A DNA stretch of 38,826 nucleotides from positions 1 through 38,826 of the forward strand of contig DDIP01000370.1 of NCBI GenBank assembly GCA_002338605.1, given 5' to 3'. This document shows, one piece after another, positions 1 through 38,826 of this stretch. The translations under genes were made by a program, and so were the position numbers. Below the pieces are notes generated by a model. It did no database searches. It was not told the DNA's origin and was given only the letters and a program-made list of their open reading frames with translations. How positions within the stretch are numbered: position 1 is the stretch's first letter; the number at the start of each line of letters is the position of its first letter. This DNA is from Proteobacteria bacterium UBA1847. Its GTDB lineage: Bacteria > Pseudomonadota > Gammaproteobacteria > Steroidobacterales > Woeseiaceae.

Positions 1-1
1 G

Positions 2-229
2 CGGCGAGTCATTCGTCAGAATATCGCGTGGGCGATCGCTTACAACCTGGCGGCTGTACCGTTGGCTGCCACGGGTATTCTGGCGCCGTGGATGGCAGCG
101 CGTGGCATGTCGGTGAGCTCGCTCATCGTCGTACTCAATGCGTTGCGCCTGCATCGCTACGGCCAGGCGCCACGAAAGACTGCGTCGCTGCCGGTTGAAT
201 CAACGCTATCGGAAAATGCCGCAACATGA
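2..229 (+). CDS. ccoI: Cu+-transporting P-type ATPase CcoI, C-terminal end (partial)
   Basis: This is the 3' end of a gene that begins before the window. The 75 visible residues include the stretch RQNIAWAIAYNLAAVPLAA followed by a hydrophobic segment and LIVVLNALRL, the typical last two membrane helices of heavy-metal P1B-type ATPases (CopA/CcoI). In this family the protein exports copper across the inner membrane for maturation of the CuB centre of cbb3 cytochrome oxidase. The call CcoI rather than a general copper exporter rests on the neighbour: ccoS follows with an ATGA overlap (start 226, stop 227-229), as in ccoGHIS operons. The catalytic DKTG region lies outside the window, so activity cannot be judged. 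Confidence 0.88.
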   Translation, partial: RRVIRQNIAWAIAYNLAAVPLAATGILAPWMAARGMSVSSLIVVLNALRLHRYGQAPRKTASLPVESTLSENAAT

Positions 230-429
230 GCATCCTGTTCCTGCTGATACCGCTCGGTCTGTTACTGCTGGGTTTCGCGATCTGGGCATTTTTCTGGGCG
301 GTCGGTGCAGGGCAATTCGATGATCTGGATACACCGGCATGGAGCGTCGTGATGGATGACGACAGCGCGCCTAAGAAACGTGCCGGCGAGCACACCGACA
401 GCCAGTCGAAAACAGAAAGCCCGGAATGA
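226..429 (+). CDS. ccoS: cbb3-type cytochrome oxidase assembly protein CcoS
   Basis: A 67-residue protein with one N-terminal membrane helix (about residues 2-27, rich in Leu/Ile/Phe/Trp) followed by GAGQFDDLDTPA, the conserved core of the CcoS family, and a short polar tail. CcoS is needed to mature cbb3-type oxidase, together with the copper ATPase CcoI, probably for cofactor insertion into CcoN. The start is fixed by the ATGA overlap with the upstream ccoI stop; the stop in turn overlaps the next gene by ATGA (426-429). Three genes joined by 4-base overlaps strongly suggest one translationally coupled operon. Confidence 0.93.
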   Translation: MSILFLLIPLGLLLLGFAIWAFFWAVGAGQFDDLDTPAWSVVMDDDSAPKKRAGEHTDSQSKTESPE

Positions 430-1163
430 CAGGTGCCTTGATTGCGGCCGCTTTTGCCGCGGGCTTCTTTGGCAGTACGCACTGCATCGCGATGTGCGGA
501 GCGATCGTATTGTTGTTTGAGGGCCAGAATTCAGCGATTGGCGGACGCACACTGAAACGACTTGCCTACAACGCCGGGCGCATGCTGTTTTACGTCACGC
601 TTGGCGTAATCGCAGGCGCATCGGGTGCCTTGCTGATGTCCGGGTTTGCGCAGGGTCTGAACGTACTGCGTATTGCCGCCAGCATCCTTATCATACTGCT
701 CGGCTTCAACCTGGCGCTCGACTGGCAGGCACTTCGATTTGTCGAAGTGGCTGGCGCATCACTGTGGAAGCGCCTGTCACCCCTTGCGCGCCACGTCCTG
801 CCTATCCGCTCCACGGGTGCCGCGATCGGTGCCGGCTTTCTGTGGGGAGCGCTTCCCTGCGGTCTTGTCTACAGCGCTGTCGCCCTTGCCGCAACCGGAG
901 GAAGCGCGCTGTCCGGCGGCGGCGTCATGTTCGCATTCTGGCTGGGAACCTTACCGGCATTGCTGCTGGCAGGCGCGTCGGCTGAGCGCCTGAATCGCTG
1001 GAAAGCACGCCCCCAATATCGACGGGTTGCCGGGGCCATCATGATCGCGTTTGGCCTGATCGCATTGAGCGTGCCGTTGCTTCATACAGGCGGTGACGGA
1101 GACGAGACCCATCATCATTCGTCAGCGATGCATGCGCAGCCCGTTGTCAATTCGTCGCTCTAA
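426..1163 (+). CDS. TauE/SafE-family membrane protein of the cbb3 maturation cluster
   Basis: A 245-residue polytopic membrane protein with about six hydrophobic segments. The N-terminus carries FFGSTHCIAMCGAIV, matching the HCxxMCG signature of the COG2836 branch of the TauE/SafE family, which commonly lies directly after ccoS. The function is not settled; the paired Cys/His in the first helix and the cbb3 context suggest handling of a metal or thiol compound. The extreme C-terminus is His-rich (DGDETHHHSSAMH, about residues 223-235), which could bind metal in the soluble tail. Translationally coupled to ccoS by an ATGA overlap. An fnr-type regulator often follows such clusters but is absent here; a gene remnant and radC come next. 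Confidence 0.85.
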   Translation: MTGALIAAAFAAGFFGSTHCIAMCGAIVLLFEGQNSAIGGRTLKRLAYNAGRMLFYVTLGVIAGASGALLMSGFAQGLNVLRIAASILIILLGFNLALDWQALRFVEVAGASLWKRLSPLARHVLPIRSTGAAIGAGFLWGALPCGLVYSAVALAATGGSALSGGGVMFAFWLGTLPALLLAGASAERLNRWKARPQYRRVAGAIMIAFGLIALSVPLLHTGGDGDETHHHSSAMHAQPVVNSSL

Positions 1164-1166
1164 GAT

Positions 1167-1312
1167 AAGGAGGCAGCCATCAACTGGGCGCAGTTGGCGC
1201 AATCGCCGTTATCCTGTCGCTTAATTTACGTGGTGGTTCAGATTCGCCAGAACACGCAGCAATTTTCGCGCAGTGTCGAGGCAAATCAGCTTGCGACTTT
1301 TGAACGCAAGTG
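1167..1312 (+). pseudogene. Remnant of the 5' end of a small membrane-anchored protein gene
   Basis: A strong Shine-Dalgarno sequence AAGGAGG (1167-1173) is followed at the expected distance by ATC (1179) rather than ATG. The same frame reads INWAQL, loses frame near 1195 and regains it near 1223. Reading the shifted frame between those points gives GAIAVILSL, a convincing membrane helix, which then joins IYVVVQIRQNT, a stretch I associate with small membrane-anchored hypothetical proteins of marine gammaproteobacteria. The simplest reading is a decayed gene start with a lost start codon and two compensating one-base indels. Similarity fades around 1312, before the radC domain. The family assignment is from memory; the frame argument is direct. 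Confidence 0.5.
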
Positions 1313-1430
1313 GGTTCCGTTGATTACGCTCCATCTCAACGAGAAACAGGACATTCTCGATCCCTATTTGGGACATCCGGGGCAAATTGAGGAATTGCGG
1401 CGTAGCCGCAAGCCCGGGCACGATGGCACG

Positions 1431-2054
1431 GTGAAAAACGTCTCCGACACGGAAAGTAGCGATGTTGAATTGCTGACAACAATCATCGCCGGCGGCAATG
1501 CCAGGGCGAGGCAGACAGCCACTCAACTCCTGCAGCAGTTTGGCAGCCTGAGGGCCTTGCTGCACGCCAGCGATACCGAGTTGTCCCGCATCGACGGCCT
1601 GGGTCGCGCTCGCCTGCAACGCCTGCGTGCGCTGCCCATCCTGGCGCGTCGCTATTTCGAAGAATCTTTGCCGTGCGGGGTGACGATTCGTAGCCCGTCA
1701 GACACGGAGTCCTTTCTGAAGGCCCGCATGCAGCATCTCGGTCACGAGCTGTTTTGCTGCCTCTACCTCGATAACCGGCATCGCGTATTGCGCTTCGATG
1801 AACTTTTTCGAGGCACCATAGACGGCACCAGCGTCTACCCGCGTGAGGTCGTAAAAGAGGCTTTGAGTGTGAATGCCGCGGCTGTAATACTTGCGCACAA
1901 TCATCCATCCGGGGTCGCCGAGCCCAGCCAGGCCGACGAGCGCATAACCTTACGCCTTAAATCCGCCCTCGAACTGGTCGACATTCGACTTCTGGATCAC
2001 CTGATCGTCGGAAACGGCGCCGCGACGTCACTTGCAAGCCGCGGACTATTGTAA
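1431..2054 (+). CDS. radC: RadC family JAB/MPN-domain protein
   Basis: From the GTG at 1431 the product is 207 residues. An N-terminal helix-hairpin-helix-like region (SSDVELL ... FGSLRALL ... [15 protein letters not shown]) precedes a C-terminal JAB1/MPN metalloprotease-like domain with the motif [16 protein letters not shown] (H-x-H-P-S and the distal Asp), so the predicted zinc ligands are intact. RadC proteins are widespread; their role in repair or recombination is poorly defined and the old radC102 phenotype was traced to recG. The order radC-rpmB-rpmG-mutM is conserved in gammaproteobacteria. The frame stays open upstream to the previous stop, but that part is a remnant of another gene, and the usual first ~15 residues of RadC are missing. 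The exact start is uncertain: the ribosome site before 1431 is weak, and a longer product from an upstream TTG (1194) cannot be excluded. Confidence 0.82.
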
Positions 2055-2081
2055 AGTCATGGGGGAAAATGGCGCCGGGCC

Positions 2082-2110
2082 TTGAATTGCACCGGATTCG
2101 CTGGTATAAA
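2082..2110 (+). promoter_or_regulatory. Sigma70-type promoter for rpmB-rpmG
   Basis: TTGAAT (2082-2087) and TATAAA (2105-2110) are separated by exactly 17 bases, a close match to the sigma70 consensus. Transcription would begin near 2117, giving a leader of about 50 bases before rpmB. It lies in the 113-base gap after radC, so the ribosomal protein genes can be expressed apart from radC. Confidence 0.62.
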
Positions 2111-2121
2111 GTTCCGCTCTC

Positions 2122-2140
2122 TGCCCGTCTGTCACGGGCA
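2122..2140 (+). promoter_or_regulatory. Hairpin in the rpmB leader
   Basis: TGCCCGT (2122-2128) pairs perfectly with ACGGGCA (2134-2140) across a 5-base loop, directly after the predicted transcription start and followed by CTTTT. It could be a 5' stabilising stem, a site for ribosomal-protein feedback, or an early attenuator. The function is inferred from position only. Confidence 0.4.
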
Positions 2141-2167
2141 ACTTTTAGCAAAATCAGAGACTTACCC

Positions 2168-2404
2168 ATGTCCAAGGTATGCCAGGTGACGGGGAAACGG
2201 CCGCAAACGGGCAATAACGTTTCTCACGCACACAATAAAACTCGTCGTCGCTTCCTGCCGAATCTGCAGAGCAAGCGTTTTTGGGTCGAATCCGAAAAGC
2301 GTTTCGTTCGCCTGCGCATTTCGCACAAGGGCCTCAGAATCATCGACAAGCACGGTATCGAGAAAGTACTCGTTGACCTTCGTGCTGCCGGTCATCGCGT
2401 TTAA
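2168..2404 (+). CDS. rpmB: 50S ribosomal protein L28
   Basis: A 78-residue basic protein beginning [24 protein letters not shown], the textbook L28 N-terminus (CQVTGK, GNxxSHAxxxTRRRFxPN), with the conserved [10 protein letters not shown] region towards the end. The normal 78-residue length fixes the ATG at 2168; reading further upstream adds untypical sequence that overlaps the promoter. rpmG follows after 17 bases. L28 is a component of the large ribosomal subunit. No second copy and no zinc-ribbon variant is seen here. Confidence 0.97.
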
Positions 2405-2421
2405 TCGCCGGAGTAAGAGCC

Positions 2422-2577
2422 ATGCGTGACAAAATCAAACTCGTGTCCAGTGCCGGAACCGGCCACTACTACACAGTGACCAAGAACAAACGCCTGCATC
2501 CGGAAAAGATGGAGACCAAAAAGTACGACCCGACTATTCGGCAACACGTACTTTATAAAGAAGCGAAGATCAAATAA
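2422..2577 (+). CDS. rpmG: 50S ribosomal protein L33
   Basis: A short gene of 51 codons: [18 protein letters not shown], then [17 protein letters not shown] and a basic C-terminus, a full-length proteobacterial L33. This is the form without the CxxC zinc ribbon. A clear ribosome site (GGAGTAAGAG) lies ahead of the ATG. The gene forms a two-gene unit with rpmB and is followed immediately by an intrinsic terminator. Confidence 0.97.
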
Positions 2578-2607
2578 AAAAAGCCCGGTTTAACCGGGCT
2601 TTTTTTG
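2578..2607 (+). terminator. Intrinsic terminator after rpmBG
   Basis: AGCCCGG (2582-2588) and CCGGGCT (2594-2600) form a GC-rich stem, extendable by TT/AA, with a run of seven T at 2600-2606. An A-run precedes the stem, so it could also act on the opposite strand. mutM starts only 16 bases later and so probably depends on read-through or a promoter within this stretch. Confidence 0.93.
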
Positions 2608-2622
2608 GCGCCACAATGCGGT

Positions 2623-3435
2623 ATGCCCGAGCTACCTGAAGTTGAGACAAGTCGACGAGGCATCGCGCCACACATCGTCGATTCCACCGTTACCGTTGTC
2701 GTCGTTCGCAACCGCCGATTGCGGTGGCCAATATCGAGGTCGGTCGAGCGCCATCTTCAGGGCTCAGTCGTCAAAGCCGTCGACCGTCGCGCCAAGTACC
2801 TGCTGATCCGTACCGCCGAGGGTGCGGCTATCCTGCACCTCGGCATGTCCGGCAGCGTTTGTATCGTTGATCGCCATACACCGGCTGGTGTGCACGATCA
2901 TGTCGACATTGAGTTCGACTCCGGCAAAGTGCTGCGATTCCGTGATCCGCGCCGCTTCGGATCACTCCATTGGAGCAGGAACCCACTCGCGCACAAGCTC
3001 TTGAAAGCCCTGGGGCCGGAACCGCTGGGCGACGAGTTTGACGGCCACTACCTGTGGCAGCGCTCGCGCGGCCGGCGCGTCAGCATCAAGCAGTTCATTA
3101 TGAATGCTCAGGTTGTTGTCGGTGTCGGCAACATCTACGCCAGTGAGGCGCTCTATTCTGCCGGTATCAACCCGCGTCGTGCAGCGGGGCGCATCAGCTT
3201 GCAACGCTACGAGCGGCTTTCAGCCGCGATCAGGGAGGTACTGGCAGAGGCCATCAGAGCCGGTGGTACGACATTGCGCGACTTCTACGGCGGTGACGGC
3301 GAAGCCGGCTACTTCCAGCAGCAACTGGAGGTCTACGGCCGGCACGGCAAACCGTGCCGGGCTTGCGATACGCCAATTACCGCGATCGTCCAGGGCCAGC
3401 GCTCCACGTATTACTGCAAGCGGTGCCAGACCTGA
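2623..3435 (+). CDS. mutM: Formamidopyrimidine-DNA glycosylase (Fpg/MutM)
   Basis: A 270-residue base-excision repair enzyme that removes 8-oxoguanine and formamidopyrimidines and cuts the abasic strand by beta/delta elimination. The start at 2623 gives MPELPEVETS; after Met removal Pro is the catalytic N-terminal nucleophile followed by the essential Glu, so upstream in-frame starts can be excluded. K58 (RRAKY) matches the conserved Lys. The helix-two-turn-helix region has VVVGVGNIYASEAL. The C-terminal zinc finger is complete: C245, C248, C265, C268 with R260 in the finger loop. Its position after rpmBG and facing coaD is the conserved gammaproteobacterial arrangement. Confidence 0.96.
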   Translation: MPELPEVETSRRGIAPHIVDSTVTVVVVRNRRLRWPISRSVERHLQGSVVKAVDRRAKYLLIRTAEGAAILHLGMSGSVCIVDRHTPAGVHDHVDIEFDSGKVLRFRDPRRFGSLHWSRNPLAHKLLKALGPEPLGDEFDGHYLWQRSRGRRVSIKQFIMNAQVVVGVGNIYASEALYSAGINPRRAAGRISLQRYERLSAAIREVLAEAIRAGGTTLRDFYGGDGEAGYFQQQLEVYGRHGKPCRACDTPITAIVQGQRSTYYCKRCQT

Positions 3436-3446
3436 ATTTTCCGTGT

Positions 3447-4543
<1,097 letters not shown>

Positions 4544-4572
4544 TTTATTGGGCCTCTGGTGAACGTATAGCG

Positions 4573-5538
4573 ATGTTTGGAAAAAAAGAAAAGCCCAACA
4601 AACCGGAAAGCTTTATCAGTCGTTTGCGCGCGCGCCTGAATCGCGGCGATAGCTGGCTAAGCTACGACCTCGCAAACCTGGTACCGGGTGGTACGATCGA
4701 CGACGATGTACTCGATGAACTCGAGTCATTGCTGGTCATGGCTGACGTCGGCGTCGAAACAACGGCTCTGATCATTGACGATCTTAAGAATAGCCTCGCG
4801 CGCAAAGAGCTGAAGGACCTTGCCGCTTTACGCGCGGGCATTGAGCACGCTGTGCTGAAAATACTGGAGCCCGTGGAGCAGTCCCTGGTGATCGACAAGC
4901 CCGAGGGGCCGTTCGTCATTTTCATGGTCGGCGTCAATGGCGCTGGCAAGACCACCACGATCGGCAAGCTCGCACGACGTTTCAGGGAGCAGGGACACTC
5001 GGTGATGCTGGCGGCAGGTGACACGTTTCGTGCCGCCGCAGTTGAGCAATTGCAGGCCTGGGGTGAACGCAATGACGTGCCGGTGATCGCACAGCAGTCG
5101 GGCGCTGACCCCGCGGCAGTTATTTTCGACGCATGGCAGGCCGCCAGGGCACGCAATATCGACGTCCTGCTGGCTGATACGGCCGGACGCCTGCAAAGCC
5201 AGTCAGGGCTGATGGATGAACTGGCCAAAATGAAACGCGTCGTCTCGCGGCATGACGAGTCCGCGCCGCACGAAACGATGCTCGTTCTGGACGCGAGCCA
5301 GGGACAGAACGCCTTGATTCAGGCGGAAAAATTTAACGAGGTTCTGGGGATCACCGGAATCGTCGTGACAAAGTTGGACGGCAGCGCCAAGGGTGGCATT
5401 CTTCTGGCTATCGCGAATCGTCTTAAGGTACCGGTACGGTTTATTGGTATTGGCGAGGCGGTTGACGATTTGCAGCCATTTAACGCAAGAGAATTTGCGA
5501 CGGCATTACTTTCGTCCGGTGACAGGAACTCACCATAG
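4573..5538 (+). CDS. ftsY: Signal recognition particle receptor FtsY (short form)
   Basis: A 321-residue SRP receptor GTPase that docks ribosome-SRP complexes at the inner membrane. The N domain is followed by the G domain: P-loop GVNGAGKTTT (120-129), DTFRAAA, DTAGR, TKLDG and the C-terminal GIGE..DDLQPF motif. The long acidic A domain of enterobacterial FtsY is missing; only a short basic start (MFGKKEKPNK) precedes the NG core, which may serve as the membrane-binding helix. The stop is directly followed by the ftsE ATG, so ftsYEX form one unit. Confidence 0.96.
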   Translation: MFGKKEKPNKPESFISRLRARLNRGDSWLSYDLANLVPGGTIDDDVLDELESLLVMADVGVETTALIIDDLKNSLARKELKDLAALRAGIEHAVLKILEPVEQSLVIDKPEGPFVIFMVGVNGAGKTTTIGKLARRFREQGHSVMLAAGDTFRAAAVEQLQAWGERNDVPVIAQQSGADPAAVIFDAWQAARARNIDVLLADTAGRLQSQSGLMDELAKMKRVVSRHDESAPHETMLVLDASQGQNALIQAEKFNEVLGITGIVVTKLDGSAKGGILLAIANRLKVPVRFIGIGEAVDDLQPFNAREFATALLSSGDRNSP

Positions 5539-6219
5539 ATGATTCATCTCGATAACGTGACCAAGCGTTTTCCGGGTGGCCAGGAAGCCATTTCCGGACT
5601 CACAATGACGGTCGAACGAGGCGAAATGGTTTTCGTTACAGGTCACTCGGGCGCAGGCAAGAGCACCTTGCTGCGACTGATTGCACTCATCGATCGTCCA
5701 ACCAGCGGCCAGGTCATCGTTGATAATCAGAACACTCAGCGCGTCAAGCGCCGCAAGATACCTGCCTACCGACGACAGATCGGCATGGTGTTCCAGGATC
5801 ACAAATTGCTGTATGACCGTCCGGTTTTTGACAACGTTGCCTTGCCCCTGATTATCGCCGGCGTCAGTCATCGAGACGCCGGACGTCGGGTCCGGGCCGC
5901 GCTAGACCAGGTCGGACTACTGCACAAGGAAAAGCAGAGTCCGCAAACGCTTTCTGCAGGCGAACAGCAGCGTATCGGTATCGCGCGCGCGATTGTAACT
6001 CGTCCAAAACTTTTGATTGCCGATGAACCGACCGGCAACCTTGATCCCGACCTGTCGCTGGAAGTCATGCGCATATTTCGACGCTTCAACGAAGTGGGCG
6101 TCACGTTGCTGATCGCCAGCCATGACATCGCGCTGATCGACCGACTGGGTTGCCGGCGCATCGAACTCGAAGACGGCAGGCTCCAGGCAGAAAAGGACGA
6201 GGCTGAACTATGGCATTGA
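5539..6219 (+). CDS. ftsE: Cell division ATP-binding protein FtsE
   Basis: A 226-residue ABC ATPase that works with FtsX at the septum to drive amidase activation through periplasmic activators such as EnvC. Walker A GHSGAGKST (35-43), Q-loop VFQDHKLL, signature LSAGEQQRIGIARA, Walker B LLIADEPTGNLD and switch His (ASHD) are all intact. It starts with no gap after ftsY and its last codons overlap ftsX by 10 bases. Confidence 0.96.
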   Translation: MIHLDNVTKRFPGGQEAISGLTMTVERGEMVFVTGHSGAGKSTLLRLIALIDRPTSGQVIVDNQNTQRVKRRKIPAYRRQIGMVFQDHKLLYDRPVFDNVALPLIIAGVSHRDAGRRVRAALDQVGLLHKEKQSPQTLSAGEQQRIGIARAIVTRPKLLIADEPTGNLDPDLSLEVMRIFRRFNEVGVTLLIASHDIALIDRLGCRRIELEDGRLQAEKDEAELWH

Positions 6220-7175
6220 CAAGAAATGCCGATGCCGTCGCACCGGTCCGATCATCGGGTGCTTTCACCACCTGGCTGACACGCCATGCGAGTACGTCCC
6301 TGGGTGCGCTGGGGAGATTGTCGAGGCAGCCCTTCGCCAGCCTGATGATCGTGCTGGTCATTGCCGTCACGCTGGCACTGCCCGCCGCAATCAATGTGAT
6401 CGTCAAGAACGTGCAATCCGTCAGTGGAAGCTGGAACAACGCGCTCGATTTTTCGGTGTATCTAAAGAAAGAATTGTCAGTCAGTGAAGCCGAAGGTCTC
6501 GCTCAGCTCATCGACCAGCGCGCTGACGTCGAGTCAGTCACATTGATTACCGCAGACGAAGCACTGGCCGAATTCAAACTGCAATCAGGGTTCGGCGCGG
6601 CACTCGACCAGCTTAGCGACAATCCCTTGCCACATGCGCTCGTCGTTCGCCCGAGCCCGGGAAACACCACTGCATCGATGATCTTGTTGCAGGAAGAGAT
6701 CGGCAATTTACCCGAGTCGGACCTGGTTCAGGTCGATACGGAATGGGTGCAACGATTTCACGCCATTCTCGACATCGTGAGGCAGGCAATTGCAATTGGC
6801 GCCGCACTGCTAGGCATCGCGATTGTCGTCGTCATCGGCAATACAATTCGCCTTGATATCGAGAATCGCCGTGAGGAAATCGAGGTCACCAAGTTGATCG
6901 GCGCAAGCAACGCTTTCGTGCGGCGGCCGTTCCTCTGGACAGGCTTCTGGTACGGTCTGCTGGGTGGCACCTTCGCGCTGCTGCTGGTCGAATATGGCCT
7001 ATTCCTGCTAAAAGGGCCGGTCACCCGGCTTGCCGGCCTTTACCAGGGCAACATCACCGTTCTGACGCTCGATGTTGCTGAATCGGCGGCGATCGTCGGC
7101 ATCGCCTGTTTTCTCGGGCTGTTCGCGTCCTGGGTCACCGCGGCTCGCCACATGTACCGGATCGAACCGCGTTGA
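6210..7175 (+). CDS. ftsX: Cell division protein FtsX
   Basis: A 321-residue integral membrane partner of FtsE. A cytosolic N-terminal part (about 1-40) leads into a first helix (LMIVLVIAVTLALPAAINVIV, split here by a short polar turn), then a periplasmic domain (about 65-190; contains DFSVYLKKELS and the PLP segment) and three further helices at the C-terminus. This is the FtsX topology; the large periplasmic loop is the region that contacts EnvC-type activators. Starts inside ftsE; followed by a 141-base gap holding the rpoH control region. Confidence 0.95.
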   Translation: MALTRNADAVAPVRSSGAFTTWLTRHASTSLGALGRLSRQPFASLMIVLVIAVTLALPAAINVIVKNVQSVSGSWNNALDFSVYLKKELSVSEAEGLAQLIDQRADVESVTLITADEALAEFKLQSGFGAALDQLSDNPLPHALVVRPSPGNTTASMILLQEEIGNLPESDLVQVDTEWVQRFHAILDIVRQAIAIGAALLGIAIVVVIGNTIRLDIENRREEIEVTKLIGASNAFVRRPFLWTGFWYGLLGGTFALLLVEYGLFLLKGPVTRLAGLYQGNITVLTLDVAESAAIVGIACFLGLFASWVTAARHMYRIEPR

Positions 7176-7195
7176 ATTGACATCAGTCCGCACCC

Positions 7196-7224
7196 TGTTA
7201 AGCTAACTATATGTTTTTTATAGT
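7196..7224 (+). promoter_or_regulatory. Possible promoter ahead of rpoH
   Basis: TATAGT (7219-7224) is a good -10 candidate, with a poor -35 (TGTTAA, 7196-7201) 17 bases upstream. A start near 7231 would place the CIRCE repeat in the 5' leader, the usual position of HrcA operators. A TTGACA (7177-7182) just after ftsX has no good -10 at 16-18 bases. The region is AT-rich, and which promoter is used cannot be settled by reading alone. Confidence 0.35.
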
Positions 7225-7261
7225 GATATAGAACATCCTGATCGGGAACCAATTGGATTTG

Positions 7262-7288
7262 TTAGCACTCTAATACCACGAGTGCTAA
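7262..7288 (+). promoter_or_regulatory. CIRCE element (HrcA operator) in the rpoH leader
   Basis: TTAGCACTC (7262-7270), a 9-base spacer, then GAGTGCTAA (7280-7288): a perfect match to the CIRCE consensus TTAGCACTC-N9-GAGTGCTAA, including the spacer length. HrcA binds this repeat and represses transcription until heat stress titrates it through GroEL. It lies 28 bases before the rpoH ATG and 15 before the ribosome site AAGGAGGG (7304-7311). In RNA it would also form a 9-bp hairpin just upstream of that site. Confidence 0.93.
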
Positions 7289-7316
7289 CATCGGCACCCA
7301 ATCAAGGAGGGAACAC

Positions 7317-8180
7317 ATGACAAGCCCGGTTCTTAAATCGAACTACGAACTTGCGCTCGCAGGCCCGGTCGGCAGTCTTGACGGTTACATCCAGGCTGTT
7401 GGCGGCATACCCGTTCTTAGCAAAACGGAAGAACAGCGATTGGCGCGCCGACTTCGTGACCACGAAGATCTTGAAGCAGCGCGTGAACTCGTCATGGCGC
7501 ACCTGCGCTTTGTGATTCATATTGCCAAGGGCTACACAGGCTATGGCCTGCCGCTGAGCGACCTGATCCAGGAAGGTAATGTTGGATTGATGAAGGCGGT
7601 CAAACGCTTTGATCCGGACTATGACGTTCGCCTGGTGTCGTTCGCCGTACACTGGATTCGTGCCGAGATTCACGAGTTTGTACTGAAGAACTGGCGCATC
7701 GTCAAAGTTGCCACGACCAAAGCACAGCGCAAGCTGTTCTTCAATCTTCGCAAGAACAAGAAGTCCCTGGCCTGGTTGTCCGACGCCGAAACGAAGGCTG
7801 TCGCCAAGGATCTTGGCGTGAAAGCTGCGGAGGTCACCGAAATGGAGAAGCGGCTGCACTCTCGGGACGCCGTTTTCGACCCGACACCGGACATCGATGA
7901 TGATCGAAACTTTACGCCCGCCGCCTATCTGCCGAGCCCGAACGCCGATCCCGCACTTCAGGTTGAAGCATCGGACTGGAACGACGACGCCTCTGATCGC
8001 TTGCACGAAGCACTGGAAGTGCTGGACGAGCGCAGCCGACGGATTCTCGACGTGCGCTGGCTTTCCGAGGACAAGATGACGCTGCACGAACTCGCCGACG
8101 AGTACGGCGTATCTGCAGAACGCATTCGGCAAATCGAGGTCAACGCGATCAAGAAACTACAGACGGCAATGGCCGCCTAG
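7317..8180 (+). CDS. rpoH: RNA polymerase heat-shock sigma factor RpoH (sigma-32)
   Basis: A 287-residue group 3-type sigma factor. Region 2 has LVMAHLRFVIHIAKGY, DLIQEGNVGLMKAVKRFDP and VRLVSFAVHWIRAEI; the RpoH-specific box QRKLFFNLR (137-145) identifies it as sigma-32 rather than RpoD or RpoS. Region 4 ends with TLHELADEYGVSAERIRQIE and KKLQ. It directs RNA polymerase to chaperone and protease genes under heat stress. Strong ribosome site AAGGAGGG 5 bases before ATG. The position after ftsX is conserved in gammaproteobacteria, but the CIRCE repeat in its leader adds predicted HrcA control. A strong terminator ends the unit. Confidence 0.97.
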   Translation: MTSPVLKSNYELALAGPVGSLDGYIQAVGGIPVLSKTEEQRLARRLRDHEDLEAARELVMAHLRFVIHIAKGYTGYGLPLSDLIQEGNVGLMKAVKRFDPDYDVRLVSFAVHWIRAEIHEFVLKNWRIVKVATTKAQRKLFFNLRKNKKSLAWLSDAETKAVAKDLGVKAAEVTEMEKRLHSRDAVFDPTPDIDDDRNFTPAAYLPSPNADPALQVEASDWNDDASDRLHEALEVLDERSRRILDVRWLSEDKMTLHELADEYGVSAERIRQIEVNAIKKLQTAMAA

Positions 8181-8200
8181 GGTTTTCCGACCGGAGTTCG

Positions 8201-8227
8201 AAGGCCGCTCATTGAGCGGCCTTTTTT
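8201..8227 (+). terminator. Intrinsic terminator after rpoH
   Basis: AAGGCCGCTC (8201-8210) pairs with GAGCGGCCTT (8214-8223) across a 3-base loop, and a T-run (8222-8227) follows. The reverse strand lacks a T-run, so it acts mainly on the plus strand. Confidence 0.94.
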
Positions 8228-8235
8228 GTGGCGAA

Positions 8236-8553
8236 TTATTTGAAGACCCGCGTTCGGTACCTGACGTAGCCACCTTTCTCGATACCCATCGGATCATGGT
8301 GCGTCCAGTGCACGAGCCCGCCCAGCTCATTCCATTCATACATGCCCCGCACCCGGACGCGGTCACCCATGCCCAGTGGCACCCGCTCGGCAAGATCGAT
8401 GTTGTGTGCGATCAGCAGCGTCTGGCGATTGCCGATACCCAGGATAAAGCGCTGGTGGCGAGAGCCGTCGTTGTCGTCCGCCAATAGGCGCCTCACGAAG
8501 CCTGTCACCTCGATCCAGCTACCGTCGTCGGACTTCTCGTAGGGTTCGCTCAT
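8236..8553 (-). CDS. DUF3465 domain protein
   Basis: A 105-residue protein recognised as DUF3465 from its ordered motifs: WIEVTGFVRRLLADDNDG, HQRFILGIGN, TLLIAHNIDLAERV, GDRVRVRGMYEWN and LGGLVHWTHHDP. The pattern resembles a small OB-fold-like beta protein with conserved His, but the biochemical role is unknown. Many homologues are secreted; no signal peptide is seen here (MSEPYEKSDDGS), so this copy appears cytoplasmic. Convergent with rpoH, sharing the terminator region, and 100 bases downstream of the OmpA-like lipoprotein terminator. Confidence 0.85.
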   Translation of the reverse strand: MSEPYEKSDDGSWIEVTGFVRRLLADDNDGSRHQRFILGIGNRQTLLIAHNIDLAERVPLGMGDRVRVRGMYEWNELGGLVHWTHHDPMGIEKGGYVRYRTRVFK

Positions 8554-8601
8554 GTGTCGCCCGTGTTCTTGTTATTGGGGGGCAGGCAGACAGAGTGCCA
8601 T

Positions 8602-8636
8602 AAAAAACGCGGCAAACCATCCCTGGTTGCCGCGTC
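8602..8636 (-). terminator. Intrinsic terminator after the OmpA-like lipoprotein gene
   Basis: On the minus strand CGCGGCAACCA pairs with TGGTTTGCCGCG (one bulged base) around a GGGA loop, followed by six T (8602-8607). It lies 20 bases after the stop at 8656. Confidence 0.88.
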
Positions 8637-8655
8637 GTAATTTTACAAGACCGAA

Positions 8656-9333
8656 TTAGCCCGCGGTAACAGGCACCATCGTAATTTCAACGCGCCGATT
8701 GATCTGTCGACCGCTCTCGGTGCTGTTATCTGCAATCGGGCGAGCTTCACCCATGCCGAGTGTGATTAATCGCTGTGGAATGACGCCCCGTCCCTGCAGG
8801 TAAGCCGATACCGAGTTCGCACGTCGCTCCGACAAGCCCTGGTTGTAGCTATCCGTACCGGTGCTATCGGTGTGACCGGCAACTTCAACAACCGTCTGCT
8901 CGTATTCAGCCAATACCTTGCCGACCGAATTCAGCACATTGAAGAATGCCGGGCTCAGGTCTGCGCTATTGGTCGCAAAGGTCACATTGCCGGGCATATT
9001 CAACGTGATGTTGTCACCATTTCGCACAACACTAACGCCGGTGCCTTCAAGCTCTGCCCGAAGCTCGGCCTCTTGCTTGTCCTGGTAGCGGCCGATTGCA
9101 CCGCCGGCAAGCGCACCGATACCCGCGCCAATCAGAGCATGCTGTCGACGCTCCACGGCATCGTCACCGGAAATCAGGCCGGCCACAACGCCTGCTGCTG
9201 CGCCGATCAGGGCGCCTTTCGTCGTGGAACTTGTCTTTTCTTCACGCGTGTATGCGTCAAGCGTCGTACAACCGCTCACAAAAACCGTCATTACGGCCAT
9301 TGCGAGAATGAATTTGGAAGTTTGATTACTCAT
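8656..9333 (-). CDS. OmpA-family peptidoglycan-associated lipoprotein (YiaD-like)
   Basis: A 225-residue outer-membrane lipoprotein. The start at 9333 is preceded by AAAGGA and gives a lipoprotein signal with lipobox VSGC. A glycine-zipper segment follows (GALIGAAAGVVAGLISG and ALIGAGIGALAGGAIGRYQ, roughly 40-85), then an OmpA-type C-terminal domain with FATNSADLSPAF, VAGHTDSTGTDSYNQGLSERRA and NRRVEI, which binds meso-diaminopimelate of peptidoglycan. This layout matches YiaD/YfiB-type proteins. It has its own terminator and is not part of the sortase cluster. Confidence 0.88.
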   Translation of the reverse strand: MSNQTSKFILAMAVMTVFVSGCTTLDAYTREEKTSSTTKGALIGAAAGVVAGLISGDDAVERRQHALIGAGIGALAGGAIGRYQDKQEAELRAELEGTGVSVVRNGDNITLNMPGNVTFATNSADLSPAFFNVLNSVGKVLAEYEQTVVEVAGHTDSTGTDSYNQGLSERRANSVSAYLQGRGVIPQRLITLGMGEARPIADNSTESGRQINRRVEITMVPVTAG

Positions 9334-9485
9334 GATCTTTCCTTTGGATGCCATGTTTGCGTGCATTAAAGCGCTTTGTACCTGAACAGAGACTTAATTG
9401 GGACAGAATTGTTCATAGCCCGGCGACTTTCGGCCCGGACTGTGGACTGTGTCACAAGTCGAACGTGCAGGGGTAGAATACACCA

Positions 9486-9947
9486 ATGACGGAGACCAAC
9501 GACTGGCTTGACCGCTACCGGCTATCCCATGAAAACCTGCGCAATCCCATGGTTTTCTGGGCTGCTGTCCCAATGGTCGTCATTGGCCTGTCCGGCGTAC
9601 TTTGGGCTCTGCCTGTGCCACAGGAATTCCAGCGCATATCTCCATTGCTCAACTGGGGGAGCGCATTCCTGATGGTATCGGCGATCTACTATTTCATTAT
9701 TTCCCTGTCGCTGGCGATCGGCCTCTTGCCGTTCCTGCTGGGGCTGGCGGCGATTCAGCTATGGCTCGCCGACTCGGGTCTTCCGGCTATGGGCGTATCG
9801 CTCGCGTTGCTGTTGGCGGGATTCGTCGGCATCGTGTTGGGCCGCGGTGGCGCGCCACGCGCCATTCTCCAGGATGTTCAGCTGATGATGATCGGCCCTG
9901 CCTGGCTGCTATCAGAAGTCTACAGGCGTTTCGGAATCCCCGTTTAA
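9486..9947 (+). CDS. DUF962 (Mpo1-like) membrane protein with altered His sites
   Basis: A 153-residue protein with about four membrane helices. The start (WLDRYRLSHENLRNP) and end (MIGPAWLLSEVYRRFGIP) match the bacterial DUF962/Mpo1-like family, whose yeast member Mpo1 is an Fe(II) dioxygenase of 2-hydroxy fatty acids. Only the first family histidine (H15) is kept: the next is F24 and the one in the last loop is replaced near R120, with a two-residue deletion. It may thus have lost oxygenase activity. No ribosome site at normal spacing; TAGAAT (9474-9479) sits just before the ATG, so the message could be leaderless. Co-directional with the acyl-CoA dehydrogenase gene 43 bases on. Confidence 0.72.
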   Translation: MTETNDWLDRYRLSHENLRNPMVFWAAVPMVVIGLSGVLWALPVPQEFQRISPLLNWGSAFLMVSAIYYFIISLSLAIGLLPFLLGLAAIQLWLADSGLPAMGVSLALLLAGFVGIVLGRGGAPRAILQDVQLMMIGPAWLLSEVYRRFGIPV

Positions 9948-9957
9948 CAGATAGAAT
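9929..9957 (+). promoter_or_regulatory. Possible promoter of the acyl-CoA dehydrogenase gene
   Basis: TAGAAT (9952-9957) is a good -10 in the short gap; the -35 (TTTCGG at 9929-9934, 17-base spacing) is weak. A start near 9964 would leave a 27-base leader containing the ribosome site AGGAAG. Confidence 0.3.
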
Positions 9958-9990
9958 CGACGCCCGAACCCTACTCATGCAGGAAGATTA

Positions 9991-11160
9991 GTGAGCCAGA
10001 AACTCGATCCGATGGATATTTATGACGTTCGTTCGCTGCTTAGTGAAGACGAAGTCATGGTCAAAGACACCGTCGCCCGTTACGTCGACGATAAAGTCAT
10101 CCCACTGATGCAGGAAGCTTTTGAGCAACACCAGTTTCCGCGGCACCTGATCCATGAGGTTGCGGAACTCGGCCTGCTGGGCAGCTCGATCGATGGCTAT
10201 GACTGCGCCGGCATGAATAGCGTCAGTTACGGACTGATTTGCCAGGAACTCGAGCGCGGTGACAGCGGCCTCAGAAGCTTTGTTTCGGTTCAATCGAGCC
10301 TGGTGATGTTCCCGATTCACGCCTACGGATCGGAAGAACAAAAGCAACGCTGGCTGCCTGCAATGGCGAAGGGAGAGGCCATCGGTTGTTTTGGTCTTAC
10401 GGAACCCCATGGCGGCTCGGATCCGAGCAATATGAAAACACACGCCCGGCGGGACGGCGATGACTGGATTTTGAACGGCGCGAAAATGTGGATCACCAAT
10501 GCGACGATCGCCGACGCGGCGATTGTGTGGGCCAAGACTGACGAAGGCGTCAAGGGATTTATTGTCGAAAAAGACATGCCCGGATTCGATACGCAGGAGA
10601 TTGAAAACAAGTTTTCTTTACGTGCTTCTGTCACCGGCGCACTGTTCTTTAATAATGTTCGAATTCCAAAAGCGAATGTTCTGCCCGGGGTATCGAGCCT
10701 GAAAGGACCATTGAGCTGCCTGACACAAGCGCGTTTTGGAATCACCTGGGGTGTGATCGGCGCCGCACAGGCCTGCCTTGACGAGGTCCTTGCTTACACA
10801 CAGGAACGAATCCTCTTCGGTAAACCGCTTTCCAATACACAAACCATCCAGATTCGCATGGCCGACATGAGTCGTCGCATAACGACCGCTCAGCTCTTGT
10901 CATTACAGCTTGGCCGGATCAAGGATCAGGGACGGCTCAACCCGACTCAGGTATCGATGGCAAAGTGGAACAACTGCAGGGCGGCACTCGATATCGCCCG
11001 CGATGCCCGGGACATTCTCGGTGGCGCCGGTATCAGTGCCGAGTTCGTACCAATCCGGCACATGTTGAATCTCGAAAGCGTCATTACCTATGAAGGCACG
11101 GAAACCGTGCACCAGCTCGTGGTTGGCAAGGAACTTACCGGAGTGAATGCCTTCGGGTAA
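9991..11160 (+). CDS. gcdH: Acyl-CoA dehydrogenase, glutaryl-CoA dehydrogenase type
   Basis: A 389-residue flavoenzyme of the acyl-CoA dehydrogenase family. It begins at GTG (9991) after AGGAAG. Key motifs: CFGLTEPHGGSDPSNM (FAD/substrate loop), MWITNATIADAAIVWA, the central FGITWGVIGAAQACLDE and the C-terminal YEGTETVHQLVVGKELTG, where E368 is the expected catalytic base. Whole-length resemblance is to glutaryl-CoA dehydrogenase, which oxidises and decarboxylates glutaryl-CoA to crotonyl-CoA in lysine/tryptophan catabolism. Substrate choice within the family cannot be proven by reading; no other glutarate gene is adjacent. The stop lies 14 bases inside the next gene. Confidence 0.85.
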   Translation: MSQKLDPMDIYDVRSLLSEDEVMVKDTVARYVDDKVIPLMQEAFEQHQFPRHLIHEVAELGLLGSSIDGYDCAGMNSVSYGLICQELERGDSGLRSFVSVQSSLVMFPIHAYGSEEQKQRWLPAMAKGEAIGCFGLTEPHGGSDPSNMKTHARRDGDDWILNGAKMWITNATIADAAIVWAKTDEGVKGFIVEKDMPGFDTQEIENKFSLRASVTGALFFNNVRIPKANVLPGVSSLKGPLSCLTQARFGITWGVIGAAQACLDEVLAYTQERILFGKPLSNTQTIQIRMADMSRRITTAQLLSLQLGRIKDQGRLNPTQVSMAKWNNCRAALDIARDARDILGGAGISAEFVPIRHMLNLESVITYEGTETVHQLVVGKELTGVNAFG

Positions 11161-12505
11161 TGCGGGCTTGAACGCTCCGGGACTTCCACAAAACCGCGAC
11201 ATGTGGCGCATCGCTGTGCCCATGATCCTGTCGAACATTTCAGTGCCGTTGCTCGGCATGGTTGACACCGGGGTTACCGGCCATCTCGACAACCCCGCCT
11301 ACCTCGGCGCTGTCGCAATCGGCGCGACGATTTTCACGTTCATCTACTTGGGCATGAACTTCCTGCGGATGGGTACAACCGGTATCACGGCTCAGCAGTT
11401 CGGCGACAGCGACCACGATGGCCTGCGATCAGCGCTGGGCCAGGCATTGATCGTCGGATTCGTGGTTGCGCTGGCGCTAATCGCGTTACAGGTCCCGATC
11501 GAGGTCATCGCGTTGCGCCTGATCGGTGGCGAGCCGGAAACGCAGGCGTTTGCTGCCGAGTATTTTTCGATTCGAATCTGGAGCGCACCCGGCACACTCG
11601 CCAATTTCGCGCTGATCGGCTGGTTTCTCGGATTGCAGAACGCGCGCGTGCCACTGTTTATTTTTCTGACGATAAACATCACGAATATTGTTCTCGACCT
11701 GGTATTCGTCGTCTTGCTCGGGATGACCGTCGATGGTGTTGCACTCGCTTCCGTAATCGCTGAATACGCCGGGCTGTTCGTGGGCGCAAGCTTCGCTGTT
11801 GCCGCTTTGCGCATACATGAAGGGCGGTGGCTTCCGGAGCGACTGACGAATTTCGACGCTTACAGGGCATTTTTCTCGATCAACGCCAACATCTTTATTC
11901 GTACGATGGCATTGATGTTCACGCTGGCGTTCGTAACAGCACAAAGTGCACGCCTCGGGCCCCTGGTGCTCGCTGCAAACGCGGTCCTAATGAACTTCCA
12001 GCATCTGACATCGTTCGGTCTCGACGGCCTGGCGCACGCCGCTGAAGCATTGGTTGGCAAAGCCGTCGGACAAAGAAGTCGCAAAGCATTGGTTCACGCG
12101 GTTAACCTCACTTTGAAATGGTCGTTGATTTTTGCCGCCGGGTTCACGGTTTTCTATATTGTCGCCGGCGAACTCATCATTGCGACACTCACTGACATTG
12201 ACGACGTACGCGAAACCGCCCGGCGCTACCTGCCATGGATGATCGCGTCGCCCATGGTATCGGTATGGTGTTTTCTGTATGACGGTGTATACATTGGCGC
12301 GACACGTGCCCGGGCGATGCGAAACATCATGCTGTTTTCAACGCTCATCGTTTTCCTGCCGGCCTGGTACCTGGCGCAACCCTACGGAAATGACGGGTTG
12401 TGGTTCGCGTTTCTGCTATTCATGGCCAGTCGCGGGGTCGGCATGCACATTATCTACCGACAGAAGATTGTCCGTGGTGTGCTGGGCCCAAACGTAGCCC
12501 AGTAA
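11147..12505 (+). CDS. dinF: MATE family efflux transporter, DinF subfamily
   Basis: A 452-residue membrane protein with 12 predicted helices. The N-terminal stretch MILSNISVPLLGMVDTGVTGH and LRMGTTGITAQQFG are hallmarks of DinF-type MATE proteins, which exchange Na+ or H+ for organic cations. LexA control as in E. coli is not evident: it overlaps the preceding dehydrogenase gene by 14 bases and no SOS box is seen. The chosen ATG has GGAG only three bases ahead, so initiation may depend on coupling, or may occur at Met19. Its last 90 bases are also coding on the other strand for the next MATE gene. Confidence 0.88.
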   Translation: MPSGNAGLNAPGLPQNRDMWRIAVPMILSNISVPLLGMVDTGVTGHLDNPAYLGAVAIGATIFTFIYLGMNFLRMGTTGITAQQFGDSDHDGLRSALGQALIVGFVVALALIALQVPIEVIALRLIGGEPETQAFAAEYFSIRIWSAPGTLANFALIGWFLGLQNARVPLFIFLTINITNIVLDLVFVVLLGMTVDGVALASVIAEYAGLFVGASFAVAALRIHEGRWLPERLTNFDAYRAFFSINANIFIRTMALMFTLAFVTAQSARLGPLVLAANAVLMNFQHLTSFGLDGLAHAAEALVGKAVGQRSRKALVHAVNLTLKWSLIFAAGFTVFYIVAGELIIATLTDIDDVRETARRYLPWMIASPMVSVWCFLYDGVYIGATRARAMRNIMLFSTLIVFLPAWYLAQPYGNDGLWFAFLLFMASRGVGMHIIYRQKIVRGVLGPNVAQ

Positions 12506-13798
12506 ACCGGTCACCAGGTTGGCCAGTGCATAGGCCGCGAAGATTCCGGCAATGCCGAAGAACCGCTGCAAGATAAACGCGACCGGCAAATACAAGACGA
12601 TCATTCGTGCCACGCTGATATAGACTGCAGGCATCGGCTTGCCCAGCCCGTTAAACGCTGCGTTGACCACCATGACAATGCCATAGGCCCCGTAGCTGAG
12701 CGGCGCAATCCACAGAAACAGCCGCGTCACACGATTGACCTCAGGGTTATCGCTGAACAGTCCCGGCAGAAAGCCGGACAACATCGCGAGCAAGATGGCG
12801 AGAACCAGGCCACTGCCCAGGCAGAAAATCGCACACTGACGCAGCGACAGTTTAATACGGTCTTTCTTGCCGGCGGACAGGTTCTGGCCGACGAACGGCC
12901 CAATGACCGACGACAGCGCGTAAAAAATGACGAGCACCATAGACTCGATACGGCTTGCGACGCCGAACCCCGCGACCGCTTCCGGTCCGTAGCGAGCAAT
13001 CATCGCTGTAATGAAGGCCACGGCGATGGGAATAATTGCGTTAGTGCCCGCTGCGGGAAGGCCTACGTGCAAAATATCGATCCACGACTTCGAAAGTTCA
13101 CCCGGTTTGGGTTTTTTGAAACTGACCATCTGCAGTCGATAGACCAGAATGTAGACGGTGCCAACAAACATCATACCTCTGGCCAGCAATGCGGCGACCG
13201 CGGCACCATCGAGCGCCATAGCAGGAACGGGGCCCAGGCCAAAAATGAATATCGGATCGAGCACGACATTGAGCAAAGCCGCGGCGATCATCAACTTGCC
13301 CGGCAGCATCGTATCGCCGGTCGCGCGCATGCAACTCATACCGACCATGCCAACAACCAAAAACGGGATACCGCTGTACAACAAGGTCATGAAACTGCGA
13401 ATCATCGGAATCATGTCGACCGGCGCGCCGAGCAACAGGAACAGTGGCTCAATGGTCAGCAGGCCGATTGCCGCGAGAATCGCCGTGACCAGGAACGCCA
13501 GGACGAGGCTGTCGGTGGCGAGGCGGCGAGCTCGTCGTTCCGTACCGGTGCCAATAGCGCGGGCAACAACGGACGACGTACCGGCACTCAATCCGATGGC
13601 CACGCTGGTAATGATCATTAAAATCGGGAACCCGAAACTGAATGCCGCAAGCGCCCGGTCGCCAACCATACCGAGAAACCAGGCATCGATGAGCCCCTGC
13701 GCCATCATTGTTGAAATGCCAACCAACATGGGCAAGGTCATTTTGACGAGGTGCTGTCCTACTGCACCCTCGGTAAGCTTGCCTTTTCGAGCTGCCAT
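12416..13798 (-). CDS. MATE family efflux transporter
   Basis: A 460-residue MATE transporter, 12 helices, internal twofold repeat. Signatures: LPMLVGISTMMAQGLIDAWFLG in helix 1 and PAAGTNAIIPIAVAFITAMIA at the start of the second half, with the family GxxxxG pattern AFNGLGKPMPAVYIS near the end. It belongs to a different MATE branch from the DinF-type neighbour. Substrate unknown. It converges with dinF and the two reading frames overlap by 90 bases at their 3' ends, so its C-terminal tail (QHTTDNLLSVDNVHADPATGHE) is written opposite the DinF C-terminus. Confidence 0.9.
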   Translation of the reverse strand: MAARKGKLTEGAVGQHLVKMTLPMLVGISTMMAQGLIDAWFLGMVGDRALAAFSFGFPILMIITSVAIGLSAGTSSVVARAIGTGTERRARRLATDSLVLAFLVTAILAAIGLLTIEPLFLLLGAPVDMIPMIRSFMTLLYSGIPFLVVGMVGMSCMRATGDTMLPGKLMIAAALLNVVLDPIFIFGLGPVPAMALDGAAVAALLARGMMFVGTVYILVYRLQMVSFKKPKPGELSKSWIDILHVGLPAAGTNAIIPIAVAFITAMIARYGPEAVAGFGVASRIESMVLVIFYALSSVIGPFVGQNLSAGKKDRIKLSLRQCAIFCLGSGLVLAILLAMLSGFLPGLFSDNPEVNRVTRLFLWIAPLSYGAYGIVMVVNAAFNGLGKPMPAVYISVARMIVLYLPVAFILQRFFGIAGIFAAYALANLVTGLLGYVWAQHTTDNLLSVDNVHADPATGHE

Positions 13799-13897
13799 CT
13801 GAAGTCGATTCCTGAAACGGAAACAGACGAATACAGGGTATGGCTCTGAAACTCAAGACCGCGTGCACAAATGACAAATGCGGACGGTATGATCGAC

Positions 13898-14479
13898 CTA
13901 CGGCAGCTTCGTTGCTGTGACTACAAATCGAAACGGACCGCCCGCTTCGCGCGCATCGAACGGATAACACGTGACCAGTGACAATGTCGGGGCGTGCGTA
14001 TCCAGCAGTAGACTGTCTGTTCTCGAATCGACAATGTCAGTTGCGACAATCTTGTAGGTGTGTTTTTGACCGTTGGTGGACTCAAGGGTGAGCAACTCGC
14101 CTTGTTCGATATCCTTCAGGAATCGAAAATGCGTGTCGCGATGGCCGGCGATGACGGTGTTTCCGATCTCGCCGGGCAGAACACTCGCACTGAGGTGCCC
14201 GGGACCAAAAGCGAGCGTCCGTCCTGATCCACCAGCCAGGACAACCAGGTTAACCCTGCCCGACCTGGCGGTGAGTCGGGCGACGGGCCATGTGTCCGCC
14301 CAGGGCCAGGGTGCAACTCGAGTCTCCCCAGCGGCTGAACGTATCCAGGCTCGTTGCATCAATTCCTGTGCAAGCCATGCCTTGGCCGGAATATAGGCGC
14401 CCTGACCCATTTGCCAGAACCCGAAGCACAGCAGGCAAGCCACGACGGCGCGACCCAGTTTCCTAGCGCAATCGTGCAT
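13898..14479 (-). CDS. Class GN (marine proteobacterial) sortase
   Basis: A 193-residue sortase, a membrane-bound cysteine transpeptidase that cuts a sorting signal on its substrate and joins it to another group. One N-terminal helix (about 10-30) is followed by the sortase barrel with the catalytic triad in place: H113 (TVIAGHRDTHF), C171 (LVTCYPFDA) and R184 (GPFRFVV). The start at 14479 is chosen because upstream in-frame residues are non-family Cys/Arg-rich sequence inside the substrate gene; it overlaps the substrate stop by 17 bases. Class GN sortases in Gram-negative bacteria typically serve one dedicated VIT/VWA target, which is what lies next door. Confidence 0.92.
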   Translation of the reverse strand: MHDCARKLGRAVVACLLCFGFWQMGQGAYIPAKAWLAQELMQRAWIRSAAGETRVAPWPWADTWPVARLTARSGRVNLVVLAGGSGRTLAFGPGHLSASVLPGEIGNTVIAGHRDTHFRFLKDIEQGELLTLESTNGQKHTYKIVATDIVDSRTDSLLLDTHAPTLSLVTCYPFDAREAGGPFRFVVTATKLP

Positions 14480-16532
14480 GCCGGAACCGGCTGCCGTGGT
14501 GTTGCACAGCAAGCAAGAACAGCGCAAGCAGCAATGATGCAAATCCAAGCAACCGTAGCGCCGGCGCATTGGTCGCTGTCGCCGGGAATCCGAAGATGGC
14601 ATTCGTGCTCTGACCATACGGCATCAGATTCGGTACCTGCTCACTGTTGAGTGGGTCGCCGATCGGACGTACCGGTGTCTTGTCGACGGCGACCAGGCTC
14701 GTGTATTTGCTCACCAGGTGATGCGTGAGCGCTGTCTCGACGATTTGAGCACGCGCCTCTTCCGACTCCGCGTGGCGACGTTCGATGTCCAGCAGCTCGC
14801 CAATCCTGGCGCGCGCCCATAGAGCAGCGACACCGGCGCTGTTCGGTGCCGCATTGACCGGAACCTCGGCCCTCCAGGCACCGGCAACAGAGTTACCGCG
14901 GATCAGGATCGTGTCATCGCGGCGGAACTTGCCGCTCGCCTCAACTTTCACAGTGACTGGCTCCCCGATGTACAGATCCGGCACAACGGCAGGATAACTG
15001 TCGGTTACGACGCTGCTCGGCCATTCCACTTCGATACTGGTAACCTGTGGCTGCTCGAGCTTCTGAAACAGGCCGTCCATTCGTTCCTGCACCTCGTGCA
15101 ATGCGCTGATGAACGTATACGATCCTCGCCCGGCTTCTGCAGCTTTGCGCATGAACGCACTGTTCGGCGCCGACCCGATACCGACGGTAAACAGACGCGC
15201 GGCACCGAGGCGATCCTCAATCATTGTGAACAGTTCATCTTCATAGCCGACGCTTCCGTCAGTAATAAAGATAACCTGGCGCAGATGCTCTTCCGATTGC
15301 GGCGAGTTGAGTGCCAGTGCCAGTGCAGGACGCATTTCTGTACCGCCGTTCGCTTTCAGTCCCTTCACGAAGTTCGATGCCTGCAGGATAGTCGCCGTAT
15401 TCACAACCTCGCTTTGCCGAAATAATGATGTCGTTGCCGAATTGAATTCGATGATATTGAATCGATCCGTGGGCTTCAGGCCCCGCAGCGCAAGCTGTAC
15501 CGCCCGCTTTGCCTGCTCCATCGACACACCATGCATTGACCCGGAAGTGTCGATAATGAATATCGTCTCCCGTGGAATGCTACCGGCGGGCAGTTTCTCC
15601 TGATCCGGAGGCATTACCATCAGCAGAAAATAGGGCTTGCCTCCGACCGTTTCAGTAAATGACATGGCCCGTGGCGCTGAAGATGGAATTGGCCGCCATA
15701 CGAGTTCAAAATCGTGGTCCATGGCAACGGTTCCAGAGCGAAGAGCAACGGTGTATTGATTCTTCTTCTCACTGACGCTGACGGGGTGATAACGACTTGC
15801 AATGGTTTCCAGCGGCATACCGGCATTGACATTGGCGGTCAGTGACAGCTGATGCGCATTTGAGTTCATTACCTGAGGCGGCGTGATCAATGACGCATCC
15901 GGCACCCGGTCGGTATCGGGCGCCCAGCCACTTCCGGTTCGATCCGGCAGCGCGGACCCCGAGACGTATCGCGGTGTGAGCGTCATCGGGAATCGAATGC
16001 TGAACTGGCCTTTTTCGTAGCGAATGTCTTCCAGGTACTCGATTTCGACGGCGACCAGCTCCCCCGGCGCGACGTTTGCCACCGAGGTCGTAAACAGGTT
16101 TGCACGCTGCTGTTCAACCAGGCTGGCTTTTATTCCGTCGGCTTTGGCCTTTTCGTAGGTTTTCCTGGCATGTTCCTTTTCCTGTATTTCACCCTCGATA
16201 AATCGCTCGCCGATGTGCATTCGCATACGATCGACGGCAGCCTTGTCAGGCAATGGGAATACGTAGACACCCTCGACCCAGTCCTGGCTGGTGTTCTGAA
16301 ACTCCTGGCGCACCTTGACTCGAGCGACAAGGCCGCTGATATCCATATCGACACTGGTATTCAGCAGCGTTGCGCTGGTGTAGCCATTTTGCATGCGCAG
16401 TAGCAGGCTACCCGACTGCAGTTCACCCGGTGTTACGCTTTCTGCCACGGCGGGCTCCGGTGCAGCTGCCAGTAAGATGACCAGCGCCATCACCCACAAC
16501 CACGATTTGATGTCTTTTTGTGCTGCGTGCAT
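14463..16532 (-). CDS. VIT/VWA-domain sortase target protein
   Basis: A 689-residue surface protein, the predicted dedicated substrate of the adjacent sortase. Signal peptide (cleavage after AVA, residue 30), VIT domain (about 40-170; WVEGVYVFPLPDKAAVDRM, IEGEIQEKEHARKTYE), VWA domain (about 322-490) with intact MIDAS DTSGSM (328-333) and FITDGSVGYE, then a beta-rich region. The C-terminus has a sorting signal, FPATATN (649-655), a hydrophobic helix and a basic tail (RFRHARLR). Position 1 of the motif is Phe instead of the usual Leu. The architecture is that of inter-alpha-trypsin-inhibitor-like proteins and suggests adhesion. Start fixed by AAAGGAGG. Divergent from the response regulator. 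Confidence 0.93.
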   Translation of the reverse strand: MHAAQKDIKSWLWVMALVILLAAAPEPAVAESVTPGELQSGSLLLRMQNGYTSATLLNTSVDMDISGLVARVKVRQEFQNTSQDWVEGVYVFPLPDKAAVDRMRMHIGERFIEGEIQEKEHARKTYEKAKADGIKASLVEQQRANLFTTSVANVAPGELVAVEIEYLEDIRYEKGQFSIRFPMTLTPRYVSGSALPDRTGSGWAPDTDRVPDASLITPPQVMNSNAHQLSLTANVNAGMPLETIASRYHPVSVSEKKNQYTVALRSGTVAMDHDFELVWRPIPSSAPRAMSFTETVGGKPYFLLMVMPPDQEKLPAGSIPRETIFIIDTSGSMHGVSMEQAKRAVQLALRGLKPTDRFNIIEFNSATTSLFRQSEVVNTATILQASNFVKGLKANGGTEMRPALALALNSPQSEEHLRQVIFITDGSVGYEDELFTMIEDRLGAARLFTVGIGSAPNSAFMRKAAEAGRGSYTFISALHEVQERMDGLFQKLEQPQVTSIEVEWPSSVVTDSYPAVVPDLYIGEPVTVKVEASGKFRRDDTILIRGNSVAGAWRAEVPVNAAPNSAGVAALWARARIGELLDIERRHAESEEARAQIVETALTHHLVSKYTSLVAVDKTPVRPIGDPLNSEQVPNLMPYGQSTNAIFGFPATATNAPALRLLGFASLLLALFLLAVQHHGSRFRHARLR

Positions 16533-16583
16533 TTCGGCCTCCTTTCAGCGTGAGCTTCAGTAAACCTGCACAATCCGTCACCC

Positions 16584-16632
16584 TGTGGGCTGCCGCATGG
16601 CAATGTACCGACCGAATGTGGCAAATTGTGGC
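16584..16632 (+). repeat. TGTGG(C/G) repeats between the sortase operon and its regulator
   Basis: TGTGGG (16584-16589), TGTGGC (16617-16622) and TGTGGC (16627-16632) lie on the same face of the helix: the last two are 10 bases apart start to start and the first is 33 bases upstream. Tandem direct repeats at about 10-base pitch are typical of OmpR-family binding sites, and this is the shared upstream region of the target/sortase operon and the regulator gene. Candidate autoregulatory sites; short enough to be chance. Confidence 0.3.
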
Positions 16633-16653
16633 TTCTGCAAAAGGAACCTGACT

Positions 16654-17346
16654 GTGGCCAAACGCATAGCGATCATTGAAGACGAACGAGCGATACGGGA
16701 TAACTACGCCGCCGCTTTCCGGCGTGAAGGCTATTCCGTCGACACGTTTGAGGCTCGAGCGCCTGCGCTGAATGCATTCGAAACCCGTTTACCCGATCTG
16801 GTCGTCATCGACGTCAACCTGAAGGATGACGTGGAGGGCGGGTTTGAATTGTGCAGGGACCTTCGTGCCCGGTCGTCCGACTTGCCAATTATCTTTCTGA
16901 CAGCGCGCGACAGTGAATTCGATGCGGTCTCCGGACTGCGTCTCGGCGCCGACGACTACCTGACCAAAGACATCAGCCTGCCGCACCTGATGGCGCGCGT
17001 TGCCGCTTTGTTTCGTCGCATGGAAGCACTCAAGAAACCGGAAGGTGCGAACAGCAGCATCCGTCGCGGTGACCTCGCCATCGACACCGAGCGAATGACA
17101 GTTCACTGGCAGGACCGGCCCGTTGGACTGACACTGACAGAGTTCTGGCTGGTGCATGCAATGGCACGCTACCCGGGTCACGTCAAGAATCGCCAACAGC
17201 TGATGGACGCCGCTCAAGCCGTACTTGATGACAACACGATTACATCCCACATAAAACGTATTCGCCGAAAATTCATTGCAATCGATGCGAGCTTCGACGC
17301 TATCGAGACCGTTTATGGCATGGGCTATCGCTGGCTGAGCGAATAG
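16654..17346 (+). CDS. pdsR: Response regulator of the dedicated sortase system (OmpR family)
   Basis: A 230-residue regulator. The GTG at 16654 follows AAGGA at 8 bases and gives VAKRIAIIEDERAIRDNY, the canonical receiver start; the upstream in-frame ATGs add non-family residues. Receiver: acidic pair E9/D10, phospho-acceptor D53 (VVIDVNL), T83 (FLTARD), K105 (DYLTKD). The C-terminal winged helix has LTLTEFWLVHAMARYPGHVKNR and ends with VYGMGYRW. Family resemblance and place beside a class GN sortase fit the proteobacterial dedicated sortase regulator. It probably controls the divergent target/sortase operon. The kinase gene starts 10 bases later. Confidence 0.88.
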   Translation: MAKRIAIIEDERAIRDNYAAAFRREGYSVDTFEARAPALNAFETRLPDLVVIDVNLKDDVEGGFELCRDLRARSSDLPIIFLTARDSEFDAVSGLRLGADDYLTKDISLPHLMARVAALFRRMEALKKPEGANSSIRRGDLAIDTERMTVHWQDRPVGLTLTEFWLVHAMARYPGHVKNRQQLMDAAQAVLDDNTITSHIKRIRRKFIAIDASFDAIETVYGMGYRWLSE

Positions 17347-17356
17347 CCGCGGATCG

Positions 17357-25235
<7,879 letters not shown>

Positions 25236-25333
25236 AGCTGCCGCGGAGTCTGCGCTGAGGCAATCCCCGAAAGTGTTAATCAATGAAGTATCGCCGCGGC
25301 GTCAGGATCTATGGCTGGGCCGGACAGCTAAAA

Positions 25334-25363
25334 ATTATATGACAGGATCCCGATCATTTTTCA
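25334..25363 (-). promoter_or_regulatory. Possible gltBD promoter
   Basis: On the minus strand a perfect -10 hexamer TATAAT lies at 25339-25334, about 95 bases before the gltB ATG. The -35 region 17-18 bases upstream (TGAAAA-like, 25363-25358) is poor, so an activator may be needed. The rest of the 25236-25475 gap shows no gene or clear structure. Confidence 0.38.
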
Positions 25364-25475
25364 GGAAGTGGTCATTTAGGCGGGGTTTCGATGATTTTTC
25401 ACCGGATATCAGTGTATTTGCCGGTCTTTTGTCGACAGAAAAAAATTGTTGCGCGCGAAACCGTGAAGGTCGGCG

Positions 25476-25958
25476 CTAATGCGTCCCTGTGCCCAGGCGG
25501 ATATTGCCGCGGTTTCGGTAGCGAATCGCTGGCACCAGCGGCAGGTCGATACCCAGTCGACCCTCAACCTCGTACGCGATGTCATGACGCGCACCGTCGC
25601 GCGCAACGAACAGCAACTGCGGTGCCGTCTGCAGCAGATCAAGCTCGACGCTGATGGCAAAACTCGTATCGCCGTTGGCGGGAATCACTACGTCGCAATT
25701 CGTTTCACCGCTGGCGAAACGCATGCCATCGAGTTTCAGCCCATAGGCAAGATGCCGTACCGGCAGCGATACCGGATTGGGATTGCTGACCTCGAAAGAC
25801 AGCAGGAATGTTTGCCGTTCGAAACCGAGACCTACGACCTGCACGTTACTCAAGCTGACCACCGGTGACCGGAGTGAGCTCCCGGGAACTGATGCGCAGG
25901 CAGAAAACAAACTCGCTGCGAGTAAAATCATCATACGAGTCAAAGTCACGGTCTTCAT
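25476..25958 (-). CDS. LEA14/WHy-type periplasmic lipoprotein
   Basis: A 160-residue lipoprotein. The start at 25958 follows GGAGG at 9 bases and gives a signal sequence with lipobox FSAC. The mature part resembles the water-stress/hypersensitive-response (WHy, LEA type 2) domain: VSLSNVQVVGLGFERQTFLLSFEVSNPNPVSLPVRHLAYGLKLDG is the typical N-x-N-P beta-sandwich pattern (shown here over residues about 35-79). Such proteins occur widely beside unrelated genes; desiccation or envelope stress protection has been suggested for relatives. It follows the next lipoprotein gene by 34 bases, so the two probably form an operon. Confidence 0.75.
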   Translation of the reverse strand: MKTVTLTRMMILLAASLFSACASVPGSSLRSPVVSLSNVQVVGLGFERQTFLLSFEVSNPNPVSLPVRHLAYGLKLDGMRFASGETNCDVVIPANGDTSFAISVELDLLQTAPQLLFVARDGARHDIAYEVEGRLGIDLPLVPAIRYRNRGNIRLGTGTH

Positions 25959-25992
25959 TGCCTTGCCCTCCGCCAACATCAGGCCACGAACA

Positions 25993-26478
25993 TCAATACA
26001 CTTCGTCGCCCAGTCGTCCCCAACGCGCTGATAACAGCTCCCAGTCCCCATCGGCTTTTTCCAGCTCCAGTTCGAACCTGTAGGCGCTTGCGCTGAACCC
26101 GAGCGCTCCATCGTTGGTGCCCGTCAGGCCCGCCGTCAGGTCAACTACTGCCGCCGTGTCGCCAATCACTCGAATCTCATCGATCGAAACCAGCAACCTG
26201 ATCACGTTCTGCCTGTGGAAATACAGCCGAAACCGGTTCTCGACGTCGTCGCTGTCGAGGCCCCTGGCATCTGAATAAGCCGGTGAGATCATGCTCATGA
26301 GCTTGCGCCGTTCTTTTGCCTCGGCTGCCGCCTGTGCGGTGCTCAGCCACTCGCGCAATTCTGCCTCGGCGTCAGTCGCTGGCCCGCTACAGGCACTGAG
26401 CATCAACAGCAGGACTAAACCCGCAGCAACCCGTCGCCGTGCTATTGGAAGGCAGTTCTCAGTGACACTCGGCTTCAT
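25993..26478 (-). CDS. Putative lipoprotein with NTF2-like fold
   Basis: A 161-residue protein with a twin-arginine-like basic start (ARRR), hydrophobic core and lipobox LSAC (about residue 30). The mature part begins with a helical segment (AEAELREWLSTAQAAAEAKERRKLM), then alternates strands as in small NTF2/SnoaL-like domains and ends with DWELLSARWGRLGD, a typical last strand of that fold. No catalytic residues can be assigned and the role is unknown. First gene of a likely two-gene operon with the LEA-type lipoprotein, divergent from the DUF924 gene. Confidence 0.7.
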   Translation of the reverse strand: MKPSVTENCLPIARRRVAAGLVLLLMLSACSGPATDAEAELREWLSTAQAAAEAKERRKLMSMISPAYSDARGLDSDDVENRFRLYFHRQNVIRLLVSIDEIRVIGDTAAVVDLTAGLTGTNDGALGFSASAYRFELELEKADGDWELLSARWGRLGDEVY

Positions 26479-26586
26479 CTGCTAAAGTCTACTGGCAAAG
26501 GTGACCTCAAATGGTCGGTTCGAACCAAACTGTGACCGATTTCGCACTTTAGAACAGGTCGGCGGCCACGCAATCAACCGGACTCG

Positions 26587-27255
26587 ATGACAATGCCCGT
26601 AAAACTCCTGAGTGAAAGCATGGACGCAACGATTACCGACGAGGACCAGTCGCGTATCCAGCGGATTCTTGCATTCTGGTTCAAGGAGCAGGCACTTTCG
26701 GCGCCACAAATCGACCGTCGCATGGAAACCTGGTTCAGTGAAGATCCCATTTTTGATCACGAGATCGAAAAAACGTTTTCCAACGATATCGAAGCCGCCT
26801 GCGACGGCAAACTCAACCACTGGGGAGTCGATCCGCACGGGCGGCTTGCCCTTATCCTGTTGATCGACCAGTTTCGACGCAATATTTTCAGAAACACGCC
26901 TGACGCCTTCTCAATGGACAAGCTCGCACTCAAGTTGTGCGTCGAAGGAGCGATGGAGAAAAAAGACCGGGGACTGACCCCGATTCAGCGCGTGTTCTTT
27001 TACATGCCGCTACAGCATGCCGAATCGCGAAAGGTGCAAGCCAAGTCAGTCGAACTTTACAATCGTCTCGCCAATGCCGTGTCGCCCACTGAACGCGAGA
27101 CGTTCCTGACGATCGCCCAGTTTGCCGAACTGCACAAGGACATCATCGACCAGTTCGGCCGCTTCCCGCATCGAAACAAGCTTCTCGGTCGCGAAAACAC
27201 ACCGCAAGAAGCGGAATACCTCGCCGGTGACAGCCCCGACTTCGGCCAGGGTTGA
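26587..27255 (+). CDS. DUF924 family protein
   Basis: A 222-residue, mostly helical cytoplasmic protein recognised as DUF924: IQRILAFWFKEQALSAPQIDRRMETWFSED at the start (spread over residues about 24-53), then LALILLIDQFRRNIFRNTPDAFSMD, FFYMPLQHAESRKVQ and DIIDQFGRFPHRNKLLGR. The family is related to TPR-like helical proteins and has no established function. Start is uncertain: the ATG at 26587 has little ribosome site; ATG 26620 is an alternative that gives a length closer to many homologues. Convergent with the third MATE gene (6-base gap). Confidence 0.85.
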   Translation: MTMPVKLLSESMDATITDEDQSRIQRILAFWFKEQALSAPQIDRRMETWFSEDPIFDHEIEKTFSNDIEAACDGKLNHWGVDPHGRLALILLIDQFRRNIFRNTPDAFSMDKLALKLCVEGAMEKKDRGLTPIQRVFFYMPLQHAESRKVQAKSVELYNRLANAVSPTERETFLTIAQFAELHKDIIDQFGRFPHRNKLLGRENTPQEAEYLAGDSPDFGQG

Positions 27256-27261
27256 AGGCGC

Positions 27262-28620
27262 TCATGCTACGCTCAGCGAACGCCTCGACAGCCGATCGTA
27301 ACGCCACGTCAGCAGGCTCGCCGCAACACCAAGACCGACGATAAATCCGCCCCAGATATAATTTGGCGCTGCCTGGTAGGTGATGGCCGCAAGATAGGCC
27401 AGCGGAAACGCGAGCACCCAGAAAGCGAAGATGTTGATGACCATCGGCACACTGGTGTCCTTGTAGCCGCGCAAAGCACCGGCTGCACCAATCTGCACAC
27501 CATCGGCGATCTGAAATATTGCAGCCATCAGCAACAGGCTGATCGCGATACCGGTAACCGCAACATCCGATGTATACATTGCGACAACTGCGTCACGGAA
27601 GATCAGCAGGAATACAGCCGAAAACGTCATGAATGCGGCACACACGACTATGCCGACAATCCCCGCCAGCCTTGCGGCGCGCATTCGTCCGGCACCGATC
27701 AATTGTCCGACCCGGATCGTTGTTGCCGCGCTTAATGCGAGCGGGATCATGAACGTGGTTGATGCAAAGCTGATTGCTATCTGGTGCGCTGCTGTGATGT
27801 TGGTACCGCGCGTACCCATCAGAATTGACACCGCCGAGAACAGACCGGCTTCTGCCGTAATCGTGACCGCAATAGGCAACCCCAATGAAAAGATTTCCTT
27901 AAATGCCGACAAGCGCAACGGCCCCAGCCTCGAGAACAAGTGAAACTTGCGATAGCGTGGATTAAGAATCATGTAGGCCGCCAGGGTAAGCATGACGACC
28001 CACATCGATATCGCGCTCGCCCAGCCGCAACCGACTGCGCCAAGTGCCGGCGCGCCGAAATGTCCGAACATCAAAACGTAGTTCAGGAAAACATTGCAGA
28101 CCAGAGCGAACACTGATGTATACATGATCGGGCGTGTGTGACCGACACCCTCTGTCGTAAAACGAAGCGCCAGGAACGCGAAAATCCCGGGTGCACCAAA
28201 AGTAATCGCGCCGACGTATCCGGCCGTCAGTTCCCGGAAATCGGGATCGATACCAAATGCTGTCAGCAACGGCGGTGCAGCAAATTGTCCGATCAGGATC
28301 AATGGGACCCCCAGCAGGACTGCGAGATACAGACCCTGCCGTGTATAGCGGCCAATCAAATTAAAGTCCCTGGCACCGAAGTGTCTGGATACGATCGGCG
28401 AAATCGACATCAGTATTCCGAGGCAAACAGAGAAGCCAAGAAACCAGAAGCTGCCGCCCACGGCCACCGCAGCAAGCTCCCGTGCCCCAAGGCTTCCAGC
28501 CATTACGGCATCGGCAAATTGCATACCGGCGACAGCGAGATTATTGACCACCAGCGGTCCACCCAGACGCATCAATGCCTTGGCTTGCGCTTTAATATCG
28601 CTTGCGTTGAAATTGGTCAT
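27262..28620 (-). CDS. norM: MATE family efflux transporter, NorM type
   Basis: A 452-residue MATE transporter with 12 helices. GGPLVVNNLAVAGMQFADAVMAG in helix 1 and, in the C-terminal half, IFQIADGVQIGAAGALRGYKDTSVPM are the hallmark stretches of the NorM/MdtK cluster (the latter at about residues 365-390). It would export organic cations, fluoroquinolones or dyes using Na+ or H+. No local regulator. Third MATE gene in this window, from a third sub-branch. Divergent from the thiolase gene across an 81-base gap. Confidence 0.9.
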   Translation of the reverse strand: MTNFNASDIKAQAKALMRLGGPLVVNNLAVAGMQFADAVMAGSLGARELAAVAVGGSFWFLGFSVCLGILMSISPIVSRHFGARDFNLIGRYTRQGLYLAVLLGVPLILIGQFAAPPLLTAFGIDPDFRELTAGYVGAITFGAPGIFAFLALRFTTEGVGHTRPIMYTSVFALVCNVFLNYVLMFGHFGAPALGAVGCGWASAISMWVVMLTLAAYMILNPRYRKFHLFSRLGPLRLSAFKEIFSLGLPIAVTITAEAGLFSAVSILMGTRGTNITAAHQIAISFASTTFMIPLALSAATTIRVGQLIGAGRMRAARLAGIVGIVVCAAFMTFSAVFLLIFRDAVVAMYTSDVAVTGIAISLLLMAAIFQIADGVQIGAAGALRGYKDTSVPMVINIFAFWVLAFPLAYLAAITYQAAPNYIWGGFIVGLGVAASLLTWRYDRLSRRSLSVA

Positions 28621-28701
28621 CCGCGCATCTTAACTTACGGTGATGTCCACGAATGGTGTAAAGTTGCGACGCTCAAGAACAACACGAATATGGAGTCAGG
28701 T

Positions 28702-29988
28702 ATGTTGCACGACGGACGAGCGATACGCGTTGCAGTAGTCGGCGGGTCACGAATCCCGTTCTGCCGCTCACACTCGGTGTATCGGCATTGCTCCAATCAG
28801 GACCTGATGGTCGCCGCCCTCGATGGGCTCGTGACCAAGCTCGACCTGAAGGGACAGACATTGGGGGAAGTCGCGCTCGGTGCTGTCATCAAGCACTCCA
28901 GTGACTGGAATCTTGCTCGTGAAAGCGTTATCGATTCGGGGTTGTCGTTGCGGACCCCGGCAATCGATCTGCAACGTGCCTGCGGTACCAGCCTCGAAGC
29001 GGCAATACTGATTGCCAACAAGATCGCATTGGGCCAGATCGAGGCCGGCATCGCCGGTGGCACTGACACGGTAAGCGATGCGCCCGTTGTTTACCCGGAC
29101 GAATACCGTCGTATATTGATGGATATCCATGGCTCGCGTTCTGCACTGGATCGTATCAAGAACATCTTTCGCATTCGGCCCGGGCATTTCAAACCGGTGT
29201 TTCCAGGTGTGAAGGAGCCTCGCACCGGCTTATCCATGGGCGAGAGCATGGAGATCACGGCGAAACAATGGGACGTGCAACGCGAACACCAGGATCAACT
29301 GGCGCTGTCGAGCCACATCAAAGCGGCGGGTGCTTACGATGCCGGCTGGTACGACGATTTGGTCGTGCCCTTTCTTGACTGCGAAGAAGACAACAATATT
29401 CGACGTGATTCAACCTTCGAAAAACTCTCGGCGCTGAAGCCGGTTTTTGACAAGAGTGATGAAGGCACCATGACGGCCGGTAACAGTACACCGCTGACGG
29501 ACGGTGCCGCAGCGGTTTGCCTCGCGTCGGAGGACTGGGCTCGAATGAAAAACCTGCCGGTCATGGCCTACCTCACGTTCGGCAAAGCGGCCGCGGTCAA
29601 CTTCATCAATGATGAGGGCCTGCTGATGGCGCCTGCCTATGCTGTTTCCGACATGCTGAAGCAAGCCAACCTCACGTTGCAGGATTTTGACTTCTACGAA
29701 ATTCACGAGGCTTTTGCCGCACAAACCATTGCAACACTGAAGGCCTGGCAGTCGGACGAGTTCTGTCGAAAGAGACTCGGGCGCAACGCCGCGATGGGGC
29801 CCATTGACCTGTCAAGACTCAACGTCAAGGGCGGCAGCATTGCAGTCGGTCACCCGTTTGCGGCCACTGGCGCGCGCATCGTCGGTACATTGGCCAAATT
29901 ATTGCAGGAGAAGGGCTCGGGTCGTGGGCTGATCTCTGTTTGCACCGCTGGCGGCATGGGTGTCTCTGCGATCATGGAAGCGCCCTGA
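28702..29988 (+). CDS. Acetyl-CoA acyltransferase (thiolase), FadI-like
   Basis: A 428-residue thiolase. The ATG at 28702 follows GGAG at 6 bases; the same frame is open far upstream, but that stretch is antisense to the MATE gene and has no thiolase features. Catalytic residues: C94 (QRACGTS), His in EIHEAFAAQ, and the C-terminal Cys in SVCTAGGMGVS, with the GGSIAVGHPFAATGAR loop. Length and the FPGVKEPRTGLSMGESMEITAKQW region resemble the FadI/trifunctional beta branch, which cleaves 3-ketoacyl-CoA in beta-oxidation. A FadJ partner is not adjacent, so a stand-alone acetoacetyl-CoA role is also possible. Confidence 0.85.
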   Translation: MLHDGRAIRVAVVGGSRIPFCRSHSVYRHCSNQDLMVAALDGLVTKLDLKGQTLGEVALGAVIKHSSDWNLARESVIDSGLSLRTPAIDLQRACGTSLEAAILIANKIALGQIEAGIAGGTDTVSDAPVVYPDEYRRILMDIHGSRSALDRIKNIFRIRPGHFKPVFPGVKEPRTGLSMGESMEITAKQWDVQREHQDQLALSSHIKAAGAYDAGWYDDLVVPFLDCEEDNNIRRDSTFEKLSALKPVFDKSDEGTMTAGNSTPLTDGAAAVCLASEDWARMKNLPVMAYLTFGKAAAVNFINDEGLLMAPAYAVSDMLKQANLTLQDFDFYEIHEAFAAQTIATLKAWQSDEFCRKRLGRNAAMGPIDLSRLNVKGGSIAVGHPFAATGARIVGTLAKLLQEKGSGRGLISVCTAGGMGVSAIMEAP

Positions 29989-30003
29989 GCCCAAAGCGCG
30001 ATC

Positions 30004-30429
30004 TTATTCTTGCGAGTTGCGTCGGATATTCCTGAGTAACTTGTCGAGTTGCTCTTTCGCCTGTGCTGTCACACCTCCGCGCTTGTACTCGGAGACGACA
30101 AAGTCCTCAAAGCGTTCAACAATGGAGTCCATTCCCTGTTCGGTGAACGGCGTCGGAATGTCCTTTTGTTCCGGTGAGTTCTTCAGCGCTCCGAACAGGT
30201 CGATCCAGTGTTCAGTCTGCTTCCCCCAGGACAGAGCGTGGTAGAACTGCGGCCCCGGATTGCCGTCCTTCCCCGACAGGACGCTGGCGACTCCGGCAAC
30301 CAGGCTGATTGGAACCAGCACCAAATCACGCAAGCCGTCGACCAGCAGCTTGATCTGAAATACGCCTAGGTCTCGAATCAGGGTCCAGCGTGATGGTGCG
30401 GGCAGGTCGGACTCGGGCGTCTTGTTCAT
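30004..30429 (-). CDS. Conserved protein of unknown function
   Basis: A 141-residue protein starting at 30429 (MNKTPESDLPAPSRW). The middle has LIRDLGVFQIKLLVDGLRDLVLVPISLVAG, partly hydrophobic (about residues 18-47) and perhaps a membrane-associated helix, then GKQTEHWIDLF, and a highly charged helical C-terminus with SEYKRGGVTAQAKEQLDKLLRN. I have seen this pattern among gammaproteobacterial hypotheticals but know of no function. Convergent with the thiolase gene (15-base gap) and divergent from hemH. Confidence 0.72.
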   Translation of the reverse strand: MNKTPESDLPAPSRWTLIRDLGVFQIKLLVDGLRDLVLVPISLVAGVASVLSGKDGNPGPQFYHALSWGKQTEHWIDLFGALKNSPEQKDIPTPFTEQGMDSIVERFEDFVVSEYKRGGVTAQAKEQLDKLLRNIRRNSQE

Positions 30430-30543
30430 TACGAATTCTCTTGAATAATTATCAATTAAGACAAGCAATTATAGACGTTTTCACTGGCGCGCGAGGATTC
30501 TATGCAGTAGGGTTAGGCGCGATGGATACCGGCCGACGAGACT

Positions 30544-31635
30544 ATGCCGAGCTACGAGACAACGCCGCAATTCGAACACGGTCAAGCCACGTCCACGGGC
30601 GTACTCGTCGTCAATCTCGGTACGCCTGCGGCGCCGACCGCCGGTGCCGTGCGCCGGTTCCTTCGTGAGTTTCTTTCCGATCCCCGTGTCGTGGAATACC
30701 CGCGCGCCTTGTGGTGGCTAATTCTCAACCTCGTGATCCTCGTCATTCGACCATCACGTTCGGCTGCCGCATACCGGAAAATCTGGACGGATCGGGGCTC
30801 GCCGTTAATGCTCTATTCGCAGTCAATTGCCGACAAGCTTCGAGAGAAATTTTCCGCGAGTGTCAATACGACGGTCCTTGTTGAACTGGCAATGACCTAT
30901 GGCCAACCGTCAATCAACGATGCGATCGACAGGCTATTGGCAGGCGGCGCACGCCGACTCTTCGTGCTACCGCTCTACCCGCAATACTCCGGCACGACGA
31001 CAGCAGCGGTTTTCGATGCAGTGATGAAAAAACTGGGCAAGCTGCGATGGATACCGGAAACCCGCTGGATCAACAGCTATCACGACGATCCGGCCTTTAT
31101 CGATGCGCTTGCAAACAGCGTTCAACGACACTGGCAAGACAATCCTCGCGGGGAAACGCTGTTGATGTCGTTTCACGGCATTCCGAAAAGCCTGCTTGAA
31201 AAAGGGGATCCGTACTTCTGCCAATGCCAAAAGACTGCACGGTTGCTGGCTGGAAAACTGGGACTTGGCGACAATGAATGGATGATTAGCTTCCAGTCGC
31301 GAGTGGGTCGAGAGGAATGGCTGGCGCCGTACACTGACGAAAGCATCCGATCGCTGGCGAGGAGTGGAACACGTGAAATCGATGTCATCTGCCCGGGATT
31401 CGCGACGGATTGCCTGGAAACGCTGGAGGAAATTGCCATGCAGAATGCAGAATTTTTTCGCGAAGGCGGTGGCGCGACTCTACGCTACATTCCATCCTTG
31501 AATGACAGCGATTCACATATTGAAGTTCTCGCTGGTCTTGCGTTGCAGCATGTCACCGGTTGGGAGGCCGCTGGCGGAGGCGTACCGGACAAATCCGGTC
31601 GCGAGCGTGCAATCGCGATGGGAGCAGCCCGGTGA
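30544..31635 (+). CDS. hemH: Ferrochelatase
   Basis: A 363-residue enzyme that inserts Fe2+ into protoporphyrin IX, the last step of protohaem synthesis. Begins with VLVVNLGTPAAPTAGAVRRFL, the family start; then FVLPLYPQYSGTTTAAVFD, catalytic His in SFHGIPK and the acidic site CLETLEEIA. Cys residues in YFCQCQKTA and FATDCLETLEE are at positions where some bacterial enzymes carry an iron-sulfur cluster; I cannot tell whether one is bound. Overlaps the VOC gene by four bases (GTGA). The AT-rich upstream gap may bind a regulator. Confidence 0.95.
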   Translation: MPSYETTPQFEHGQATSTGVLVVNLGTPAAPTAGAVRRFLREFLSDPRVVEYPRALWWLILNLVILVIRPSRSAAAYRKIWTDRGSPLMLYSQSIADKLREKFSASVNTTVLVELAMTYGQPSINDAIDRLLAGGARRLFVLPLYPQYSGTTTAAVFDAVMKKLGKLRWIPETRWINSYHDDPAFIDALANSVQRHWQDNPRGETLLMSFHGIPKSLLEKGDPYFCQCQKTARLLAGKLGLGDNEWMISFQSRVGREEWLAPYTDESIRSLARSGTREIDVICPGFATDCLETLEEIAMQNAEFFREGGGATLRYIPSLNDSDSHIEVLAGLALQHVTGWEAAGGGVPDKSGRERAIAMGAAR

Positions 31636-32399
31636 GCACCGTCGGTCGGTTCCTTGAGTTTTCAGTGCGCGCGCCGGACATCCTGGAGTCCCTGCATTTC
31701 TATAAAACACTGGGCTTTGTCGAACTTGAGATTGGCGACGTCTGGCCGCACAAGTACGCCGTAGTCAGCGACGGCGAGCTCAATATCGGGCTTCATGATC
31801 GGGATTTCGAATCGCCCTCTGTGACCTTTGTGAAACAAGGCATCGCCAAGCACGCTCGATCCATGACCGATCACGGCTTCGAATTCACTTACATGCAGTT
31901 GGGCGAAGAATCGTTCAACGAATTGCGATTTCCCGACCGTGACGGTCATATGGTGACTATGCTCGAAGCACGAACCTTCAACGTGAGCGAGGAAGCGTAT
32001 CGAAATACCGAATGCGGTAGCTGGTTTGAACTGACATTACCGGTCAAGGACGCATTGCACTCGGCGCAGTTTTGGGCGCCTATCGCGCAAACGCTGCTCG
32101 AAATGCGCGAGGAGCCGACGACACACATGCGCTTTGATGCCGATGGTGTCCCTCTGGGCCTGTCGGAAAGCATTGCTGTCGAGGCGCCATCGCTTTGCTT
32201 CAAATGTCCGGACCGTCACCAGCTAATGGGCATACTTGAACAAAATAATATGGCGTTTAAGAAGTTTCCCGGCTTTGAAGGCGCGTTTGTTGCAATACAG
32301 GCTCCGGAAGGAACGACGTTGTTCGCTTTTGAAGAGGATTTTCTTGGCGAAAAATATGAAGTCGACGAGTCCGGTGATGTAAAAGATTTCCCGTTGTAG
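31632..32399 (+). CDS. VOC (glyoxalase/bleomycin resistance-like) protein, two modules
   Basis: A 255-residue protein with two tandem vicinal-oxygen-chelate modules: about 1-118 (FLEFSVRAPDILESLHFYKTLGF ... FPDRDGHMVTMLEA) and about 130-240 (WFELTLPVKDALHSAQFW ... IQAPEGTTLFAFEEDF). Metal-ligand residues are not obvious in the second half, so it may bind rather than convert its ligand. The GTG start at 31632 overlaps the hemH stop (GTGA), indicating coupling with haem synthesis. The specific function is unknown. Confidence 0.82.
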   Translation: MSTVGRFLEFSVRAPDILESLHFYKTLGFVELEIGDVWPHKYAVVSDGELNIGLHDRDFESPSVTFVKQGIAKHARSMTDHGFEFTYMQLGEESFNELRFPDRDGHMVTMLEARTFNVSEEAYRNTECGSWFELTLPVKDALHSAQFWAPIAQTLLEMREEPTTHMRFDADGVPLGLSESIAVEAPSLCFKCPDRHQLMGILEQNNMAFKKFPGFEGAFVAIQAPEGTTLFAFEEDFLGEKYEVDESGDVKDFPL

Positions 32400-32456
32400 C
32401 CTCAGCGGCGCTTTTCCAGTACCACCAGCCCCTCCCGCGCGACAGTATCCGCGTTC

Positions 32457-33326
32457 CTAGAGAACGGTATCGATCAACTGCAGCGCACGGCCCAGGTAGC
32501 CGCTGCCAAACAGGTTCAGGTGATTCAACACATGGTAGAGCTGATAAAGACATTGGCGCTCGGCATAGCCGGCGCGCTTCGGCCAGCGCGCCTCGTAGGT
32601 CGCGTAGAATGCCGGCCCGAAACCGCCAAACAGGCGTGTCATCGCAATGTCCGCTTCCCGGTCGCCGTAGTATACCGCCGGATCGAAAACCACTGCTTCG
32701 CCATCCGCGCTCGCCCAATTACCGCCCCAGAGATCACCGTGGAGCAGTGCCGCCTCGGTTTCTCCGTCGTCGAAAAACCCGGGAAGACGTTTTAAAAGCT
32801 GCGTACCACGGGATTGCAACTCGCCACCAAATCCGTTCTCCCTGGCAAGCCGCAGCTGAAACTGAAGTCTATGCTCGCGGAAAAATTCTACCCAGTTATC
32901 CGAGCGCGTATTGTGCTGCGGTGTCAGGCCGATTGTGTTGTCACGATACCAACCGAAACTTCGATGGGTGTACTCATGCATCAGCGCAAGCCGCTCACCG
33001 AGCTGTGCCTCGACCTTTGCATTCGCGGGTACGAAATGAATCCATTCGAGCGCCAGGAAAATGCCGTCGTCAACTTCGCCTGTTGTCAAAACTGCCGGCA
33101 CACGAACCGTTTTGGTCGCCGCGATTTCGCGAAGCCCTTCGGCTTCAGCCACGAATTGTTCGCGTGCCTGCAACGGCCCGGATTTAAGGAATATGTCACC
33201 ATCCTTCGTCGTCAGGCGCCAGGCATCACTGATATCGCCGCCACTGACTGGCTGCGGTGAGTTTCTTTTGCTAAGGGTAATGCCTGCGGCCTTCAGCTGC
33301 TCGGCAATTGAAGTCCAGTCAGGCAT
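32457..33326 (-). CDS. Fructosamine kinase / FN3K-related family protein
   Basis: A 289-residue kinase-like protein. Motifs: PVSGGDISDAWRL (nucleotide loop), IFLKSG (the Lys), LALEWI hinge, LLHGDLWGGNW (catalytic loop, Asp in HGD) and VFDPAVYYGDREADIAM (metal-binding DPA). Relatives phosphorylate fructosamines or ribulosamines on proteins and free amines, allowing deglycation. The bacterial substrate is unproven. No clear ribosome site. Lies 13 bases downstream of the exonuclease gene on the same strand, so may be co-transcribed. Confidence 0.9.
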   Translation of the reverse strand: MPDWTSIAEQLKAAGITLSKRNSPQPVSGGDISDAWRLTTKDGDIFLKSGPLQAREQFVAEAEGLREIAATKTVRVPAVLTTGEVDDGIFLALEWIHFVPANAKVEAQLGERLALMHEYTHRSFGWYRDNTIGLTPQHNTRSDNWVEFFREHRLQFQLRLARENGFGGELQSRGTQLLKRLPGFFDDGETEAALLHGDLWGGNWASADGEAVVFDPAVYYGDREADIAMTRLFGGFGPAFYATYEARWPKRAGYAERQCLYQLYHVLNHLNLFGSGYLGRALQLIDTVL

Positions 33327-33339
33327 GAAGAGTCAGCGG

Positions 33340-34230
33340 CTAGTGGCGGTAGATGTCGGAAACGCGCTCGGCTTGCCGACGAAGCGCAGTACCGATTCCC
33401 GCCTCGTCGAACAATGCGTTGATCTCGCCCAGCCGTGGTGCGGCCGGTTGCAGCAGTTTTTCGATATTGTCCATCGGGGCGTCACAGGCGATTTCGGTCA
33501 GGCGCCGCGCCAGGTAAGCATCTTCGCGATGCGTGTCGAGTTTTGCAGCCAGTGTCCTGGCGCCTCGAACATTGACTTCGTGAATCCGGTCGAGATTTGC
33601 ATAGATCTGATCAAGGCTTTCGAAATGCTGCAACAATCCGACAGCAGTTTTCTTGCCGACGCCGGGAACACCCTTGATGTTGTCCACAGCATCACCGGCC
33701 AGCGCGAGAAAGTCGGCGATCTGTTCCGGTCGAACACCAAACGAGGCCGGAATTTGCTCATAGCGCAGCTTGCCCTTGCCGGCGAAATCCCAAAACACAT
33801 CTTCCTTGCCCAGCAGCTGTGTCAGGTCCTTGTCGCGGGTGACGATTGTGGAGGGTCTGCCGAGCCTTCGTCCGTGATGAACCAGCGTTCCAATCAGGTC
33901 GTCCGCCTCATACATCGGGCTGCTTTGCTCCATCAGACCGAGTGCACGAACAAAACGGCGGCACTGTTCAAACTGCCGTTTCAGCTCCGGGGGCGCAGGA
34001 TCCCGGTTGGCCTTGTAAGCAGGATATATCTCAGTGCGAAACGATTCGGTCATGCTCTCGTCGAACAGGATGGCCACATACTCCGGCGTGACCGTCTCCA
34101 TGAAGTCACCGAGAAAGCGGCAAAAACCGTACAGGGCATTGACCGGGTTGCCGTCCCCGTCGACCATGTCGTCCGGCATTGAGTAGTACGCCCGAAAGAC
34201 ATACACGCTCGCATCAATCAGATATTGCAT
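33340..34230 (-). CDS. 5'-3' exonuclease (FEN/PolA exonuclease-domain family)
   Basis: A 296-residue stand-alone flap endonuclease/5'-3' exonuclease. Metal-binding acids of the active site are all there: D6 (LIDAS), D57 (LFDESM), E108/D110/D111 (YEADD), D133/D135 (TRDKD) and D180/D183 (AGDAVDN), with the helix-3-turn-helix DNA-binding motif (KGVPGVGKKTA, 186-196). It is thus not the reduced ExoIX/Xni type that lacks part of this set. Probably removes flaps or RNA primers. Its ATG shares a base with the stop of the HNH gene (TGATG), implying coupled synthesis. Confidence 0.93.
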   Translation of the reverse strand: MQYLIDASVYVFRAYYSMPDDMVDGDGNPVNALYGFCRFLGDFMETVTPEYVAILFDESMTESFRTEIYPAYKANRDPAPPELKRQFEQCRRFVRALGLMEQSSPMYEADDLIGTLVHHGRRLGRPSTIVTRDKDLTQLLGKEDVFWDFAGKGKLRYEQIPASFGVRPEQIADFLALAGDAVDNIKGVPGVGKKTAVGLLQHFESLDQIYANLDRIHEVNVRGARTLAAKLDTHREDAYLARRLTEIACDAPMDNIEKLLQPAAPRLGEINALFDEAGIGTALRRQAERVSDIYRH

Positions 34231-34883
34231 CAGTCGTGAAAGTGGACCTCAACAATCTCCTCTCCGGTCGACAGGTGATCACTGAGTCTGGCATGCAGCG
34301 GGCTCGAGCGCGGAATGTGCGCGAGGAGGTATTGCATCTGGTCGACCAGGACCCGTCGACCTTTGAGATAAATATACTCTGCATAGTTAGGCGTAAACGG
34401 AACGGCGATTAACTGCATTGCTGCCTGCTCCGGCGTCCGCCCACCCTTGTAATTATTGCAGCGGCGGCATGCAGTCGCGACGTTGTTCCAGCGATCGCGA
34501 CCACCTTGTGAAACAGGAGTAATGTGATCCCGGGTCAAATCCCGGGTCAGATAGCGATTGCCGCAATACAGGCAAAGATTCGCATCTCGCTTGAAGAGCG
34601 TACGATTGTTCAATGGCGGCACATACTGATCGCGATTGCGCGATAGGCTTTGGCTGGTACCGTGCGTTGCAATGATGGAATTGACGTCAATACGACTGCG
34701 GCGACCGTCCAGGGACCGATGTCCGCCGAACACCGTATAAAGAAGTGTCCCGCAATCGTACGCAACCTGGTCGGAGTGATAGAGACGTACCGCGTCGCGA
34801 TAGTCAATCCACTCGAGTGGCATTCCGGCAACATCGGTCCTTAAGACCTGTTGCGAAATATCGGATGCGATTCCTGCGAGCAT
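34230..34883 (-). CDS. HNH endonuclease family protein
   Basis: A 217-residue protein with a C-terminal-of-centre HNH nuclease motif: zinc pair C104/C107 (CLYCG), catalytic D119-H120 (RDHITPVSQGGRD), Asn of the central helix (WNNVATA), and the second pair C139/C142 with NNYKGGRTP. The N-terminal ~85 residues are family-specific (VLRTDVAGMPLEWIDYRDAV, LYTVFGG). This HNH branch is common in proteobacterial chromosomes with no known substrate. Ribosome site AGGGGG ahead of the ATG. Directly coupled to the exonuclease gene; 39 bases after pntB on the same strand. Confidence 0.9.
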   Translation of the reverse strand: MLAGIASDISQQVLRTDVAGMPLEWIDYRDAVRLYHSDQVAYDCGTLLYTVFGGHRSLDGRRSRIDVNSIIATHGTSQSLSRNRDQYVPPLNNRTLFKRDANLCLYCGNRYLTRDLTRDHITPVSQGGRDRWNNVATACRRCNNYKGGRTPEQAAMQLIAVPFTPNYAEYIYLKGRRVLVDQMQYLLAHIPRSSPLHARLSDHLSTGEEIVEVHFHD

Positions 34884-34922
34884 GTTCGCCCCCTAAACGT
34901 ATGCCCTTGATTATGCCAAGGT

Positions 34923-36323
34923 TCAGAGCGCCTTCAATACCTCATCGAGTGTTTCTTTTGCATCGCCGAACAGCATTCGCGTGTTGTCTTTGAAGAACAA
35001 AGGATTCTGAACGCCGGCATAGCCTGTCGCCATGCTGCGTTTGAGCACGATGGTCGTTTCACCTTTCCAGCATTCGAGGACCGGCATGCCGGCTATCGGG
35101 CTGTCCGGATCAGTGAGCGCCGACGGGTTTACGATGTCGTTTGCGCCAATGACGACCGAAACATCGACATCAGGAAAGTCTTCGTTAATCTCGTCCATCT
35201 CAAAAACAATGTCATAAGGCACTTTGGCCTCGGCCAGCAGTACGTTCATGTGACCAGGCATGCGGCCGGCAACCGGGTGTATGCCGAATCGCACATTGAC
35301 CTTCTTCGCACGCAGGGCTTTGGTGATTTCATACACGGTATGCTGAGCCTGTGCGACGGCCATCCCGTAGCCCGGGATGATCATCACCTCTTTTGCGCCA
35401 GCGAGCAGTGCAGCGGTTTCCTGGGTATCGATCGGTACCACCTCACCCTGGTCTTCCGTGCTCCCGCCAGACGATGAGCCACCGCCCGTGCCGAACCCGC
35501 CGGCGATAACCGAAAGGAATTTTCGATTCATAGCCCGACACATGATGTAGCTCAGGATGGCACCACTGGAACCGACCAGTGCACCGGTAACGATCAGCAA
35601 ATCATTGCCGAGCATGAAGCCGGTTGCCGATGCGGCCCAGCCGGAGTAACTGTTCAGCATCGAAACAACGACGGGCATATCCGCACCACCGATCGCCATT
35701 ACCATGTGAATACCGAACAGCAATGCTATGACGGTCATGATGATGAGCGGTTCCATGCCACCGCCGGCTGCCGATTGCTGCACAAATTCGCGACCAAACC
35801 AGATTGCGCCAAGCAGCAACGCAAGATTCAGCCAGTGACGTGCAGGCAGCGTCAGCGGTTTACCACCGATGCGCCCGGATAATTTCCCGAAGGCGATGAC
35901 AGAACCCGCAAACGTGACTGCGCCGATCAGGATGCCGACATAGGTTTCAATGTCATGAATCGTCTGCTCGATACCACTGAAACCGCCGCCATGCCCCATG
36001 AAATTCGCGAACCCGACGGCAACAGCAGCAGCACCCACCAGGCTGTGCAGAATTGCGACCAGCTCCGGCATTTGTGTCATCTGGACACGCCGCGCCAGGA
36101 TAATGCCGATCGTACCGCCGACCAGTAACGCGAGAATCAGGTACGCGTAATTGGCCGTGACGTTGTCGCTCAGGACGGTCGCAAGCAACGCAATGGCCAT
36201 ACCGATGATGCCGTACCAGTTGCCACGTCGAGCCGTTTCCTGGTTGGAAAGCCCACCCAGTGCAAGAATAAAAAGAACCGTCGCAATGATGTACGACACG
36301 TTAACCACGCCTTCGTTAATCAT
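34923..36323 (-). CDS. pntB: NAD(P) transhydrogenase subunit beta
   Basis: A 466-residue membrane subunit of proton-translocating transhydrogenase, which uses the proton gradient to reduce NADP+ with NADH. About nine helices ([20 protein letters not shown] onward) form membrane domain dII, followed by a linker ([17 protein letters not shown]) and the NADP(H)-binding domain d[54 protein letters not shown] 36323 is preferred over the adjacent GTG because GAGG lies 5 bases before it. Seven bases after pntA; one transcription unit. Confidence 0.96.
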
Positions 36324-36330
36324 CACGACC

Positions 36331-37863
36331 TCACTTCCGGAACATTTCGAGCATGCGGCGCGTCACAGCAAATCCGCCGGCAATATTGATTGCGGTAATG
36401 CCAACAGTCACCACCGCTATCCACATCAGGAGTTTGTCCGGCGCGCTGATCTGCAGGAGTGCGCCGATGATAATGATGCTCGAAATTGCATTGGTCACAC
36501 TCATCAGGGGCGTGTGTAATGCGGGAGAAACATTCCAGATCACCATGTAGCCAACGAAACAGGCAAGTACAAAAACGGTGAAATGATCCATGAATGACTG
36601 CGGTGCCACGGACCCCAGCCCGAGGAGTGCCAGCGCACCGATGATCATGCCAATCACCGGCCGGGCGACTGATGGCTTCGACGCTTCCTTGACCGGCATG
36701 GGCGGTGGTTCGGCTTTTTTCGGTGCAGCGGAAAGTTTGGGCGCGGGTGGCGGCCAGGTTGTCTCGCCGTCCTTGCAAACAGTCGCACCACGAACCACTT
36801 CGTCGTCGAAGTTGACAACGATGTTGCCGTCTTTTTCAGGCGTCATGTCCGTCAGCAGGTGACGGAGGTTGGTGGCATACAACTGGCTGGATTGTGCGGC
36901 CAATCTGCTCGGCAGATCGGTATAGCCAATGATCGAGACACCATTGCTTTCAACAATGCGATCGGCTTCGGTAAGCTCGCAGTTGCCGCCCTGCTCGGCC
37001 GCAAGGTCGACAATGACGCTGCCGTTCTTCATCGAGTGAACCATGTCCGCAGTAATCAATTTGGGTGCAGGCTTTCCGGGTATCAGCGCCGTCGTGATGA
37101 TGATGTCGACTTCTTTTGCCTGGGCGGCGAACAGCGCCATTTCCGCCTCGATGAACTCCTTGCTCATCGTCTTCGCGTAACCGCCTTCGCCGGACCCATC
37201 TTCGTCACCCTCGAAGTCGAGCATCAGGAATTCGGCGTCCATACTCTCGACCTGCTCTTTGACTTCGGGCCGCGTATCGAAAGCCCGGACTATGGCTCCC
37301 ATACTCTTTGCCGCGCCGATAGCCGCAAGACCGGCAACGCCTGCTCCAATGACCATGACTTTCGCGGGCGGGACCTTGCCGGCTGCGGTGATCTGACCTG
37401 TGAAGAATCGCCCGAAATGCTGCGCGGCCTCGACGACCGCCCGGTAGCCCGCGATATTCGCCATCGAACTGAGAGCATCCATTTTCTGGGCGCGTGAAAT
37501 TCTCGGTACGCTGTCCATCGCCATAACCGTCGCGCCGCTCGCCGTGAGCTTCTTCAGCAGATCAGGGTTCTGCCCTGGCCACAGGAAGCTGATCAGCGTC
37601 TGTCCGGCGCGCAGCTTGCCGGCTTCACCGCCCTCGGGGGCGCGAACCTTGAGAATGATGTCAGCCTTCGCCCAGATATCACCTGCATCGACCAGCTCGC
37701 AGCCGGCGTCTTTGTAGGCGTCGTTGGAGTAGCTTGCTTCTTTGCCGGCGTCATTTTCGACAGCAACACTGAAACCCAGCTTGATTAGCTGCGCGGCAAC
37801 CTCAGGCGTCGTTGCGACACGCCGTTCGCCCGCATGGATTTCTTTCGGTACACCAATTCTCAT
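36331..37863 (-). CDS. pntA: NAD(P) transhydrogenase subunit alpha
   Basis: A 510-residue subunit in the single-chain (E. coli-like) form. NAD(H)-binding dI domain: [43 protein letters not shown] (Rossmann glycines), [14 protein letters not shown]; then a proline/alanine-rich linker and four helices of the membrane domain at the C-terminus ([13 protein letters not shown] onward). Start at 37863 chosen for its GGAGGGG site and family length. With pntB it supplies NADPH, which matches the need of the gltBD product. Confidence 0.96.
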
Positions 37864-37937
37864 CAAAGCCCCTCCGATTGAACTGCGGCAGTTTAACGGA
37901 GTGGCGGAAGCGGTACAAAACAATTGTCCGAAACTAT

Positions 37938-38417
37938 TTACGCGCCATCGCGTGGCTTGGCTCTTGGTCGATCCTTCAGGCGATCTCGCAGACGCTGGCG
38001 TTGCTCCGGCGTCATTTGCTGATATCGATCTCGCATCATCTGTCGCCGTTCCTTGTTAAGGCGACGAAATTGATTATAGTTGTCGCGAATCCGGCGCTGT
38101 TCATCGACCGGCAGGTCTCGAAAAATCTCGTAGCGTTCGCGAATCAGCTCTTTCCGATCACTCGAAAGGCGACGCCAGCTCTCGAACCGATCTCTTGCCT
38201 GATTACGCTGATCGGGCGTCATGCCAGCCCAGTGCTCCGCGCCACGCGCCAGACGCTCACGTCGCTCGGCCGGCAATGAGGTCCATTCATCAGAGAATTG
38301 CGCCAGCACTTCCTGCTGCGATGCACTTAGATTTTCCCACGCAATGTCGTCCTCAGCCTGTATGCCCGGGCTCAGAAACAGCAAGCAAAAAATAGCGATG
38401 ATGTGTCTAGCTTTCAT
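37938..38417 (-). CDS. DUF3106 family periplasmic protein
   Basis: A 159-residue protein with a signal peptide ([21 protein letters not shown]) and a mature region of short, charged helices repeating about every 21-22 residues: [86 protein letters not shown]. This is the DUF3106 pattern, found in many proteobacteria next to an extracytoplasmic sigma/anti-sigma pair; function unknown, though the repeats resemble CpxP/Spy-like LTxxQ helices. ATG 38417 follows GGAG at 8 bases and overlaps the small gene upstream by 11 bases. Confidence 0.85.
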
Positions 38418-38640
38418 CTTTGGTCTCCGTCGACTCTTCACCTTCCGGTACGGGTTCGATCCGTTTCTTGTTGTCCGCCACGTTGTCGTCTTCCAGTAGC
38501 AGCCATTCCTCATCCGACGCTTCCCACATGCCGAGATACTCCAGAAAATCCATATCCGGCATCTCCTCGTCGGCCAGTGCATCGACCGTTGCAAACAGCG
38601 CAAGCGCGCACATCAACGAGCAAAGCGTGTCGTTAGCCAA
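38407..38640 (-). CDS. Small secreted or membrane-tethered acidic protein
   Basis: A 77-residue protein from a TTG start at 38640 (or ATG at 38613, 68 residues). A hydrophobic N-terminal signal (CSLMCALALFATVDALA) leads to an acidic region: MPDMDFLEYLGMWEASDEEWLLLE and a Glu-rich tail. The order membrane protein - small acidic exported protein - DUF3106 protein recurs in gammaproteobacteria, but none has a defined job. The start overlaps the upstream stop (TTGGCTAA) and the end overlaps DUF3106, so all three are coupled. Confidence 0.72.
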   Translation of the reverse strand: MANDTLCSLMCALALFATVDALADEEMPDMDFLEYLGMWEASDEEWLLLEDDNVADNKKRIEPVPEGEESTETKDES

Positions 38641-38826
38641 GATCGCCGTTGCCCTCCAGCTCCTGGGTCGCCAGCCAGCTGTAGAACTCGAGATCCTCGA
38701 ACATTTCGATGCTTTCCTCGCTCAGCAATATTTCCAGGTCTGTCACCGGCTCACCGGAAAAATCGACTTCGGCTGGCCCGCGAAATGCGAATACGGCCAG
38801 CAAGACCGCCGCGGCAAGGCCGCTCG
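38633..38826 (-). CDS. C-terminal end of a membrane protein (partial, anti-sigma-like?)
   Basis: A reading frame entering from beyond the window edge and ending at 38633. Its 63 or so visible residues are a hydrophobic helix (SGLAAAVLLAVFAF) followed by a short acidic tail with DLEILLSEESIEMFEDLEFYSWLA. An anti-sigma factor or a small DUF protein with one helix would fit the position ahead of DUF3106 genes, but the diagnostic N-terminal part is outside the window. Identity therefore open. Confidence 0.55.
   Translation of the reverse strand, partial: SGLAAAVLLAVFAFRGPAEVDFSGEPVTDLEILLSEESIEMFEDLEFYSWLATQELEGNGDLG

What the first reader, a model, noticed from the sequence alone, without database searches (positions are those of the whole stretch)
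7262..7288. Perfect CIRCE (HrcA operator) in the leader of rpoH
The leader of the sigma-32 gene contains TTAGCACTC-N9-GAGTGCTAA with no mismatch, 28 bases before the start codon. CIRCE is normally found before groESL, dnaK or hrcA. Here the HrcA repressor circuit would sit above the sigma-32 circuit: when GroEL is busy, HrcA is released and rpoH itself is transcribed. That would make a repressor-controlled sigma factor cascade, unlike E. coli, where rpoH is controlled mainly by an RNA thermometer and protein turnover. In RNA the repeat would also form a hairpin near the ribosome site, so it might act twice.
Basis: partly seen in the sequence, partly recalled or inferred. Interest (0 to 1): 0.78.

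Follow-up and report, generated by a model that had tools for sequence, protein, structure and literature searches.

The report
HrcA switch on the rpoH promoter
The gene for the heat-shock master switch (sigma-32) carries, right over its likely promoters, a binding site for a repressor thought to sense whether the cell's protein-folding machine is busy; the same arrangement occurs in many related bacterial families and is mostly missing where the repressor gene is missing, so E. coli's wiring may be the exception.

Summary
In detail: a perfect CIRCE (7262-7288) ends 28 bases before rpoH. The genome has hrcA and one other CIRCE, before groES. CIRCE stands in the rpoH leader of 78 of 80 related loci. 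In a class-wide sample, each genome from a different family, 67 of 77 good-quality genomes with hrcA have it, against 2 of 27 without.

New here: the operator lies on promoter elements. GGAAC(TT)-N16/17-TCTAA, the form of E. coli's sigma-E promoter rpoH P3, has its -10 partly in the left arm; the right arm plus AT makes an extended -10 (TGC-TAAAAT). The nine groES sites read have neither. Across the class the sigma-E element goes with RpoE.

Best reading: sigma-E and probably sigma-70 transcribe rpoH only when HrcA is off, so chaperonin load gates the sigma-32 regulon.

CIRCE before rpoH was predicted for Geobacter sulfurreducens in 2004, so the pairing is not new; I found the nesting and class-wide pattern nowhere in the held library. 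Against: two relatives keep CIRCE without a detected hrcA, three keep the sigma-E element without a detected RpoE, and no wider sigma-E regulon showed. No experiment was possible.

The parts
7262..7288 (+). CIRCE, HrcA operator (arms 7262-7270 and 7280-7288, spacer 9)
   Evidence: 0 mismatches, none in 100 shuffles; conserved in 78 of 80 related rpoH loci (two of the 78 with spacer 8 or 10)
7245..7251 (+). sigma-E type -35 element, here GGAACCA
   Evidence: GAAC starts 16 or 15 nt before CIRCE in 73 of 78 leaders, 0-1 of 78 at five control windows; 57 of 89 class leaders at these two offsets
7269..7273 (+). sigma-E type -10 element TCTAA, sharing two bases with the CIRCE left arm; N17 from the -35
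   Evidence: TCTAA in 52 of 78 leaders, TCCAA in 12; TAA follows the left arm in 0 of 9 groES CIRCE sites read
7262..7267 (+). possible sigma-70 -35 TTAGCA within the CIRCE left arm
   Evidence: part of the best-scoring TTGACA/TATAAT-like pair in 26 of the 27 leaders printed; inferred
7283..7291 (+). possible extended -10 TGC-TAACAT made of the CIRCE right arm plus CAT (TGC-TAAAAT in 55 of 78 leaders)
   Evidence: the closing AT is absent at 9 of 9 groES sites; function inferred, not reported by the consensus scan
7304..7310 (+). ribosome-binding site AAGGAGG
   Evidence: read from the sequence
7317..8180 (+). rpoH (sigma-32), 287 aa
   Evidence: TIGR02392 399.9 bits
6210..7175 (+). ftsX, the gene before rpoH (ftsE 5539-6219 and ftsY 4573-5538 before it); ftsX-rpoH order as in E. 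coli
   Evidence: TIGR00439, TIGR02673, TIGR00064; E. coli region

Best explanation
The element is an HrcA operator laid over the promoters of rpoH. A sigma-E type promoter (GGAACCA 7245-7251, TCTAA 7269-7273) and probably a sigma-70 promoter with an extended -10 (TTAGCA 7262-7267, TGC-TAACAT 7283-7291) start transcription inside or just after CIRCE, so bound HrcA would block polymerase at both. HrcA needs GroEL to stay folded (established elsewhere). When misfolded protein occupies GroEL, HrcA falls off and rpoH is transcribed at the level that sigma-E and sigma-70 allow. Sigma-32 then drives groESL, whose leader has a sigma-32-like promoter followed directly by the other CIRCE; new GroEL refolds HrcA and closes both genes. 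Because no CIRCE was found before hrcA-grpE-dnaK here, this site would extend GroEL sensing to the whole sigma-32 regulon. Shown: the sequences, their conservation, and their statistical link to hrcA and rpoE. Inferred: binding, start sites and the direction of regulation.
For: CIRCE exact. hrcA present, 352 aa ORF, followed by grpE and the start of dnaK on the same contig (named by eye). 31 of 31 CIRCE loci read (2, 29) precede rpoH (22) or groES (9). rpoH leaders: 78 of 80. Class sample, genomes at least 90% complete and at most 5% contaminated: 67 of 77 with hrcA against 2 of 27 without, Fisher p 7e-14. Sigma-E type promoter in 60 of 89 CIRCE leaders, shuffled mean 0.2, maximum 3; 58 of 74 with RpoE over the cut-off against 2 of 15 without, p 3e-6. 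CTTGAA...CTAT, sigma-32-like, directly before CIRCE in 8 of 9 groES leaders, judged by eye. E. coli rpoH leader: TGAACTT-N16-TCTGA starting 121 nt before ATG, no CIRCE (best 8 mismatches). GroESL keeps HrcA folded in Caulobacter (PMC8119881, passage); RpoE -35 GGAACTT and the RpoE-dependent rpoH P3 (PMC8103513, passages).
Against: No experiment. hrcA was found in 54 of 60 relatives; among the six misses, G039 (100% complete) and G048 (92%) still have CIRCE at rpoH. The window's own MAG has no RpoE over the cut-off; 38 of 45 genomes of the relatives search have one at E 1e-40, and of the misses G004, G011 and G042 still carry GGAACTT before CIRCE. In six related genomes GGAACTT-N16/17-TCTNA is hardly commoner than its reversed control (14 against 11 matches), and 0 of 6 rpoE leaders have the element, so no wider sigma-E regulon is visible with this pattern. 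10 of 77 good genomes with hrcA lack CIRCE at rpoH within 2 mismatches, 6 within 3. The RpoH tree gives only 2 supported independent contrasts. The sigma-70 promoter is a weak match that scan_promoters_terminators did not report.
Confidence: 0.72

Rival explanations
1. HrcA controls rpoH, but the GGAAC/TCTAA element is not a sigma-E promoter in this genus: it serves another ECF sigma factor, or the working promoter is the sigma-70 one alone.
For: G000 has 12 hits to the RpoE model, none over its cut-off; no clear excess of the sigma-E pattern in six relatives; G004, G011 and G042 have the element without a detected RpoE, and G041 and G048, without RpoE, keep CIRCE with a TGC-TAAAAT or TGC-TAATAT element only.
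Against: Association with RpoE across the class, the same kind of element between ftsX and rpoH in E. coli, and 46 of 60 spacers exactly 16.
Confidence: 0.17
2. CIRCE acts in the mRNA: the hairpin in the rpoH leader affects ribosome access or stability, alone or besides HrcA.
For: A transcript spanning CIRCE (7240-7340) folds well, -28.8 kcal/mol, z -3.2. At pairs 1 and 3, 28 of 37 one-sided changes in the 89 class sites leave a G-U pair.
Against: The stability is that of any perfect 9-bp repeat. Transcripts from the predicted starts lose the left arm: z -1.07 from 7280 and +0.63 from 7294. Only 3 compensatory Watson-Crick cells in 89 class sites and none in 76 order sites, and 11 of 76 have an unpaired C against C at pair 7. 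No Rfam family over its gathering score in the window.
Confidence: 0.08
3. The site is an evolutionary remnant with no present role.
For: None direct; 7 of 122 sampled genomes have it without a detected hrcA, five of them under 90% complete, and so do G039 and G048 in the order.
Against: Arms are almost invariant over many families while most of the spacer varies; it is mostly absent where hrcA is absent.
Confidence: 0.03

Closest known systems
HrcA/CIRCE control of groESL (Caulobacter; also Bacillus dnaK and groESL, recalled)
   Same: Same operator consensus, same repressor family, presumably the same GroEL-folding feedback (Caulobacter: PMC8119881, passage).
   Different: The target is the sigma-32 gene itself; the operator carries promoter elements that the nine groES sites read here lack.
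Predicted CIRCE before rpoH in Geobacter sulfurreducens (PMC545781, passages and Table 8)
   Same: Perfect CIRCE before rpoH and before groESL.
   Different: There also before hrcA-grpE-dnaK-dnaJ; given as position -51 for rpoH; listed for rpoH in one of the genomes of Table 8; no promoter overlap in the passages seen. Another phylum in present taxonomy (recalled).
E. coli rpoH P3, sigma-E dependent (PMC8103513, passages)
   Same: Same gene order (ftsX-rpoH) and same -35/-10 type, spacer 16.
   Different: E. coli is not among the control genomes with an hrcA match and has no CIRCE there (best 8 mismatches).
[quoted passage not shown]
   Same: By its title (seen in the reference list of PMC545781) it covers this very ground and may already list rpoH CIRCE sites.
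   Different: Not held; nothing of it seen, so priority cannot be judged.

Membership tests
HrcA/CIRCE regulon | Operator TTAGCACTC-N9-GAGTGCTAA near a transcription start | tested here: met
   0 mismatches; the start sites are only predicted
HrcA/CIRCE regulon | hrcA gene in the genome | tested here: met
   TIGR00331 E 2.8e-100, over cut-off; 352 aa ORF
HrcA/CIRCE regulon | Presence of the site goes with hrcA across genomes | tested here: met
   67 of 77 against 2 of 27; exceptions in the order G039 and G048
HrcA/CIRCE regulon | HrcA binds and represses | not testable with these tools
   needs EMSA or footprint and an hrcA mutant
sigma-E dependent rpoH promoter (E. coli P3 type) | GGAACTT, spacer about 16, TCTNA-like -10 | tested here: met
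   window GGAACCA-N17-TCTAA (two departures in the -35); class 60 of 89
sigma-E dependent rpoH promoter (E. coli P3 type) | rpoE in the same genome | tested here: inconclusive
   none over cut-off in the 83% complete G000; 38 of 45 genomes of the relatives search have it, including G015, whose RpoH is 92% identical
sigma-E dependent rpoH promoter (E. coli P3 type) | Element recurs at other places of the genomes of the genus | tested here: not met
   14 matches against 11 of the control in six genomes; 0 of 6 rpoE leaders
RNA hairpin or thermometer control | Structured leader with covarying pairs | tested here: inconclusive
   no notable structure from the predicted starts, few compensatory changes but many G-U tolerated ones, no Rfam match; the starts are inferred

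The most novel reading that the evidence does not exclude
HrcA gating of a sigma-E/sigma-70 promoter cluster was the ancestral wiring of rpoH in Gammaproteobacteria; lineages without hrcA (E. coli, and family f175, whose leaders keep the sigma-E element and a TGCTA-like remnant) kept the naked promoter and had to control sigma-32 otherwise, for instance at the level of RNA and protein turnover.
Probability: 0.55. Interest if true: 0.7.

Novelty: new variant of a known kind. Interest (0 to 1): 0.52.

Why it matters
Textbook heat-shock control of sigma-32 comes from E. coli, which lacks HrcA. If most gammaproteobacterial families with hrcA put rpoH under a chaperonin-sensing repressor, then HrcA there is not a local groESL regulator but stands at the top of the sigma-32 regulon, and joins envelope stress (sigma-E) and chaperonin load at one promoter. 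It offers a testable account of why E. coli leans on translation and turnover: the transcriptional brake may have gone with hrcA.

Tried and rejected
RNA hairpin: not supported by folds from the predicted starts; the arm changes cut both ways. A sigma-70 promoter further upstream: no consistent TTGACA/TATAAT pair; conserved blocks near the ftsX end (ACATAAT; TAAATAACTGTTTTTATAA-like) remain unexplained, and the window lacks the exact form of the first. Tree test of independent co-loss: RpoH alone resolves too little; 2 independent pairs on supported branches, CIRCE going the same way as hrcA in 1.7 of 2 on average and never the other way on average, no significance possible. One search had G119 translated on the wrong strand; it was corrected and rerun, and the figures are not used. 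Search for a sigma-E regulon in six relatives: 14 matches against 11 in the control; the 14 loci were not read. Of the 14 same-class loci, only 4 have CIRCE; of the other 10, five (G066, G197, G220, G310, G330) are not among the hrcA-positive genomes and five were not tested for hrcA.

Literature: ten searches; among the passages I opened, only PMC545781 puts CIRCE before rpoH. Passages only were seen of PMC545781, PMC8119881, PMC8103513, PMC4890791, PMC2215328, PMC3224663, PMC10696704 and PMC3135505. The other listed papers were seen as listings.

Rows dropped: the tree used 91 RpoH rows of 122 genomes plus G047, chosen from what had been fetched, without the partial proteins of G091 and G117 and without paralogues. 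One search counted a leader only if CIRCE had at most 3 mismatches at spacer 9. In one search RpoE hits under the cut-off (10 genomes) counted as absent. Confidence in the best explanation was lowered from 0.80 to 0.72 on rechecking, because of G039 and G048 (CIRCE without a detected hrcA) and G004, G011 and G042 (sigma-E element without a detected RpoE).

Full report
1. The observation. The sequence at 7262-7288 is TTAGCACTC-TAATACCAC-GAGTGCTAA, a perfect CIRCE; no other site with up to 3 mismatches is in the window and none appeared in 100 shuffles. Its end is 28 bases before the ATG at 7317 of an intact rpoH, downstream of ftsY-ftsE-ftsX. The genome (G000, 467 contigs, 83% complete) belongs, by the named records nearest in RpoH, to Woeseiaceae, Gammaproteobacteria.

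2. Is there an HrcA system? hrcA is present over the curated cut-off, 352 aa, followed on its contig by grpE and the start of dnaK (named by eye). The only other CIRCE found in the genome has one mismatch and lies 66 bases before groES. Of seven hrcA leaders read, one has a clear CIRCE (G042, 1 mismatch), G037 has a 4-mismatch remnant, and five, that of G000 included, have none. So the visible HrcA regulon here is groESL plus rpoH. Missing contigs could hide more, but most relatives of 98-100% completeness also show two sites.

3. Conservation near and far. Of 60 genomes of the order (37 of the genus, G000 included), 59 have CIRCE within 2 mismatches and 54 have hrcA. The 31 CIRCE loci that I read precede rpoH (22) or groES (9), 31 of 31. 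Two genomes have CIRCE at rpoH but no detected hrcA: G039 (100% complete) and G048 (92%). G047 has neither a detected hrcA nor RpoE, and its rpoH leader has neither element; it carries CTTGAAA-N13-CCCCAATTA, sigma-32-like, instead. Of 80 rpoH loci from named records, 76 have CIRCE within 3 mismatches at spacer 9, two more have intact arms at spacer 8 or 10 (L062, L088), and two (L110 Aliiglaciecola, L111 Alteromonas) have none.

For the class I took the rpoH hits of 122 genomes (134 searched, each of a different family by the tool's codes), read 125 leaders, and crossed them with hrcA (201 of 274 genomes). By genome, within 2 mismatches: hrcA present 77 of 87, absent 7 of 35; among genomes at least 90% complete and at most 5% contaminated, 67 of 77 and 2 of 27 (p 7e-14). 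One set of mononucleotide-shuffled leaders never scored better than 5.5. The two good-quality exceptions without hrcA are G186 and G075; other genomes of their families (G300, G224) have hrcA, so recent loss or assembly gaps are possible. Six hrcA genomes lack CIRCE even at 3 mismatches. Outside the class 0 of 15 leaders had it. A draw over the phylum, richer in complete genomes, gave CIRCE in 4 of 14 same-class loci; five of the ten misses are not among the hrcA-positive genomes, five were not tested.

4. What the operator lies on. Aligned on CIRCE, the 78 leaders show two constant features besides the arms. (a) GAAC begins 16 or 15 bases before CIRCE in 73 of 78, against 0-1 of 78 in five control windows, and the left arm is mostly followed by TAA, giving TCTAA in 52 and TCCAA in 12. 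This is GGAACTT-N16/17-TCTAA, the form of a sigma-E promoter; the -35 box GGAACTT and the sigma-E dependent rpoH P3 of E. coli are in PMC8103513 (passages). I checked E. coli MG1655: TGAACTT-N16-TCTGA starts 121 bases before rpoH, again after ftsX, with no CIRCE (best 8 mismatches). In the class, 60 of 89 CIRCE leaders have such a promoter within 60 nt (shuffled mean 0.2, maximum 3), 48 with the -10 at the same place in the operator and nine upstream of it. It goes with RpoE over the cut-off: 58 of 74 against 2 of 15 (p 3e-6), one of the two being the window, whose genome lacks a detected RpoE. (b) The right arm is followed by AAT or similar, making TGC-TAAAAT (55 of 78), an extended -10, with TTAGCA of the left arm 18 bases upstream; it is the best-scoring sigma-70-like pair in 26 of the 27 leaders printed. 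The nine groES sites have neither addition; eight of them have CTTGAA...CTAT, sigma-32-like, immediately upstream (by eye). The composite GGAACN{10,13}TTAGCACTC occurs in 57 of 274 class genomes, against 11 for the reversed control (my count of the table); 28 of the 30 loci read, of 59 places, are rpoH leaders.

5. Mechanism. Both predicted starts (about 7279-7281 and 7297-7299) lie under or just beyond CIRCE, where bound HrcA would block polymerase. HrcA is kept folded by GroESL (Caulobacter, PMC8119881, passage). Hence: rpoH on = (sigma-E or sigma-70) and not HrcA; groESL on = sigma-32 and not HrcA. A busy chaperonin releases both, and recovered chaperonin closes both. dnaK, with no CIRCE found here, would feel the chaperonin only through sigma-32. 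Binding, start sites and direction are inference.

6. RNA. A transcript containing all of CIRCE folds strongly (z -3.2), but those from the predicted starts do not (z -1.07 and +0.63). Compensatory changes are rare: 3 cells among 89 class sites, 0 among 76. But at pairs 1 and 3 of the class sites 28 of 37 one-sided changes leave a G-U pair, so these counts alone do not rule out an RNA role.

7. Against the reading. In six related genomes the strict sigma-E pattern is hardly commoner than its control (14 against 11), 0 of 6 rpoE leaders have it, and G004, G011 and G042 have GGAACTT before CIRCE without a detected RpoE. Sigma-E specificity in this genus therefore rests on the class-wide association. 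Single-gene tree contrasts are too few (2 supported pairs).

8. Known or new. CIRCE before rpoH was predicted in Geobacter sulfurreducens (PMC545781). Permina and Gelfand 2003, by its title about these classes, was not held. In ten searches of the held library (listed under Tried and rejected) I found no statement of the promoter nesting, the class-wide pattern or the co-loss. I therefore call it a new variant of a known kind, with the reservation about priority.

Noticed in passing
G000:C12:5002-5808 (L270 1401-2375): Second rpoH-like gene, 52.5% identical to the window's, no CIRCE, CTTGAAAA...CCATAT, sigma-32-like, upstream, and a DegP-like protease ORF before it (named by eye). G015:C25 has a 68% identical copy with a CTTGAAA motif. 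A foreign contig is not excluded.
   Followed up: partly
window 7177-7235: Between ftsX and the promoter, relatives share an ATTnnACATAAT motif and a TAAATAACTGTTTTTATAA-like block; role unknown, the window's copy of the first is altered.
   Followed up: partly
L370, L371, L367 (G376, G380, G220, family f175): rpoH leaders keep GGAACTT-N15-17-TCnnA and CAGTGCTA, CAGTGCTA and CAATGTTA where the CIRCE right arm would be: a possible fossil CIRCE. G220 is not among the hrcA-positive genomes; G376 and G380 were not tested.
   Followed up: partly
G047:C14 (L292): Genome of the order without detected hrcA or RpoE; its rpoH leader carries CTTGAAA-N13-CCCCAATTA instead, suggesting sigma-32 autocontrol.
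   Followed up: partly
L230 (G069): AGAGTGCTAAAATT, like a CIRCE right arm, lies directly upstream of the full CIRCE in the rpoH leader, perhaps two operators in tandem.
   Followed up: no
hrcA leaders, e.g. L125 (G037), L116 (G000): TTGACACTC...GATTGCTAG (4 mismatches to CIRCE) in G037, and a similar TTGACCCAC...CATTGCTAG in G000: hrcA autoregulation may have decayed into a plain promoter.
   Followed up: no
window 8203-8227: Rho-independent terminator-like GGCCGCTCATTGAGCGGCCTTTTTT after rpoH, not listed by the scan.
   Followed up: no
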